This document shows, piece by piece, positions 1 to 64,000 of a stretch of DNA of 64,000 nucleotides. A program made the translations under genes and the position numbers. A model generated the notes under the pieces. That model made no database searches, had not been told where the DNA came from, and saw nothing but the letters and a program-made list of their open reading frames with translations. Within the stretch, counting starts at the first letter, position 1. Every line of letters begins with the position of its first letter. Source of the stretch: Synechococcus sp. AG-673-F03 (GTDB taxonomy: Bacteria > Cyanobacteriota > Cyanobacteriia > PCC-6307 > Cyanobiaceae); NCBI GenBank assembly GCA_003211205.1, contig QCTJ01000001.1:62001-126000 (forward strand). Direction: 5' to 3'.

Positions 1-12
1 TCCGTCCTGCTC

Positions 13-636
13 TTGTCGAGACCATCCGACGAAGCCCTACGTCACCAGGAAGACGTGGACCCACAGGTGCGTTGCTATCGCAGCCACTTCAGTGACCGCA
101 TGGAAATGCGGGCAGATCCCGACACGATTGCGACATATCTGGATCAACACCAGGGCTGGTTCCGCAGGTGTGCGTCGCCCATGGAGGTCGAAGCTCTCGA
201 TCCCCAGGCTTATGCGCTGACCCTTGGACGCTTTGGGAATTTCGGCTTCGAAGTGGAGCCGACCATCGGCCTACGACTGTTGCCGCGCCAAGAGAGGAGT
301 TACGCGATTGAAACCGTTGCCCTTCCAGATCACGATCCAGCTCTGGCTAAGTTGTACGACGTTGATTTTCAGGCCAATCTGAGCCTGGTTGACCAACCTG
401 TAAACGACTTGGAGCATGATCAAACGTGGGTGAACTGGTCTCTGGATCTCACCGTCTGGATTGCACTTCCCAGAGTGATCACCATGCTCCCCAATGGCCT
501 GGTTCAGTCCAGCGGCGACCACCTACTGCGCCAGATCGTGCGCCAGATTTCACGCCGACTGACCTGGAAAGTTCAGGAGGATTTCCACGCCACTCATGCA
601 CTGGCATGCCCTCCAAGACAAAGGGCTGCTTTCTGA
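13..636 (+). CDS. DUF1997 family protein, start uncertain at window edge
   Basis: The reading frame encodes about 207 residues and resembles the DUF1997 family found in cyanobacteria and plastids, whose function is unknown. Features that fit are the early RCYRSHFSDRMEMRAD block, the GRFGNFGFEVEP block near residue 72 and a basic C-terminal helix. There is no signal peptide or membrane segment. The first usable codon is TTG at 13, only 12 bases from the window edge. An in-frame ATG lies at 100, but it would remove conserved-looking sequence, so the true start may be the TTG or lie outside the window. Confidence 0.7.
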   Translation: MSRPSDEALRHQEDVDPQVRCYRSHFSDRMEMRADPDTIATYLDQHQGWFRRCASPMEVEALDPQAYALTLGRFGNFGFEVEPTIGLRLLPRQERSYAIETVALPDHDPALAKLYDVDFQANLSLVDQPVNDLEHDQTWVNWSLDLTVWIALPRVITMLPNGLVQSSGDHLLRQIVRQISRRLTWKVQEDFHATHALACPPRQRAAF

Positions 637-927
637 TAGGTGATTCAACAGAATCAGCCGCAATGATTGACCAAATCAACGACAGATAGAAAAAGCTCAA
701 TATTGATTGGCCCTTGCCAAAATTTCGGCCAAAAGCTTTAAGCTACACGTCATTCACTGAACATTAGTCATTCTTAAAAATAGGCAATCGTTGTCGCTAC
801 TAAACGGAATTGATCAAGCGTGAAGCCGTGGAGCTTCCCTAAAAGCGCTCTCAACAATCCTTCAGAGCGATCCCCAAAACCCCTAATTCAGACGATCTGA
901 TTTGTTGCAAATTGTGAAAACACCCAT

Positions 928-1302
928 ATGTTATCTTTTTTACTTCTCGACCAATTAGCAATGGCATTGTCAGGGTTTGAGATTGCCGTAGGCGGCCTCG
1001 CTTCCATTCCAGTGTTGGGCGGCCTGGTCCTACTCGGATACAAAGCTTTCGGCGAGAAAAACCTCGATACCTCCAAGCTAAAACCCAAAAAACCAGCAGC
1101 TGCTGACAAGAAACCCGCACCTGCTGCCGGCAAAAAAGCTGCACCTGCTGCAGAGAAGAAAACTGCTCCCGCCGCTGATAAAAAAGCCGCACCGGCTGCT
1201 GACAAAAAAGCTGCTCCCGCCGCCGATAAAAAAACCGCACCTGCTGCTGACAAAAAAGCCGCTCCTGCTGCTGATAAGACAGCTGGTTCAACAGAGGGAT
1301 GA
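928..1302 (+). CDS. Membrane-anchored Lys/Ala/Pro-repeat small protein
   Basis: A 124-residue protein with two parts. Residues 1-45 are hydrophobic, with a glycine-rich membrane segment. Residues about 55-118 are an imperfect tandem array of an 8-residue unit of the type AADKKAAP, so the tail is strongly basic and probably unfolded. An internal ATG at 961 is an alternative start that keeps the membrane segment. I do not recognise the family. The composition recalls histone H1-like or polyanion-binding tails, so binding of nucleic acid, polysaccharide or acidic lipid from the membrane is possible, but this is inference. The flanks are AT-rich and hold no genes, so no operon context helps. Confidence 0.65.
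   Translation: MLSFLLLDQLAMALSGFEIAVGGLASIPVLGGLVLLGYKAFGEKNLDTSKLKPKKPAAADKKPAPAAGKKAAPAAEKKTAPAADKKAAPAADKKAAPAADKKTAPAADKKAAPAADKTAGSTEG
1096..1275 (+). repeat. In-frame 24-base tandem repeats coding for AADKKAAP units
   Basis: About seven imperfect copies of a 24-base unit encode the charged tail of the small protein above. Copies differ mostly at third positions (gct/gcc, ccc/cct/ccg), which suggests that the protein repeat is selected rather than the DNA being freshly amplified. The period is a multiple of three, so gain or loss of units keeps the frame. Confidence 0.8.
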
Positions 1303-1565
1303 ATGCCATCCAGGCAATTCCTCCTTGGCCTCTCAATGCAGCATCTTTTAAATCAGAAGACGCAGATTAAGTCATTAAAACAGAGATAAATTCATCAAAA
1401 CACGACTCAAGTCGCCAAAAGTTTATAGCGATTTGCATTCTCCAATCTCCACCACCGATTCAGCCATTCATGGGACAACCGTGATCATTGGATCGCACTG
1501 AAGACAAAAAAGATGCGTGAATGAATTCATTGGCGACTAAGATCAAAGTGCAATGATGCACAAAC

Positions 1566-1889
1566 ATGGGTGACTGGAGTCAGCAGCTTCTGGAGCTGAA
1601 TTTCCAAAAAGAAACAAAAGAAGATGGTTCGACCTCTTATACGCTCATCACTGGACATCGACGAGACTATTACTGGACAAAAATCACTGTGAAGCAGGTC
1701 GGCTCACCGACGCCCGATGCATGGCAAGTGACCTGCGCAAGATCAGAGATTCGAATTGGTCTCTGGAAAATTCATAATACGACTCAAGACATCAGCGTCG
1801 TCGTTCACACAAGTGCTCAAAAAATGATCGAAGACATAAATTATCAAACAAGCCTGAAGCCAAGCTTTTTGTCAAAGATCAGCAACTGA
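1566..1889 (+). CDS. Hypothetical protein, 107 residues
   Basis: A complete small frame from ATG to TGA. It encodes a soluble protein with alternating hydrophobic and polar residues typical of a small beta-rich fold (for example SYTLITGHRRDYYWTKITV near residue 23). There is no signal peptide, membrane segment or recognised motif. It lies in the AT-rich stretch of short genes with over 140 bases on each side, so it is probably transcribed alone. I do not recognise the family. Normal-looking codon use argues for a real gene. Confidence 0.55.
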   Translation: MGDWSQQLLELNFQKETKEDGSTSYTLITGHRRDYYWTKITVKQVGSPTPDAWQVTCARSEIRIGLWKIHNTTQDISVVVHTSAQKMIEDINYQTSLKPSFLSKISN

Positions 1890-2031
1890 TCCCATACCGA
1901 GGCTTGATTCACCAAAGAGAACTCGATGATCACCTGGCTTTAAGTTTGGCAAAATGACTGCAAATTAAGAATCAGTTCATACGACCTGAGATGACGATGG
2001 TCAAACACAATGAACGAATGCCTGTTGATCC

Positions 2032-2448
2032 ATGAACATCGCAAAACCAAACGTGAGACCAACTCTCAATCCAAATGAGATCGATCAAGCCATCAGCCAG
2101 GCTGATCTCAGCGAAATTGAAAGTGAAATTCTTGAATACATACGGTATATCGGGGTCTTCAATGAACTCAGCCTAAAGAAGGCGTTGTCGATGCCATCCA
2201 AGCCACCCGCTTTATATCGACTCTGCAAGGCATGCGAAAAGATTGGCGATCAACTCCCTGATCAATTTAAAACGATGATGGCTTGGTCAGAAGAGCAAAG
2301 CGATGACAACATCGCTTGGCAGGGAAATTTAGTTTGCGCAATCGCGTATACATGCGACGGCACTAAATTACAACCAGAAAATGCAACGTCTCTCTATCAT
2401 ACTTTTGCAGTCCATCAAGAATTATTCAACGGACTAGAAGCTGATTGA
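2032..2448 (+). CDS. Hypothetical protein, 138 residues
   Basis: A complete frame with an ATG start, encoding a mostly helical, acidic, soluble protein. The first half (LNPNEIDQAISQADLSEIE and the following helix) looks like a winged-helix or four-helix segment. Three cysteines (two in a CKAC pair near residue 66, one more in VCAIAYTC together with another) could bind metal or form a disulfide, which is speculative. No family was recognised. It ends about 110 bases before the flavodoxin gene, which appears to have its own promoter, so the two need not be cotranscribed. Confidence 0.55.
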   Translation: MNIAKPNVRPTLNPNEIDQAISQADLSEIESEILEYIRYIGVFNELSLKKALSMPSKPPALYRLCKACEKIGDQLPDQFKTMMAWSEEQSDDNIAWQGNLVCAIAYTCDGTKLQPENATSLYHTFAVHQELFNGLEAD

Positions 2449-2476
2449 ATCAGACGCCCTTCACAGGAGTTAGCTG

Positions 2477-2499
2477 TATAATAAGTGACAATGCATTGT
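2477..2499 (+). promoter_or_regulatory. Promoter -10 box with overlapping palindrome upstream of flavodoxin
   Basis: A perfect TATAAT lies at 2477-2482. Six bases later comes the perfect 12-base palindrome ACAATGCATTGT at 2488-2499, where transcription would be expected to begin. No good -35 box is seen at normal spacing, so an activator may be needed. A palindrome over the start site is a typical repressor position. Iron control by Fur would suit a flavodoxin, but the palindrome is only a loose match to a Fur box, so the regulator is unknown. Confidence 0.45.
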
Positions 2500-2557
2500 T
2501 AAATGCTATTTGATCAAGGCCTCGGGGCGAGAAAAAATAGTGTTGATAGGTTTCTCT

Positions 2558-3073
2558 ATGAAATTTACGATTGTCTTTGCATCAGCGACCGGTCACACAG
2601 AAGACGTTGCTGAAAGGCTCGACCAGTTGCTTCCAGATTCTGAGCTGAAAGAGCTCAGTGATTTTCAGGACATCAAGGATATTGAAGCGTGTGAGGCACT
2701 GATCTGCTGTACTCCAACCTGGAACACTGGCTCAGACGTCAAGCGGTCAGGAACAGCATGGGACGAACACATTGAACAGATCCCAGCCCTCAATTGCTCA
2801 GGAAAACCAGTGGCTATCGTTGGTCTTGGAGATTCAGCAGCATTCAGCAAATTTTTCTGTGATGCAATGGAAGAGCTTTATACAGCTTTCCAGAAAGCTG
2901 GTGGCAAGTCGATTGGCCATGTTTCAGGCGAAGACTATATTTTCGATGATTCAAAGAGCATGATCAACGGGATGTTTTGCGGGCTTCCGATTGATGAAGA
3001 CAATGAATCAGAAAAAACGCAAGATCGCCTGGAGTCCTGGTGTAAAACAATTTTAGAAGAGTCAAAGCAATAA
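2558..3073 (+). CDS. Flavodoxin, long-chain type, divergent
   Basis: The 171-residue protein starts with a beta strand and a phosphate loop (SATGHT near residue 9). It then has PTWNTGSD near residue 49, GLGDSAAFSKFF near residue 83 and the long-chain insertion ending in GLPIDEDNES. This is the layout and length of the cyanobacterial IsiB flavodoxins, which carry FMN and replace ferredoxin as photosystem I acceptor under iron shortage. The loop is SATGHT rather than the usual T-Q-T-G-x-T, and extra residues follow PTWNTG. It is therefore a divergent paralog, possibly with another partner. ATG at 2558 is preferred over the upstream in-frame codon at 2510 because homology begins there. Confidence 0.85.
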   Translation: MKFTIVFASATGHTEDVAERLDQLLPDSELKELSDFQDIKDIEACEALICCTPTWNTGSDVKRSGTAWDEHIEQIPALNCSGKPVAIVGLGDSAAFSKFFCDAMEELYTAFQKAGGKSIGHVSGEDYIFDDSKSMINGMFCGLPIDEDNESEKTQDRLESWCKTILEESKQ

Positions 3074-3164
3074 TAGCTCTCGCATCAGCCTAAACAGCAA
3101 GCAGTCATTTTTATCAGATTAATTATACTCTAAATCACAACATTTATTTTCGAACACATAGGAA

Positions 3165-3359
3165 TTAATCGATACGTTTATTCTGAAAAGACATGCAATT
3201 CACTGGAAGTCCGGCAATAATACTGACTAATACAGGTGTCATTACCATGGCAACGATCAGAAGTCCGATTGGTTGCGGCGTTGATTCACGCGTTGCCTGA
3301 AGCAGAGCCAGTACGCAACTGCTCACATACAACAGAGATATCAAAAACGGCTTTAGCAC
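3165..3359 (-). CDS. Possible small membrane protein, 64 residues
   Basis: This short minus-strand frame starts with GTG. It would encode two hydrophobic segments (about residues 4-20 and 32-50) separated by a polar turn, with a short basic tail. The regular hydrophobic pattern favours a real two-helix membrane peptide. The absence of a visible ribosome binding site and the lack of a recognised family leave it uncertain. It lies between the flavodoxin and a small conserved-looking gene. Confidence 0.35.
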   Translation of the reverse strand: MLKPFLISLLYVSSCVLALLQATRESTPQPIGLLIVAMVMTPVLVSIIAGLPVNCMSFQNKRID

Positions 3360-3663
3360 TTGGACATTATTTCGAATTCAATCAATTCTATGACACCTTG
3401 GAAAGGGTGCGAGGTGTCGCCAATCCCAACCCTTAAACGACAATTGCCAAGCCCGGATGCATGGCTCAACTCAATTCGACTTGAACAGCAGGGTGAAAGT
3501 TAACTTTAATAAAGCCGCCTGAACTACACTTCGACCCAAATCAAAAGAGTCTTAGGCTCAGTCTTTTTACAGGGATTCAAGCAGCTGATTACTCCTTTGC
3601 CCATAAAGAATGGATGACTTTGCGGAGAAGAAGCAGCCAAAATAAATCAACCTCAATAGACCA

Positions 3664-3882
3664 ATGGTTGAACCGAATTGGGATTATTTCATCAACGCTC
3701 CATTGGACCAAGGAACCATTCGGTTTGAAACGAAAACGGAGAGAGCCCTGCACGCACGTGTTGTCGCAGCGGAAGCCAACTGGATGGAAACCAAAACCTG
3801 CGAACAGCTCAGCGCTTATTGGTCGGCCAAACGTGATCTCGATGCGTTTCGAGAAGGGCGACAACAAGCAAAACAGAAGTAA
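3664..3882 (+). CDS. Small hypothetical protein, 72 residues
   Basis: A compact soluble protein of 72 residues with aromatic N-terminal residues (EPNWDYFI). Most of the rest is one long amphipathic helix rich in Ala, Glu, Arg and Lys (ALHARVVAAEANWMETK). It resembles the many short conserved hypothetical proteins of marine picocyanobacteria, but I cannot name a family. Overlapping frames on both strands at 3589-3922 have poorer composition and were treated as shadows of this one. Confidence 0.5.
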   Translation: MVEPNWDYFINAPLDQGTIRFETKTERALHARVVAAEANWMETKTCEQLSAYWSAKRDLDAFREGRQQAKQK

Positions 3883-4033
3883 CTCTGCTCACCAACCCCA
3901 CATCAAAAACAGCTTCATTTGAAGACCACAAAGCCTTGCGCCCAATCGAGAATGCAACATAAACAACCTAAATTAATATCATAAGTTACTTGCTCGAGTT
4001 ATTGTATGATTGACAAATTACTGCAAAGCCTCG

Positions 4034-4171
4034 ATGTATCAAGACTATACGGCAATTGCAATTCTGCTCTTAACTGCAGTTCCACTTCTCGCAGTTGCTA
4101 CAACCGTCTTCTTCTACGTCAGAAGTAACGACAGAAAAACTCCTCTCACCCGAGAAGATTTTTATCGTTGA
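4034..4171 (+). CDS. 45-residue single-pass membrane peptide
   Basis: An ATG at 4034 opens 45 codons ending in TGA at 4171. After a short polar lead (MYQDYTAIA) comes one hydrophobic helix of about 20 residues (ILLLTAVPLLAVATTVFF). It is followed by a charged tail containing RSNDRKT and ending REDFYR. That shape is common for small subunits of photosynthetic or respiratory membrane complexes. I do not recognise it as any named Psb, Pet, Psa or Ndh subunit. It faces the DUF4079 membrane-protein gene tail to tail across 24 bases. Confidence 0.55.
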   Translation: MYQDYTAIAILLLTAVPLLAVATTVFFYVRSNDRKTPLTREDFYR

Positions 4172-4195
4172 TGCCTTCAAAATCAATCAATTTCT

Positions 4196-4657
4196 TCAGC
4201 GATTGATCCATATTCTGTTCATAATTTGCATACCGCTTACAGCTTGCCAGAGAAACAACGTCAGCATTCCCATGTTCAACCCGACATGAACTTTGCGCGC
4301 CACAAGATTGCCACGCTGCATTAAGGGTGATAGAGCCGAGGCTGCAGCAATCATTCCTGTCATGGCAAGACCAACCAACAAATGCGGACCTACAAACAGC
4401 TTGCCGTTGTTCAGATAGGTCACTGCCATTCCACTTAGTGTGCTGAAGACCATCACGGCCATCAGAGCGCTGCCCCAGAGGTAGTGCCTCTGAGCGAATT
4501 TTCCTTTGATGAGTGCCTTGCGCTGCTCGGATGTCCCTGTGCGCACCTTCTTAGCCTTCAGTCCCAGGTACGTGGCGTAGCCGCCTGCAGCCAGCAACAG
4601 CCACATCATCAACGGGTGAATCAAGTTGAGACCAAAAGACAGGGTCTGAGGCATCAA
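4196..4657 (-). CDS. DUF4079 family membrane protein
   Basis: This 153-residue protein has about four membrane helices. The motifs NLIHPLMMW near residue 11, HYLWGSALMAVMVFSTL near residue 58 and KVHVGLNMGMLTLFLWQAVSGM near the C-terminus suggest conserved histidines within the helices. It fits the cyanobacterial/plastid DUF4079 family, which resembles small cytochrome-like membrane domains but has no established function. It stands alone between the small membrane peptide and purH. Confidence 0.8.
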   Translation of the reverse strand: MMPQTLSFGLNLIHPLMMWLLLAAGGYATYLGLKAKKVRTGTSEQRKALIKGKFAQRHYLWGSALMAVMVFSTLSGMAVTYLNNGKLFVGPHLLVGLAMTGMIAAASALSPLMQRGNLVARKVHVGLNMGMLTLFLWQAVSGMQIMNRIWINR

Positions 4658-4736
4658 AAGTCACAAGACTAAACGAAGGCTATAACTGCAGCCCTCAGGT
4701 CGTGGGACTACCACAACCTCCCTACGGTTCAGGTCA

Positions 4737-6323
4737 TCAGTGCAGGAAGTGACGACGCCCAGTCAGAAGCATCGACAAGCCGAGTTCATTGCAAGCCTGG
4801 ATTGAATCCCCATCACGCTTGCTGCCGCCGGGATGGATGACAGCCGTAATTCCATGTTCGGCGGCCAGGCGGACCGTGTCGTCGAAGGGAAAAAAGCCAT
4901 CACTAGCCAACACCGCACCCCGGCTGCACTCACCGGCGGCTTGTAGGGCGATCTGCGCCGAACCCACCCGGTTCATCTGGCCGGCTCCCACTCCGAGGCT
5001 CTGACCTTCCCTGACGACAACGATCGCATTGGAGCGAACGTGGCGCACTAATTGCCAGGCGAAACAGAGATCTTCGCGTTCCCTTGCGGTGGGCACTCGC
5101 TCAGTTGCCACGGTCCAATCATCCGGACTCACGGGCTGATCATCAAGATCCTGCACAAGGACTCCACCAAGAATGCTGCGCACATGGTCGTGGCCGGCGG
5201 AATCAATCGAATCTGGGGAGAGTTCAAGCAAGCGCAAATTGGCTTTAGCCGCGAGAATCTCCCGCGCTTCGGGTGCAAAGGCCGGTGCAACGACACATTC
5301 CAGGAAAAGGCCCGTTAATTCACGGGCAGCCGCTGCATCAACACAACCGTTCAAGGCCACGATGCCTCCAAAGGCGCTGACCCGATCCGCATCCAAAGCC
5401 CGACTGAGTGCGGCAGAAGTGCCGTCACCAATCGCCACTCCGCAAGGGTTGGTGTGTTTGACCACAACAGCTGCAGCGCAACTGGCGGGGTGGCTGCCAG
5501 TGGTGCCATAGCCAAACTCTCGGACCGTAGCCAGAGCAGCCTCCAGATCCAAGAGGTTGTTGGTGCTGAGTTCTTTGCCTTGCAGTTGGATCGCTCCGCC
5601 CCAGCCCGACTTGGCAGCGCTGTACCAGCTGGCGTGTTGATGGGGATTTTCTCCATATCGCAGGCGTTGACGTAACGGCAAAGCCTCGAGCCAGGGGAGA
5701 TCTGCCGCAGTTGGATCGCCTGTGCCTGCTAGCTCCGGCCTGACCTGCATCCATCGGGTGATTGCAGCGTCGTAAACCGCCGTATGCGCAAAAGCCTCCA
5801 CGGCAAGTTGGCGACGCACAGCATCCGTGAGTGCCCCACCTGAAGCATCCAGCGCTGCCAAAAAGCGGTCGTACTGATCCGGGGCAGTGAGCACAGCGAC
5901 ATGCGCGTGATTCTTGGCAGCGGATCGCACCATCGTCGGACCACCAATATCGATGTTCTCGATTGCGGTGTCCCAGCTCACCGCTGGATCAGCAACCGTC
6001 TCCCGGAACGGATACAGATTGACGACAACAACATCGATTGGTGCGATCTCCTGAGCAATCAGATCGGCTTCATGGCTGGGATCGCCACGCTGGGCAAGGA
6101 TGCCGCCATGAATGCGGGGATGCAGCGTCTTCACACGTCCGCCAAGAATCTCCGGTGCTCCGGTGTGATCCGCCACAGGCGTGACAGGCAGACCAGCCTC
6201 CTTGAGAACCTTGGCTGTCCCGCCGCTGGAGAGCAACTGGTAGCCGAAGCGGTGATGCAAAGCCTCAGCGAGAGGCACCAGTCCGCGCTTATCGGACACG
6301 CTCAGCAGCGCAGTGGGAGCCAT
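4737..6323 (-). CDS. purH: Bifunctional AICAR formyltransferase / IMP cyclohydrolase
   Basis: A full-length 528-residue PurH, which carries out the last two steps of IMP synthesis. The N-terminal methylglyoxal-synthase-like cyclohydrolase domain (about residues 1-190) opens with [15 protein letters not shown] and contains [16 protein letters not shown]. The C-terminal transformylase domain has RYGENPHQ near residue 224 and the catalytic KHTNPCG near residue 290. Both domains look intact. The gene is divergent from the esterase gene with about 60 bases between the starts. Confidence 0.97.
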
Positions 6324-6382
6324 GGCAGCAGGACAGGAATGAAACCTTGGGCCAACCTACGCAGCAGCAGGTCAACCAGCTG

Positions 6383-6988
6383 ATGCCTGATTCAGTGATT
6401 CATGCCGGTCAGCAACCGGGACACATTCGCCTGGTGCTTCTGCATGGCTGGGGGGCAGATGCCGAGGATTTACTACCTCTCGGCGATGGGCTGGCGGCAG
6501 CAGCAACGGTTCCTGCGGAATGCATTGGACTGCAAGCACCCGAAGCTCACCCAGGCGGTCAGGGGCGCCAGTGGTATGGACTGTTCCCCTCTGACTGGGA
6601 GGCCGTGCCATCAGCCACGCAACAGTTGCGCCATCGCATCGAAGCACTCGACCTGGAGACCATTCCCCTCTCTAAAACGGTTCTGATCGGGTTCTCCCAG
6701 GGAGGGGCCATGGCCCTCCACGTGGGTTGCAACCTGCCACTGGCAGGAGTGATCAGCTGCAGTGGCTACCCCCATCCGGGATGGGAACCTCCATCGACCC
6801 GCCCACCTGTGCTGCTGCTACACGGTCGGAATGACGACGTTGTACCAGTTGCGGCAGCAGAGCGGCTGCTTGAACTCCTGAAACCGGGATCCAGTGAATG
6901 CAACCTGAAAACCTTCGCCGGTGGACACACCATTCCACTGGAAGCTCAGGAAGCCATGGCTGAATCGATCGCGTCCTGGCTGAAATAA
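6383..6988 (+). CDS. Alpha/beta-hydrolase, carboxylesterase / phospholipase type
   Basis: About 201 residues with the complete catalytic triad of the small esterase family related to acyl-protein thioesterases. The nucleophile is in GFSQGGAM, the acid in HGRNDDVVP and the histidine in AGGHTIPLE. The LHGWGADAEDLLPL block forms the oxyanion side. It should hydrolyse carboxylic esters in the cytoplasm, but the substrate cannot be inferred. ATG at 6383 is preferred to an upstream TTG at 6347 because family homology begins after it. Confidence 0.87.
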   Translation: MPDSVIHAGQQPGHIRLVLLHGWGADAEDLLPLGDGLAAAATVPAECIGLQAPEAHPGGQGRQWYGLFPSDWEAVPSATQQLRHRIEALDLETIPLSKTVLIGFSQGGAMALHVGCNLPLAGVISCSGYPHPGWEPPSTRPPVLLLHGRNDDVVPVAAAERLLELLKPGSSECNLKTFAGGHTIPLEAQEAMAESIASWLK

Positions 6989-7015
6989 CCCAGCCAGAAC
7001 AACATCTCGCCTGAT

Positions 7016-7384
7016 TCAAACGAAGGCGTATTCGTACTCTTCCATCTCCTCCCAATCGTCGGAAGAAAGCTCCAGGCCTTCAAAGATCACCTCTTCACCA
7101 ACGCGGTCGACGATGGTGCGCAGCGAAGGGAAGAGAAAGTGATTCTCCTCCGCATACTGGGCACTGAACAAACCCTTTTCACCCCAGAAGAAGCGGTCGG
7201 TGGTGTGCTCATTGCGACGCACATTCAACAACGCTGGAGGTACAAGACAGCCTTCGGCGATGAAGCGGCGGGCCGCTGTCACGGGCTTGTGTTCACCGGT
7301 TTCAAGATGGAACGTGGCCACGTGGGCCAGAACACGCTGACCGGCAAGACGGCGGCGGCTAATCCGCTTGCGCTTCTTAGACAT
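7016..7384 (-). CDS. DUF3155 family protein
   Basis: The 122-residue product begins with a very basic segment, MSKKRKRISRRRLAGQRVL. It continues with HLETGEHKPVTAARRFIAEG and ends in an acidic tail (SSDDWEEMEEYEY). This is the arrangement of the cyanobacterial DUF3155 family, whose function is unknown. The basic start suggests contact with nucleic acid or the ribosome, which is inference. The in-frame extension up to 7477 is low-complexity and was left out. Confidence 0.85.
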   Translation of the reverse strand: MSKKRKRISRRRLAGQRVLAHVATFHLETGEHKPVTAARRFIAEGCLVPPALLNVRRNEHTTDRFFWGEKGLFSAQYAEENHFLFPSLRTIVDRVGEEVIFEGLELSSDDWEEMEEYEYAFV

Positions 7385-7774
7385 AAGGTTGCCTCCCGCA
7401 GACGGGAGCTGAGAGGTGGACTGAAGGGAGCTGTTGGGCTGGGCCGTTGGTTGAGCAATGCCCTGATCGTTCAGCAAGGAAAGAATTCAGGTCATCAGCG
7501 TTCGGACTGCGGAAATCCGGGGAAGGCCGGCTCGCAATAAGACACACTCCATTGCTCGCAACGACGAGTGTCGACGTCAACAAAGAATCATCAACCTCTG
7601 CTGTAACCTTGGTGGCACGAAAAGTGCAACCTCAATCGGAGCAACGAAGTAGCGCGGCCTCCCACGGACCATGCTATCGGTCGCATCTCCGATCTTAAGA
7701 CTTTTTCCTAATTTGGCAAGCAGTCCAAATGCTGTACAGCACGACCGTCTGTATTCCGTGATGCAGTTCGGCTG
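7385..7774. other. Divergent intergenic region upstream of DUF3155 and the kinase
   Basis: About 390 bases without a supported gene lie between two divergent starts and probably hold both promoters. Toward the kinase, TTGGCA at 7713-7718 and TACAGC at 7735-7740 are spaced by 16 bases and are a weak promoter candidate. I see no terminator hairpin, known riboswitch or tRNA here. Confidence 0.4.
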
Positions 7775-8920
7775 ATGCAACTGTCCGATCGGTTCCTAGA
7801 GCTGGCTCAGCAGCAGCTGCGGTCTCTTGCGGTTGAGACAGCCATGGCGCGTCTTGCCCTGTACGTCACCGATCGGGAACAGGGCTCCACACCGACCCTG
7901 ACGCTTGTGGCTCAGTGGCCTCTCGACTCAGCACTGCCACCAGCCATTGCCGAAGACCCCAGCCTGCGCAGCGTGGCCCAGGAACGTCGCTGGTATCCCT
8001 TACGCCATGAGAACATGCTCCTGGGCGTGCTGCGTGCCGAGCAACAACCGCTGCCAGGCAGGCCCGTCGACCATGACCCTCGCCTGCAGATCTGCGCGGA
8101 AACGCTCGCTTGCATTCTCGGTCTGGAACAAGATCGCCGCAAGCTTCATCACCAGCTTGACGAGCAACGCCAGCAACTGAACCTGGTGGTGCATCAGCTG
8201 CGCAACCCTTTAACAGCTCTGCGCACTTACGCCCAGCTTCTGCTGCGTCGCATCGGCCCAGACGACCAGCAGCGCTCATTGGTGGAAAGCCTGATTCAGG
8301 AACAGGATCAACTGAATCGTTATCTCCAGTCCCTGGACCGGATCGGCCAGGGCGAGCTCAGGTTGGAGTCGGATGCGTCCACACCTCTGCTGCTGCCACC
8401 TGTTCCCGTCGATGCTCCTGATCTGACCGTGGCTGACCTGCTTAATCCTCTGATCCAGAGGGCTTCTGCCACAGCAACCCTGCAAAACAGGCCCTGGCAT
8501 GGCCCTGATGATTGGACTGCCTGGACCCGGGCCGCTCGCCCGGCCGCCGATGCCGTGATGGCTGAAATCGTGGCCAACCTGCTGGAAAACGCCTTCCGTT
8601 ACAGCCCGCCAGGCTGCGCACTGGGCCTGAAGCTTCTGAACCATGCAATCTGCGTCTGGGACGCAGGACCCAGCATTCCCGCCACGGAGCATGAGCTCAT
8701 TTTCCAGCAAGGAGAACGTGGCAGCAGCAGCACCGATCGCCCAGGCTCTGGGCTGGGTCTTGCGCTGGCCCGTCGCCTGGCGGAAAACCGCGGTGGCTCA
8801 CTGAACCTCCACACCGAACCCAAGACGCTGGATGCAGGCCTACCTGCGCAGGGCAATGCCTTTCTGCTCAAGCTGCCGGCAACAGAGCAGGAACAAGCAA
8901 CGCAAAACCCAGCAACGTGA
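7775..8920 (+). CDS. hik2: GAF-domain histidine kinase, Hik2 / chloroplast sensor kinase type
   Basis: A 381-residue soluble sensor kinase. Residues 1-125 form a GAF-like sensor domain. The phosphoacceptor helix carries VVHQLRNPLTALRTYAQLL near residue 139. The ATPase domain has the N box ANLLENAFRYSP near residue 268, the G1 box VWDAGPSIP and the G2 region GSGLGLALARRLAE. The H-box wording and GAF architecture are those of Hik2, the cyanobacterial relative of chloroplast sensor kinase, which links redox state to photosystem gene control. It is not SasA (no KaiB-like domain) or NblS (no membrane part). The last 53 bases overlap the convergent cobS. Confidence 0.75.
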   Translation: MQLSDRFLELAQQQLRSLAVETAMARLALYVTDREQGSTPTLTLVAQWPLDSALPPAIAEDPSLRSVAQERRWYPLRHENMLLGVLRAEQQPLPGRPVDHDPRLQICAETLACILGLEQDRRKLHHQLDEQRQQLNLVVHQLRNPLTALRTYAQLLLRRIGPDDQQRSLVESLIQEQDQLNRYLQSLDRIGQGELRLESDASTPLLLPPVPVDAPDLTVADLLNPLIQRASATATLQNRPWHGPDDWTAWTRAARPAADAVMAEIVANLLENAFRYSPPGCALGLKLLNHAICVWDAGPSIPATEHELIFQQGERGSSSTDRPGSGLGLALARRLAENRGGSLNLHTEPKTLDAGLPAQGNAFLLKLPATEQEQATQNPAT

Positions 8921-9683
8921 GCGTTTCGCAAATCATCAACGTGGCGCCATAGCTATCACCGGTATGCCCTCCCAGACGCCGGCCCAACCACTCAGCCGGG
9001 AACAGAGCCGCAGAGGTCCCAAGCAACGCAACAGCCGCCCACGCGATGAGTAGCCGAGGCTCTACCCCCCCCACCATCAGGCCTGTGGCAAGCAACAGCA
9101 ACAGGGTCGGGTTGCCTTCACGCCAACCACACCAGTTACTGCGATGGAAAGCGGCAGTCCCCGTGTGCTGCTGGCGCAGATAACAGAAGCGGCCCATGGC
9201 CCACAGCGGCGAGACCCTCGCGAAAATCGCGGAGACCACCAAGGCCGCCGGAGCGAACCCACCCAGTTGAACCAGCGCTGAAAACTGAAGCAGCAGCACG
9301 ATGAACGCTGCTTGAACCCCACTGGCCCCGACACGGCTGTCATCCATGGCCTCGAGACAACGACTGCTCCCTGCAGCCAAACCGTCGGCCGTGTCCATCA
9401 GTCCATCTAGATGGAGTCCACCTGTGAGCCAGAGACCAAGAGCCAGTCCCGCAGGGGCAATCGCCACAGGTGGCCAGTTCAGAGCACTGAGCAGCAGCCA
9501 GAGGACTGCCACCAGCCCACCGATCACGGCTCCGATCCAGGGAGCAAAACGGGCAATGCGCTCAAAACGGGGTTCGGGCCATGGCCAGCCGGGGAGCACT
9601 GAATAAAACACCCAGGCACCGGCCAGATCACGCAACCAAGGGGGAGAGGCAGACCGCAGAGCAGCGCAGATCACGGAGTTCAC
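8868..9683 (-). CDS. cobS: Cobalamin synthase (adenosylcobinamide-GDP ribazoletransferase)
   Basis: About 271 residues with six or seven hydrophobic helices and the CobS signature [19 protein letters not shown] near residue 87. A second conserved stretch, [12 protein letters not shown], lies near the C-terminus. The enzyme joins adenosylcobinamide-GDP with the lower-ligand nucleoside at the membrane. The start is GTG at 9683. Its 3' end overlaps the kinase gene by 53 bases. The gene is divergent from tgt with only about 35 bases between starts. No cobalamin riboswitch is apparent. Confidence 0.93.
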
Positions 9684-9717
9684 TCACCGTAGGGTCAGAG
9701 GTCGGGCGGAGGTGCGA

Positions 9718-10836
9718 GTGTTCGACTTCAAGATCAACGCTCACTGTTCGCGCACGGAAGCGCGCTGTGCAACCTTCTCAACCCCGCATGGGGTTGTCGA
9801 TACGCCGCGGTTCATGCCGGTGGGGACCCTGGCCACCGTGAAGGGGGTCAGCACGGACCAGTTGGCAACCACCGGTGCCCAGATGGTGTTGTCGAACACT
9901 TACCACCTGCATCTGCAACCGGGCGAGGCGGTTGTGGAAGCCGCAGGCGGACTGCATCGGTTCATGGGCTGGAACGGACCGATGCTGACCGATTCCGGTG
10001 GATTTCAGGTCTTCAGTCTTGGCGATCTCAATCGCATCGATGACCAAGGCGTGGATTTCCGCAATCCACGCAACGGCAGCCGCATCCTGCTCACCCCGGA
10101 GCGATCGATGGAAATTCAGATGGCACTCGGGGCGGACGTGGCCATGGCCTTCGATCAATGCCCCCCCTATCCGGCAACCGAGAACGATGTGAAGGAGGCC
10201 AGTCGTCGAACCCATGCCTGGCTGGAGCGCTGCGTGAGCGCCCATCAGAAGCCCGACCAGGCCCTGTTCGGCATTGTGCAAGGAGGATGTTTCCCACACC
10301 TGCGCGATGCCAGCGCCAGGGCGGTCGCCGGCTTCGATCTGCCGGGAATTGCCATCGGCGGAGTCAGCGTGGGAGAGCCGGTGGACGACATGCATCGGAT
10401 CGTGCGCCAGGTCACTCCCCTGCTGCCGAATGATCGACCTCGTTATCTGATGGGGATCGGAACGCTGAGGGAAATGAGCATTGCCGTCGCCAACGGCATC
10501 GATCTGTTCGACTGCGTCTTGCCGACACGGCTTGGCCGGCACGGCACAGCCCTGGTAAGTGGCGAACGCTGGAATCTGCGCAACGCCCGTTTCCGCCACG
10601 ACCACACGCCGCTGGACCCGAGCTGCCCCTGTCAGGCCTGCCGTCAACACAGCCGCTCCTATCTGCACCATCTGATCCGCAGTGATGAGCTGCTGGGGCT
10701 CACCCTGCTCAGCCTGCACAACCTCACGCATCTGATCCGCTTCACCACCGCCATGGGCCAGGCGATCAAGGACGGCTGTTTTTCAGAGGATTTCGCTCCC
10801 TGGGAAGAGGACTCCCCGGCTCATCACACGTGGTAG
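9718..10836 (+). CDS. tgt: tRNA-guanine transglycosylase
   Basis: The 372-residue enzyme exchanges guanine 34 for the queuosine precursor in GUN-anticodon tRNAs. Visible family features are the substrate loop [11 protein letters not shown] near residue 94, AFDQCPPYP, the GIVQGG block, the catalytic DCVLPTR near residue 264 and the zinc site CPCQAC plus a downstream histidine. GTG at 9718 is chosen because GGAGG sits at 9708-9712, five bases before it. The GTG at 9712 would overlap that ribosome binding site. psbK follows 29 bases later, a linkage familiar in cyanobacteria. Confidence 0.97.
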
Positions 10837-10865
10837 CGTCCGCTCATTGACCGTTTTCCGCCGGG

Positions 10866-11009
10866 ATGGCTGCTTTCTCACTTGATCTGCTGGCCCAACT
10901 TCCAGAGGCCTATCAGGCTTTCGGTCCGCTGATCGACATCCTCCCGATCATTCCTCTGTTTTTCCTGTTGCTGGCCTTCGTCTGGCAGGCCTCTGTCGGT
11001 TTCCGCTGA
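10866..11009 (+). CDS. psbK: Photosystem II reaction center protein K
   Basis: A short gene of 47 codons and a stop, starting ATG GCT GCT. The mature part reads [19 protein letters not shown] followed by a hydrophobic helix ending [11 protein letters not shown], which is diagnostic for PsbK. The first residues are the short propeptide normally removed. PsbK is a single-helix subunit at the CP43 side of photosystem II. It lies 29 bases after tgt and is probably cotranscribed. The convergent glycosyltransferase gene ends five bases downstream. Confidence 0.97.
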
Positions 11010-11014
11010 AACGT

Positions 11015-11761
11015 TCAGCGCTGTCGCTTGCCGCCAGTCAGAACCGACCAGGCGAATTGAGGCAGGGCGAGATAGCGCTTCCAGCGGCTTGGATCCTGCA
11101 ACAGTCTGTAAAGCCACTCCAGCTGCAAACGACTGGTCCAGCCCGGGGCACGTTGCTTCAAACCTGACCAGACATCGAAGCTGCCGCCGACTCCCATCCA
11201 AAGGCCTGGCAACTGGTTACGCATTCTCTGAATCCAGATCTCCTGCAGGGGCACCCCAAGTGCCACAAGCACCAGATCAGGGCTGAGTCGGCGCAACCTT
11301 GTTTCAAACTCCGGCCAGGCGCTGGCGTCCTGATATCCGTGCTCTGCGAAGACCAGCTGCAGTTCTGGACTCTGCTGAGCAAGGCGGGCACACAGCCTGT
11401 CCATCACTTCAGGCGACGCCCCAACCAGTGCGACGCGCCACCCATGGGCTTCGGCGTAGTTGAGCAACGACCAGGCCAGCTCGATTCCTGGACTGCGTTT
11501 CACCTTGATGCCCTGGCGAGCGAGAGCCCAGACCACCCCTGCCCCATCAGGAACGACAAGATCCGCGGCGCGGATCACTGCACCCAGATCGATATTGCGG
11601 CGCGCAAGCATCGTCATCTCTGCATTCAGCGTGACGATCTGACCTCCACCCTCCGCATGCAGGCCGATGGCTGCGGAAGTGACATCCCTGCAGACATCAA
11701 CGGGGATATCAAGCACATGGCAACGACGTTGATCGCGCGGACCCGTTGTCAGTGCTTCCAT
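11015..11761 (-). CDS. WecB/TagA/CpsF family glycosyltransferase
   Basis: About 248 residues of the WecB/TagA/CpsF family, which transfers N-acetylmannosamine-type sugars to lipid carriers in surface polysaccharide synthesis. Diagnostic stretches are VTLNAEMTMLAR near residue 42, VVPDGAGVVWALARQ near residue 68, LVGASPEVMDRL, LVALGVPLQEIWI and GVGGSFDVWSG. ATG at 11761 is chosen because the family core starts soon after. An upstream in-frame codon at 11812 would overlap the divergent neighbour. The donor and acceptor cannot be predicted. Confidence 0.88.
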   Translation of the reverse strand: MEALTTGPRDQRRCHVLDIPVDVCRDVTSAAIGLHAEGGGQIVTLNAEMTMLARRNIDLGAVIRAADLVVPDGAGVVWALARQGIKVKRSPGIELAWSLLNYAEAHGWRVALVGASPEVMDRLCARLAQQSPELQLVFAEHGYQDASAWPEFETRLRRLSPDLVLVALGVPLQEIWIQRMRNQLPGLWMGVGGSFDVWSGLKQRAPGWTSRLQLEWLYRLLQDPSRWKRYLALPQFAWSVLTGGKRQR

Positions 11762-11810
11762 CCGCGTGTCCGCTGCACGAGAGAATCTAGATCCGGTCGC
11801 GTTAACCACC

Positions 11811-14800
11811 ATGGTTATGCCGCACCCGACCCGTGAAGAGGATCAGCTGCGGGCGCAACGACTGAAACAGCTCGACCGCTCCATCGAGCGGGTGGTGCTG
11901 CAGCGACAGAACCCGATCAGTGGGCTGCTGCCTGCCAGCACGGCCCACACCGTGCATGGCAATTACGGTGACGCCTGGGTTCGCGACTGCATTTATTCAA
12001 TCCAGTGCGTCTGGGGTCTGGCGATTGCCCACCGGCGCCAACAAGGGAGCTCTCAACGTTGCTGGGAGCTTGAACAGCGCGTCATCGACCTGATGCGCGG
12101 AGTGCTGAACGCCATGATGCGTCAGGCCAAAAAAGTGGAGCGCTTTAAAAGCAGCCTCGATCCGCTGGATGCTCTGCATGCGAAATACGACAGTGCCAGC
12201 GGATCCCCGGTCGTTCCTGATGATGGATGGGGGCATCTGCAGCTGGATGCCACATCACTATTTCTGTTGCAGCTGGCCCAACTGAGCTCCAGCGGTCTGG
12301 CGGTCATCCATAACCGCCACGAAGCCTCCTTTATCCAAAACCTGGTGTACTACGTGGCCAGGGCCTACCGCGTTGCCGATTACGGGATCTGGGAGCGGGG
12401 CGACAAGGGCAATCACGGCCTGCCCGAACGCAACGCCAGTTCGATCGGCATGGCCAAAGCCGCACTGGAAGCACTGGACGGAGTTGACCTCTGCGCGTCC
12501 CACGGAGACGGGAGCATGCAGGTGCTGATTCCCCACGGTGCTGTAGTGCGCCTAAGGCGAGCCCTGACGGGACTGTTGCCGCGGGAGTCAGCCAGCAAAG
12601 AAGTCGACAGCGCCTGCCTCTCGGTGATCGGCTACCCCGCCTGGGCGGTGGAGGATCGGGCGCTGGTGGAGCGCACCAATAGGCGGATCAGGCGCGAGCT
12701 GGGAGGTCCCTATGGCTACAAACGCTTTCGCAGGGATGGTCATCAAACGGTGGTGGAAGACATCACCCGGCTGCACTACGAGCGTGAAGAACTGGCCACT
12801 TTTGAAGGAATCGAATCGGAATGGCCACTGTTCCTCGCCTACGAATTGGTCACTGCCTGCTTCGAGCAGCGCTGGGATGAGGCCAACCTCTGGCGCGAAC
12901 GTCTGCAGGCACTGCAGGTGGAACGTGATGGAGAACGACTGTTCCCGGAGCTCTACCTCGTGCCCGCTGAACAACTGGAGCTGGAACGGCGTGCACCCGG
13001 GAGTCAGCGTCGCATCGCCAACGAGAACGTGCCGTTGCTCTGGACCCAGAGCCTCGCCTGGATTGGAGAGATGCTGCTGGATGGACTGATCAAGGCGGAG
13101 GATCTTGACCCCTGCGGACGGCGACTGCCCGCCACGCTGGGGGCCGACACAGTGTTGGTGTCGCTGGTTCCCGCAACTGATGCCGTTGCGCGACAACTGC
13201 AGAAGCTCGGGTTGCCGGTCAGTGACCCTGAAGCAGCTGACCTACCGGTGCTGGCATCTGAGGCTCTACGGGAACGATTAGGCAAGGTTGGCGCCGACGA
13301 CGCCCTTGGTCTCAGCGGCCACCCACCCCTGCGACCGGAGACGGCGGTGACGGCTCGCCTCTATCGCCAAGGCGAACAACAACTGGCTTTTCTGCCGGCA
13401 GTGCTGGAGGAGGGCACGTTCTTTCTCAGCCATGACCCGCAACAGCTGGTCGAAAGCATCGTCAACGAGCTGCATCTGCTCCAACGGCATTGGCAGGGCC
13501 AGGGAGCACCCCTGCTGCTGATCCCCGTGCAAGCCGCTCTGCTGGAAAGACACGAAACGCTTCTGCTGGAACTCACCCAACGCCTGCAAAGCGGGAGCGT
13601 CGAAGACGTTGCTGTGGATTTCGCTGATCTTCAGACCCTGGCTAGCAAAGCCCAATGGTTAATAATCCCGGATGAGCGAGAGGACATGACAGAGCCTCAC
13701 AAGCCAGAACAAGCAGCTGAACTGCTGCAGGCCTCTACAGACCTGAGTGACCTCACAGCAGCCGAGGAGCAGGAACTGGATGACATTCCCCTGGAAGGGC
13801 TACGCCAGAGGCTGTGGAGCAGCCATTCGCTACGGGAGCAATCGGAAGTTCTGGAGCTGTTGACGCAACGACTTGGTCAGCAGGCCATCCTCAGCGGACC
13901 CAAGGGCACTCCAGTTGAGCTGTCCACCCTGCTGCAGGAGATCTATCGCCGCGGCCTCAGCCAGGAGGACTGGAACGTGGCCAGGCGCTGCGCCGGGGCC
14001 ATGGGTCTGGTTCATCCTCAGCTGGAAGATGCACTCACGGACCTGCTGAGCCGCCAGAAACAGGTCGTGATCGGCCGCAACTACAGCAGCGACTCCCGGC
14101 TGACCAGTCCTGTCTCCAGCCAATCGATCGCAGCACTGATCGACCGCACCTGCGGCAGTGACGGACGCGAACGAATGCTCCAGCAGGAGTTGTTGTTGGC
14201 ACTGGACGGGATCGCCAGGCGCGAACCGGGCATGATCCGAGGCTCTCTGACCTTCCAGCTCGGGCAGCTGCTGCTACTGCTGACGTCAGAGCTGGCCGCC
14301 GAGCAACAGTGCAGTCAGGACGAAGCCTTTGAGGCCCTGTGCGATGAACCTCCTCACCGCATCAGCCTGCGCCTGCGCACGGTGCTGGCCGATGTTGACC
14401 ATGCCAGAGCCGCCCTGCAACGTCGGGAACAGTTGCACCTGAGCGGCAAGGTGCAATGGAACATCCCCGAACCCCTGGATGAAAGCCCCAGCGGTAGCGA
14501 CTGGCTGCAACACCGGATCCGCCTGGGCTCACTGCAGCAGGTGCCCAAAGAGTTTTATGCAGGGATCTGGTCACTGCTGCACCACTGCCGTGGGCTTGTG
14601 ATCGGCGACAAACTGGAGCGCCGCAACCGTCTGACCAGCGCGCTGGTTCGCGAAAAAACCCCGGGCGAACGCAACTTCGCCATTCAAGTGGAGCATCTGC
14701 TCAGTCGCATTGGAGCCCCGGAATATCGGCAGCTCTGCACTGAAAGCCTGCTCTCGCTGATGGCCTTTGCTACCACCAATCCTGACATGCGCTTCGACGA

Positions 14801-14999
14801 CGACATCGCTCTTGATGTGGTCATCGGCCACGCCGTGAGAGTGGGCTGGAGGAATCGTCATCCGGAGCAGAACACCGTGGACTATGCCCAGCACAAAGCC
14901 GCTGCCTGGGATCAGTTCTACCGGTCATCTCCTGCCGAATGCAGGCAGTGGCAGATCGAAGCCCTAAGGGAACTCGCGGATCAGGAAGGACTGCGCTGA
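11811..14999 (+). CDS. Full-length phosphorylase kinase alpha/beta-like GH15 protein
   Basis: A 1062-residue protein. Residues 1-420 match the glycoside hydrolase 15 domain of eukaryotic phosphorylase kinase alpha/beta subunits (LLPASTAHTVHGNYGDAWVR near residue 40, WGHLQLDATS, GIWERGDK near residue 194 with the presumed general acid, ASSIGMAKAALEAL). From about residue 600 on it continues with the later PhK regions (LLQEIYRRGL, RQKQVVIGRNY, QQELLLALDGIARREP, PKEFYAGIWSLLHH, RLGSLQQV). The colinear match runs beyond the GH15 domain. No kinase catalytic subunit is nearby. Its role is unknown; binding or hydrolysis of a glucan is possible. The start is ATG at 11811; a GTG at 11766 would overlap the divergent gene. 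Confidence 0.88.
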   Translation: MVMPHPTREEDQLRAQRLKQLDRSIERVVLQRQNPISGLLPASTAHTVHGNYGDAWVRDCIYSIQCVWGLAIAHRRQQGSSQRCWELEQRVIDLMRGVLNAMMRQAKKVERFKSSLDPLDALHAKYDSASGSPVVPDDGWGHLQLDATSLFLLQLAQLSSSGLAVIHNRHEASFIQNLVYYVARAYRVADYGIWERGDKGNHGLPERNASSIGMAKAALEALDGVDLCASHGDGSMQVLIPHGAVVRLRRALTGLLPRESASKEVDSACLSVIGYPAWAVEDRALVERTNRRIRRELGGPYGYKRFRRDGHQTVVEDITRLHYEREELATFEGIESEWPLFLAYELVTACFEQRWDEANLWRERLQALQVERDGERLFPELYLVPAEQLELERRAPGSQRRIANENVPLLWTQSLAWIGEMLLDGLIKAEDLDPCGRRLPATLGADTVLVSLVPATDAVARQLQKLGLPVSDPEAADLPVLASEALRERLGKVGADDALGLSGHPPLRPETAVTARLYRQGEQQLAFLPAVLEEGTFFLSHDPQQLVESIVNELHLLQRHWQGQGAPLLLIPVQAALLERHETLLLELTQRLQSGSVEDVAVDFADLQTLASKAQWLIIPDEREDMTEPHKPEQAAELLQASTDLSDLTAAEEQELDDIPLEGLRQRLWSSHSLREQSEVLELLTQRLGQQAILSGPKGTPVELSTLLQEIYRRGLSQEDWNVARRCAGAMGLVHPQLEDALTDLLSRQKQVVIGRNYSSDSRLTSPVSSQSIAALIDRTCGSDGRERMLQQELLLALDGIARREPGMIRGSLTFQLGQLLLLLTSELAAEQQCSQDEAFEALCDEPPHRISLRLRTVLADVDHARAALQRREQLHLSGKVQWNIPEPLDESPSGSDWLQHRIRLGSLQQVPKEFYAGIWSLLHHCRGLVIGDKLERRNRLTSALVREKTPGERNFAIQVEHLLSRIGAPEYRQLCTESLLSLMAFATTNPDMRFDDDIALDVVIGHAVRVGWRNRHPEQNTVDYAQHKAAAWDQFYRSSPAECRQWQIEALRELADQEGLR

Positions 15000-15005
15000 T
15001 CCCGA

Positions 15006-16010
15006 TCAGATGGGAGTCTCGATCGGAACACCAACGCCGGGCTGCTCCACAGCCTGTTCAATCAGATCAGCCAGACGCAGGGCTCTCGAAGCCTGCTGAC
15101 CATCGACTGCTGGAGTCTCCCGTCCGCGAACACATTGCAGAAAGTGTTCGAGCTCGGCATACAGAGGCTCGATCGAGGTGGTGCTCACCTCCTCAATGAA
15201 GCCGTCGTTGCGATAGAGCAACTCTCCGTGATCCGCGGAGTACCACTCGTGGGCTCGGCGGTGGATGTGCAGGTTGTGATTGAGAAAGTCGGTTTCAACA
15301 AGACTGGCCCGGCAATGCGCACTGAGCGTCCGGATCTTGCGATGACTCATCTTGCTGGCCGTGAGACTGGCCACCACGCCGTTTTCAAAGCCGAGCGTGG
15401 CGTTCACGTAATCGATCGGGCCGTCCGAGCTGCGACCACCCGCCGCCGCCAGTTGCACCACCGAGGAACTGGCCAGCTCCAGCACCAGATCCAGATCGTG
15501 AATCATCAAATCAAGCACCACGGACACATCGTTGGCCCGATCGGCATGGGGGCTGTGACGCCGGGCTTCGAGCACCACCACCTCTTCGTTGGCCACCACC
15601 TTGGTGAGCTCACGGAAGGCGGGATTGAAGCGTTCGATATGGCCCACCTGAAGCAAGCGGCCCACTCGGCTGGCGGCATCAATCAGGGCAGCGGCCTCCT
15701 CCTGACTGGCTGCGATCGGCTTCTCAATTAGCACGTGGGAACCCGCCTCAAGGCAAGCCAGACCGACGGAGTGATGCAGGAGGGTTGGCACCGCGATACA
15801 GACCGCCTCAACCTCCTCGAGCATGGTGCGGTAATCAGAGAACCAGCGACATCCAAACTGCTCGGTGGCCAGAGCCCCACGTTGAGCGTCAAGGTCGGCT
15901 ACACCAACCAGATCCGCGTCCTTGAGCAGGCTGAGCACGCGCGCGTGATGCCAACCCATGTTGCCGATCCCGATCACGCCGACCTTCACCGGAACCATGG
16001 CGTCGGTCAT
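15006..16010 (-). CDS. Gfo/Idh/MocA family oxidoreductase
   Basis: A 334-residue NAD(P)-dependent dehydrogenase of the Gfo/Idh/MocA superfamily. It has an N-terminal Rossmann motif (GVIGIGNMGWHHA near residue 10), the EKP signature in LIEKPIAASQEEA near residue 94, GHIERFNPAF near residue 122 and the DLMIHDLDLVLEL substrate region near residue 167. Family members act on sugars and cyclitols, often nucleotide-linked. The exact substrate is not predictable. It converges with the PhK-like gene across six bases. Proximity to a WecB-type transferase suggests carbohydrate metabolism, as inference. Confidence 0.88.
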   Translation of the reverse strand: MTDAMVPVKVGVIGIGNMGWHHARVLSLLKDADLVGVADLDAQRGALATEQFGCRWFSDYRTMLEEVEAVCIAVPTLLHHSVGLACLEAGSHVLIEKPIAASQEEAAALIDAASRVGRLLQVGHIERFNPAFRELTKVVANEEVVVLEARRHSPHADRANDVSVVLDLMIHDLDLVLELASSSVVQLAAAGGRSSDGPIDYVNATLGFENGVVASLTASKMSHRKIRTLSAHCRASLVETDFLNHNLHIHRRAHEWYSADHGELLYRNDGFIEEVSTTSIEPLYAELEHFLQCVRGRETPAVDGQQASRALRLADLIEQAVEQPGVGVPIETPI

Positions 16011-16065
16011 CAGTGGGACTGCACGAACCGGCTGATTATCGGTGATCAGTGCAATGGGGAGTGAA

Positions 16066-17379
16066 TTACATCAATCCCTGGTCCGGATTGTCGGGGTCAA
16101 TCGGCGAATCCGGCTCCTCAATGAGGACCAAAAGCACCCTCACAATGCGGGGGCCAGCCATGGCAACAATCTCGAACTGGATGTTGTGATGGCGCAATGC
16201 TTCGCCCGGTGAAGGGATGTGCTGGAGCCGTTCCAGCAGGAAGCCAGCCAAGGTGTGATGGTCACTCGCTTCCGGGAGATCCAGCTGCAGCTGGCGATTC
16301 AGCTCAACAATCTCCAGATCTCCGGCAACAAGCCAGGTTCCCGTCTGGCCCTCCATCGGCACCAGGTCTGGTTCATCGGTTTCATCGTCAGGTTCATCGC
16401 CAACGATTTCTCCGGTGAGGTCTGCTGCGGTCACCAGGCCCTCCGTTCCTCCATGTTCATCGACCACCAGCAGCAGCGGGTTACCCGAGCGGATGATGGC
16501 CAGCAGATCAGCAAGGTTGCTGGTTTCCGGCACCGTCTGCGCAGGCATCAGGTATGGCTCAAGCCAGGAGTCTTCGCGCAGCTCCCCTCGAGCGATCGGC
16601 TCGGCAAGACGCCGCAGATCAAGAACTCCCCTCACATCATCCAACGACTGACCGATCACGGGGAAGCGCGCATGGCGGGTGCGATGCACCGCCTCCATCA
16701 GCTCCGCGAAACGCACCTCAACGGGGAGGGTGACCATGCCGGATCGCGGCACCATCACCTCACGGACTTGAGTGTCGTGCAGAGCGAACACACCCTCGAG
16801 GATGTTGCGTTCATCGGGTTTGAGACCCGTCACCGCGCCACTCTCGATCAGGGTCTCCAGCTCGCCGGCCGTGAGGGCAGGAACTGGTGCATCCCAGCGC
16901 TGGGTGAGCCCTACGAATCGCAGCAACAGCGAAGCCAGGCTGTCGAGTGCCGACAACAGTGGACTCAGCACCCGGATCGCGCCCTCGAGCACAGGTCCAA
17001 GCTGCAAGGCAGCAAACTCGGGACGGCTGAGCACCCAGGCCCGTGGAAGCAAGCCGGCAACCAGGGTGGCCAGCACGACCAGAAGCAAAAACCAGGCGAG
17101 ATCCCACCAGCGGCCAGCGGGCACCTCCAAGGGCCACCAGCGATGACCGAATCCACGACCGATCCAGCCCAGGGCTACCAGCGACAGGCAAGCCCCGAAC
17201 TGTGTCATCAGCAGAGCAATGCGCAGATGCCGCTGCAGTCGCTGCACCGACTGGGCACCAGGGCGGCCCTCCTCGCTGAGAGCCTGCACCTGACTTGGCC
17301 TGAGCCGCAGGAGAGCCACCTCAGCAGCTGAAAACAGAGCCGGAAGAACCAGCAGCGCGATCAGCAGCAGGGTGCGCAT
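16066..17379 (-). CDS. CNNM/CorC (hemolysin C) family protein with DUF21 and CBS domains
   Basis: About 437 residues. The N-terminal DUF21 membrane domain (about residues 1-170, four helices, opening RTLLLIALLVLPALFSAAEV) is followed by a CBS pair (REVMVPRSGMVTLP near residue 206, then LVVDEHGGTEGLVTAADL near residue 300). A C-terminal CorC/HlyC domain (HTLAGFLLERLQHIPSPGE) completes it. The family is linked to magnesium or cobalt efflux across the inner membrane. ATG at 17379 is preferred to TTG at 17388. It lies 13 bases downstream of the tRNA, same strand. Confidence 0.92.
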   Translation of the reverse strand: MRTLLLIALLVLPALFSAAEVALLRLRPSQVQALSEEGRPGAQSVQRLQRHLRIALLMTQFGACLSLVALGWIGRGFGHRWWPLEVPAGRWWDLAWFLLLVVLATLVAGLLPRAWVLSRPEFAALQLGPVLEGAIRVLSPLLSALDSLASLLLRFVGLTQRWDAPVPALTAGELETLIESGAVTGLKPDERNILEGVFALHDTQVREVMVPRSGMVTLPVEVRFAELMEAVHRTRHARFPVIGQSLDDVRGVLDLRRLAEPIARGELREDSWLEPYLMPAQTVPETSNLADLLAIIRSGNPLLLVVDEHGGTEGLVTAADLTGEIVGDEPDDETDEPDLVPMEGQTGTWLVAGDLEIVELNRQLQLDLPEASDHHTLAGFLLERLQHIPSPGEALRHHNIQFEIVAMAGPRIVRVLLVLIEEPDSPIDPDNPDQGLM

Positions 17380-17392
17380 TGGAACCAAACGA

Positions 17393-17465
17393 TGGGGGTC
17401 GCGGGGATCGAACCCGCCTTAGGCGAATTATGAGTTCGCTGCATTCACCAGATTGCTAGACCCCC
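17393..17465 (-). tRNA. tRNA with CAT anticodon (elongator Met or Ile2)
   Basis: A 73-base cloverleaf reads on the minus strand. The acceptor stem is GGGGGTC/GACCCCC with discriminator A. The anticodon stem GCGAA/TTCGC carries loop CTCATAA, and the T arm is GCGGG TTCGATC CCCGC. The D stem pairs only about three bases. CCA is not encoded. A perfectly paired first base pair argues against the initiator tRNA. Elongator tRNA-Met and lysidine-modified tRNA-Ile2 cannot be separated by eye. The CDS at 17428-18027 on the same strand ends inside this gene. Confidence 0.93.
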
Positions 17466-18027
17466 CTAATCCGTGGGTATACCACATGGCACGTACCGGC
17501 TGAAAGGCATCCTCGTCCTGAATGAGATCAGGGGATGGGCTGCCAATGTCTTCAGCAAGGCTTCCACTGAAGCCGTTGGGAATATCAACCGTGCGCCAGG
17601 GAATCGGATCACTCTGATCCTCAAGCAGCATCGTGTAGGTGTTCTCGACAGCAGTCCCGTCCCAAATAATCGTCTGATCAGGGAAACCGAATCCCATGAA
17701 GCGGTTGCCCTGAGGCCCGGCAACAGCAATGCATAGCAGGTCCGTGACCTGGTGCAGGAGATCCACACCGCTGGCATAAGGAGCTGTCCAGCTGTAAAAG
17801 CGCTCTTCCATCAAGGCTGAAGTGCTCTGCACCGGCCCGCAACGGGTGACCTCAACCGGTGATGGAGTCACATCTCCTGCAGAGATGGCAGTCGAAGGAG
17901 CCTCCAATGTGGTGGAGCAGACCACCGGTCTAGCCACTGCAGCTATCTGAAACGAACTCAGTGACAGAAGCAGAAGCAAAGTTCTGAATCGAAGCCTGTC
18001 CAAGGGAGGAGGCACCACTGAGCGCAA
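17428..18027 (-). CDS. Secreted hypothetical protein whose 3' end lies in a tRNA gene
   Basis: About 199 residues with a likely signal peptide ([21 protein letters not shown], cleavage probably after AVA). The exported part has a few cysteines ([28 protein letters not shown]) and the stretch [14 protein letters not shown] recognise it only as a marine picocyanobacterial conserved-type secreted protein. The start is uncertain: TTG at 18027 or GTG at 18018. The last 12 codons and the stop overlap the tRNA 5' half by 38 bases. Cotranscription with the tRNA is likely from same-strand overlap. Confidence 0.65.
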
Positions 18028-18059
18028 ACTATGCAGAGGATCCGCGAAGCACCAGCCCC

Positions 18060-18641
18060 ATGCCCGTCAATTCCGACCCATCCATGGATCGCCAGGTCCT
18101 GCTGGACCGACTGGCCCGGGAGGCTTATCGGCACGGGCAGTTCACCCTCGCATCGGGTCGAAGCAGCGAACACTATGTGAATTGCAAACCGGTGGCCCTC
18201 AGTGGCAGCGGCCTGGCACTGCTCAGTCCCGCGATGCTGGCCCTGGTGGACAACGATGCCGCGGCCGTTGGAGGGCTCACGCTTGGGGCCGATCCCCTGG
18301 TGAGCGGGGTTGCCATGGCGGCGGCGCAGCAGGGCCGTGGTCTGAATGCACTGATTGTGCGCAAACAGGCCAAAGGCCATGGCACCGGTGCCTGGCTGGA
18401 AGGTCCATTGCCTGCATCAGGTGCCCTCGTGACGGTGCTGGAGGACGTCGTCACGACCGGTGGGTCCTCGATCCAGGCTGTTAACCAGCTGAAAGAAGCC
18501 GGATATGCCGTTCGGCGCGTGGTCACCATCGTGGATCGTGAAGAAGGTGGCCAGGAGGCCATGGATGAAGCGGGCCTGGAACTGGTCAGCCTGTTTCGAT
18601 TGAGCGAGGTGGCAGCCAGAGCCAAGGAGCTTGAACAGTGA
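18060..18641 (+). CDS. pyrE: Orotate phosphoribosyltransferase
   Basis: A 193-residue enzyme that converts orotate and PRPP to orotidine monophosphate in pyrimidine synthesis. The PRPP-binding motif [14 protein letters not shown] lies near residue 124. [18 protein letters not shown] near residue 32 and [12 protein letters not shown] near residue 98 are also typical. A second in-frame ATG eight codons later is an alternative start. The stop overlaps the start of ygfZ, so the two are translationally coupled. Confidence 0.95.
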
Positions 18642-19495
18642 TGAGTAGGGATCGGGACGCAACAGCATTGATCTGGGATGCGCGATTCCCCCTCATCCGT
18701 CTTGAGGGCCAAGGATGCAGCAGCTTTCTGCATGGCCAGACCAGCGCCAGGGTGGATGGATGTGCCCACGGCGATCTGATCCAGGCCTGTTGGCTCAATG
18801 CCACAGGCCGCGTGCAGGCCCTGCTTGAAATTCGCCTGGATTCGGCTGGCGCCGATGTGCTCGTGCTCAACGGAGACAGCAACAGCGTCGCTGGCGGGTT
18901 TGATCGGGTGATCTTTCCCGCAGACCAAGTGAAGCTGGGAGAGCAGCGCCAGCAGCGCCGGATGCAACGGCTGGAAGCTGGAAAGGCGCCCGACTTCACC
19001 CAGGTGATCTGGCTGAATGAAGGCAACGAGCCACCGAGCTCCTGGGCAGATCTCACAGCCTGCAACGCCACAGATCTGGAATGCTGGAGGAACAAACAGG
19101 GCTGGCCGCTGGGAGATCAGGAGCTCACCGGTGACACCAATCCCTTTGAACTTGGTTTATCCGATTGGGTCGAGCTGAACAAAGGCTGTTATCTCGGACA
19201 GGAAACCGTGGCCAAGCTGGCTTCCCGCGGAGGTGTGAAACAGCAGCTGCGTTGCTGGCAAAGCACCTCTGAAATTCAAAAGGACCTTGAAAGCGGCGAT
19301 CAGCTCACGCTGAATGACTCGCGTGCCGGGATCATCACCAGCGTGTCCACAGACAAGGCAACCGGGAGCAGTTTTGGCCTCGCCCTGGTGAGACGTCAGG
19401 CACTCGACGCGGAAACACTGCAAGTGGGAGACAGTGATGTCGAGGTCTCCATCGCACGACCTAGTGCCTTCTGCGACCCGCCCGCTCGAGGTTGA
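18641..19495 (+). CDS. ygfZ: Folate-binding YgfZ/GcvT-like protein
   Basis: About 284 residues of the YgfZ family, which binds folate and supports assembly or repair of certain iron-sulfur enzymes. The signature KGCYLGQE with its conserved cysteine is present near residue 181. LIRLEGQGCSSFLHGQTSA near residue 18 is the GcvT-like N-terminal block. ATG at 18641 overlaps the pyrE stop as TGATG. The last 100 bases overlap the convergent nuclease gene. Confidence 0.9.
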   Translation: MSRDRDATALIWDARFPLIRLEGQGCSSFLHGQTSARVDGCAHGDLIQACWLNATGRVQALLEIRLDSAGADVLVLNGDSNSVAGGFDRVIFPADQVKLGEQRQQRRMQRLEAGKAPDFTQVIWLNEGNEPPSSWADLTACNATDLECWRNKQGWPLGDQELTGDTNPFELGLSDWVELNKGCYLGQETVAKLASRGGVKQQLRCWQSTSEIQKDLESGDQLTLNDSRAGIITSVSTDKATGSSFGLALVRRQALDAETLQVGDSDVEVSIARPSAFCDPPARG

Positions 19496-20961
19496 GAGCG
19501 ATTGTCGGCTGTCAGCATCCATGCAGCCACCGCCCAGGTGGCCAAACCGTCATCACGGTTGTACGTGAAGATCCAGCGCAGTGCCTGGACATGCCCACGG
19601 TCTTGCGGTCCGGTGCCACGCCACTGCCTCCACCAGAGCAGCGCCCTTGCACCATCCACCCCAGCCTGACTCCAGCTGAATCCAAGCCAATCAGCCACTT
19701 TCTTCAACCCATAACTACTGAGGGGAAGTCGCCAGTGACTGCGCAACCGGGCATGCACATCGACCAGCCGGCAGCGCAGTGCCTGCCGATCCAAATCGCT
19801 GACGCCCTGACGTTCAGCCATCTTGCACAAAGCCAGTGACTCCGTCTCGCCGTAGTGGAGAACGGGCCAGCCCTCATAACGATTCAGGAATCGCTTAATA
19901 CGTTGCCAGCAACGCCCCTCACCATGCTCCTGCAGCATCAGCAGAGGGTGATAACTGGCCCGCTCAAGAGCCCAGCGGCCGTCGGGATCCCGGGGGAGAC
20001 AGACAAATCCATGCAGAAAGTCATCACGGGCATCCGGGTCTGATTCGATGTCATAGAGCAGCACCCCAGGCGCATTCATCAGTTCCGGCAAAGCCAGGGA
20101 ATCGGCCAGCGCCTGCGCCTGCCCATCCCGCTGGGCTCGCGCCTGAGCCACGAGGGGAGCCGCCACAGCTCCATGCTGCTCTCCAAATCGCTGCAGCTGC
20201 TCCGCCAGATGATGGGGATCAGCATCAGCAAGTGCGTTCAGGCCATCAATCCCCAGCTCGAGAAGCATCTCCCGCCGCTTGGCGCCAATACCGCTGACCT
20301 CACTGAGATGTCCAACTCGACGGGCCTCGGCGTTGCATACACCTCGCCAGCTGCACAACGAGCACTTACGCCGGTCTGAGGCGAGCGGAGGTGGGTCGGT
20401 CCGCTCCAGATCAGATGCCAATTTGCGCAGCGCCTCATCCAGCTGTCGCTGAAGGGATTCACCAAGAGCAACAGTGTCCTTCTCGAGGTAGCGGCCTGCT
20501 CCCGCCAGAGCCAGCCCGTCCTTGACAGGAGCGTCCTGAAACAGTTCGAGCAGACGGGCTGACAACGCCAACTGAAGTCGATGCTCCCTGGTGAGTCGTC
20601 GCCCCTGCCTGGCCAAGACAGGTCGATAGATGTAATCACCCCAGCGACTGCGACCGGGCTGGCGCTGCAGCAGAGCTGGATGCGCCTCGATGCGGTATCC
20701 CTCCGCGGTGCGTCCACGCAGCCTCAGTCCCACCACACCGACTTCACCGCGGTCGCAGGCGGCGAGCCCATGTCCGGGCTTGTGCGGCAGCAAGGCAACA
20801 AAACTGCGTTGCTGATCATCAAGCTGGAGAGTGCGATGAGCGGTGTAAACCCTCTTGCCCTGATCCCCATGGCGATCCAGCCAGGCCCGGCGCCGGCAGC
20901 GGGACCAGCTGCGCAGCAGTCGGTCGGTGAGTGGCTTGTCAACAGAAGGGGTGTCACCCAT
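19396..20961 (-). CDS. TM0106-like RecB-family nuclease with C-terminal DEDD/RNase H-like domain
   Basis: A 521-residue protein. The N-terminal half (SWSRCRRRAWLDRHGD near residue 17) is RecB/Cas4-like and ends with a cysteine cluster CSLCSWRGVCNAEA near residue 200, likely an iron-sulfur site. The first cysteine near residue 22 may be its partner. A helix-hairpin-helix region follows (VSGIGAKRREMLLELGIDGL). The C-terminal part starts VLLYDIESDPDARDDF, contains HYGETESLAL and ends with TYNRDDGLATW, as in DEDD-type exonucleases. A role in DNA repair or processing is likely but untested. It overlaps ygfZ tail to tail by 100 bases. Confidence 0.85.
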   Translation of the reverse strand: MGDTPSVDKPLTDRLLRSWSRCRRRAWLDRHGDQGKRVYTAHRTLQLDDQQRSFVALLPHKPGHGLAACDRGEVGVVGLRLRGRTAEGYRIEAHPALLQRQPGRSRWGDYIYRPVLARQGRRLTREHRLQLALSARLLELFQDAPVKDGLALAGAGRYLEKDTVALGESLQRQLDEALRKLASDLERTDPPPLASDRRKCSLCSWRGVCNAEARRVGHLSEVSGIGAKRREMLLELGIDGLNALADADPHHLAEQLQRFGEQHGAVAAPLVAQARAQRDGQAQALADSLALPELMNAPGVLLYDIESDPDARDDFLHGFVCLPRDPDGRWALERASYHPLLMLQEHGEGRCWQRIKRFLNRYEGWPVLHYGETESLALCKMAERQGVSDLDRQALRCRLVDVHARLRSHWRLPLSSYGLKKVADWLGFSWSQAGVDGARALLWWRQWRGTGPQDRGHVQALRWIFTYNRDDGLATWAVAAWMLTADNRSQPRAGGSQKALGRAMETSTSLSPTCSVSASSA

Positions 20962-20996
20962 AGCCCGAGGTTAAGGCGGCCAACTGCTAAATCCAG

Positions 20997-22478
20997 ATGG
21001 ACTGCAGGCATGCCATGGCGTCAGCTCCCCTCCCTCTGAGCGCAGCTTCGATCCGTTTCGGCACTGACGGATGGCGGGGAATCCTCGGGGTGGACATCAC
21101 CGTGGAGCGGTTGCTGCCGGTGGCGGCGGCGGCGGCCCAAGAACTCGCCCATCAAGCATCAGATCAGCTCAACAGCAAAACGGTGGTGATCGGCTACGAC
21201 CGCCGTTTCCTGGCACCGGAACTCGCGGAGGCGATTGCTTCTTCCGTGCGCGGAGCTGGCTTGGAACCCCTACTCACAAGCACCGCTGTTCCCACACCGG
21301 CATGCAGCTGGACCGTGGTGCAGCGCCGGGCGCTGGGAGCCCTTGTGATCACGGCCAGCCATAACCCGCCCGAATGGTTGGGTTTGAAGATCAAAGGACC
21401 GTTCGGCGGATCCGTGGACGGCACGTTCACTGCCGCGGTGGAGCGGCGATTGGCTGCAGGCAGCATCAACGCGCCGGTTGCCGGGGAGCTGCCACGCTTT
21501 GACGCCCGCAGCGAACACCTTGCGGGTTTGCGAACCAAGCTGAATCTGGGCGCCATCAGCTCGGGGCTGAAGGCCATGGGCCTGCGGGTGATCGTGGACC
21601 CGATGCATGGCTCTGCGGCAGGTTGTGTGTCTGATTTGCTCGGAACTGATGCCGAAGGCCTCGTTTGCGAGATCCGCAGCCAGCGTGATCCTCTCTTCGG
21701 TGGCTGCCCTCCGGAACCGCTCGCTGCTCACTTGCAAGATCTGATCGCAGCGGTTCAGACCTCCAGTCGCAACGGACAGCCAGCAGTAGGTCTTGTCTTC
21801 GACGGTGATGGCGACCGCATCGCAGCAGTCGATGAGCACGGTTGTTTCTGCAGCACCCAGCAATTGATGCCTCTGCTGATTGATCACCTCGCCGGAGCAA
21901 GGCAGTTGCCTGGAACCATTGTCAAAACCGTCAGTGGCTCCGACCTGATGCGTCTGGTGGCGGAGGACCATGGCCGAGAGGTGCTGGAGCTTCCTGTGGG
22001 CTTCAAGTACATCGCCGCAGAAATGTTGGCGGGTGAGGTTCTGATCGGCGGGGAGGAGTCGGGAGGCGTCGGCTTCGGCATGCACCTGCCTGAACGCGAT
22101 GCACTGTTCGCCGCCATGCTTGTTCTGGAGGCTCTTGTTCAGGGAGGCATGCCACTGGGAGCCCGAATGGTGGCTCTGCGTCTGCGATGCGGAGGCTCGA
22201 GTCATTACGACAGGCTTGATCTGCGTCTGGCCGATATGGAGTCCCGCCGACGCCTGGAGCATCTGCTGGCAACCCAGCCTCCGAAGGAAGTCGCAGGACA
22301 GACCGTGTTGGAGGTGATCACGACGGACGGTGTGAAACTGAGGCTTGGACCCAGCCACTGGTTGATGCTGCGCTTCTCCGGCACTGAACCCCTGCTCCGG
22401 TTGTATTGCGAAGCACCAGACAGCTATCGGGTTGAGGCCGTGCTCGCCTGGGCCCGCAGCTTTGCGGAGAGCGCTTGA
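20997..22478 (+). CDS. Phosphoglucomutase/phosphomannomutase family protein
   Basis: About 490 residues with all four loops of alpha-D-phosphohexomutases: phosphoserine ITASHNPPEW near residue 115, metal site VFDGDGDRIAA near residue 268, sugar site GGEESGG near residue 352 and phosphate site LRFSGTEPLLRLY near the C-terminus. It isomerises hexose 1- and 6-phosphates and supplies sugar phosphates for glycogen or the nucleotide sugars made at the right of the window. Either ATG at 20997 or at 21015 could start it. rdgB follows directly. Confidence 0.93.
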   Translation: MDCRHAMASAPLPLSAASIRFGTDGWRGILGVDITVERLLPVAAAAAQELAHQASDQLNSKTVVIGYDRRFLAPELAEAIASSVRGAGLEPLLTSTAVPTPACSWTVVQRRALGALVITASHNPPEWLGLKIKGPFGGSVDGTFTAAVERRLAAGSINAPVAGELPRFDARSEHLAGLRTKLNLGAISSGLKAMGLRVIVDPMHGSAAGCVSDLLGTDAEGLVCEIRSQRDPLFGGCPPEPLAAHLQDLIAAVQTSSRNGQPAVGLVFDGDGDRIAAVDEHGCFCSTQQLMPLLIDHLAGARQLPGTIVKTVSGSDLMRLVAEDHGREVLELPVGFKYIAAEMLAGEVLIGGEESGGVGFGMHLPERDALFAAMLVLEALVQGGMPLGARMVALRLRCGGSSHYDRLDLRLADMESRRRLEHLLATQPPKEVAGQTVLEVITTDGVKLRLGPSHWLMLRFSGTEPLLRLYCEAPDSYRVEAVLAWARSFAESA

Positions 22479-22480
22479 GC

Positions 22481-23068
22481 ATGGAGACGCAAACCCTGGT
22501 GATCGCCAGCGGCAACTCCGGCAAGGTGCGGGAATTTGAGGGTCTGTTCAGCGGACTACCGCTGATTGTGAAAGCACAACCTGAAGGGTTGGACGTTGAG
22601 GAAACCGGCAGCACCTTCACCGCCAACGCCCGCATCAAAGCGCTGGCCGTGGCTGCAGAAACCGGGAAGTGGGCTCTCGCAGACGACTCCGGTCTAAGCG
22701 TGGATGCTCTGGATGGAGCACCGGGTGTTCATTCCGCCCGCTATGCACCAAGCGATGCAGAACGGATCGCACGATTGCTGCAAGCGCTTGAGTCTGAGGA
22801 CAACCGCACAGCCCAGTTCTGTGCAGCCCTCTGTGTGGCGGCACCGGACGGCAGGCTGCTGCTTGAAGTGGAGGGTCAATGCAAGGGAAGGATTACTCGA
22901 TCACCGAGGGGAGATCAGGGCTTCGGTTATGACCCGATTTTTGAAGTTGAAGGCACACAAAGAACGTTCGCGGAAATGTCTCTGAAGGAGAAAAAAGCTC
23001 ACGGTCATCGAGGTCGTGCATTTACCTTGCTGGAACCACGCCTGCGACAACTGCTTTCTCAGCAGTGA
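22481..23068 (+). CDS. rdgB: XTP/dITP pyrophosphatase (RdgB/HAM1)
   Basis: A 195-residue house-cleaning enzyme that hydrolyses non-canonical purine triphosphates such as dITP and XTP. SGNSGKVREF at the N-terminus, ADDSGLSVDALDGAPGVHSA near residue 67 and GFGYDPIF near residue 146 are the family motifs. ATG at 22481 sits two bases after the mutase stop, so the two genes form a unit. Confidence 0.95.
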   Translation: METQTLVIASGNSGKVREFEGLFSGLPLIVKAQPEGLDVEETGSTFTANARIKALAVAAETGKWALADDSGLSVDALDGAPGVHSARYAPSDAERIARLLQALESEDNRTAQFCAALCVAAPDGRLLLEVEGQCKGRITRSPRGDQGFGYDPIFEVEGTQRTFAEMSLKEKKAHGHRGRAFTLLEPRLRQLLSQQ

Positions 23069-23145
23069 AACCCGCGAATGCACGGATTGTGACGAGGTGC
23101 TGACAAACAGTTCCTGTACGGTGTGATCTGTCGCTGACGAGGTCG

Positions 23146-24183
23146 ATGGCCATCGCCATGACCACCGGTTACAGCGCACAGACTGAAGGCGCTCTGCTTT
23201 GCATCGAAGCCGCCTCGGACTGGGCCCTGACTTGTGTTGACCAACTTGCTGCCGCTGACAGCCATGTGCTGATCGATTACGGAGCCGCCGATGGCGGCAC
23301 GGCCGTGGGTCTGTGGCATCAGATGCTGGATCGCCTACACGCCAACCAGCCCCAGGCCCACCTCACCCTGATCGGCAATGATCTGCCCAGCAACGACAAC
23401 GTTGCCCTGGCTGAAAACCTGGCACTGCAGATTCCGCGCACTCCGAAACCCACCGTGTTGGTGAGCGCCCGCAGTTTCTATGAGCCATCTGTGGGTCCCA
23501 ACACGGTGAGCTTTGGCTTTTCCGCCACCGCCATGCACTGGCTTAGCGAATCGCCAGGTCCGCTGAATACCCATACCCACGTGCTGGCATCAGGTGATGC
23601 AGATGCTCTGCAACGTTTCACGGCGCAAGCGCTCAAGGACTGGACTTACGTTCTGGAATTGCGCTGCACTGAGCTGAAGGTGGGTGGTCGTCTGCTGACG
23701 GTGAACCTGTCTCGCGATGGAGAGGGGCGTTACCTCGGCCACAACGGCGGTGAAACCCGCAACGTGCACGAACAGCTGCATCAGATCTGGAAGAGCCTTG
23801 CCGACGAAGGCGTGATCTCGGAGGAGCAGTACCGCAAGGGAACAGTACTGAACTTCTACAAGTCACCCGAGGAGTTCATGGCGCCGCTGAAGGATCAGAG
23901 CTCAGCGCCTTACCGCAATGGTCTACGTCTGGTGGATCAGCGCACGGTGTACGTCAAGTGCCCTTACCGCCGCCGCTGGGAGGAGAGCGGCGACACGGCA
24001 GCCTTCGCAGCTGGACTGATGGCCACGATCCGCAGCTGGAGCCGACACAGCTTTGCCAGCACTGCTGGAGACGCTGCTGCGGACGAGGTCTACCGCCGCC
24101 TTGAGCAACGCATCGCGGACGCCCCTTCCGAGTGGAGCCTGGACTACGTGGAGCACCACCAAATGATGGAGAAAGTGGCCTGA
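23146..24183 (+). CDS. SABATH-like SAM-dependent methyltransferase
   Basis: A 345-residue protein that resembles the SABATH methyltransferases (salicylate/jasmonate carboxyl and caffeine N-methyltransferases), which are mostly known from plants. It begins MTTGYSAQTEGALLC, has the SAM loop LIDYGAADGGTA near residue 45, the SFYEPSV motif near residue 110 and the hallmark FSATAMHWLSESP near residue 125. The active-site helix region GGRLLTVNLSRDGEGRY follows near residue 182. Substrate and methyl-acceptor atom are unknown. It is the first gene of a four-gene operon, and its stop overlaps the next start (TGATG). A second ATG at 23158 is a possible start. Confidence 0.85.
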   Translation: MAIAMTTGYSAQTEGALLCIEAASDWALTCVDQLAAADSHVLIDYGAADGGTAVGLWHQMLDRLHANQPQAHLTLIGNDLPSNDNVALAENLALQIPRTPKPTVLVSARSFYEPSVGPNTVSFGFSATAMHWLSESPGPLNTHTHVLASGDADALQRFTAQALKDWTYVLELRCTELKVGGRLLTVNLSRDGEGRYLGHNGGETRNVHEQLHQIWKSLADEGVISEEQYRKGTVLNFYKSPEEFMAPLKDQSSAPYRNGLRLVDQRTVYVKCPYRRRWEESGDTAAFAAGLMATIRSWSRHSFASTAGDAAADEVYRRLEQRIADAPSEWSLDYVEHHQMMEKVA

Positions 24184-25238
24184 TGACAACAACAACCCGC
24201 CCCGCGCCGGACGTTTCGGTGCTAGCTGAACATGTCTCCGACCATCTGTCGGTGTTCGTGGTGGCCGAGAACACCGATGCACGGCGCCCGGCCAACGGCG
24301 GCCTGCGTCTGCTCAATTACCCCAGCGATGAGGCCTGCATTGCCGATGGACAGCGACTTGCGGGGCTGATGACCCACAAGCACGACCTCTATGGCACCGG
24401 TTTTGCCGGCGGCAAGATCGTGGCGCGCGCCGCCGAGCCGGAGGCGGTGAAGGACGAGCTGATCAGCATTACCGCTGGGCTTCTGGAATCTCTCGACGGA
24501 GCCATGATCACCGGCTGTGATCTCAATACCAGCCTGGAGGATATGGAGCGCCTGACGGAGCTCACTCCCCACGTGCTGGCAGCCGTCGGCAGTCCTGTTG
24601 ATGCCAGCGCAGCTACGGCTCATGGCACCCTCGGCGCCGTTGAAGCCGTCCTCGAGTCGACCCTTGCCGACGCGAAACCCGGTCGCGCTCTCGTGCATGG
24701 ATGTGGCGCCGTCGGCGGCACCGTGGCTCGCGTGTTGGTTCAGCATGGCTGGACTGTATTCACTGTGGATCTCAGTCCAGATCGTGCCGGCTTCCCTGGT
24801 GCCACTCCTCTGCCTCAGGACTGCCCCTGGTGGGAGCTGAAGCTGGATCTGCTGCTGCCCTGCTCGATCTCAGGTCTGATCAATGCTGAAATCGCCTCGG
24901 CCCTGAGGGTCAAATCCGTGGTCCCAGCAGCCAATGCTCCGTTCCAGAACACTCAGCTCGCCGACGATCTGCGTCGCCGTGGCATCCGTGTGCTGCCGGA
25001 TCCATTGGTGAATGCTGGTGCCGTGATCGCTGACTCGATCGAGCGCTTCTCACCCGACGCCTGGAAAGGTGCAGGCGCGGAGGATGTCTACGCCTTCGTA
25101 CGCAGCGAGGTGCGCCAAAGAGCCACTGAATATCTCAACCAGCGCGATCAAGGCCTCTCCGTTGGAGCCGCTCTCGTGGAAGTCACCGCCGAACGGGAGA
25201 CCGATCCGATTGGCCTCAGCTTCGGAGACGAGGCATGA
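24183..25238 (+). CDS. Leu/Phe/Val/Glu-dehydrogenase family amino acid dehydrogenase
   Basis: About 351 residues with the two-domain fold of leucine/phenylalanine dehydrogenases. Substrate lysine K66 (MTHKHD), catalytic K78 (AGGKIV) and the catalytic aspartate D113 (ITGCDLNTSLED) are at the same relative spacing, 12 and 35, as in bacterial leucine dehydrogenase. The NAD loop is VHGCGAVGG near residue 181, and VNAGAVIADSIE near residue 279 matches the substrate-pocket stretch. It should interconvert an amino acid and a 2-oxo acid or catalyse related chemistry, like ScyB in scytonemin synthesis. Substrate unknown. It is coupled to both neighbours by overlapping start and stop codons. Confidence 0.85.
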   Translation: MTTTTRPAPDVSVLAEHVSDHLSVFVVAENTDARRPANGGLRLLNYPSDEACIADGQRLAGLMTHKHDLYGTGFAGGKIVARAAEPEAVKDELISITAGLLESLDGAMITGCDLNTSLEDMERLTELTPHVLAAVGSPVDASAATAHGTLGAVEAVLESTLADAKPGRALVHGCGAVGGTVARVLVQHGWTVFTVDLSPDRAGFPGATPLPQDCPWWELKLDLLLPCSISGLINAEIASALRVKSVVPAANAPFQNTQLADDLRRRGIRVLPDPLVNAGAVIADSIERFSPDAWKGAGAEDVYAFVRSEVRQRATEYLNQRDQGLSVGAALVEVTAERETDPIGLSFGDEA

Positions 25239-26422
25239 GCTCAGCTTCTCTTCCTTCCAACGCCGCGGTGGTGATTGTCGGCGGAGGCATGGCTGGTCTC
25301 AGCTGTGCGGCGTCCCTGGCTCGTCGGGGCATCACTGACGTGCTGCTGCTCGAGGCCAAAACCCTGGCGCACGCCAAGGCGAGCAGTTACGGCGAAACCA
25401 GGATGTTCCGAGAGATGTACTCCGATCCCGTGCTCTGCCGTCTGGCTCAGGAGGCCAACAGGCTCTGGCGTGAGGAAGAGATCCACGCAGGAGAACAGCT
25501 GCGCGAAACCCATGGCTTGCTGTTTTACGGCGAAAGCTGGGATGAGGAAACGATCGAAGGATCGATCCCTGGGGCCCGTCGGGTGATGGACGAACAGGGA
25601 ATCCCTTATGAGGCACTGAATGCCGATCAGATTTCAACACGCTTTCCTCTGAATCCGAAAAGCGAGTTCACCGGACTGTTTGAGCCCACCGCTGGAGCAG
25701 TGCGCAGCGACAAGGTGGTTGCTCACTGGATCAGCACGGCCCGTCATGCCGGCCATCAACTGGTCGAACACTGTCCGGTGGCGAACCTGGATGGCGACGG
25801 CGGTGGCGTCACGCTGGAGAATGGTCACCACATCGCCGCCGGACAGCTGGTCGTCGCCTGTGGCATCTGGAGCCAGCTGATGCTGGCTCCGCTGGGACTC
25901 GCGCCGAAACTTGAGGTATGGCCGATGCTCTGGGCTCATTACACCGTGGACCCTGCATTGGCGGATCGTTATCCGCAATGGTTCTGCTTCCAGAAAGAAC
26001 GCGGCGATGACGGTGGCCTGTATTACGGCTTCCCGGTGCTCAGCCACACCAGCGACGGCCGGCCACGCATCAAGGCTGGAATCGACTGGGCACCCAGGGA
26101 GCTGCGTGTCGCAGAACCGAATGCCATGGCCACCGAGCCACCGGCAAGACTGGTCGAACTTCTCGATACATTCCTGTTCAACGAAGTCGAAGGCGTCCAG
26201 GAACGGGTCGAAACAGTGATCAGTCCCTATTCAATGGCCAGCGATGTCAATTTCGTGCTGGACCGTCTGAGCCCCAAGCTGAGCCTGTTTGCCGGTGGCT
26301 CAGGACAAGCCTTCAAATTTGCGCCCCTGATCGGCGACTCGCTGGCACGACTGGCCAGCGGTGAAACCCCTGCTGTAGATCTTTCCTGCTGGAGTCACCA
26401 GCGGGAAGCCGTCAGCGCCTAG
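25235..26422 (+). CDS. Sarcosine-oxidase (MSOX/SolA)-like FAD oxidoreductase
   Basis: A 395-residue flavoprotein with dinucleotide-binding motif VIVGGGMAGLSCAASLARRG near residue 12. It has the MSOX block SSYGETRMFREMY near residue 48 and the C-terminal FAD stretch GSGQAFKFAPLIGDSLARL. These mark the monomeric sarcosine oxidase / N-methyltryptophan oxidase family, which oxidises secondary amines. The cysteine that holds FAD covalently in MSOX (C-M-Y context) appears as ISPYSMASDVNF here, without Cys. The flavin is thus probably non-covalent and the reaction may differ. A lysine in RIKAGIDW matches the oxygen-activating region. The start overlaps the dehydrogenase stop by 4 bases. Confidence 0.87.
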   Translation: MSSASLPSNAAVVIVGGGMAGLSCAASLARRGITDVLLLEAKTLAHAKASSYGETRMFREMYSDPVLCRLAQEANRLWREEEIHAGEQLRETHGLLFYGESWDEETIEGSIPGARRVMDEQGIPYEALNADQISTRFPLNPKSEFTGLFEPTAGAVRSDKVVAHWISTARHAGHQLVEHCPVANLDGDGGGVTLENGHHIAAGQLVVACGIWSQLMLAPLGLAPKLEVWPMLWAHYTVDPALADRYPQWFCFQKERGDDGGLYYGFPVLSHTSDGRPRIKAGIDWAPRELRVAEPNAMATEPPARLVELLDTFLFNEVEGVQERVETVISPYSMASDVNFVLDRLSPKLSLFAGGSGQAFKFAPLIGDSLARLASGETPAVDLSCWSHQREAVSA

Positions 26423-26447
26423 AGCCCCTCTCACCCAGACATCTCCC

Positions 26448-28022
26448 TTGCCCGACCCATTAACCCGCCAGGACGGCGCGAATGAAACCAGCACATGGTG
26501 GCAACGCAAGCCCCTGTGGATAGGTGCGGGCCCGTTGCTGGTCTTTCTGGTGGTCGCAGCCGTTGACCTCAAACTGGCGCAGCATTTCACCAGCTCAGGT
26601 AAGGCCATTGTGAGCAACGCTCTCGGCGGCCTCTGGCAGTGGATGGTGCTGCTGCTGTTTGTGATCGCCATCGTGCTGGCCATCAGCCCGATCGGCAGCT
26701 TGCGCCTGGGAGGAGCTGAAGCGAAACCGAGCCTGAAATTCTTCGACTGGTGTGCCGTGCTGATTTGCACGCTGCTGGCCGGCGGGGGGGTGTTCTGGTC
26801 GGCAGCGGAACCGTTGTTCCACTTCCGCGATCCAGCGCCCTATTTCGTCGGAGTTGATGGATCGACCGCAGCGGCGGTTGATCCATCATTAGCCGTGAGC
26901 TTCCTGCACTGGGGATTCCTGGCCTGGGCTCTGGTGGCAACAACGGTAACGATCACTCTCTCGATCCAGGAGCAACGAGGCGAGCCTCTGCGACCACGCA
27001 CGCTGCTGGTGGGCATCCTTCCCAGCCGCTGGGTGGAAGGTCCTCTGGGAGACCTCGCGGATGGCCTCTCCGTGGTGGCGGCCATCGCGGGAACCGTGGG
27101 ACCGCTGGGGTTCCTCTCTCTTCAATTGAGCAACGCCGCAGGAATGCTGCCTGCTTTCACCGACAGCGCCGGGCTCCAGTCTCTGGTGGTCATCTTGCTC
27201 ACTGCTGTGTTTGCCACTTCCACCGTGAGTGGAATCCAGCGAGGCATCAAGTGGCTGTCTGAGCTGAACGTCTGGCTGACCCTTGGTCTTGCCGCCGCGT
27301 TGCTGCTGCTGGGCCCAGGCCTATGGCTGATTCAGCACTTCATCAGCGCATTCGGGCTTTATCTCACCAACCTGCCGCGCATGGCGCTTGCTCCCAACAG
27401 CAGTCCAGGCAACTGGGTCAATGGCTGGACCGTGTTCTATTGGGGCTGGTTCCTCGGCTATGCACCGCTGATGGGTCTGTTTACAGCAGGGGTAAGCCGC
27501 GGCCGCACTCTGCGCGAGCTGGTGCTGGCAGTGGCCATCCTCTGCCCGATCGTGACCAACATCTGGTTCACATTGCTCGGCGGTTCTGGCATGCAGCTGG
27601 AACTCGCCAACCCTGGCTCCATCAGCGGCCCGCTCACAGCCAGCGGTGAGTCGGGCGCACTGTTGGCGATTCTCGGCCAGCTTCCCCTGTCCTGGCTGCT
27701 GATTCCAGTCGGACTGGTACTTGTGGTGCTGTTCATGGCCACCAGTGCCGACTCCATGAGCTACGCCGCAGCCATGGTGGTCAGTGCTAGAAGCACACCA
27801 CCGACTCTTCTGCGTTTGTTCTGGGCTCTGATGATCGGCAGTCTCACCCTGGTATTGCTGCGCATCGGCACCAGCCTGGGCGACAACACCTCGATCAACG
27901 CTCTTCAGGCCTTCATTGTGATCACTGCCGTTCCGGTCACTCCCCTGGTTCTGCTGAGTCTCTGGACGGCACCGCGGCTGGCCTGGAAAGAATGGCGCCA
28001 ACGTCAGCCGGCTCAGGGCTGA
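26448..28022 (+). CDS. BCCT family transporter
   Basis: A 524-residue membrane protein with about 12 helices. BCCT signatures are GGGVFWSAAEPLFHF near residue 105 and VFYWGWFLGYAPLMGLF followed by SRGRTLREL near residue 325. The family imports betaine, choline, carnitine, ectoine or DMSP, with Na+ or H+ coupling or by exchange. The aromatic box that holds the quaternary amine in BetP (W-W-x-x-W) is W-F-x-x-Y here, so the substrate may differ. The start appears to be TTG at 26448, 25 bases after the oxidase gene, so it is the last gene of the operon. Its last 86 bases overlap the convergent MFS gene. Confidence 0.92.
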   Translation: MPDPLTRQDGANETSTWWQRKPLWIGAGPLLVFLVVAAVDLKLAQHFTSSGKAIVSNALGGLWQWMVLLLFVIAIVLAISPIGSLRLGGAEAKPSLKFFDWCAVLICTLLAGGGVFWSAAEPLFHFRDPAPYFVGVDGSTAAAVDPSLAVSFLHWGFLAWALVATTVTITLSIQEQRGEPLRPRTLLVGILPSRWVEGPLGDLADGLSVVAAIAGTVGPLGFLSLQLSNAAGMLPAFTDSAGLQSLVVILLTAVFATSTVSGIQRGIKWLSELNVWLTLGLAAALLLLGPGLWLIQHFISAFGLYLTNLPRMALAPNSSPGNWVNGWTVFYWGWFLGYAPLMGLFTAGVSRGRTLRELVLAVAILCPIVTNIWFTLLGGSGMQLELANPGSISGPLTASGESGALLAILGQLPLSWLLIPVGLVLVVLFMATSADSMSYAAAMVVSARSTPPTLLRLFWALMIGSLTLVLLRIGTSLGDNTSINALQAFIVITAVPVTPLVLLSLWTAPRLAWKEWRQRQPAQG

Positions 28023-29190
28023 AACTGATCCAGCTGGCCATCACAACACCAAACAGGGCAAGCGCGCCATAGATCAGTAGCACCAGCGACAGGTCTCCCT
28101 GAGGAGAAGCCTGAAGAATCAGCCCCGACACGATCGTCATCAACCCACCCATCACCGTTCCGGAGGTGTTGACAATCGAAACGGTCATCGCCGTCTGCCC
28201 AGGAGGAGCAGAAGCTTCCGCGATCGGGAACGCCAGCACGGACGTACCGATGCCAACACCCAAGCTGAAGGCGGGCAGCATCAGAACCCCTCGCGGCAGC
28301 GAAGGCGTGACCAGCAGCAACAACGAGAGCAGCGTGATCACGGTGCCAGCCAGAAGCAGTCCACCACGTTGCTGAGGGCGTCCGCCGAGAGCCCCGCTGG
28401 CCACCATCCCCACCACCAGGCCGATCGACATGGTCAGGGTGAGACCTTCCATCAACGAATTGGGCCAGCCCTTCAGGCTGGAGAGCAGGCCGTACTGCGC
28501 CATCCCGAACACGAAGCCAAGCCCCCACGCGTAGAGCAAGCAGGACTGAATCAGGCGATTCACTCCAGCCCTGGTCCAGCGCTGAACACGAATGTCCTGC
28601 TCTGCCGCTGGCAACTTGGCAGGCGCGCGCACGCTTCCTCCGAGCAGAAGCATCGGCAAGGCCACCATCAGGGCCAGTGAGAGCCCCTGAAGCAAGACCA
28701 GATCACGCCAGCCGGAGCGACCGAGCAGCAGGGGCACCACGGCCGCCAGGGCAGCACCGACGCCTAACAGACCATCGGTGAATCCCATCGCCAAGGCGAA
28801 GCGATCTGAGGGCAGGCTGCGTCGTGCCAGCAACGCTGATGCCGGGAATGCCACGGCACAGGCCATGCCGGTGCCGATGCGAGATAACAGCAGCCCCTGC
28901 AGGCTGTTGCTGCTGGCGAACACCAGACTGCAGCAAGCAGCGGCCAATGCTGCCAGCAGCAGCCAAAGCTCGACCCTGCCTCGGTCGATCAGGCGACCAA
29001 CGGGCACTTGCACCAGGCCATAGGGCAACAAGAAGCTGCCGGCCACCAGCGCCACCCCCGCCGAATCCAGATGCAGATCCGATCCAAGGGAACCCTCGAA
29101 GTACTGAAAGCTGGTTTCCACCCAGACCAGCCAGACCACGAACAACAGGCTCGTGACCCAGAGCAGGCGATCGCTGCGTCTTGCTTCCAT
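27937..29190 (-). CDS. Major facilitator superfamily transporter
   Basis: About 417 residues and 12 predicted helices in two bundles. The family loop appears as QVPVGRLIDRGRVEL near residue 63, and a second conserved stretch is SRIGTGMACAVAFPASALLARR near residue 103. The substrate is unknown. Its 3' end overlaps the BCCT gene by 86 bases tail to tail. It stands upstream of no other minus-strand gene except the carotenoid oxygenase, which starts 1.6 kb further right. Confidence 0.9.
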   Translation of the reverse strand: MEARRSDRLLWVTSLLFVVWLVWVETSFQYFEGSLGSDLHLDSAGVALVAGSFLLPYGLVQVPVGRLIDRGRVELWLLLAALAAACCSLVFASSNSLQGLLLSRIGTGMACAVAFPASALLARRSLPSDRFALAMGFTDGLLGVGAALAAVVPLLLGRSGWRDLVLLQGLSLALMVALPMLLLGGSVRAPAKLPAAEQDIRVQRWTRAGVNRLIQSCLLYAWGLGFVFGMAQYGLLSSLKGWPNSLMEGLTLTMSIGLVVGMVASGALGGRPQQRGGLLLAGTVITLLSLLLLVTPSLPRGVLMLPAFSLGVGIGTSVLAFPIAEASAPPGQTAMTVSIVNTSGTVMGGLMTIVSGLILQASPQGDLSLVLLIYGALALFGVVMASWISFSPEPADVGAILSRPAAVPSRDSAEPGE

Positions 29191-29314
29191 GCCTCACTGC
29201 CCCCAGCTAAAAGTCAGTGTGGGGGAATGGCTCAGTTGAGGCAGTAATCCATCGCAAGACTAATGCTGGCTTTGGACAGCGGCGCTGGTTCAGTCACCAC
29301 CAAATCCGACTGAT

Positions 29315-30811
29315 TCAGCGGGCATCCACCCAGCTGCCATGCAGGCCATGGGGTATCGCCAACGGCAGCTCGAAAACCGCCAGCTCGCGCAGGTCAGCAG
29401 CGTCAAGGATCACAAGATCGGAACCTTCACGATCACCGTTCCACACCAGTTCCAGCACCCAGCCATCGTCTTCAGCACTGGCACCAGGCCTGGGAACCAT
29501 CAAGGGCTCACTGACAAAACCGTGGGGCACGGCGCTCCAGATCTGGCGCTCGCCACTGATCAGATCAAGCTTCTTCACCACCTGAAGCGGATCATTGCCC
29601 TGCTCACGCGCTGCGGCCGCCATCCAGGCGAAGCGACAGGGCAGACCTTCCTTCTCGGGGTTCACCATCGCGAACTCACAGCAGCGTTCACTCAGACGCG
29701 TGGTCTCCACCGTGGCGTTCTGCAGGTTGATGCGGCACTGCTCAAGCAGCCCCTCAGGGATCAGATCGAAGTCAACAGCGGCAAAGTCGACATCGGGACC
29801 GATCGAGGGGAAATCGCTGTAGTAAATGCTCTCCACCACCACATCTCCCTCCTGTTCCCAGGCGTTGAGGTGGTGAAACACAAAGCCCTCAGGTGCATCC
29901 ACAATTCGCGGGGACTCTCCTGCATAAGCGCCACTGTCCCGTGGAATCAACCAGAACTTGGCCTGACCATCCGGCTTTGACTGCAGACACTGGGCAGCAC
30001 CCTTCCTGCCGAGCACAAAAGGCAGAGGGTTGAAGTCGATCGCGTTCTGAAGGAACACCGCCCAGTTGGGTGTGATGGCGAAATCGTGCAGGAAGGCGAA
30101 GCCGTTGAAGCTGTCACGACGGTCACTGAGGAGGTCTCCGGACTTGATCCCGGCGGAGGAATCATCTTCGGTGGCGAATTCCATCAAGCGGATGGTGCTG
30201 CGAGGGCCGGTATTGACCCCGAAGGTGACCATGCGCGGCCGATCGTGATGACCGGGATCGAATCGAGGATGGGCACTGAAGGCCTCACCTTTCTTGAGAA
30301 CACCACCCAAGAGGCTGATGCCATGGGTCTCGAGGGTTTGGGGGTCGAGTGCATGGGGCTCGGCCGCTTCCCAGAGCGCGAGCAGTTGGTCACCAAGCTG
30401 CACAACGCCAGTGTTCGCGATGTTTTTCAATCTCAGATCAAAGGCATTGGCCAGCGGACCTCCGGGTTTCTGGCTTCCGAACACCCCTCGGTACAGCACC
30501 TTGCCAGACGCTTCCTCGGCCTGCCAGCCGGCGGTGCGCACAAACCGATTGGTGAGTGAGACCCCCTCAGCATTGAACTGAATCGCGGTGATCATGCCAT
30601 CACCATCAAAGGGATGGTGAACGCGCTGACCGTCACGCTCCAGCAGCCCAGGGCCGTTGCGATAGAGGGTTCCCAGCAGCTCGGAGGGCACCTTGCCCTT
30701 CGCCGGCTGAAGCACAAACTCGGTGAGCTCCTGCTCAACGTTGCGGAAGGCACTGGCCCATTCCGAACGGTTGAAGCGTTCAGCGGCGGGAGCGACGGTC
30801 ACGGAGAACAA
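29315..30811 (-). CDS. Carotenoid cleavage oxygenase (RPE65/NCED family)
   Basis: A 498-residue seven-bladed propeller enzyme. All four iron histidines can be seen in context: SAHPRFDPGHHDRPRM, FAFLHDFAITPNW, FVFHHLNAWEQEGD and AIPHGLHGSW at the C-terminus. It should cleave a carotenoid or apocarotenoid double bond with O2. The exact bond cannot be read from sequence. No ATG is available, so TTG at 30811 or GTG at 30802 must start it. hisB lies 50 bases upstream on the same strand. Confidence 0.93.
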   Translation of the reverse strand: MFSVTVAPAAERFNRSEWASAFRNVEQELTEFVLQPAKGKVPSELLGTLYRNGPGLLERDGQRVHHPFDGDGMITAIQFNAEGVSLTNRFVRTAGWQAEEASGKVLYRGVFGSQKPGGPLANAFDLRLKNIANTGVVQLGDQLLALWEAAEPHALDPQTLETHGISLLGGVLKKGEAFSAHPRFDPGHHDRPRMVTFGVNTGPRSTIRLMEFATEDDSSAGIKSGDLLSDRRDSFNGFAFLHDFAITPNWAVFLQNAIDFNPLPFVLGRKGAAQCLQSKPDGQAKFWLIPRDSGAYAGESPRIVDAPEGFVFHHLNAWEQEGDVVVESIYYSDFPSIGPDVDFAAVDFDLIPEGLLEQCRINLQNATVETTRLSERCCEFAMVNPEKEGLPCRFAWMAAAAREQGNDPLQVVKKLDLISGERQIWSAVPHGFVSEPLMVPRPGASAEDDGWVLELVWNGDREGSDLVILDAADLRELAVFELPLAIPHGLHGSWVDAR

Positions 30812-30861
30812 CTGCAGCAGCCAACATTCTCTCGTAACGGACTGTGAAGCGCGGCGCAGAG

Positions 30862-31533
30862 TCAGTTCGCTCCAGCCTGCTCAAGCACACCCTTGCTGCT
30901 GGGAACCGCACCGGCGCGGCGAGGATCGATCTCCGTTGCCATGCGCAAAGCCCTTGCGAAGGCCTTGAAGCAGGCTTCAACAATGTGATGGGAATTGGTT
31001 CCATCCAGCTGACGGATGTGGAGGGTGAGGCCGCTGTTGTTGACCACCGCAACGAAAAATTCCTTGACGAGCTCGGTGTCGTAGCGACCAATCTTCTCTT
31101 TCGGAATCGTGAGGTTGTACGAGAGATGAGGTCGGCCCGAACAATCGAGCACGACCTGCACCAGTGCTTCATCCAAGGGCGCGACGAAGTGACCGAAACG
31201 CACGATGCCGCGGCGATCACCTAAAGCCTGTGCCAGGGCCTGTCCGACAGCAATTCCAACATCTTCATTGGAGTGGTGATCATCGATATGGGTGTCACCC
31301 ACAGCATTGATCTCCAGATCGATCAGCCCGTGGCTGCTGATCTGATGCAGCATGTGATCCAGGAAGGGCACACCTGTGCTGGCTTGGCACTTGCCGCTGC
31401 CGTCCAGATCCAGGCGCACCTTCACATCGGTTTCGCCTGTGACTCGATGGATCTCACCCGTACGCATGCTGTTCAGCTCCGGAGGCGGCGACTTCGCTGT
31501 TCCGATCATGCCGAAATTGACGGCGCAGACCAA
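30862..31533 (-). CDS. hisB: Imidazoleglycerol-phosphate dehydratase
   Basis: About 223 residues, the monofunctional histidine-pathway dehydratase. Metal-binding motifs are [24 protein letters not shown] near residue 83, LDCSGRPHL and [19 protein letters not shown] near residue 180. The domain proper begins at [12 protein letters not shown]. In-frame ATG codons at 31506 and within ELNSM offer shorter starts. It follows fabI by 17 bases on the same strand. Confidence 0.95.
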
Positions 31534-31550
31534 GGCCCTTCAGCGCAGAG

Positions 31551-32333
31551 TCACATGCCGTTAATGCAGTAGCCGGCATCCACATAGATGGTTTGGCCGG
31601 AAATACCGCTCGACAACTCGCTCAGCAGGAATGCAGCGGTGTTGCCAACCTCCGTCTGTGTGACGGTGCGGCGCAGCGGCGCTTTTTCCTCCACGTTGTG
31701 AATCATGTCGAGGATGCCGCCGATGGCAGAACTGGCCAGGGTGCGGATCGGGCCTGCACTGATGGCATTCACCCGCACCTGCTTGTCGGGACCCAGTTCT
31801 GCGGAGAGGTAACGAACGGACGCTTCCAGAGCGGCCTTGGCCACACCCATCACGTTGTAATTAGGGATGGCTCGCTCAGCGCCCAGATAAGTCAGGGTGA
31901 CCACCCCGGCTTTCACACTGAACAACGGCTTGGCATGACGACAGAGAGGAGCCAGGGAATAGGCACTTATCTCGAGTGCACGGGCAAAACCCTCGGAGCT
32001 GGTGGCGCTGTAGTCACCGATCAGCTCTTCCTTGCCCGCGAAAGCAAGGCAATGCACCAACCCATCGAGGACGCCCCACTTCTGCTTGATTTCTGCAAAG
32101 ACCGTTTCCATCTGCGCGGCATCCTGAACATTCAGCGGCAGGAACAACGAGGGTTCAAGCGGTGCTGTGAGCTCACGAACCTTGGTCTCAAAACGACCTT
32201 TGTCGTCTGGGAGATAGGTGATGCCCAACTCGGCGCCCGCCGCTTTGAGCTGCTGAGCAATCCCCCAGGCAATCGATCGATTGTTGGCAATGCCGGTAAC
32301 GAGGATCTTCTTGCCCTTGAGATCGAGAAGCAT
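31551..32333 (-). CDS. fabI: Enoyl-[acyl-carrier-protein] reductase (NADH)
   Basis: A 260-residue short-chain dehydrogenase completing each cycle of fatty-acid elongation. LKGKKILVTGIANNRSIAWG at the N-terminus and the Y-x6-K catalytic pair in YNVMGVAKAALE near residue 158 identify FabI. AISAGPIRTLASSAI near residue 190 is the substrate-loop region. The ATG at 32333 matches the family start; 27 upstream in-frame codons lack homology. Confidence 0.96.
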   Translation of the reverse strand: MLLDLKGKKILVTGIANNRSIAWGIAQQLKAAGAELGITYLPDDKGRFETKVRELTAPLEPSLFLPLNVQDAAQMETVFAEIKQKWGVLDGLVHCLAFAGKEELIGDYSATSSEGFARALEISAYSLAPLCRHAKPLFSVKAGVVTLTYLGAERAIPNYNVMGVAKAALEASVRYLSAELGPDKQVRVNAISAGPIRTLASSAIGGILDMIHNVEEKAPLRRTVTQTEVGNTAAFLLSELSSGISGQTIYVDAGYCINGM

Positions 32334-32451
32334 CGGACCGGTTGTCGCTGAACTGTGGGGGGATTCTCCACCATCCCCGACCCGAACTCCCAGGAGTGGT
32401 CGCGCTTGAGCCATTGGATCGACAGGATGAAGCCCAGAAATCGATCGTCCG

Positions 32452-33393
32452 GTGCCCCCGCAACCAAGCCCAACTTCTCTGTCATGGTCTGAACGGCCGG
32501 GGGATCTTCCCAGAGACCTTGCGGACCGCAGAGCCCTCGATAGCCTGTTGGCTGAGCAGTTTCCGGAAGCTGGCGGAAGGCTCAGTACACTGCGGGGAGG
32601 TCGAGACGCCGCGGAGACAACACTCAGTCTGATCGATCCCCGGCGTTACACCAAAAGCCGCAATCACCTCAAAGGCGCGGTGACTGGCTTATCCCCCTAC
32701 ATCCGCCACGGTGTGCTCAGCCTGGCGGAAGTGCGTAACGCCGTGTTCCAGCGCATTCGCAGCCGCGACGAGGGCAGCAAGTTGATCAACGAGCTGGGCT
32801 GGCGCGACTTCTGGCAGCGAATGTGGCGCGACCTCGGCGATGGCATCCACGACAGCCAGGAAGAGCTGAAAACCGGTCATGATCCCGCCTCCTATGCCAG
32901 GGAGCTCCCTGAGGACATCCGCGCAGGACGAACAGGCCTGGCCTGCATGGATGGATTTCAAAGCGAACTCACCACCCGTGGCTGGCTGCACAATCACGCC
33001 CGCATGTGGATGGCGGCTTACGTGGTGCATTGGCGCAAAGTGCACTGGAAGGCCGGCGCAGACTGGTTTCTGGAGCATCTTCTCGATGGAGACCCCTCCA
33101 GCAACCACCTGAGTTGGCAGTGGGTCGCCAGCAGCTTCAGCCACAAGCCCTACTTTTTCAACAAAGGCAATCTGGAACGGTTCAGCGATGGCCAGTTCTG
33201 CAGAAGTTGTTCCAGCAGTGAGCGCTGTCCATTCGAGGGCAGTTACGAACAGCTGGAAAGTCAGCTGTTCGCCAGCCAGGGCTCCATTCGTGATGTTCCG
33301 AACCGACGCAGCCGCAACCACCAGCAACGCTCAGGCCGACAGCAGGAGCTGAAGGGAAGCGGCCAAGCGGCCATGGCCCGACCCAAGCGATAA
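32452..33393 (+). CDS. Stand-alone photolyase/cryptochrome FAD-binding domain
   Basis: A 313-residue protein that contains only the helical FAD domain of the photolyase/cryptochrome family. It has RNHLKGAVTGLSPYIRHGVL near residue 70, ELGWRDFWQRMWRDL near residue 114, RGWLHNHARMWMAAYVV near residue 174 and NHLSWQWVASSFSHKPYFFN near residue 217. The N-terminal antenna domain is absent. A C-terminal CRSCSSSERC cluster may bind metal. The missing alpha/beta domain is encoded by the next gene, three bases downstream. The start is GTG at 32452. Light sensing or DNA repair as a two-piece protein is inferred. Confidence 0.87.
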   Translation: MPPQPSPTSLSWSERPGDLPRDLADRRALDSLLAEQFPEAGGRLSTLRGGRDAAETTLSLIDPRRYTKSRNHLKGAVTGLSPYIRHGVLSLAEVRNAVFQRIRSRDEGSKLINELGWRDFWQRMWRDLGDGIHDSQEELKTGHDPASYARELPEDIRAGRTGLACMDGFQSELTTRGWLHNHARMWMAAYVVHWRKVHWKAGADWFLEHLLDGDPSSNHLSWQWVASSFSHKPYFFNKGNLERFSDGQFCRSCSSSERCPFEGSYEQLESQLFASQGSIRDVPNRRSRNHQQRSGRQQELKGSGQAAMARPKR

Positions 33394-33396
33394 GCC

Positions 33397-33825
33397 ATGT
33401 CTCTTCAACGACCTGTCATCTGGGTGCACGAGGAAGCACTCGGTTCCAGCAACCCAGCACTACTTGAACGGCCGAACAGCCCAGCCCTCTTCGTTTTTGA
33501 TACCCACTGGATCCAGGAAGCCCATATCAGCCGCAAGCGGCTTGGCTTTCTGTACGAAAGCGCCCTGGATCTACCCATCACCCTGCGTAAGGGTGATGTG
33601 GTCAAGGAAGTGATCGCCTTCGCCGAGCGTCACAACGCCGATGGAGTCTTGAGCAGCCTGCCCGTCGACCCCCGCTTAGAACGCATCGCCGTCTCGATCG
33701 AATCGCACTGTCCGCTGGAACTGCTGGAACCGGAACCGTTCGTGACCATGCCGCGACCCCCGCGGCTTGGACGCTTCAGTCGCTATTGGCGAGAAGCTGA
33801 ACCGGTGGTCTGGGAAGGCTTCTGA
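33397..33825 (+). CDS. Stand-alone photolyase N-terminal alpha/beta (antenna-like) domain
   Basis: A 142-residue protein that follows the pattern of the photolyase N-terminal Rossmann domain. The strand VIWVHEEALGSSNPALLE comes first, then ALFVFDTHW near residue 30, SRKRLGFLYESALDLPITLR near residue 45 and RKGDVVKEVIAFAERHNADG. SLPVDPRLERIA follows where photolyases have a strand with DxEP-like residues, and the end resembles the linker before the FAD domain. It begins three bases after the FAD-domain gene, so the two domains are encoded in reverse order. The last 43 bases overlap the convergent lipoprotein gene. Confidence 0.75.
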   Translation: MSLQRPVIWVHEEALGSSNPALLERPNSPALFVFDTHWIQEAHISRKRLGFLYESALDLPITLRKGDVVKEVIAFAERHNADGVLSSLPVDPRLERIAVSIESHCPLELLEPEPFVTMPRPPRLGRFSRYWREAEPVVWEGF

Positions 33826-34340
33826 CTGTCACCCAGCAGGTCGTCCTCAAGCCGCTTTTCTTCGGCGAAATCCCTCAGTAAATCCCGCCGCTCATAAGCC
33901 GGGAACTGCACTGGTATGAGCTCTGAAGCATCCGTGGGCGGGGGCGTCCACTGCCAACGGGCCTCGGGTGCACGCTGCTGGCAGAGAGCCTTCAACTCTG
34001 CTTGCAACGCGCGGCGCACATCGCTGCGACGCACAGCAGCGAAGAATTCCTCACGCGGCGCTAGCCCTGCACTGAAGGGCGCTGTGCCATTGCCGTTGAA
34101 CAGACGCGCAGCATCGGGGAACCAGCGAGGCGAGCACTCCGCAGGATAGTCCGTGTCGGTTTCCAGAAAGAAATGGAGACCGAAGCCGTCGGGCTGACTC
34201 ACAACCGCAAGGCCGTCATGGGGCATCCGCCGCGGCAGCGGAAACACTTTCCAACTGGTGCGCTGCGGTCCCGAACAGGCCGTCAGCAGCAGAACAAGGG
34301 TGATGCCTGAAATCCCACCTGCCTGGGCACGCCTGAGCAC
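33783..34340 (-). CDS. Predicted lipoprotein
   Basis: About 185 residues with a lipoprotein signal, SGITLVLLLTACSGPQ, whose lipobox LTAC places the acylated cysteine near residue 24. The mature part is rich in Arg, Pro and acidic residues. It contains PLPRRMPHDGLAVV and FFLETDTDYPAECSPRWFPD, and I do not recognise a domain. GTG at 34340 is chosen because it sits just upstream of the signal; longer in-frame extensions lack protein-like composition. It overlaps the antenna-domain gene by 43 bases tail to tail. Confidence 0.65.
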   Translation of the reverse strand: MLRRAQAGGISGITLVLLLTACSGPQRTSWKVFPLPRRMPHDGLAVVSQPDGFGLHFFLETDTDYPAECSPRWFPDAARLFNGNGTAPFSAGLAPREEFFAAVRRSDVRRALQAELKALCQQRAPEARWQWTPPPTDASELIPVQFPAYERRDLLRDFAEEKRLEDDLLGDSQKPSQTTGSASRQ

Positions 34341-34412
34341 GCGTTCTCTGCACCGGAGGGCCGGAGTCTGAACCAGGATGAAAGCTGACGCATCATTTGT
34401 TGCTCGTTCGCC

Positions 34413-35030
34413 ATGGCTCTCACTACCTCGACAATGCTGCCCCTCGGCGAGGCGCTGCCTGCCTTCCAGTTGCCCGTGGTGAGCGGAAGCTTGAGGGAGG
34501 GCACTGCCGCAGCAACTCTCAGCAACAGCGAGCTGCCCGCACAGCCGCTGCTGCTGATGCTGATCTGCGCACACTGTCCGTTTGTGAAGCATGTGGAGCC
34601 CGAGCTGAGCAGGCTCGCCGCGCAGTACGGCTCACCCGTAACCCTGCTGGCTGTCTCCAGCAACAGCCTCACCACCCATCCACAGGATGGTCCTGAAGGC
34701 CTGCGTCAGCAGGCAGAACAACAGCAGTGGCGTTTTCCCTATCTGCTCGATGAGCAGCAGAACCTGGCCAAAGCCCTTAAGGGTGCCTGCACGCCGGAGT
34801 TTTATCTGTTCAGCCCCGATGATGCGGGCCTTCAGATCCTGCGCTATCGCGGCCAGCTCGACGGCAGCCGCCCAGGAAACGAGGTTCGATTGGATGGCCA
34901 CGATGTGCGCAGGGCACTGGATGCGGTCCTGAGTGGCCAGCCTGTCAACCAAGACCAGCAACCATCCGTTGGCTGCAACATCAAGTGGCATCCCGGACAA
35001 GAGCCACCGTGGTTCGGGGCATCGGCTTAA
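34413..35030 (+). CDS. Thioredoxin-fold redoxin (AhpC/TSA-like)
   Basis: A 205-residue protein with the resolving motif CAHCPFVKHVEPEL near residue 51. This is the CxxCPF form common in peroxiredoxin-like thioredoxin-family proteins of bacteria and cyanobacteria. FPYLLDEQQNLAKAL near residue 109 and TPEFYLFSPD near residue 128 complete the fold. A late SVGCNIKWHPGQEPPWF tail is typical of this subgroup. It is probably a cytoplasmic thiol oxidoreductase or peroxidase; the substrate is unknown. The aminotransferase gene starts 11 bases downstream. Confidence 0.88.
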   Translation: MALTTSTMLPLGEALPAFQLPVVSGSLREGTAAATLSNSELPAQPLLLMLICAHCPFVKHVEPELSRLAAQYGSPVTLLAVSSNSLTTHPQDGPEGLRQQAEQQQWRFPYLLDEQQNLAKALKGACTPEFYLFSPDDAGLQILRYRGQLDGSRPGNEVRLDGHDVRRALDAVLSGQPVNQDQQPSVGCNIKWHPGQEPPWFGASA

Positions 35031-35040
35031 GGTGCCCTCC

Positions 35041-36252
35041 ATGCAGGTGCCTCCCTTCAGCCTCAGTCAGCAGCTCGCCGACCTGGGGCAGGAACTCGAT
35101 GAAGCCGCGCTGCGTGTGTTGCGCAGTGGGCAATACATCGGTGGCACCGAAATCCAATCGTTTGAGACAGCCTTTGCCGCAGTGGTCGGCACTGCCAACG
35201 CCGTTGGCTGCAACAGCGGCACCGATGCCCTGATCCTGGCTTTGAGAGCCCTTGGCATCGGAGCCTGTGATGAGGTGATCACAGCCTCCTTCAGCTTCTT
35301 CGCCACAGCCGAAGCCATCAGCGCTGTGGGTGCGACGCCCGTGTTTGTGGATGTGGATCCACGCACTTACCTGATTGATCTCAATCAGATCGCTGCTGCG
35401 ATCACGCCCGCAACCAAAGCCCTGATCCCAGTGCATTTGTTTGGGCGGCCTGTCGACATGACTCGGTTGATGGCAATCGCCAACGATCACAAGCTTGCTG
35501 TTATTGAAGACTGTGCCCAGGCCACCGGTGCCAGCTGGAACGGGCGACCCGTCGGCAGCTGGGGCGATATGGGCTGCTTCAGCTTTTTCCCCACCAAAAA
35601 CCTTGGAGCAGCAGGTGATGCCGGAGCCATCACCTGCCACGACGCAGCTCTTGCTCAGCGCATGCGCGAGCTCGCGGTGCACGGCATGCCCCGCCGCTAT
35701 CTACACACGGAGCTTGGATACAACAGCCGGCTGGATGCCATACAGGCCTCTGTGCTCAACGTGAAACTGCCGCGGCTCAACCAGTGGGTTGAGCGTCGCC
35801 GGCAGATTGCCCAGCGCTACCGAGAAGCGCTTCAGGACGTGCCAGGCCTGCTGCTCCCCGAGGCATCCGCAGGCAACGGCCATGGCTGGAATCAGTTTGT
35901 AGTGCGTGTCACGATCTGCCCGACTGACATCTCCTCCAGTGCGAGCCATCGCCCCAGTGAGTTCGGACTGCCCAGCAGTCATTGCCGCGACTGGTTGAAG
36001 GAGAGCCTGCACGAGAGAGGTGTGAGCACGATCATCTATTACCCCATTCCCATCCATTGCCAACCGGCTTACGCCAATCAACAGCAATGCACCCGTCTGC
36101 CGGTGACAGAACAGCTCTGTAGCGAAGTGCTGAGTTTGCCGATCTTCCCTGAGCTCTCCAGCGAACAGCAGGAACAGGTGATTTCCGTGCTTCGCTCGCT
36201 GCTCATCCAAACCGCCCCTCTGGATTCGCAAACCTGCAGCGTGGCGGCCTGA
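35041..36252 (+). CDS. DegT/DnrJ/EryC1/StrS family aminotransferase
   Basis: A 403-residue PLP-dependent aminotransferase of the sugar-aminotransferase family. Diagnostic features are GQYIGGTEIQSFE near residue 31, CNSGTDALILAL near residue 57, EDCAQATGA near residue 157 and the PLP lysine in FFPTKNLGAAGDAG near residue 183. STIIYYPIPIHCQPAY near residue 325 completes the active site. Such enzymes aminate keto sugars for surface polysaccharide. ATG at 35041 matches the family start; in-frame sequence back to 34933 overlaps the redoxin gene and was excluded. Confidence 0.9.
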   Translation: MQVPPFSLSQQLADLGQELDEAALRVLRSGQYIGGTEIQSFETAFAAVVGTANAVGCNSGTDALILALRALGIGACDEVITASFSFFATAEAISAVGATPVFVDVDPRTYLIDLNQIAAAITPATKALIPVHLFGRPVDMTRLMAIANDHKLAVIEDCAQATGASWNGRPVGSWGDMGCFSFFPTKNLGAAGDAGAITCHDAALAQRMRELAVHGMPRRYLHTELGYNSRLDAIQASVLNVKLPRLNQWVERRRQIAQRYREALQDVPGLLLPEASAGNGHGWNQFVVRVTICPTDISSSASHRPSEFGLPSSHCRDWLKESLHERGVSTIIYYPIPIHCQPAYANQQQCTRLPVTEQLCSEVLSLPIFPELSSEQQEQVISVLRSLLIQTAPLDSQTCSVAA

Positions 36253-36254
36253 GC

Positions 36255-37733
36255 TCAGGAGCGGATCGTGGCGTACAACGCTTTGAAGTGGGCCTGCTGT
36301 TGCTTGTGATCGATCAGAAGCTCGGGATATCCACGTCGCTCCAGTGCACCAATCTCACCACTGAGTAGATCCTCGGTGTTCACATGGCGCAGCTCCGGCA
36401 ACCAGTGACGGATGTAGTCAGCTTCGGCGTCGAACTTTGATGCCTGCGTCGCCGGATTGAAAATTCGCAAGGGCTTGGGATCCATCCCACTGCTGGCACT
36501 CCACTGCCAGCCACCGTTGTTGGCCGCAAGATCGCCATCCACCTCCAGCTCCATGAAGGCCCGCTCGCCCCAGCGCCAGTCGCAGATCAGGTCTTTAACC
36601 AGGAAAGAAGCGACGATCATGCGACAGCGGTTGTGCATCCAACCGCTCTGGTTGAGCTGACGCATCGCTGCGTCGATGATCGGCATCCCGGTTTGGCCCT
36701 CTCTCCAGAAGCCAAACCACTCTGTGTTGTTCTCCCAGGGGAAGCGTCGCCACTGCTCGCGGTAGGGACCATCCGCCAATTCGGGGAAATGGAACAACGC
36801 CTGTTGGTAAAACTCACGCCAGCCCAGCTCCTGCTCCCACACCGTGATCGCATGCTGCTGTTCATCACTGCGCACGATCTCTTTGGCGCTCTGGGCAGCA
36901 CACCAGGCCTGTCTTGGACTGACCGTGCCAACACTCAGAGCCGCACTCAACGATGAGGTCCCCTGCTGCCCAGGGAAATTACGGTCAGGCTCATAGCCAA
37001 AAAGGGGGCCGTCAGCGAACGCCGCCAACTGGTCCGCTGCCGCGGTTTCTCCATGGCGGCAAGGACACAAGTCGGTGCCGGTGAAGCCATGGCTGCTGCG
37101 CAGACGCTCCAGCTCGGACTGTCCCTGGGAGCAGAGCCGACCAAGATCGCCTTCTGCAGAGCTGATCTGCTGAAGCTGGGACTGGGTCAGATCCTGTAGG
37201 CCTTCTGGAGCTGCTGTGGTGCGTGGGGCGAGCCGTTCGACCTGACCGCGCCAGTTGCGCAGAAACGGTCCATACACGCGGTAAGGGTCACCTCCGCCGG
37301 TCTTGAGTGACTCCGGCGCCACCAGCAACTGGTCCCAGTCGACCAACAGCTTGCGCCCATCGGTCTGCAGGGCTTTGGCCACCTGGCGGTCGCGCTCGCG
37401 GGCATAGGGCTCCACATCGCGACTCCAAACCACAGTGGGCACGTCCAGAAGGGCCGCCAGCTGCGGCAACAGCACAACAGGGTCACCGGCCAGCACCAGC
37501 AGGCGACTCCCGGCCTGACGCCAGCGCTGTTGCAGTTCAACCAAGCTCTCCACCAGAAACCACAAGCGGGCCGGTGCCATCGGCGGCAGCTGGGGTGGCG
37601 GCGTAATCAGAGCCGGATCAAGCACATAAACACCGGTCACAGCCGGGCCTAGAGCTACAGCTGCCTGAAGACCTGAATTATCCGCCAAACGCAGATCGCG
37701 GCGGTGCCAGAACAGCGTGCGAGGGGTACTCAT
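36255..37733 (-). CDS. phr: Deoxyribodipyrimidine photolyase
   Basis: A full 492-residue class I photolyase that repairs cyclobutane pyrimidine dimers using blue light. The N-terminal domain starts LFWHRRDLRLADNSGLQAAV. The FAD domain contains GTSSLSAALSVGTVSPRQ near residue 276, ELGWREFYQQALFHFPEL near residue 314, SGWMHNRCRMIVASFLVKDL near residue 365 and NNGGWQWSASSGMDPKPLRIF near residue 404. It lies 2.4 kb from the two-piece photolyase-like pair on the opposite strand. The Nudix gene is 13 bases upstream. Confidence 0.95.
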   Translation of the reverse strand: MSTPRTLFWHRRDLRLADNSGLQAAVALGPAVTGVYVLDPALITPPPQLPPMAPARLWFLVESLVELQQRWRQAGSRLLVLAGDPVVLLPQLAALLDVPTVVWSRDVEPYARERDRQVAKALQTDGRKLLVDWDQLLVAPESLKTGGGDPYRVYGPFLRNWRGQVERLAPRTTAAPEGLQDLTQSQLQQISSAEGDLGRLCSQGQSELERLRSSHGFTGTDLCPCRHGETAAADQLAAFADGPLFGYEPDRNFPGQQGTSSLSAALSVGTVSPRQAWCAAQSAKEIVRSDEQQHAITVWEQELGWREFYQQALFHFPELADGPYREQWRRFPWENNTEWFGFWREGQTGMPIIDAAMRQLNQSGWMHNRCRMIVASFLVKDLICDWRWGERAFMELEVDGDLAANNGGWQWSASSGMDPKPLRIFNPATQASKFDAEADYIRHWLPELRHVNTEDLLSGEIGALERRGYPELLIDHKQQQAHFKALYATIRS

Positions 37734-37746
37734 CGTTATCGCGAAT

Positions 37747-38307
37747 TCAGAAACCGAGCAACTGCTTGGCCCGATACCAAGCGGTCACGCTTTTGCCATC
37801 GAGCCACTCCTCGCCGGAACTCAGGCGAGCATCCAGTTCGGCAGGACTCATCTGCAGAACCTCGAGATCTTCATCGTCATCTCCTACCGGGGGGTTCTCC
37901 AGCGCTGTGAGATCCCTGGCCAGGAAGCAGTGAATCACCTCATCGGAATAGCCAGGGCAGGGCAGCATGGGACCAAGGGCATCCCAGCGAGCGGCGCTAT
38001 AGCCCGCTTCCTCTCCGAGCTCCCGCATCATCGACTCCAAAGGATCTTCTCCGTCCTCAAGCGTGCCTGCCGGGAACTCCAGAAGCCTGGCCTGAACAGC
38101 AAAGCGGTACTGACGCAGCACCACCACCTGCCCCTCATCGGTGATTGGCACGGCCAGGGATGCACCCGGATGCCGAATGATCCCGAAGCTGCCCTCCACA
38201 CCCATGGGCAACCGGATGCGGTTGCGCTCGAAGCGCACTTTGCGCGCATCCAGGGCATCGATGGTCTCCAGCAGCTCATAGGGCTCTGGAGCCGGCAGCG
38301 GAGCCAT
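37747..38307 (-). CDS. Nudix hydrolase, ADP-ribose pyrophosphatase-like
   Basis: A 186-residue protein whose Nudix box is complete: GTLEDGEDPLESMMRELGEE near residue 91, matching G-x5-E-x7-R-E-x2-E-E. The layout, with FERNRIRLPMGVEG before it and a long C-terminal segment, fits ADP-ribose/sugar-nucleotide pyrophosphatases. It lies directly upstream of the photolyase gene on the same strand, and the two may be cotranscribed. Confidence 0.9.
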   Translation of the reverse strand: MAPLPAPEPYELLETIDALDARKVRFERNRIRLPMGVEGSFGIIRHPGASLAVPITDEGQVVVLRQYRFAVQARLLEFPAGTLEDGEDPLESMMRELGEEAGYSAARWDALGPMLPCPGYSDEVIHCFLARDLTALENPPVGDDDEDLEVLQMSPAELDARLSSGEEWLDGKSVTAWYRAKQLLGF

Positions 38308-38333
38308 GGCTTTTCAGGACGTCGGGCACCAGC

Positions 38334-40079
38334 ATGGCGGGTGGGCGTCAGGATCGACGGACGACTTTCGCTTGTTTCCGCATCGCACTGACTGATCAAG
38401 CACGGCTGCAGCAGCTGCAGCTCCTGCAGGCCTTGGCGCGGGAGGCGGGCTTGCGACAACTCAGCTTGCAGACCTTGCTGAGCGTGGTCAGCAGCCTGCT
38501 GGACATCGCCGGACTTGGGCTGGCCGTGAGCCTTTTGCTGAGCTCGGGGACGCAGTCCGCCACATCTCCTGATCTGCTCAAAGGGCTGCCCCTGGCGTCC
38601 AGCCTGGCTCTGCTGGTGAGCCTGATCCTGGCTCGGGGGCTGATCCAGGCCCAGGTGGCCGTGAGCAGGGAATGGCTGCGCTCCGGCTTCAGCGACCGGC
38701 TTCGGCAGCAGTTGCTTCAGGAGGTGTTCTCAGCCTCCTCCAGGCAACTGGATCAGCTTGGCCGGGGGGATCTGCTGGCGTTGCTAATGGCCGACATCAC
38801 TCGCTCTGCCATGAGCCTTGATCAGGCCTTGCGCATGGTTCAGGCGCTGCTGGCCATGCTGATCTATCTCATCAGCGTGCTGTTGGTGGGACGCACTGCT
38901 ACCTGGCCGCTGCTGCTGGCACTGGCTGCAACAGCCGGCGCGGCCCTGCTGAAACGTTCCGGCAGTTGGGGGCTGGGCCGGATCCAGAGCCGCCTGAATG
39001 CAGCCCTGCAACGCACCGTGGGGGATGGCCTGCATGGACTCACTGCCTTGCGTGCCGCTGCTGCTGAGGACTGGCTGCTGAACCGCTTTGCACAGGAGAC
39101 TGCCAAAGGCCGCTGGCTGCTGAAGGAACGGGTGCGCAGACGTGCGGGCTACAACGCCTGGCGCGACACCCTGGTGGTCGCGATTGCTGGCCTCTGGATG
39201 CTGATGCAGGGAGACACTCTCACAGCTGAAGTGCTGGCCACAACACTGGTGCTGGCCTACCGAGCCGGTACATCCCTCAGCGCTGTGGTGCAGGCCCGAC
39301 GCCTATGCCTTGGCTGCCTGCCTGGATTCGAGGCTCTGCTGGAGCGACACAAACAACTCCGGTCCAATCCTTCGCAGACCAGTGGTACGAATTTAAGCGA
39401 ACACTCACTGCCCAGACTCGGCTTGGCACGCTGGAGCCAGCTTCACTGGCAAAGCACAGACCCTGGCGCAGCGACGCCCACATCCATCAGGCTGCAAGCC
39501 AACCAAATGGTGGTGATCACAGGACCTTCAGGCTGCGGCAAGACCAATCTTCTGGATCGCATCAGCGGACTCCGAGATGAAGAGAGCAGCTATTGGACGA
39601 TCCACTGCCAAGACACAACCTTTCAGCTGTCGGGGCTGTCGGCTGCTCGGCAGTTGCGCGGGCTGATGGCCTGCGCACCACAACATGCCGTGCTGTTTGA
39701 AGCCAGCCTGCGCGACAACCTGCTGCTAGGCGCTGATCTTCCCGACCAGACCGTTGAGGAATGGCTGCATCGCCTGGGTCTCAGCCACCTACTGGACAGA
39801 CAAGAAGGGATGGATGTCCGCATGTCACTCGCCCAGACCCCCTTCTCCAGCGGTGAGATCCATCGCCTCGGTTTGTTGCGAGCCTGGCTGCGGAGCCGAC
39901 CGGTGGAAGTGCTGGATGAGCCCACAGCATTTCTTGATGCCAGCGCCAGCCAGCTGGTGCGAGAGGTGATCGCTGAACGGTCGCGAGAGCGACTGGTGCT
40001 GATCAGCAGCCACGACTCGGATCTGATTGAACAAGCTGATGTGGTGATCGACCTGACTTCTTCATTGCTGAAGATCTGA
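38334..40079 (+). CDS. ABC half-transporter with degenerate signature motif
   Basis: A 581-residue protein with six hydrophobic helices in the first 320 residues and a C-terminal nucleotide-binding domain. Walker A is GPSGCGKTN near residue 397, the Q-loop region is ACAPQHAVLFEASLRDNLLL and Walker B is VEVLDEPTAFLDAS near residue 523. The signature motif that usually reads LSGGQ is FSSGE here. The family exports lipids, peptides or other compounds as a dimer; the substrate is unknown. Its end overlaps folK (convergent) by 18 bases. It starts 26 bases from the divergent Nudix gene. Confidence 0.85.
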   Translation: MAGGRQDRRTTFACFRIALTDQARLQQLQLLQALAREAGLRQLSLQTLLSVVSSLLDIAGLGLAVSLLLSSGTQSATSPDLLKGLPLASSLALLVSLILARGLIQAQVAVSREWLRSGFSDRLRQQLLQEVFSASSRQLDQLGRGDLLALLMADITRSAMSLDQALRMVQALLAMLIYLISVLLVGRTATWPLLLALAATAGAALLKRSGSWGLGRIQSRLNAALQRTVGDGLHGLTALRAAAAEDWLLNRFAQETAKGRWLLKERVRRRAGYNAWRDTLVVAIAGLWMLMQGDTLTAEVLATTLVLAYRAGTSLSAVVQARRLCLGCLPGFEALLERHKQLRSNPSQTSGTNLSEHSLPRLGLARWSQLHWQSTDPGAATPTSIRLQANQMVVITGPSGCGKTNLLDRISGLRDEESSYWTIHCQDTTFQLSGLSAARQLRGLMACAPQHAVLFEASLRDNLLLGADLPDQTVEEWLHRLGLSHLLDRQEGMDVRMSLAQTPFSSGEIHRLGLLRAWLRSRPVEVLDEPTAFLDASASQLVREVIAERSRERLVLISSHDSDLIEQADVVIDLTSSLLKI

Positions 40080-40589
40080 TTCAGGACACCAGTCGACTGA
40101 TCGCTGCATGGCTGCCAACAGGGGCTCCAGAACAAATTGGCGTAGGTGCAGGCGGGGGTGAGGCAACACCAAGCGCGGATGCTCGAGACGCCACTCACCC
40201 CAAAAAAGAAGATCCAGATCGAGAGTGCGCGGACCCCATGGCAGCTCCTGGTCTCGATCTCGGCCGAAACATCGCTCAAGTTGATGCAACTCCATGAGCA
40301 GCTCCAACGCCGCAGCCTCGGAGGCGGAGCGCTGCACACCTGCGCAGACCACCACGGCATTGCAGTAGAGCGGCTGTCCTGGTGGCCCGCCCACTGGAGC
40401 CGTCTTCAGCAGTGGCGACCAGGAGCAGCGCATCCCTCCTGATGCTGCACTGCCCCAGGAGATCAAAAGCTGCTCCAATTGAGGACGCACCGTGATCAGC
40501 GTCTGGCGAGGCACAACTCCAGCACTGGGCAGGTTCGCCCCAAGGGCGATGGCAAGAGACTGAGGCTGATCAGCGAGACTGGCGCTCAC
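40062..40589 (-). CDS. folK: 2-amino-4-hydroxy-6-hydroxymethyldihydropteridine pyrophosphokinase
   Basis: About 175 residues of the folate-pathway enzyme that pyrophosphorylates the pterin alcohol. [12 protein letters not shown] near the N-terminus, [11 protein letters not shown] near residue 75 and the [12 protein letters not shown] plus [16 protein letters not shown] signature identify it. GTG at 40589 is preferred to TTG at 40604 because homology begins just after it. It is divergent from chlD with roughly 50 bases between the starts. Confidence 0.93.
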
Positions 40590-40640
40590 GCGCAGGGCTG
40601 GCAAACATTCATGGTTTCAGGTGGAGGGGTCGCTAGCGGC

Positions 40641-42743
40641 ATGGCCAGCACAGCTGCTCAGGAACAGGCGAACCGTGCCTTCCCACTGGCAGCCATCACA
40701 GGCCATGGAACGCTGAAACTGTCGCTGATGCTGGCAGCGGTGGACCCCGGCCTGGGGGGCGTGATCATCGCCGGTGGCCGAGGAACCGGTAAATCGGTTC
40801 TGGCACGCGGTCTTCACGCCCTACTGCCACCGATCGAGGTGCTGGATCAGGACAATGCAGGCGTCCCGGCAGGCCCCGGGCTCAACCTCGATCCAACCCG
40901 GCCCGAGGAATGGAATCAAAGCTGCCGCGACCGGCTGAGCAGCGACCCACCCTCCAAGGTGATTCCAGCTCCTTTCGTGCAGGTGCCTCTGGGCATCACC
41001 GAGGACCGACTGGTCGGTGCCGTGGATGTGACTGCATCACTGGCCAGCGGCAGTCCGGTGTTCCAGCCGGGGTTGCTGGCGGAGGCACACCGCGGGGTGC
41101 TGTATGTGGATGAGCTCAACCTGCTCGATGACGGCATCATCAACCTGCTGCTGGCAGCCGTGGGCGCCGGAGAGAACCAGGTGGAGCGGGAAGGCCTCAG
41201 CCTCAGCCACCCCTGCAGACCGCTGCTGATCGCCACCTACAACCCGGAGGAAGGCAACGTCCGCGACCAACTGCTCGACCGCTTTGCAATCGCCCTCTCA
41301 GCCAATCAGTTGGTGAGCACCGAAGAGCGCGTGGAAATCACCAATGCTGTGCTGAGCCACGGCCAGTGCAGCCGCAGCTTCGCGGAGCGCTGGAAGGAGG
41401 ACACCGATGCCCTGGCCACCCAGCTTCTGCTGGCCCGGCAGTGGTTGCCGGATGTGCGCATTGCGCATGAACAGATCGAATACCTCGTGACCGAAGCGAT
41501 CCGCGGAGGCGTGGAGGGCCACCGTTCTGAGCTCTATGCCGTTCGCGTCGCCAGGGCCCATGCAGCCCTCAGTGGCCGTGAACAGGTGGAAGCAGACGAC
41601 CTGCAGGTGGCTGTGGCCCTGGTGATCGCACCTCGCGCGTCGCAACTGCCACCGCCGGATCAGCAGATGGAGCCACCGCCGCCGCCTGAACCCCCTCAAG
41701 ATCAGAACCCACCACCGCCGGATGCAGGCGAGCAGGATCAGAACGACCCGCCCGAAGAAGACTCCAACGACAACGAAGAAGACGAAAACCGCGAAGACGA
41801 CAACAACGACGATGACGAGTCGGATCAGGACGCGGCACCACCTTCGGTCCCCGAGGAATTCATGCTCGACCCGGAGGCGGTGTCCATCGATCCCGACCTG
41901 CTGCTGTTCAATGCCGCCAAGAGCAAAAGCGGCAGCAGCGGCAGTCGCTCGGTGGTGCTCAGCGACAGCCGTGGCCGCTATGTCAAACCGATGCTGCCCA
42001 GGGGGCCCGTGCGGCGCATCGCCGTGGATGCCACGCTGCGGGCAGCGGCGCCTTATCAGAAGGCGAGGCGCGAGCGCCAGCCCGAACGCAGCGTGATCGT
42101 TGAGGAAGCCGATCTGCGCGCCAAGCTGCTGCAGCGTCAGGCTGGAGCACTGGTGATTTTCCTTGTGGATGCCAGCGGTTCCATGGCCCTGAACCGCATG
42201 CAGAGCGCCAAAGGTGCTGTGATCCGGCTGCTGACGGAGGCCTACGAAAACCGTGACGAAGTGGCGCTGATTCCCTTCCGTGGCGATCAGGCCGAAGTGC
42301 TGCTGCCGCCCACACGCTCGATCACCGCAGCCCGGCGCCGGCTGGAATCGATGCCCTGCGGCGGCGGATCGCCGTTGGCGCACGGACTGACTCAAGCAGC
42401 CCGGGTTGGCGCCAATGCTCTGGCCACAGGTGATCTGGGCCAGGTGGTGGTGGTAGCCATTACCGATGGGCGCGGCAACGTGCCGCTGAGCACCTCACTG
42501 GGCCAGCCTGAACTGGAAGGTGAAGAGAAGCCAGACCTCAAACAGGAAGTGCTGGATGTAGCGATGCGTTACCGGATGCTGGGCATCAAGCTGCTGGTGA
42601 TCGACACCGAGCGCAAATTCATCGGCAGTGGTATGGGCAAAGACCTCGCCGAAGCCGCCGGAGGCAAATACGTGCAACTACCCAAGGCAAGCGATCAGGC
42701 CATCGCGGCCATTGCCATGGATGCCATCAATGCAGTGACCTGA
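40641..42743 (+). CDS. chlD: Magnesium-chelatase subunit D
   Basis: About 700 residues of the D subunit of Mg-chelatase, which inserts Mg into protoporphyrin IX at the entry to chlorophyll synthesis. An AAA+ domain comes first ([20 protein letters not shown], Walker [11 protein letters not shown] near residue 42). It is followed by a proline-rich and then strongly acidic linker (about residues 345-400) and a von Willebrand A domain with the [14 protein letters not shown] near residue 509. ATG at 40641 is taken as start; ATG at 40611 is also in frame. Confidence 0.95.
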
Positions 42744-42753
42744 TTCTGGAGAG

Positions 42754-43683
42754 CTACTTCGATCCACCCGTTTGTGCGGGATAGACCTCCTCGAACAAAG
42801 TGCCGAGTCCAATCATCACGCTGCGTAGACCCTTCATGAAGCGGGGGTCATCAGTGAGCTGTTCGATATCACCACCAACCTGATCGATGCGTGCCGTGAG
42901 CTCACGGGCATTGGTCACCGTCTGCTTCAGATCACTAACTGTTTCTGGGTTGTCGATCGCTCCTGCCAGGTTGTTGATATGGGCAGCAGCATCGGCAGCC
43001 TCCGCCGTTGCCCTGTTCAGATTTTCAATGGTGGGCTGGGCTCTGGCCACTTCAGCTCGCAACTGGTGGACCAGCCTGTCGACATTTTGAGCCGCCACAT
43101 CAGCCGTGTTGAGAAACTTCGAAGCGTCCTGACTGGTGATCCCAAACTGCTTGGTGGACTCGACCAGTTCAGGGATCAGGTTCGACTTCTGAGCTTCATT
43201 GAGCAGCTGCTCCAGGGAGGCTGTCACGGTCGAAAGACTCGTCGCTGACTCTCCTTGAATTGTTGCGCCGTTGCAGAGAATTCCGCTGTTGCGACAACGG
43301 CCTGATTTCGGCTTTGGCGCATTCTTGGGCAGCGGTGAACCGGTTGTGACCAGTTCAACTTGTGCATCACCACCGAGAAGTGAAGCCGAAGAGACCGAAG
43401 CCTTCACGGGCAAAGGCAGCTGCAGATCGTCGGCGTTGATCTCCAACGTTGCCTTGATAGCCATCGGAGTGACGTCGACGGATCGAACCGTGCCAACCAT
43501 GATTCCGCGGAAGGTGACGGGCGAGCGGGCCGCCAGTCCTCCGGCATTGGCGAAGTCTGCGGTCACAGTCCAGGTCTCCGACCCCAGACGCACTCCTCTA
43601 AGCCACAGCATGGTGCCAGCGAATCCTGCAATCGCTCCAACTATCGAAAACCCCACCAGGGCTTCACGGACACTTCGGCGCAT
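42754..43683 (-). CDS. MCE-domain (MlaD/TGD2-like) lipid transport protein
   Basis: A 309-residue protein with one N-terminal membrane helix (FSIVGAIAGFAGTMLWLRG), an MCE domain at about residues 37-115 (VTADFANAGGLAARSPVTFR) and a long helical C-terminal part. This is the architecture of MlaD and chloroplast TGD2, the substrate-binding component of lipid ABC importers facing the periplasm. It sits three bases downstream of its likely ATPase. A permease gene of the MlaE/TGD1 type is not in this window. Confidence 0.92.
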   Translation of the reverse strand: MRRSVREALVGFSIVGAIAGFAGTMLWLRGVRLGSETWTVTADFANAGGLAARSPVTFRGIMVGTVRSVDVTPMAIKATLEINADDLQLPLPVKASVSSASLLGGDAQVELVTTGSPLPKNAPKPKSGRCRNSGILCNGATIQGESATSLSTVTASLEQLLNEAQKSNLIPELVESTKQFGITSQDASKFLNTADVAAQNVDRLVHQLRAEVARAQPTIENLNRATAEAADAAAHINNLAGAIDNPETVSDLKQTVTNARELTARIDQVGGDIEQLTDDPRFMKGLRSVMIGLGTLFEEVYPAQTGGSK

Positions 43684-43686
43684 AGC

Positions 43687-44499
43687 TCAGTGGTCAGATG
43701 GCTGCATCGGTCCGCGCAGGTTACCCGTCCTGAACTGAACGACATAGGGGTTGTCGGTGGAGCGATACTCATCAACCGTGCCATCCCACTGGAAACGGCC
43801 TCCATAGAGCATCACAATCCGTTCAGCTGAGCGCTCAATGGTGCTGTGTACGTGACTGACCACCACTGAGCAGCCACGGGCCACGGTGGTGGTCTTCACG
43901 ATCAAATCTTCGATACGTGTTGATGCAACAGGATCAAGCCCTGCCGTCGGCTCGTCGTAAAGCAGCAGGGGCATTGCCCCTTCTTCGCGATCGGGATCAT
44001 CAATCAGAGCCCTGGCGAAGCTCACCCGTTTCTGCATGCCACCACTGAGCTGGCCTGGATATTTGTCGGCCACATCATTCAGCCCAACGGCCTCGAGACA
44101 CTGCTGAACCCGCTCACGAATCTGGTCAGGGCTCATGCGCCCGAGGCGAATTAATAGAAAGCCGACGTTTTCCTCAACCGTGAGTGATGCCAGCAAGGCA
44201 GGGTTCTGAAATACCAGTCGTACGTCGGCTGGACGGCGCTGATCGAGACGTAGGTAGTCCTGAAGTTCGCCAAACAGGCGAAGCTCCCCGGCCGTCGGCA
44301 ACTGAAGTCCTGCCAGCAGCCTGAGAACCGTGGATTTGCCCGCACCAGAAGGGCCAACAACGGCAATGCGCTCTCCCGGCTGCATCGAGAGAGAAACATT
44401 GTCCAAAACCGGCTTAGAACCCCACTGCATCGTGAGGTCACACATCTCCACCACTGGAGTCTGGGTTGCTGGAGATGTCGGTTCCAGCCTGGTCTGCAC
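43687..44499 (-). CDS. MlaF/TGD3-like ABC transporter ATP-binding protein
   Basis: About 270 residues with Walker A GPSGAGKST, signature LSGGMQKRVSFARAL and Walker B LLLYDEPTAGLDPV. The sequence is nearest to MlaF/Ttg2A/TGD3 ATPases and it precedes the MCE gene by three bases, so both form a lipid-import unit. The start is unclear: GTG at 44499 is used, TTG at 44544 is the upstream limit and an ATG at 44445 would start just at the domain edge. Confidence 0.9.
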   Translation of the reverse strand: MQTRLEPTSPATQTPVVEMCDLTMQWGSKPVLDNVSLSMQPGERIAVVGPSGAGKSTVLRLLAGLQLPTAGELRLFGELQDYLRLDQRRPADVRLVFQNPALLASLTVEENVGFLLIRLGRMSPDQIRERVQQCLEAVGLNDVADKYPGQLSGGMQKRVSFARALIDDPDREEGAMPLLLYDEPTAGLDPVASTRIEDLIVKTTTVARGCSVVVSHVHSTIERSAERIVMLYGGRFQWDGTVDEYRSTDNPYVVQFRTGNLRGPMQPSDH

Positions 44500-44667
44500 G
44501 GGGCTTTTGCACGTTACGCGCCCATCTTGCCTCGTTTGCACCAATGGGGATGGCCATCAGGACCAACTTCCGTACAGTTCCCTCATCGCAAGGGAAGCGA
44601 CGACCCTGGCCCCGGATTGCACTTGACCAGCCCTAGCCACCGCGGACGCCGTCAACGCATCCGGGCC

Positions 44668-46029
44668 ATGCAGGCAGCACGGCAGCGTGATCTAGTGCTG
44701 AGTTCCCGCCGTGCAGTGCGTTGGCTGCAGCCAGGCCTGGTGGTGAAGCGCTGGCTGCTCACCTCAGGTATTGGACTGGTGTTGGCGCTGCTGGGCGCTG
44801 CCGTCTGGGCCGATTTACAGCCGATTTACTGGATGCTCTGGGCCATCCAGGAATCCCTGAGCTGGATCACTCGCGTGTTGCCGAGGGGAATTACCGGGCC
44901 ATTGGTGCTGCTGGTCGGCGTCGGCCTGCTGCTTTGGGGACAGAGCCGCAGCTTCGGCTCCATCCAGCAGGCCCTGGCCCCAGAAAAAGACACCGTGTTG
45001 GTGGATGCACTACGGGCTAAAAGCCGCCTCAACCGAGGGCCAAACATCGTCGCCATCGGCGGCGGCACCGGGCTGTCCACGCTGCTGAGTGGCCTCAAGC
45101 GTTACAGCAGCCACATCACGGCCATCGTCACCGTGGCTGACGATGGTGGCAGCAGCGGCGTGCTGCGGAGGGAACTGGGCGTGCAGCCACCCGGCGACAT
45201 CCGCAACTGCCTGGCCGCGTTATCCACCGAAGAACCACTGCTTACCCGTCTGTTCCAATACCGCTTCTCTGCCGGAGGAGGCCTTGAGGGTCACAGCTTC
45301 GGCAATCTGTTTCTTTCAGCGCTCACCGCCATCACTGGCAGCCTGGAAACGGCAATCACCGCCTCCAGCCGGGTGCTGGCGGTTCAGGGCCAGGTGGTGC
45401 CCGCCACGAATGTAGATGTGCGGCTGTGGGCGGAACTCGAGGACGGTCGCCGCATCGAAGGCGAATCGGCGATTGGACAAGCACCGAGCCCCATTGTTCG
45501 TTTGGGCTGCCTGCCGGAACGCCCACCAGCGCTGCCGAGGGCTCTTGAAGCGATTGCACAAGCCGATTTGATTCTGCTGGGCCCAGGGAGCCTCTACACC
45601 TCACTGCTGCCCAATCTGTTGGTGCCTGAGCTAGTGAGCGCCATCCAGCGCAGCCGCGCTCCCAGGCTTTACATCTGCAATCTGATGACGCAGCCCGGAG
45701 AAACGGATGGACTGGATGTGAGCGGACACCTCAGAGCCATCGAAGCGCAACTGGCCTCTCTAGGCATCAGTCATCGACTGTTTGACGCCGTGCTCGCTCA
45801 AGAGCCCATCGGGGAATCACCACTGATCAAGCATTACCGCTCACGCCGAGCTGAGCCGGTGACCTGCAACCGCCGCGAACTGGAGGTAGAGGGTTACGAC
45901 GTGATGGAAGCACCACTACAAGGGAGCAGACCCACCGCGACCCTGCGTCATGACCCTCGAAGCCTTGCCCTTGGAGTGATGCGCTTTTACAGAAAGCACA
46001 AAACCGATAAGGCCTCGACAACGAGCTAA
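44668..46029 (+). CDS. YvcK/CofD-like protein
   Basis: About 453 residues. Two hydrophobic helices lie in the first 110 residues (LLTSGIGLVLALLGAAVWAD and GPLVLLVGVGLLLWG). Next comes the YvcK/CofD-like domain starting IVAIGGGTGLSTLLSGLKRY near residue 127, with DDGGSSGVLRRELGVQPPGD following. GPGSLYTSLLPNLLV near residue 307 is also typical. YvcK proteins affect carbon metabolism and cell-wall growth in other bacteria. The membrane-anchored form is cyanobacterial. ATG at 44668 is the chosen start; a TTG at about 44622 would add a short basic lead. Confidence 0.88.
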   Translation: MQAARQRDLVLSSRRAVRWLQPGLVVKRWLLTSGIGLVLALLGAAVWADLQPIYWMLWAIQESLSWITRVLPRGITGPLVLLVGVGLLLWGQSRSFGSIQQALAPEKDTVLVDALRAKSRLNRGPNIVAIGGGTGLSTLLSGLKRYSSHITAIVTVADDGGSSGVLRRELGVQPPGDIRNCLAALSTEEPLLTRLFQYRFSAGGGLEGHSFGNLFLSALTAITGSLETAITASSRVLAVQGQVVPATNVDVRLWAELEDGRRIEGESAIGQAPSPIVRLGCLPERPPALPRALEAIAQADLILLGPGSLYTSLLPNLLVPELVSAIQRSRAPRLYICNLMTQPGETDGLDVSGHLRAIEAQLASLGISHRLFDAVLAQEPIGESPLIKHYRSRRAEPVTCNRRELEVEGYDVMEAPLQGSRPTATLRHDPRSLALGVMRFYRKHKTDKASTTS

Positions 46030-46081
46030 TTCACTTCAACCAACCTTCTAAATTTAAGAACAAAAATATCTTAATTCGTGC

Positions 46082-46630
46082 TCAATAAGCGTCCTGCATC
46101 TCATAAAAATCAGGCTGGACATAGTCCTTCCGCAAGGGCCAACCGGTCCAATCTTCAGGCATCAACAAACGCTTGGGGTGGGGATGACCTTCGAAGTTGA
46201 TCCCGAACATGTCGAAGGTCTCGCGTTCCTGCCAGTCGGCGCCTCGGAACAGTCCATAGAGGGTGGGAATAGTGGGCTGTCCCTCTCTGGATAGAAACAC
46301 TTTCAGACGCACTTCGCGCAATTGATCCACACGTCCATCGGCAACTTCTGCCATGGCAATGAAGTGATAAAAGCTGACCAATTGTTGGCCTGGGCCTTCG
46401 TCGTAGCCGCCCTGGCACTGCAGATGATCAAATCCATGGCTTTTGAGAGCCGCTGCAATCACGGGAAGGAACAGGGCTTCAACACCGATCTGCTCGACCC
46501 CGACATGGTCAGGATCCAGCACAGCATGATCAAAGCCTTGCTCACTGAGCCATTGGCTGACCGGGCCTGGCTCTGGACCGGTCGCAACTGGAGAATCTGC
46601 TTTGGTGTCTTTCTCTGGGGTTGGGCTCAT
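46082..46630 (-). CDS. ndhJ: NAD(P)H-quinone oxidoreductase subunit J
   Basis: A 182-residue homologue of the 30-kDa/NuoC subunit of the NDH-1 complex, which drives cyclic electron flow and respiration in thylakoids. [15 protein letters not shown] near residue 80, [19 protein letters not shown] near residue 105 and [20 protein letters not shown] are family hallmarks, and it ends with [16 protein letters not shown]. The start overlaps the ndhK stop as ATGA. The order ndhC-ndhK-ndhJ is the usual cyanobacterial and plastid one. Confidence 0.97.
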
Positions 46631-47400
46631 GACTCCTCAGGGATCGTGACGGGCTCGGATGTCTCCAATGCAGGCATCGGCAGACCTGCACCAGGCTTCA
46701 GTGCGGCAACCTGAGTTTCAGCACGCAGGTAAGCACCGGTGACGATCGGTTCAACCTGGGTCATTGCATGCTCAACCGTGCAATAGCGGTGGGTCTGGAT
46801 CAACAGACGACGGTCAGCTACGGATTCATTGGCCACTTTCTTGCGCAGCTTGATCACCGCATCGAAAATTGCTTCTGGCCTGGGCGGACAGCCTGGCAAG
46901 TAGAGATCAACGGGAATCAGCTTGTCCACACCACGAACAGCCGTGGTTGAGTCTGAGCTGAACATGCCCCCGGTGATGGTGCAGGCACCCATGGCGATCA
47001 CATATTTGGGCTCGGGCATCTGCTCATAGAGACGCACCAGTGCAGGGGCCATTTTCATGGTCACCGTGCCAGCAACGAGCAAGAGATCTGCCTGGCGCGG
47101 TGAACTGCGTGGCACTAGACCAAAGCGGTCGAAATCGAAACGAGAGCCCAGCAAGGCAGCGAATTCGATGAAACAGCAAGCCGTTCCATAGAGAAGTGGC
47201 CAGAGACTGCTCAGTCGAGCCCAGTTGTGCAGATCATCAAGACTGGTGAGGATGATGTTTTCACTTAGGTCCTGGGTGACGGTCGGCACCCCATCAGCCG
47301 AGCCAGCCACCGGGCCGCAGCTGGACTCCCTCAGATCACGGACCGCCTGAATCGAGGGGGATTCTCCAGTTGTTGCAGCTCGTTCGATCGATGAGGTCAT
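46627..47400 (-). CDS. ndhK: NAD(P)H-quinone oxidoreductase subunit K
   Basis: A 257-residue homologue of NuoB with the ligands of cluster N2: [12 protein letters not shown] near residue 65, [11 protein letters not shown] and [14 protein letters not shown] at 47400 is used; the in-frame segment up to 47439 overlaps ndhC and lacks homology. The C-terminal extension ending [12 protein letters not shown] is longer than in plastids. Part of the ndhC-ndhK-ndhJ operon. Confidence 0.97.
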
Positions 47401-47404
47401 GGGA

Positions 47405-47767
47405 TCAGCTCCACTCCAGGGCGCCCTTGCGCCAGGCATACGCCAAAGCCACCACGAGGATGGCGATGAACACCAGCGCTTCTATGAAAGCCAAAATACC
47501 TAGTCGATGGAATGCAACGGCCCAGGGATAGAGGAAAACCGTCTCAACATCGAAGATCACGAAGACCAGCGCAAACATGTAGTAGCGGATGTTGAACTGG
47601 ATCCAGGCTCCGCCAATCGGCTCCATACCCGATTCATAGGTGAGTTCGCGCTCACCGACCTGACTCCGCGGCGACACAAGCTTGTTGGTCACCAGGGCGA
47701 GCACAGGCACGGCCCCAGCGATCAGCAGGAAGCCGAGGAAAGCGTCATACCCCGGAAGGACAAACAT
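47405..47767 (-). CDS. ndhC: NAD(P)H-quinone oxidoreductase subunit 3
   Basis: A 120-residue, three-helix subunit of the NDH-1 membrane arm. It has [19 protein letters not shown] at the start, [20 protein letters not shown] near residue 44 and [14 protein letters not shown] near residue 72. ATG at 47767 is the family start. The gene is first of the ndhC-ndhK-ndhJ operon and is divergent from rubA, with about 100 bases between them holding both promoters. Confidence 0.97.
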
Positions 47768-47866
47768 CTGGGCTGAACGGAATGGGCTGCAGTCTGGCAT
47801 TTGCAGCCTCTGGCTGACGTTTGGCCAGGAGACGTCGATAGAGTGTCCACACCTGGTCAATCAGCG

Positions 47867-48337
47867 GTGAGCGACGAAACACAACCACCGCAGGACCCTG
47901 CGAAAGACATTGCTACTGATTCAGAGGCGCAGCTAGTTGAAGAAGCTGATCTCTTAGAGGAGGCAACAGAAGAGGCCAAAGTGCGTGCCCCTGAAAAGAC
48001 TCTGGCGGAACAAGCGAGTGATCCACTCACGCACCGATTCGAGTGCAGAAGTTGCGGATTTGTCTACGACCCTGAAGAGGGCGTCAAGAAGTTGCGCATC
48101 GAATCCGGCACAGCGTTTCAGCAGCTTGATGCTTTGGCGTTCCGTTGCCCGGTCTGCCGTAGCAGGGTTGGCGCTTTTCGAGACATCGGACCACGTGCAA
48201 AGGCCAGTGGTTTTGAAGAGAATCTCGATTTCGGCTTGGGCGTCAATCGCCTGACCCCAGGGCAGAAGAATGTGCTGATCTTCGGCAGCTTGGCTCTTGG
48301 CTTCGCCTTCTTCCTCTCGTTGTATTCCCTGCGCTAA
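47867..48337 (+). CDS. rubA: Membrane-anchored rubredoxin
   Basis: About 156 residues. An acidic N-terminal region precedes the rubredoxin fold with its two Cys-x2-Cys knuckles, CRSCGFVYDPEEG near residue 61 and FRCPVCRSRVGAF near residue 96. A C-terminal membrane helix (LIFGSLALGFAFFLSLYS) follows. RubA is required for photosystem assembly in cyanobacteria. The GTG at 47867 is chosen because the preceding frame is not conserved-looking. Location immediately upstream of ycf48 and psbE is the usual cyanobacterial arrangement. Confidence 0.95.
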   Translation: MSDETQPPQDPAKDIATDSEAQLVEEADLLEEATEEAKVRAPEKTLAEQASDPLTHRFECRSCGFVYDPEEGVKKLRIESGTAFQQLDALAFRCPVCRSRVGAFRDIGPRAKASGFEENLDFGLGVNRLTPGQKNVLIFGSLALGFAFFLSLYSLR

Positions 48338-48415
48338 TCACTGAACCATCCGCGCAAAGCCTTTTGCACGGAACCACAAGCATTGCTCCAAGCCTGCCTT
48401 CATTTTCAACCCGGC

Positions 48416-49426
48416 ATGAATTCCCTGATCAATTCCCTGGCCCAATTGGCACTCGTGATCTGCATCGGCTTCGGTCTTGGCGGTTGCGTCACCACCAAAG
48501 TGCCAACCGCCACTGCCAGCCCCTGGCAAGTGATCGATCTCAACACTCAGGCCAATCCTCTGGATATTGCCTTCACGAGCGCCGAGCACGGATTCCTGGT
48601 GGGCAGCAACCGCCTGATTCTGGAAACCAATGATGGTGGCGCGAGCTGGAACGAGCGCAGTCTGGATCTGCCGGAGGAAGAGAACTTCCGCCTAATCAGC
48701 ATTGCTTTTGATGGTGATGACGGCTGGATCGCCGGTCAGCCCGGCCTGCTGATGCACACCACCGACGGGGGCCAGAACTGGACGCGACTATTCCTGGACA
48801 CAAAGCTCCCAGGCGAGCCCTACCTGATTACGGCACTGGGACCCAACAGTGCAGAACTGGCGACCAACGTGGGGGCTGTCTATAGAACCAGCGACGGTGG
48901 TGGAAGCTGGGATGCCGAGTTGAGCGATGCAGCGGGTGCAACCCGTGACCTGCGCCGCAGCCCTGATGGCGCCTACGTGAGCGTGAGCAGCCTGGGCAAC
49001 TTTTACGCCACCTGGGATCCCGGACAACCGGTCTGGCAAGTCCACCAACGCGTAAGCAGCCAACGACTGCAGAGCATTGGCTACCAGCCTGACGGCCGGC
49101 TCTGGATGGTGGCTCGCGGGGCTCAGATTCGTTTCAACGAAGACGCTGCCGACAACGAAAGCTGGAGCAAGCCGATTATTCCTATTACCAATGGCTATGG
49201 CTATCTGGATATGGCCTGGTCAGACGACGGAGCGATCTGGGCCAGCGGTGGCAACGGCACCTTGTTGGTGAGCCGAGATGAAGGCAACAGCTGGGAGCGC
49301 GATCCTGAAAGTGTGCAGGCTCCAACCAACTTCACGCGATTTGTGTTCGACGACACAGATCGCCAACAGCATGCATTCCTGCTGGGCGAGAGGGGACTGA
49401 TGCTGCGCTGGTCAGCCCTTACTTAA
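48416..49426 (+). CDS. ycf48: Photosystem II assembly factor Ycf48/HCF136
   Basis: A 336-residue beta-propeller lipoprotein of the thylakoid lumen. The signal peptide ends at a lipobox (GLGGCVTT, cysteine near residue 22). Blades repeat the BNR-like pattern TDGGQNW/SDGGGSW/DEGNSW. Ycf48 binds precursor D1 early in photosystem II assembly. ATG at 48416 is preferred since the signal peptide begins there. The gene lies between rubA and psbE. Confidence 0.96.
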   Translation: MNSLINSLAQLALVICIGFGLGGCVTTKVPTATASPWQVIDLNTQANPLDIAFTSAEHGFLVGSNRLILETNDGGASWNERSLDLPEEENFRLISIAFDGDDGWIAGQPGLLMHTTDGGQNWTRLFLDTKLPGEPYLITALGPNSAELATNVGAVYRTSDGGGSWDAELSDAAGATRDLRRSPDGAYVSVSSLGNFYATWDPGQPVWQVHQRVSSQRLQSIGYQPDGRLWMVARGAQIRFNEDAADNESWSKPIIPITNGYGYLDMAWSDDGAIWASGGNGTLLVSRDEGNSWERDPESVQAPTNFTRFVFDDTDRQQHAFLLGERGLMLRWSALT

Positions 49427-49534
49427 CAGCTGCTGAGACCCAGTGGCGAACAACGCTCTGTAACCAACTGGCAGGTCCCGGCGCAGTCGCCGGACCCCTG
49501 CCTTTAAGATCATCGAGCAATTACACCCGAAGTC

Positions 49535-49783
49535 ATGGCCGGCGGCTCAACGGGGGAACGCCCGTTTTTCGAAATCATCACCAGCATCCGCTACTGGGTG
49601 ATCCACGCAATCACACTGCCTTCGATCTTCCTGGCCGGATTCCTGTTCGTTTCGACAGGCTTGGCCTATGACGCTTTCGGAACCCCACGTCCTGACTCGT
49701 ATTACCAGGCCAGCGAAAGCAAAGCTCCCGTGGTTGGTCAGCGCTTCGAAGGCAAGTCGAGCCTCGACTCACGTCTGAAATAA
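49535..49783 (+). CDS. psbE: Cytochrome b559 subunit alpha
   Basis: An 82-residue photosystem II subunit. The heme-ligating histidine is in [20 protein letters not shown] near residue 21, followed by the lumenal segment [13 protein letters not shown]. It heads the psbE-psbF-psbL-psbJ set. Confidence 0.99.
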
Positions 49784-49792
49784 GGATTTTCT

Positions 49793-49930
49793 ATGACTCA
49801 AACACCTACCTCTTCTAAACCACGCGTTTATCCGATCTTTACGGTGCGCTGGCTTGCTCTGCACACCCTGGGAGTCCCCGCGGTGTTCTTCATTGGCGCT
49901 TTGGCTGCCATGCAATTCATTCGCCGCTGA
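49793..49930 (+). CDS. psbF: Cytochrome b559 subunit beta
   Basis: A gene of 45 codons plus stop, nine bases after psbE. It encodes [20 protein letters not shown], which carries the second heme histidine, and ends AAMQFIRR. Together with PsbE it forms the heme pocket of cytochrome b559 in photosystem II. Confidence 0.99.
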
Positions 49931-49953
49931 TCCCCCAATCGTTCTTAGACATC

Positions 49954-50073
49954 ATGGAGCGCAACAAAAATCCCAATTCGTTGCCGGTTGAACTCAACCG
50001 GACCAGTCTTTATCTGGGTCTGCTGGTTGTGTTCGTCACGGGCATTCTGTTTTCCAGCTACTTCTTCAACTGA
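49954..50073 (+). CDS. psbL: Photosystem II protein L
   Basis: A gene of 39 codons plus stop. It encodes [20 protein letters not shown] followed by one membrane helix ending SSYFFN, which is the standard PsbL sequence. It lies 23 bases after psbF. Confidence 0.99.
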
Positions 50074-50084
50074 GGATTTAAACG

Positions 50085-50285
50085 ATGAGCGGTAAGAAAT
50101 CCGGTCTTCCCGACGGTCGCATACCCGACAGACTTCCTGACGGCACCCCTGCCGTTAAGTGGCGTTCACGCTGGACTGAGGGAACGTTGCCTCTGTGGCT
50201 GATTGCCACAGCAGGTGGGATGGCTGCAATCTTTGTGGTTGGACTCTTCTTCTACGGTTCTTACACCGGGGTGGGTTCCGCCTGA
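50085..50285 (+). CDS. psbJ: Photosystem II protein J
   Basis: A 66-residue protein whose C-terminal helix [20 protein letters not shown] plus YGSYTG identifies PsbJ. The N-terminus is extended by about 25 polar residues relative to many PsbJ proteins, a length seen in picocyanobacteria. It is the last gene of the operon, directly before a terminator. Confidence 0.97.
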
Positions 50286-50317
50286 TTGGCTTTGCATTGG
50301 AATTGCAAACAAATTCT

Positions 50318-50340
50318 CCGGGTGCATGCCCGGTTTTTTT
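50318..50340 (+). terminator. Intrinsic terminator after psbEFLJ
   Basis: A perfect hairpin CCGGG-TGCATG-CCCGG at 50318-50333 is followed immediately by seven T. It lies 33 bases after the psbJ stop and should end the operon transcript. Confidence 0.9.
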
Positions 50341-50478
50341 GTGCCTTTCTTGCGCACTCATCCCAGCGGATCAATCCATCGGATCGGATCAGCTTTGATC
50401 CCGACAATGCATTTCATGCATCGACAAAAGACGAAGGTCACCGCGCCGGCATACGGTTGAGGGGACAGCTAGTCACTA

Positions 50479-50949
50479 ATGGTTCTTCTTGCAGAGAAGC
50501 AAGCCGATTCCAAGGTTTCAAGTTCAACCAAGCGCAATCGCCGCCCCAAGAAGCGGCAACTGTTTTGCCCAGCCCACCCTGAGCAGCTGATCGAAGGCAA
50601 CGGCAGGAAGTACTACCTCCACCTGCTGCAGCCCGAACAACTGCAGCAGCGTGGCATTTCAGCCAAACGCGCTCAGCTGGTCATCAACGCCTATCCAGTG
50701 CTGGTGCTCAGCAATGAGTGGCTGGAGGAGTTGTATTGCCCCAAATGCGGGAGCTTGCACTGGTGCCATGTGATCAAGCACGACCGAGTGAATCACACGG
50801 TGCGTTGGGCTTCCAGGGAGCTATGGGAGCAGGTGGCCCATGTGGATCCTGTTGTGGCCAACCCCACAGCAAGCGAGTATTCCCGCAGAGAAGCCGGGAG
50901 GCACCGCCAGAAACGGGTGGATGTCAAGCGCTATTACGACTGCTGCTGA
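50479..50949 (+). CDS. Cyanobacterial zinc-ribbon hypothetical protein
   Basis: A 156-residue soluble protein with a basic N-terminal segment (STKRNRRPKKRQLFC). It has LFCPAHPEQL near residue 30, which supplies one Cys/His pair, and YCPKCGSLHWCHVIKH near residue 87, which supplies the rest of a zinc ribbon. The C-terminus is basic and ends KRYYDCC. It resembles a conserved cyanobacterial protein of unknown function. The basic ends and zinc ribbon suggest nucleic-acid binding, as inference. Confidence 0.7.
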   Translation: MVLLAEKQADSKVSSSTKRNRRPKKRQLFCPAHPEQLIEGNGRKYYLHLLQPEQLQQRGISAKRAQLVINAYPVLVLSNEWLEELYCPKCGSLHWCHVIKHDRVNHTVRWASRELWEQVAHVDPVVANPTASEYSRREAGRHRQKRVDVKRYYDCC

Positions 50950-51028
50950 ATACCAATGGTTCGATCAACTGAAATTGATCTTCCCCTCAGAGCAGCCCTC
51001 AAAGACCTGCTCTCGCCAAGAATGGTCT

Positions 51029-51415
51029 TCAGGCCAACCAAACCTGATCCAGCTCAGTCATGGCCTCAAATTCCGGGTCCTTATGCAGCAACGTCGCTCG
51101 GCTGAGGATCGCCGTGGCAGCGATCCAGGCATCAGCAACGGAAAGTGGATGCGACGCCTTGATCCGAGAGGCCTCCAGCAACAAGGGTTCTGTCTGGTCA
51201 ACCCATTGGATTGGCAGAGATTGCAACTGTTCATAGGCAAGACGCCCACTCCTCTCTCCTTCGTCTTTCCAAACCCGGTCAAGCACCTCCATGCGCGTGA
51301 TGAAACAGGCGAGACAGGGATCAGGTCCTTCCAACAACGTGGCGACGCGCTCTGCACCTGGCTCGTCATCTCGCAAGGTGATGATTGCTGAGGTGTCGAG
51401 GCAAAAAGCTGGCAT
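51029..51415 (-). CDS. vapC: PIN-domain ribonuclease toxin (VapC-like)
   Basis: A 128-residue PIN domain. The first acidic residue is in FCLDTSAIITL near residue 6. A conserved glutamate follows in FITRMEVLDRVW, and the third acidic position is in SVADAWIAATA near residue 94. VapC toxins cleave tRNA or rRNA. ATG at 51415 shares one base with the antitoxin stop, typical of a toxin-antitoxin operon. Confidence 0.87.
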   Translation of the reverse strand: MPAFCLDTSAIITLRDDEPGAERVATLLEGPDPCLACFITRMEVLDRVWKDEGERSGRLAYEQLQSLPIQWVDQTEPLLLEASRIKASHPLSVADAWIAATAILSRATLLHKDPEFEAMTELDQVWLA

Positions 51416-51648
51416 CACCGTTCAGCGTTTCGATCGAGCTCCCGATCCGCCAAGAGCCTCGCTGTAGAGCCACCTGCACGACCCTGTCCACGGAATGCCT
51501 GCACAGGAGAAGCCACTACAGGCACCACTCGAATCGAACCGTCCTCTTCAACCAGCCACTCCAAGCGTTGAGATGGGCCCAAGCCAAAGCGCTCTCGAAT
51601 CGCAGCGGGAATAACGGTCTGGCCACGCGAGGTGATCGTGCTTCTCAA
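51415..51648 (-). CDS. vapB: AbrB/SpoVT-type antitoxin (VapB-like)
   Basis: A 77-residue protein with a swapped-hairpin DNA-binding domain at its N-terminus (STITSRGQTVIPAAIRERFG near residue 3, then DGSIRVVPV). The tail (residues about 48-77), which would block the toxin, is basic and helix-forming. The gene lies immediately upstream of the PIN toxin. It should repress its own promoter with the toxin bound. Confidence 0.87.
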   Translation of the reverse strand: MRSTITSRGQTVIPAAIRERFGLGPSQRLEWLVEEDGSIRVVPVVASPVQAFRGQGRAGGSTARLLADRELDRNAER

Positions 51649-51756
51649 GACCCAACCAGCGAATTACCAAAACAGATCCTATGTAATTCACTGAACAAAC
51701 ACCTCTCCATCAAGCCTGATTGCTGCAATAGGAAAACCCAACGCTGAAGAGAAGAG

Positions 51757-52524
51757 CTACCAGGCCCGATAAACCATTCTCCCAAGCAACTCACGCAAAG
51801 CCCAGGAACTGCCATCAAGGGCCGCAGCGGTCGGAAGCCACTGGGTGGGGTCACGCCAAAGAGGCCCTGCCCATTGGCCACGGGCCTGGAAATCCACCGG
51901 GAATGGCACCACCTGCAGACCCTGGCGTTCGAACAATCGTTGGGCTCGGCGCATATGAAATGCACTGGTCACCAGAAGAATGCGTGAGCTGGTGGCTGCA
52001 CGATCAGAACCCATTAGGAGCTTGCGAATCGCAATGGCTTCCTCGGCTGTGTTCACGACAGGCTTCGTGCTCTGCATCGCCGCAGCAGGGATACCCAGCT
52101 GCTCAGCCTCCTCCAAATAACGCTGCCCTTCTGGTGGCTGGCCGGGGCGAAACGGACTAGCACCGCCCGTAAAAAGCAATCGCGGTGCTTTGCCTTCACG
52201 GAAGAGCTCAAGCCCTGCAAGGAACCGATCCGGGTCATGCCACTCGCTGACCTTCGCAGCGCCGGGAGCCGGATGCCGCCCGCCACTGAGCACGACGATC
52301 GCATCAGCCGACGCAGCCTTGGCTGCCGATTGGCGTTGCCAGGGTGCTTCCAACCAACGCCAGAGGATCTGGCTCACCAGCCCCAGCGACAACAGCCAAA
52401 GCAGCACCACAGCCGTGATCACTGGCCAGCGCCAGCGACCGATCAAGCCCACCACAAGAAGGATCAGACTGAGGCCAATGGGCAACAGAGCAAGGGGCAG
52501 GAATTTGCTCAGCCAGTAGGCCAT
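51757..52524 (-). CDS. YdcF/SanA-like DUF218 membrane protein
   Basis: About 255 residues with two N-terminal membrane helices (LPIGLSLILLVVGLIG and VITAVVLLWLLSLGLVSQIL), followed by the DUF218 domain: ADAIVVLSGGRHP near residue 90, LLFTGGASPF near residue 135, STKPVVNTAEEA and LLVTSAFHMRRAQRLFERQG near residue 198. DUF218 proteins act in envelope maintenance, and several have SanA- or ElyC-like roles. The function here is unknown. Confidence 0.9.
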   Translation of the reverse strand: MAYWLSKFLPLALLPIGLSLILLVVGLIGRWRWPVITAVVLLWLLSLGLVSQILWRWLEAPWQRQSAAKAASADAIVVLSGGRHPAPGAAKVSEWHDPDRFLAGLELFREGKAPRLLFTGGASPFRPGQPPEGQRYLEEAEQLGIPAAAMQSTKPVVNTAEEAIAIRKLLMGSDRAATSSRILLVTSAFHMRRAQRLFERQGLQVVPFPVDFQARGQWAGPLWRDPTQWLPTAAALDGSSWALRELLGRMVYRAW

Positions 52525-52558
52525 AAGAAACGTTCAGCCCAGTGGCGATGACACTCAG

Positions 52559-53581
52559 TCAAACGCCGTAGAACTCCCGGTACCAACGTGCAAAGCGATC
52601 CACACCCTCCTCAATCGACGTGCTCGGACGGAAGCCAACCCAATTCTGCAGAGCCTGGGTATCTGCAGCGGTGGCCACCACATCCCCAGGCTGCATGGGC
52701 TGGAAATCCTTGATCGCTTCTCTGCCTAACGCCAGCTCCATCACCTCAATAAAGCGCAGCAGCTCCGTGGGCTGGCTGTTACCGATGTTGAACACCCGAT
52801 GCGGAGCGGCGGCCGTTGCCGGATCGGGCTGAAGCGGATCGAACTCGGGATTAGCGGCAGCTGGCTTGTCGCAGCAGCGCAGTACGCCTTCCACGATGTC
52901 GTCGATGTAGGTGAAATCACGCTGCATCTTGCCGTGGTTGAACACCTTGATCGGATCACCCGCGAGGATGGCCTTCGCAAAAAGCATCGGTGCCATATCC
53001 GGCCGGCCCCAAGGGCCATACACGGTGAAAAAGCGCAAAGCGGTTGCTTGTAGGCCATACAAGTGGCTGTAGGTGTGAGCCATCAGCTCATTGGCTTTCT
53101 TGCTGGCGGCGTACAAGCTCACCGGGTGATTGACGGGCTGGCGCTCATGGAACGGCAGGTTGCGGTTGCCGCCATACACGGAACTGCTTGAGGCATAGAC
53201 AAGATTTCCCACACCTTGATGGCGACAACCTTCGAGGATGTGGCCAAAACCCACCAGATTGCTCTGGATGTAGGCAGCTGGATTTTCCAGGGAATAGCGA
53301 ACGCCCGCCTGTGCTGCCAGGTTGACCACCAAGCGCGGCTGCTCTGCAGCGAACAAGGCCATCAGTGCTTCCCCATCCTCTAAAGACAGTTGCTCAAAAC
53401 GCCAGGCCCCCGCAGGAGCAGCAGCCTTGATTCGATCGAGTCGCGCACGCTTGAGAGCAGGGTCGTAGTAGCTATTGATGTTGTCGATACCAACAACCCG
53501 CTCGCCGCGTTTCAACAAACGCAGGCTGAGGGCTGCGCCGATGAATCCAGCTGCACCAGTAACTAAAACAGGACTTGTCAT
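52559..53581 (-). CDS. UDP-glucuronate 4-epimerase-like NAD-dependent epimerase
   Basis: A 340-residue extended short-chain dehydrogenase. LVTGAAGFIGAALSLRLLKR at the N-terminus, DNINSYYDPALKRARL near residue 37, the catalytic YAASKKANELMAHTYSHLYG near residue 152 and FFTVYGPWGRPDMAP near residue 179 match the epimerases that turn UDP-glucuronate into UDP-galacturonate. The UDP-glucose dehydrogenase gene, which makes the substrate, lies just upstream with a 4-base overlap. Confidence 0.92.
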   Translation of the reverse strand: MTSPVLVTGAAGFIGAALSLRLLKRGERVVGIDNINSYYDPALKRARLDRIKAAAPAGAWRFEQLSLEDGEALMALFAAEQPRLVVNLAAQAGVRYSLENPAAYIQSNLVGFGHILEGCRHQGVGNLVYASSSSVYGGNRNLPFHERQPVNHPVSLYAASKKANELMAHTYSHLYGLQATALRFFTVYGPWGRPDMAPMLFAKAILAGDPIKVFNHGKMQRDFTYIDDIVEGVLRCCDKPAAANPEFDPLQPDPATAAAPHRVFNIGNSQPTELLRFIEVMELALGREAIKDFQPMQPGDVVATAADTQALQNWVGFRPSTSIEEGVDRFARWYREFYGV

Positions 53582-55020
53582 GGCTGGCCTTCACCCACAC
53601 GCCAGAGGTTCAAACCTGCAGCCTGAACTTCAGTCGGTGTAACCACCGATCGAGCATCAAACACCCAAGCGGGCTGACGCATCAATGGAGCCAACGCAGA
53701 CCAATCGAGGGCTCGATATTGAGCCCACTCCGTGAGGATGAGCACGGCATCAGCCCCCTTCAGCGCCGAGGCCATGTCGCAACTGGGCCACCAGGTGCCT
53801 TCGCCGCTCAGTGCCGCACGCGTAGGTCCTGACTCGGCATCCGGTGCAGTACTCGCCGGCAAGTTCAGATCACGGGCGATTTGATCGGAATCCACTTTGG
53901 GATCATGGATAGCGAGCTGAGCGCCCTCTTCCAATAAATCCTTGGCAATGCGGATCGACGGGGCTTCGCGGGTGTCGTTGGTGTCAGCCTTGAAGGCAAA
54001 ACCAAGAATGGCCAGGCGTTTACCTGTGACGGTGCCGAACAATTTCTGCACCACCGTGCGCGCAATGCGGTGCTGCTGCCAACTGTTCAGCTGCACCACA
54101 GATTCCCAGTAGCTGGCCACCTCCGGAAGCCCGAAATGCCTGCAGAGATAGACAAGGTTAAGGATGTCTTTCTGGAAGCAACTGCCCCCGAAGCCAGGGC
54201 CTGCCTGCAAAAATTTCGAACCAATGCGGCTGTCGGTGCCGATCGCCCGGGCCACCTCACGCACATCAGCGCCGGTGGCTTCACAGAGGGCCGCAACTGA
54301 ATTAATCGAACTGATCCTCTGAGCCAGAAAAGCATTGGCGGTGAGCTTGGAGAGTTCGCTGCTCCAGAGATTGGTGCGCAGGATGCGCTCCTGCGGCACC
54401 CAATGGCCATACACCGATGCCAAGGCCTCAATGGCTTCAGGATGTTCACCGCCGATCAGCACCCGATCCGGCGACTCAAGATCAGGGATCGCAGTGCCTT
54501 CGGCCAAAAACTCAGGATTGGACAGCACTGCGAAACTGCATTGAGCACCCTCAGAGGATTGCTCCGCAGCAGAGAGAATGGCCTTCACGGCTTCCGCGGT
54601 GCGCACCGGCAGGGTGCTCTTCTCCACCACGATCGTGTGGCCCGTGGCCGATTGAGCCACCTGACGGGCACAGGCTTCCACCCAGCGCAGATCGCTGGCC
54701 TGACCTGCACCAAGACCCTTTGTTTTCGTGGGTGTGTTCACCGAGATGAACACCATGTCTGCTGCGGCGATCGCCTCATCCACATCCGTTGAGAAATGCA
54801 GGTTGCGGCCTCGCGCACGCTCAACCACGGCATCCAGGCCTGGTTCATACACCGGCAACTTGCTCAGATCGGTGTGATTCCAGGCATCAATCCGGGTCTG
54901 ATTGATATCAACAACGGTGACCTGAACGTCTGGGCAGCGATCGGCAATGACCGCCATGGTGGGCCCGCCCACGTAGCCGGCACCGATGCAGCAGATCGAA
55001 CGAATGGAAGCAACAGGCAT
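53578..55020 (-). CDS. UDP-glucose 6-dehydrogenase
   Basis: A 480-residue enzyme that oxidises UDP-glucose to UDP-glucuronate. Its length and the NAD motif ICCIGAGYVGGPTMAVIADR near residue 9 match the animal/plant-like group rather than the shorter bacterial group. The catalytic cysteine is in GPGFGGSCFQKDIL near residue 280. FAFKADTNDTREAPSI near residue 352 is also conserved. It is coupled to the epimerase downstream. Confidence 0.95.
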   Translation of the reverse strand: MPVASIRSICCIGAGYVGGPTMAVIADRCPDVQVTVVDINQTRIDAWNHTDLSKLPVYEPGLDAVVERARGRNLHFSTDVDEAIAAADMVFISVNTPTKTKGLGAGQASDLRWVEACARQVAQSATGHTIVVEKSTLPVRTAEAVKAILSAAEQSSEGAQCSFAVLSNPEFLAEGTAIPDLESPDRVLIGGEHPEAIEALASVYGHWVPQERILRTNLWSSELSKLTANAFLAQRISSINSVAALCEATGADVREVARAIGTDSRIGSKFLQAGPGFGGSCFQKDILNLVYLCRHFGLPEVASYWESVVQLNSWQQHRIARTVVQKLFGTVTGKRLAILGFAFKADTNDTREAPSIRIAKDLLEEGAQLAIHDPKVDSDQIARDLNLPASTAPDAESGPTRAALSGEGTWWPSCDMASALKGADAVLILTEWAQYRALDWSALAPLMRQPAWVFDARSVVTPTEVQAAGLNLWRVGEGQP

Positions 55021-55086
55021 TCACTGTTGGGGTCTAATCCCATTAACCACGGAAGGTTATCGCTGATTTTCAGAGGGGAAACGGCC

Positions 55087-56382
55087 CTAAGTGGTGGTCT
55101 TCAGGACGGCCACCATGGCATCCAGATCATTCAGCGCCAAACCATGCTCCTCGCCTTCCGCCAGCAACGGCTTAAGACGGAACTGCCCAGATTCAGCTTC
55201 CTCATCACCGATCACCGCGGCCCAGGCCGAGCCACTGCGATCTGCGCGCTTGAACTGCTTGCCCAAGGCAGCACCGGAACCATCCAACTCAACGGACACA
55301 CCAGCAGACCGCAACTGCCTGGCTAATGCCAAAGCCAGAGTTTCCGCTTGCTCGCCGCGGTTGACCAGATAGAGATCGGGAGCAGGCGTTGCCGTCAGCC
55401 TGGCCGCTGCCCCATCAGGATTTGCCTTTGCTGCTGCCTCCAGCACCAGCATCAGCCTCTCCATCCCGAGTGCCCACCCCACTGCAGCAGTCGGTGGCCC
55501 CCCAAGCTGTTGCACCAAGCCGTCGTAGCGACCCCCTCCGCAGACTGTGGCCTGAGCACCGAGTTGATCGCTGGTGATTTCAAATGCGGTGTGACCGTAA
55601 TAATCAAGGCCACGCACAAGCCGAGGATTGAGCTCGAAAGGTATCTCCAGCTGATTCAGCAACAGCTGCACGGACTCGAAACGCTGAGCACTCTCCTGGC
55701 TGAGAGCCTGCAGCAAAGTGGGTGCATCTATGAGCAGAGCCTGGGTGGATGGATTCTTGCTGTCGAGAATGCGCAGGGGATTGGTGATGAGACGCTGCTG
55801 AGAATCAACATCGAGCTGATCGACTCGAGCTTCCAGCCAGTTCACTAGCTGCTGGCGGTAGCGCTGACGATCCTCGAGGGTGCCGAGGCTGTTGATCTGC
55901 AGTTCCAGACCCGACAAGCCCAGATCGCGTAACAAATCCCAGGCCAGAGCGATCACCTCCACATCACTGCGGGCAGTACTTACGCCAAGGCATTCAACGC
56001 CGATCTGATGGAACTGACGCTGACGACCGGCCTGGGGACGCTCGTAGCGAAACATCGGCCCGGCATACCAGAGCTTCTGAACCCCCTGACTGAGTAAGCC
56101 GTGTTGAATGGCCGAGCGAACGACCGAGGCTGTGCCCTCAGGGCGAAGGGTGCAAGAACGATCCCCGCGATCAGCAAAGGTGTACATCTCTTTTCCCACC
56201 ACATCAGTGGCTTCACCGATCCCGCGGGCAAACAGCTCAGTAACTTCCAGCAGCGGCGTGCGGATCTCAGCCAAACCGGAACGGCGAAAATGGGCACGAG
56301 CAACTGCCTCCACGGCCTGCCAACGGCGGGTATGGTCCGGGAGCAAATCGACCATGCCTCGAAGGCTCTGCAGCTGACTCAC
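55087..56382 (-). CDS. hisS: Histidyl-tRNA synthetase
   Basis: A 431-residue class II synthetase. Motif 2 includes [15 protein letters not shown] near residue 78. The histidine-specific blocks [15 protein letters not shown] near residue 258 and [18 protein letters not shown] are present, with an anticodon-binding domain at the C-terminus. The start appears to be GTG at 56382. It sits as a housekeeping gene within the polysaccharide region. Confidence 0.97.
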
Positions 56383-56500
56383 ACTTTTCTTGCTTCAGTG
56401 AAACCAGTCTGCAGGCTCAAGTCTTGAGGGGCTTGATCATGCCTAAATAGAATCACCAAAAAAAACCAATAACAGACGAAGTGATCACCCAAAAGCACCC

Positions 56501-56644
56501 CCATACCACTCTGGCAATAGAGCCGAGAACCTCTAAGGCACGCTCAACAGCCTGTGCTGCAATCGAACTTTTGAAGGCATTGAGCTGGGACCAAAGCTCT
56601 TGAGGAGCAAGAGCTCTTTCATTCGCCTAATAGATCAAAGAATG
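56501..56644 (-). pseudogene. Remnant of a CapD/PglF-like epimerase C-terminus
   Basis: On the minus strand the frame reads HSLIY, a TAG stop, then ANERALAPQELWSQLNAF and SSIAAQAVERALEVLG. The intact gene at the right edge of the window reads [20 protein letters not shown] and [15 protein letters not shown] at the matching position. It is thus a decayed copy of that C-terminus, with one nonsense codon. Confidence 0.8.
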
Positions 56645-56850
56645 GAGGCTCGCGTTGTCATACACAGAAACGTTGTTCTGGATCTTCTTGACGTTGTTTC
56701 CGATAAGCACGTCATTGCCCACAAAACCGTTCTGTCCAAATAAGCAACCATCTCCAATCACATCCTGTGACTCATGCGGATCCGATGACAGATACAACTT
56801 CCGACGCCGATCGTTACGCTTTCACATACAAGAGCGGTTAGATGAATGTT
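56645..56850 (-). pseudogene. Remnant of a hexapeptide-repeat acyltransferase N-terminus
   Basis: The minus strand reads NIHLTALVCESVTIGVGS and then, after one frameshift, DVIGDGCLFGQNGFVGNDVL and GNNVKKIQNNVSVYDNASL. This is the left-handed beta-helix start of sugar acetyltransferases of the WlbB/WbpD/PglD type. The frameshift lies near 56764. It joins the CapD-like remnant in frame at about 56644, marking an old deletion junction. Confidence 0.75.
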
Positions 56851-56924
56851 GGCGAGGGGTGAATTGTTATTGTATTGACGAGGGAGATTTATTTGTCTAA
56901 AGAACAAGAACAAATTCACTGCGA

Positions 56925-57926
56925 TTACTTCACTTGCTCCTGCTGGAAGAGCGCCACCGTGCTCGCAAGGCCTTTCGCAAGAGGAATACGAGCCTGCCAG
57001 CCTAATCCCGCGAGCCGGCTGACGTTTAACTGTTTCTTTGGTGTGCCATCAGGCTTACTGGTATCCCACTCAATTGATCCTTTAAAACCCACCATTACTG
57101 CAGTCTGTTCCGCCAATTCCTTAATCGTTAAATCCACTCCAGTTCCAACATTTAAAAAAGCAAGTGGTTTCCCTTGATCATCTATTGGTGCGTCATTCGA
57201 AAGAGCGCTCCATTTCTCCAGTGCAAACACGCAGGCGTCACCCAGATCACCCACATGCAAAAACTCACGCCTAGGTGATCCACTTCCCCAACACACAACA
57301 CTTTTTGCCTCAGCCTCCTTGGCTTCATAGAAGCGCCGGATCAGAGCTGGCAGCACATGACTATTCTCCAGATGATAGTTATCTCCCGGCCCATACAAAT
57401 TCGTGGGCATCAAACTGATCGCATCAAAACCATACTGTTTTCTCAGCGATTCACACAGCTTGATCCCCGTGATCTTGGCGATCGCGTACCATTCATTGGT
57501 GGGCTCCAGTTTTCCCGTCAATAACTCCTCTTCTTTGATCGGTTGCTCAGCAAGCTTCGGGTAAATGCAACTACTACCCAGAAACAGCAATCGCCGAACA
57601 CCAGCGTTCCAAGCACCTTCAACTACATTTGTTTGGATCTTGAGGTTCTCCAGCAAAAAATCAGCTGGACAGGTGTCATTCGCATAAATTCCGCCCACCT
57701 TGGCGGCTGCTAGCACCACCACATCAGGCTTCTGCTCCTCATACCAACGCTTTACAGCCTCGCCATCCAAGAGGTTCAGCTCCTGCCGGGTTGGAGTTAA
57801 AAGTGCACCGCCTTTCGATTCATCGCCATAGCCCTTCTCTTTGAACGCTCTGCAAATGGCACTCCCCGCCATACCCCGAGCGCCGGCAACAAAAAACCGA
57901 TCACTGCCTTTGATCAACCGCGTCAC
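56925..57926 (-). CDS. fcl: GDP-L-fucose synthase
   Basis: A 333-residue NADP-dependent epimerase-reductase that makes GDP-L-fucose from the 4-keto-6-deoxymannose produced by Gmd. [18 protein letters not shown] near residue 11, [18 protein letters not shown] near residue 113, the catalytic [16 protein letters not shown] near residue 146 and [12 protein letters not shown] near residue 178 are family hallmarks. Its start overlaps the gmd stop by 4 bases. Confidence 0.96.
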
Positions 57927-59086
57927 GCCTTGCCTCCAGCGGCCTTGACAGCATCCGGGGTTGTGGGTGGATTCTCTAGCGAGCTCACCACATTGAACCC
58001 TTTCGATTTCAAATAAGCCTCTTTCTTAGCTTCTTCCTGATCAGTGGCAATCATCTCCGCCACCAATTCTTCTAATGTTGCTGTTGGCGTCCATCCCAGT
58101 TTCTCTTTGGCCTTGGTGGGATCACCCAACAAGGTCTGTACTTCCGCTGGCCGGAAATAACGCGGATCAATCCGCACCACTACTTCCCCGCTGCGGCGTT
58201 TACCAGTTTCCTTCAACCCTTCGCCTTCCCAATCGATCGCACCCCAGCCAAGCTCTAATGCCGTTAATTCAATAAATCGCCGAACACTTTCCTGCCGCCC
58301 TGTGGCGATCACAAAATCCTCCGGTGGACCCTCCTGCTGAAGCATCCGCCACTGCATCTCCACATAATCTCTGGCATGACCCCAATCCCGCAGTGAATCG
58401 AGATTACCCATATAAAGACAATCCTCTAAACCTGCATCAATGCGCGCCAAACCTCGCGTAATTTTGCGTGTGACAAACGTTTCCCCACGTCTCGGGCTCT
58501 CGTGGTTAAACAGAATCCCATTGCAGGCATACATTCCATAGGCCTCGCGGTAATTCACCGTGATCCAGTACGCATACAACTTGGCTACTCCGTAGGGGCT
58601 GCGCGGATAAAACGGCGTGCTCTCTTTCTGGGGCACTTCCTGCACCAGGCCATAGAGCTCGCTAGTGCTCGCTTGGTATATGCGCGTTTTGTTCGTAAGT
58701 CCGAGCATCCGCACCGCTTCCAAAATGCGCAGCGTGCCTAATGCATCACTATTGGCGGTGTATTCCGGCGCCTCAAAACTGACCGCCACGTGGCTTTGGG
58801 CGCCCAGGTTATAGATCTCATCGGGCTGCACCAACTGAATGATCCGAATCAGATTTGTGCTATCCGTTAAATCCCCATAATGGAGAATCAACCTTGGATC
58901 GCTCTCGTGAGGATCTTGATAAAGATGATCGATTCTGGTGGTGTTAAAGCTGCTGGCCCGGCGCTTGATGCCGTGCACTTCATATCCTTTTTCTAGCAGC
59001 AGCTCAGCTAAATAACTTCCATCTTGACCAGTGATTCCAGTAATTAAAGCGATTTTACGCGGGGAAGAGGAAGCTGATTTCATCAC
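57923..59086 (-). CDS. gmd: GDP-mannose 4,6-dehydratase
   Basis: A 387-residue enzyme catalysing the first step from GDP-mannose to GDP-fucose. [20 protein letters not shown] near residue 13, [19 protein letters not shown] near residue 138, [20 protein letters not shown] near residue 167 and [17 protein letters not shown] near residue 196 identify it. Two adjacent ATG codons could start it. The upstream 1 kb is gene-poor and must hold the operon promoter. Confidence 0.97.
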
Positions 59087-60140
59087 AATTTATAGATAAG
59101 CAAAAAGCACTACACTTCTCCAGTAAAACTGAAAAGGGTGGGAGCACTGCTCATCTGCGCTATCTTTGACCAGATGGTTGATCATGCCATGAAGAGAGTC
59201 AATCAATCAAGCCTGCTTGGAGAACAGTTTGAGGAAATCCCGAGAACCTGAGAAATTCATGCCGGCAGAGTATTGAAACTTTTTATCTGTACAACAGACC
59301 CTTTGGACAACAAAAACAAAAGAACTGACAGCCTCAATGACGCGGTGTTTATGCCTTTTATGCATCAACATTGGATCTGAATAGATGCGGCCTGTACCTT
59401 CTGGCTGGGTGCAACCATGCCCTGACTGCGACCGTCCAAATTGACCGCTCTGCCTAAAATCACTCTTCGCTGCTAATAACGGTTCCAGCAGCTTTACACC
59501 AGCACCTTGCGAACGCAGGATCAAACAACGGACCAAGCGCCGAGATCAGTAGCAACTTAGCCACGACGGCGCACGTCATCGCTGACTCCCTGGGAGAGGG
59601 TCCAAAAGGCTTCGGTCCGTCAAGTCAGCCAGTTACGACTGAAGCCAAAGCCACCCTCCAACTGCATGCAACAGGTGATGCAGCGCAGACCTGGGAAGAC
59701 CCGCTTCGCCAAATCAAAATGACGGCGGTTGATATATGGATGCGTGGAGATCAACGGGTCCTGCCTCAAACGCCGAAACAAGTGAATCAAGTAAAAAAGC
59801 CCAGCGAGAAGGGTTCCTGGCTTGGTAAGGTCTTCCCCCTCCAGAAGATGCCAATAAATCTGATGCATCCCGGGCCAATGGCGCTGAATCCAGTTGTGGA
59901 GAGCAACTTTTGCGCGGGTAAAAATTCTGGCATTTTTCAGCACATGCTCCACCCAAACCATCCGGCGGCGGCGTGATGAGAGGTGTCGCCACTGGACGTG
60001 ACAATCAGACCCTCATCAGATCAGAGTTTCATGCCTGTTGGCTCTGGCTGATGACCCACAGCCAAAGACCAATCAGTGCTTCACACCCCATTGGCCCATA
60101 GCCGTCGCCAATAGATTCTGCTCATCTAGGGGCGTAATCC
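59087..60140. other. Gene-poor kilobase between gmd and galE
   Basis: No well-supported gene was found in about 1050 bases. The best frame is 59620-59961 on the minus strand (about 113 residues, starting MVWVEHVLKNARIF, with HWPGMHQIYWHLLEGE and RRHFDLAKRVFPG). It has protein-like composition but no family I recognise, and could be a remnant of a polysaccharide gene. A second frame at 59207-59536 on the minus strand looks like noise. The left end holds the promoter of the gmd operon, the right end that of galE. Confidence 0.4.
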
Positions 60141-61205
60141 ATGGCACGGTTGCTGATCACAGGCGGGGCTGGATTCATTGGTAGCCACACCTGCCTCGTG
60201 CTCTTACAGGCAGGTCACGACTTGCTGGTGCTCGATAACTTCAGCAACAGCACCCCGCTCGCCCTGGAACGGGTGTCTGCGCTCGCCAAGCTTGATGTCC
60301 AGTCCTCTCAAGCCCGCCTGCAGGTTCGACGAGGAGACATTCGCGATCGGGCCGGTCTTGACGATCTGTTTTCCACGGCGGCTTCAGCCGGCGCTGCAAT
60401 CGATGCAGTGGTCCACTTTGCCGGCTTAAAAGCCGTTGGTGAATCGGTGCGAGAACCACTTCGTTATTGGGACGTGAATCTGACTGGCAGCCGATGTCTG
60501 CTGGATGCGATGAATGCCCATGGCTGCCGCACCCTGGTGTTCAGCAGCAGCGCCACGCTCTACGGCTACCCGAAAGACGTACCGATTCCAGAAACAGCAT
60601 CCATTCAGCCGATCAACCCCTACGGCCACTCCAAGGCAGCGGTTGAACAGCTCTTGCATGACCTTGCCGCCAGCGCTCCCAACCAATGGCGCATTGCCTG
60701 CCTGCGTTACTTCAATCCCGTGGGAGCGCACCCCAGTGGCAAGATCGGAGAAGATCCACTTGGTACCCCCAACAACCTGTTCCCGTTTATGAGTCAGGTG
60801 GCCGTGGGCAGGCGCAAATCTCTCCAGGTGTTCGGAGGCGACTGGCCCACCAGCGACGGCACCGGTGTTCGTGATTACATCCACGTGATAGATCTGGCGG
60901 AAGGTCACAGCGCAGCCCTCAACTGCCTGCTCGCTGAACCTGCCCAGCTGCTCACCCTCAATCTGGGCAGTGGCCAGGGTGCCTCGGTGCTGGAGGTGGT
61001 GCATGCCTTTGAACGCGCCAGCGGTCGCCAAGTGCCCTACGAAGTGGTGGCCCGACGCGATGGAGATGCAGCCATCACTGTTGCCGATCCCGCGATGGCT
61101 CTTCAACGACTCGGCTGGAAAACGCAACGCGGCCTCGATGACATCTGCCGCGATGGCTGGACCTGGCAGGCTGCCAATCCAGCGGGCTATAGCGATCAAG
61201 GATGA
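60141..61205 (+). CDS. galE: UDP-glucose 4-epimerase
   Basis: A 354-residue epimerase that interconverts UDP-glucose and UDP-galactose. LLITGGAGFIGSHTCLVLLQ at the N-terminus, HFAGLKAVGESVREPLRYWD near residue 93, the catalytic NPYGHSKAAVEQLL near residue 157 and RYFNPVGAHPSG near residue 190 are typical, as is VRDYIHVIDLAEGH near residue 243. Its stop overlaps the start of the selD fusion (ATGA), so the two are coupled although functionally unrelated. Confidence 0.96.
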   Translation: MARLLITGGAGFIGSHTCLVLLQAGHDLLVLDNFSNSTPLALERVSALAKLDVQSSQARLQVRRGDIRDRAGLDDLFSTAASAGAAIDAVVHFAGLKAVGESVREPLRYWDVNLTGSRCLLDAMNAHGCRTLVFSSSATLYGYPKDVPIPETASIQPINPYGHSKAAVEQLLHDLAASAPNQWRIACLRYFNPVGAHPSGKIGEDPLGTPNNLFPFMSQVAVGRRKSLQVFGGDWPTSDGTGVRDYIHVIDLAEGHSAALNCLLAEPAQLLTLNLGSGQGASVLEVVHAFERASGRQVPYEVVARRDGDAAITVADPAMALQRLGWKTQRGLDDICRDGWTWQAANPAGYSDQG

Positions 61206-63340
61206 GTGGTCTTGTGCTGGCTGGTGGCGGGCACAGCCATGCGCTCGTACTGCGCCGCTGGACTATGCAACCCAGCAAGCGCCCCAGCGAACTGATCACG
61301 CTGGTGAGCCGCACGAGTACCGCGCTTTATTCAGGGATGGTGCCTGGACTGATCGCAGGGGTCTATCAACGCGACCAGGCAGCTGTGGATCTTCGTGACC
61401 TGGCCGATCAGGCCGGCGTGACGCTGGTGGTGGCCGAGATCACGGGAATGGACCTTGAAAACCAGCAGCTGCAACTAGCTCAGCGGCCAGCACTGCCCTT
61501 TGAGCGCCTCAGCCTCAACCTGGGAGCCATCACTTCAACCAGCCCTGCGCCAACTCCAGGTTTGGTGCCAATCAAACCGCTAGAGCCAGCACTTTCCTTC
61601 CTGAGCGATCAGGACAAGCAGATGAGCAAAAAGGCTGTTGCCACCTCACCTTTTCAGGTGGTGGGCAGCGGCCTGGCCGCAGTGGAGACAGTCTTAGCTC
61701 TGAGGCAGCGCTGGCACCGACGACCTCTTGTGCTGCGGATCCGCCCCAAGCATCTCAAACCAGTCTTGATCAGAGCTCTACGAAAAGCGTCCATCCAGAT
61801 CGTTGAAACAAGCGAGCTGGATCAATCAGAAGAGATCAAGACAACTCCAGGCCTTTTATGCACCGGCAGCCGAGCACCCCATTGGCTGGCCTCCAGTGGC
61901 CTGCCTTGCTGCCCAAACAGCGGCCGGATCCGCACCGAGACGAACTTGCAAGTGATCGGACAGCCCAATCTCTTCGCCGCAGGCGACTGCGCTGTGATCG
62001 ATGCTCACCCGCGTGACCCATCGGGCGTCTGGGCCGTACGGGCCGCCGCGCCATTGGCCAAAAACCTGGAAGCAGCCTGCCATGGATGTCCATTGCGACG
62101 CTGGCGCCCCCAACGTCAGGCGCTGCAACTGCTGGGAGGATTCAACCAGGGGCAACCCACAGCCTGGGCCCTACGAGGATCACGTCTGGTCGGCCCTCAC
62201 CCTCTGCTATGGCGCTGGAAAACAACGATTGATGCGCGCTTCATGGCGATGTTTCGGCGCAGCAGATCCATGGGCAGCAGCGAAGCCATGGCCTGCAGGG
62301 GTTGCGCAGCCAAGCTTCCCGCCGGCCCCCTGGAGAGTGCTCTGCAAAAGGCAGGCATTGAAACACTGGGCACGGAACCGGAAGATGCAGCAGTGCTGCC
62401 TTTGAAAACCGCCGCGGACTCCGCTCCTGTGCTGCAAAGCGTGGATGGCTTTCCAGCGCTGGTCAGTGACCCCTGGCTGAATGGAAGACTCACAGCCCTG
62501 CATGCCTGCTCCGACCTCTGGGCCTGCGGTGCGCGCGTGCTGGCCGCCCAGGCCGTGGTCACACTTCCCCAAACCAGCGAATCAGCCCAGGCCACCCTGC
62601 TGGCCCAAACGCTGGCCGGCATTCGCTCAGCCCTTGCTCCCCAGGGAGCCCAGCTGATTGGTGGTCACACGATGGAGTCACGCGGCGGCCTCGCCCAACC
62701 ACCGGTCAGTCGGTCCATCCAGGTGACATTGAGCGTCAGTGGCCAAGCCGTTGATGCGTTCTGGCCAAAGGCAGGAGTTCAGGACGGAGACCGACTGCTG
62801 CTGAGTCGACCACTAGGAACAGGAGTGCTGTTCGCCGCGGCCATGACTGGTGCTGCGCCAGCTCCAGCTCTGGATACGGCCCTCGAGCAAATGGCCACAA
62901 GCCAGCACTCGTTGCTGGAAGTACTTCTCACCCTGCAAAACGAGCATCCACATGCCATCCATGCAGCCACGGACATCACCGGCTTCGGCCTCCTGGGCCA
63001 CCTGGACGAAATGCTGCGAACTCCAAACCTGAGAGCGGTGCTTGACGGCCACAAAATCCCTGCTTTACCAGACGCCCTCAATCTTTTCGAAAAGGGTTCT
63101 GCAAGCAGCCTGGCCCCCGCTAATCGGCGAGCCTGGGCATTACTGGACAACGGATGCGTGGACTTGCAGATGAACGGAATCAATCGAGGCAGCAAAGAAT
63201 ATCTCGCCATGCTTGAGCTCCTGGTCGATCCACAGACATGCGGACCGTTGCTTGTAAGCGTGGACAAGGAAATAGCACAAAAACTTACTTCCAAACCTCA
63301 AAGCCCCTGGGCTGAGATCGGAAGCATCCAGAGACGCTAA
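61202..63340 (+). CDS. selD: Fusion of NDH-2-like FAD oxidoreductase and selenide, water dikinase
   Basis: A 712-residue fusion. Residues 1-350 form a pyridine-nucleotide-disulfide-type domain (VLAGGGHSHALVLRRW, STALYSGMVPGLIAG, VVGSGLAAVETVLALRQRW near residue 155, LFAAGDCAVID near residue 258). Residues about 360-712 are SelD, with the active-site CRGCAAKLP, GGHTMESRGGLAQP, DITGFGLLGHLDEML and VDPQTCGPLLVSV. SelD makes selenophosphate for tRNA selenouridine or selenocysteine. The catalytic position has Cys, not Sec. The oxidoreductase may supply reduced selenium; this is inference. Confidence 0.93.
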   Translation: MSGLVLAGGGHSHALVLRRWTMQPSKRPSELITLVSRTSTALYSGMVPGLIAGVYQRDQAAVDLRDLADQAGVTLVVAEITGMDLENQQLQLAQRPALPFERLSLNLGAITSTSPAPTPGLVPIKPLEPALSFLSDQDKQMSKKAVATSPFQVVGSGLAAVETVLALRQRWHRRPLVLRIRPKHLKPVLIRALRKASIQIVETSELDQSEEIKTTPGLLCTGSRAPHWLASSGLPCCPNSGRIRTETNLQVIGQPNLFAAGDCAVIDAHPRDPSGVWAVRAAAPLAKNLEAACHGCPLRRWRPQRQALQLLGGFNQGQPTAWALRGSRLVGPHPLLWRWKTTIDARFMAMFRRSRSMGSSEAMACRGCAAKLPAGPLESALQKAGIETLGTEPEDAAVLPLKTAADSAPVLQSVDGFPALVSDPWLNGRLTALHACSDLWACGARVLAAQAVVTLPQTSESAQATLLAQTLAGIRSALAPQGAQLIGGHTMESRGGLAQPPVSRSIQVTLSVSGQAVDAFWPKAGVQDGDRLLLSRPLGTGVLFAAAMTGAAPAPALDTALEQMATSQHSLLEVLLTLQNEHPHAIHAATDITGFGLLGHLDEMLRTPNLRAVLDGHKIPALPDALNLFEKGSASSLAPANRRAWALLDNGCVDLQMNGINRGSKEYLAMLELLVDPQTCGPLLVSVDKEIAQKLTSKPQSPWAEIGSIQRR

Positions 63341-63507
63341 GCCAGAGTCCAATCAGTTAATTCAAGATCGGAATCGACTACACAATTACCGTCTAAACCC
63401 TTAAACAAATAAGCCGAATACAACGCTTTAGCCACAACTCTTGAATCCGAAAACCGATATCCGCAAGCCAGGAATTGAAATTCAAATCGTTGAATATTAA
63501 CCTGGAT

Positions 63508-64000
63508 CTATTGAACAGTTTTACGCCCCTCGCTCCTCTGCCATTCCGGGACCAACACTTTCAACACAGCCAGCGCAACCTCAACATCTTGGGCTGCAAT
63601 TGATTGCTCCAAAGTCTCGAGCTGGGCCCAAAGCTCATCAGGCTGCAGAGCTCGTTCGCGAGCCCGATAGACCAAAGGATGGCCCGTTGGTTCGCTCTGG
63701 GCATCAATCAGAAGCTCCTCATAAAGCTTCTCACCAAGCCGTAGACCAGTACAAACAATCTCGATATCTCCCTGAGGATTGCGAACATCTCGAACTAAAA
63801 GGCCGCTCAGACGGACCATTTGCTCAGCCAGGGATTTAATCCTCACTGGATCACCCATATCGAGCAGAAACACTTCCCCACCTTTGGACAACACAGCAGC
63901 CTGAAGCACCAACTGCGCCGCCTCGGGAATGGTCATGAAATAACGAATGATCTCCGGATGAGTGATAGTGATCGGACCACCATCAGCAATCTGTTGGCGA
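63508..64000 (-). CDS. C-terminus of CapD/PglF-like nucleotide-sugar epimerase (runs off the window)
   Basis: The last 163 residues of a membrane-linked polysaccharide epimerase/dehydratase of the CapD/FlaA1/PglF type. [20 protein letters not shown] and [20 protein letters not shown] are the standard C-terminal substrate-domain blocks. [20 protein letters not shown] and [13 protein letters not shown] follow. The reading frame stays open to 63999 and continues outside the window. A decayed copy of its last 50 codons lies at 56501-56644. Confidence 0.93.

Follow-up and report, generated by a model that had tools for sequence, protein, structure and literature searches.

A photolyase of Synechococcus sp. 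AG-673-F03 encoded by two genes in reversed domain order, probably a two-subunit enzyme

Gene content of the locus

We analyzed a stretch of 64,000 nt from Synechococcus sp. AG-673-F03 (GCA_003211205.1, contig QCTJ01000001.1, positions 62,001 to 126,000, forward strand), referred to here as the window. It contains two consecutive genes, the first encoding a stand-alone FAD-binding helical domain of the photolyase type and the second a stand-alone alpha/beta domain (Table 1). Haney et al. (2022, PMC9426592) have already described this pair from marine Synechococcus as phr4 and phr5. The window adds one member to the published pair, and the reversal of the domain order itself has also been published. 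As in the strains of Haney et al., the FAD-only gene is followed by the alpha/beta gene, the same cysteines are present, and the pair lies several genes from phr3. In the window, phr4 and phr5 are spaced by three bases (gcc) and are in the same frame.

The phr3 gene is located 2.43 kb from the pair and encodes an ordinary photolyase, which matched TIGR03556 (E 4.7e-188, under the strict cutoff of that model) as well as PF00875 and PF03441. A preliminary description of this DNA, made from the sequence, had already placed a normal photolyase 2.4 kb away. Directly upstream of phr3, a minus-strand open reading frame (ORF) at 37747-38307 carries a nudix-like motif, GTLEDGEDPLESMMRELGEEAGY, an arrangement resembling the nudix-photolyase operon reported for Prochlorococcus MED4 (PMC2955971). 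The 3' end of phr5 overlaps tail to tail by 43 nt (33783-33825) with a lipoprotein-like ORF on the minus strand (33783-34592).

Table 1. Features of the phr4/phr5 locus and of related fusions (positions in the window unless a locus is named)
Feature	Position	Strand	Details
phr4, stand-alone photolyase FAD-binding helical domain	32452..33393	+	313 aa, GTG start, TAA stop
FAD_binding_7 match within phr4	32785..33156	+	profile 2-127 of 203
CPD-type active site and electron path: E114, W117, Y148, N181, M185, W199, N218, W222, W224	32791..33123	+	1dnp alignment
Four cysteines, C165, C250, C253, C259, candidate [4Fe-4S] ligands	32944..33228	+	invariant in 18 homologues
Basic low-confidence C-terminal tail of Phr4, ends AMARPKR	33280..33393	+	pLDDT, terminus comparison
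Junction TAA-GCC-ATG, in-frame stop and restart	33391..33399	+	spacing and frame relation differ between genomes
phr5, stand-alone alpha/beta domain, DNA_photolyase type	33397..33825	+	142 aa, ATG start
LGRFSRYW motif of Phr5, conserved	33766..33789	+	alignments
phr3, ordinary 8-HDF-type photolyase, context only	36255..37733	-	TIGR03556, PF00875, PF03441
Deinococcus plasmid fusions	L142:3396-4766, L143:3459-4877, L145:3357-4730		record annotation just "FAD-binding domain-containing protein"

Domain content of Phr4 and Phr5

Phr4 matched FAD_binding_7 (PF03441) over residues 112-235 with an E value of 7.6e-23. The Pfam search found no alpha/beta domain in Phr4, and its PDB relatives were the photolyases 1tez and 1owl (E 1.4e-17). 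The protein ends in a strongly basic tail, of which residues 277-312 have pLDDT values below 50 and are predicted to be disordered. In 19 of 30 genomes the terminus reads ARPKR or ARPQR, and the tail might be a motif for binding DNA or a partner.

Phr5 alone had no Pfam or NCBIfam match and no significant PDB sequence match. PF00875 (DNA_photolyase) was matched by 38 of 40 relatives of Phr5 (best E 3.6e-5), and a profile of the relatives aligned in hhalign with the N terminus of the window's ordinary photolyase (P0003) with an E value of 9.6e-6 and 26% identity. In the AlphaFold model, Phr5 adopts an alpha/beta fold of five strands, with a pLDDT of 93.2. Photolyases ranked first when this model was searched with Foldseek (2j07, E 2.4e-5) and were also on top in VIA (Z 12.2 to 3zxs and 4dja, 12.1 to 1iqr), so that, judged from the model, the closest solved relatives of Phr5 are photolyase N-terminal domains. 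The conserved LGRFSRYW motif aligns on VYGPFLRNW, located where the alpha/beta domain ends in the ordinary photolyase. The dN/dS ratio of phr5 was 0.07-0.13, corresponding to purifying selection and indicating that phr5 is a maintained gene. No phr5 homologue was found in phages at an E value of 0.01.

The preliminary description had proposed that a photolyase is divided here over two genes in swapped domain order, an FAD-binding helical domain alone and then, three bases on, an alpha/beta domain of the photolyase N-terminal type. The domain content, the predicted fold and the structure matches all agree with this proposal. It would have been contradicted by a 142-residue protein lacking a Rossmann-like fold; the predicted fold is Rossmann-like.

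Predicted lesion specificity of Phr4

In class I photolyases, E274, W277, N341, M345 and W384 (Escherichia coli numbering) contact the cyclobutane pyrimidine dimer (CPD). When Phr4 was aligned with E. coli photolyase (1dnp), E114, W117, N181, M185 and W199 corresponded to E274, W277, N341, M345 and W359, and N218, W222 and W224 to N378, W382 and W384. Phr4 therefore also keeps the flavin-contacting N378 and the electron path residues W359 and W382. Y148 falls at the W306 position in a gapped region where the alignment is uncertain, and this tyrosine is invariant among the homologues. The active-site and electron path residues were invariant in 18 diverse homologues, except for E114 and M185, which were at least 90% conserved. 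In (6-4) photolyases, as established for the Drosophila enzyme, histidine is present at the positions of N341 and M345. These histidines are absent from Phr4, which has Asn181 and Met185 there. The CPD-type residues of the lesion site thus favor CPD repair, and from the sequence we predict with moderate confidence that Phr4/Phr5 repairs CPDs.

This prediction differs from that of Haney et al., who assigned (6-4) activity on the basis of the Fe-S cysteines and a contrast between UV-B and UV-C (PMC9426592). The four cysteines are indeed invariant in the 18 homologues, Haney et al. name the same set in Phr4 of strain RS9916, and Phr4 very probably carries a [4Fe-4S] cluster. FeS-BCP enzymes known to contain a cluster of this type act on (6-4) lesions, and the loss of phr4 in RS9916 was harmful after UV-C but not after UV-B (PMC9426592). 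However, the lesion site of Phr4 is CPD-like, with Glu, Asn and Met at E. coli positions 274, 341 and 345, whereas inspection of this genome's PhrB-type protein shows Ile at 274 and His at 341. Moreover, NewPHL/SPL proteins are presented in the introduction of a 2026 paper as enzymes that act on CPDs and have an inverted domain topology (PMC13274461). The cysteines of Phr4 make a cluster likely but leave the type of lesion undecided, and we consider a (6-4) photolyase unlikely. The assignment of Haney et al. thereby becomes a testable disagreement.

The preliminary description had named a light sensor and a repair enzyme as alternatives. A two-piece blue-light sensor (cryptochrome) would come from the same fold family, and in Phr4 the flavin-contacting Asn is retained, as is the Trp path for the most part. 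This function is nevertheless quite improbable, as the residues that contact the lesion are retained too and the phr4 mutant of RS9916 has a UV phenotype, with survival after UV-C 20 to 30 times lower (PMC9426592). The repair half of the description is thus supported by the CPD-type residues and this phenotype, and the sensor half fits less well.

Co-occurrence, linkage, and natural fusions

We compared 292 cyanobacterial genomes, of which 58 encode phr5 and 59 encode phr4. Every one of the 58 phr5 genomes contains phr4 as well, and phr4 is absent from 233 of the 234 genomes without phr5 (Fisher p 6e-61, with phylogeny ignored). In the 59th phr4 genome (G083) the match is a distant FAD protein whose C-terminal part differs. 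The two genes are adjacent in 34 of the 58 genomes, one of which (G313) has a fusion, and are 0.3-2 kb apart in another 6. In the remaining 18 they are found apart, either on the same contig at distances of 0.48-4.9 Mb (10 genomes) or on different contigs (8 genomes).

Fusions in which the FAD domain is followed by the alpha/beta domain were found at nine cyanobacterial loci, in addition to G313; freshwater Synechococcus/Cyanobium are among the carriers. A natural single-gene fusion, phr6, had been reported from two Cyanobium strains (Haney et al. 2022, PMC9426592). Three Deinococcus plasmids carry full fusions of the Phr6 kind in the same order, with the C-terminal three cysteines kept. The shared order of the fusions in cyanobacteria, G313 and Deinococcus indicates that the two parts act together, and with the 58/58 co-occurrence it is strongly supported that Phr4 and Phr5 work together.

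A tree of Phr4, made with a quick method and with a root that is not confident, implied about 5 switches in linkage (linked or unlinked) and about 4 in fusion state (fused or split); at least 3 and at least 2 of these, respectively, are required by branches with good support. One genome has, beside a complete pair, a second and apparently truncated phr4-phr5 copy (G327:C1:293241-293914). A contig labeled as a Blastopirellula MAG (L082) carries a picocyanobacterial phr4/phr5 pair, probably through bin contamination.

A fused chain or separate chains

Haney et al. reported that in all strains seven G-C pairs lie between the ORFs and the reading frame shifts, the RS9916 junction being a 7-bp G/C stretch, and suggested a programmed frameshift giving one chain, without settling the matter (PMC9426592). 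The junction in the window is in frame and has a spacer of 3 nt. In each of 30 related genomes phr4 and phr5 were two ORFs, with frame relations of 0, 1 and 2 in 14, 4 and 12 genomes, respectively, and a spacing from overlap (TGATGG) to about 30 nt. At 60 loci of named records, a set that partly overlaps the 30 genomes, relations of 2, 0 and 1 were found at 34, 15 and 11 loci. A constant 7-bp G/C frameshift junction was thus not found, and we treat the seven-G-C junction "in all strains" as over-general rather than a defining feature.

The occurrence of all three frame relations among the 30 genomes makes a conserved frameshift very unlikely. A single fused Phr4-Phr5 chain made by frameshifting or stop readthrough would match the order of the natural fusions, and the phr4 stop of the window lies in frame with phr5 and RS9916 has the 7-bp G/C junction. 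However, the frame relation varies even between close relatives, the genes are apart in 18 genomes, and a seven-base all-G/C spacer was present in just 1 of the 30 junctions (L011). We therefore give a fused chain very little chance, and as a conserved mechanism we reject programmed frameshifting or readthrough on account of the variation in frame relation and linkage. The genome comparison sharpens the question posed by Haney et al., and the simplest reading is that Phr4 and Phr5 are separate chains that are always retained together.

The least credible alternative makes Phr5 a chance downstream neighbor, a small nucleotide-binding protein of the universal-stress type without kinship to photolyases. 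The weak Usp matches in 6 of its 40 relatives and the universal stress proteins among its fold matches are outweighed by the PF00875 matches and the first rank of photolyases in Foldseek and VIA, on which we reject this candidate, as well as by the constant co-occurrence and the fusions with phr4.

A probable two-subunit photolyase

We conclude that the pair probably encodes a two-subunit DNA photolyase composed of Phr4 and Phr5. In such an enzyme, Phr4 would carry FAD, very probably the [4Fe-4S] cluster, and the lesion-binding site, and Phr5, translated on its own from the following start codon, would supply the alpha/beta domain. We infer that Phr5 would bind non-covalently to Phr4 and, once bound, could accommodate an antenna cofactor as well as completing the fold. 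Each chain would be translated independently or, at loci with touching genes, through reinitiation, with no frameshifting involved. The active site predicts CPD repair by this enzyme, and kinship with the NewPHL proteins makes a preference for single-stranded DNA possible.

An AlphaFold model of the linked proteins, in which the in-frame TAA was read as Gln, gave a pLDDT of 84.6 and placed the disordered tail (residues 277-312) between two well-folded domains. Its pTM of 0.85 is consistent with a defined Phr4-Phr5 interface, but it is soft evidence and not proof, as it comes without an inter-domain error, the structure aligners are blind to permutation, and AlphaFold knows photolyases. Foldseek and VIA, which ignore permuted arrangements, matched the linked model mainly on the FAD domain. 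The phr4/phr5 region raises the UV-C survival of E. coli, which speaks for the enzyme. Against it, the protection was not significantly different in the light and in the dark (PMC9426592), unlike that expected of a simple photolyase.

The pair has both domains and the catalytic residues in common with class I CPD photolyases (E. coli Phr, the Anacystis nidulans enzyme and phr3). In contrast to the pair, these are single chains, with the alpha/beta domain first and no Fe-S cysteines. The short photolyases, SPL (Xu et al. 2021), as summarized in PMC9649867, PMC9178010 and PMC13274461, have an FAD domain without the N-terminal alpha/beta domain, as does Phr4, and an Fe-S cluster is expected in them, for which Phr4 has the ligand cysteines. 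In the cyanobacteria examined here, by contrast, the alpha/beta domain is not missing and is supplied by a separate gene or a C-terminal fusion. NewPHL/Phr7 proteins (Emmerich et al. 2020), according to PMC9426592 and PMC13274461, resemble the pair in having the FAD domain first and a short atypical second domain. However, they are described there as a single chain with a C-terminal Z-domain and without the Fe-S cysteines, whereas the window encodes two chains and Phr4 has these cysteines.

The FAD-domain protein of G083 (L150:919-2271) has an atypical C terminus, MRSFSQFWEVA, reminiscent of LGRFSRYWREA in Phr5. The match of Phr5 to the C-terminal part of this protein was weak (hhalign E 1.3e-3, probability 18). 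With these weak statistics, the G083 protein, a candidate of the NewPHL kind, may link the second domain of NewPHL to Phr5.

If the two-subunit reading is true, the "short" photolyases of cyanobacteria are not short but obtain their second domain from another gene, which bears on the proposal that short photolyases resemble the ancestor of the family. We rate the chances as about even that the cyanobacterial "short" photolyases are obligate two-subunit enzymes in general, with a free antenna-type alpha/beta subunit often encoded far away. If so, synthesis or exchange of the light-harvesting part could be uncoupled from the catalytic part.

Distribution of the pair

Conservation in all marine Synechococcus and Prochlorococcus had been suggested as a check in the preliminary description. 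This was borne out for the window's own genus, in which all near-complete genomes searched have phr4/phr5 and the two genomes without the pair are 58% and 63% complete. It did not extend to the other genera of the family with small genomes, as the pair was found in none of the 1.6-1.9 Mb genomes searched. We take these to be Prochlorococcus, in agreement with Haney et al. (PMC9426592). Many Nostocales and members of a few other groups carry the pair as well.
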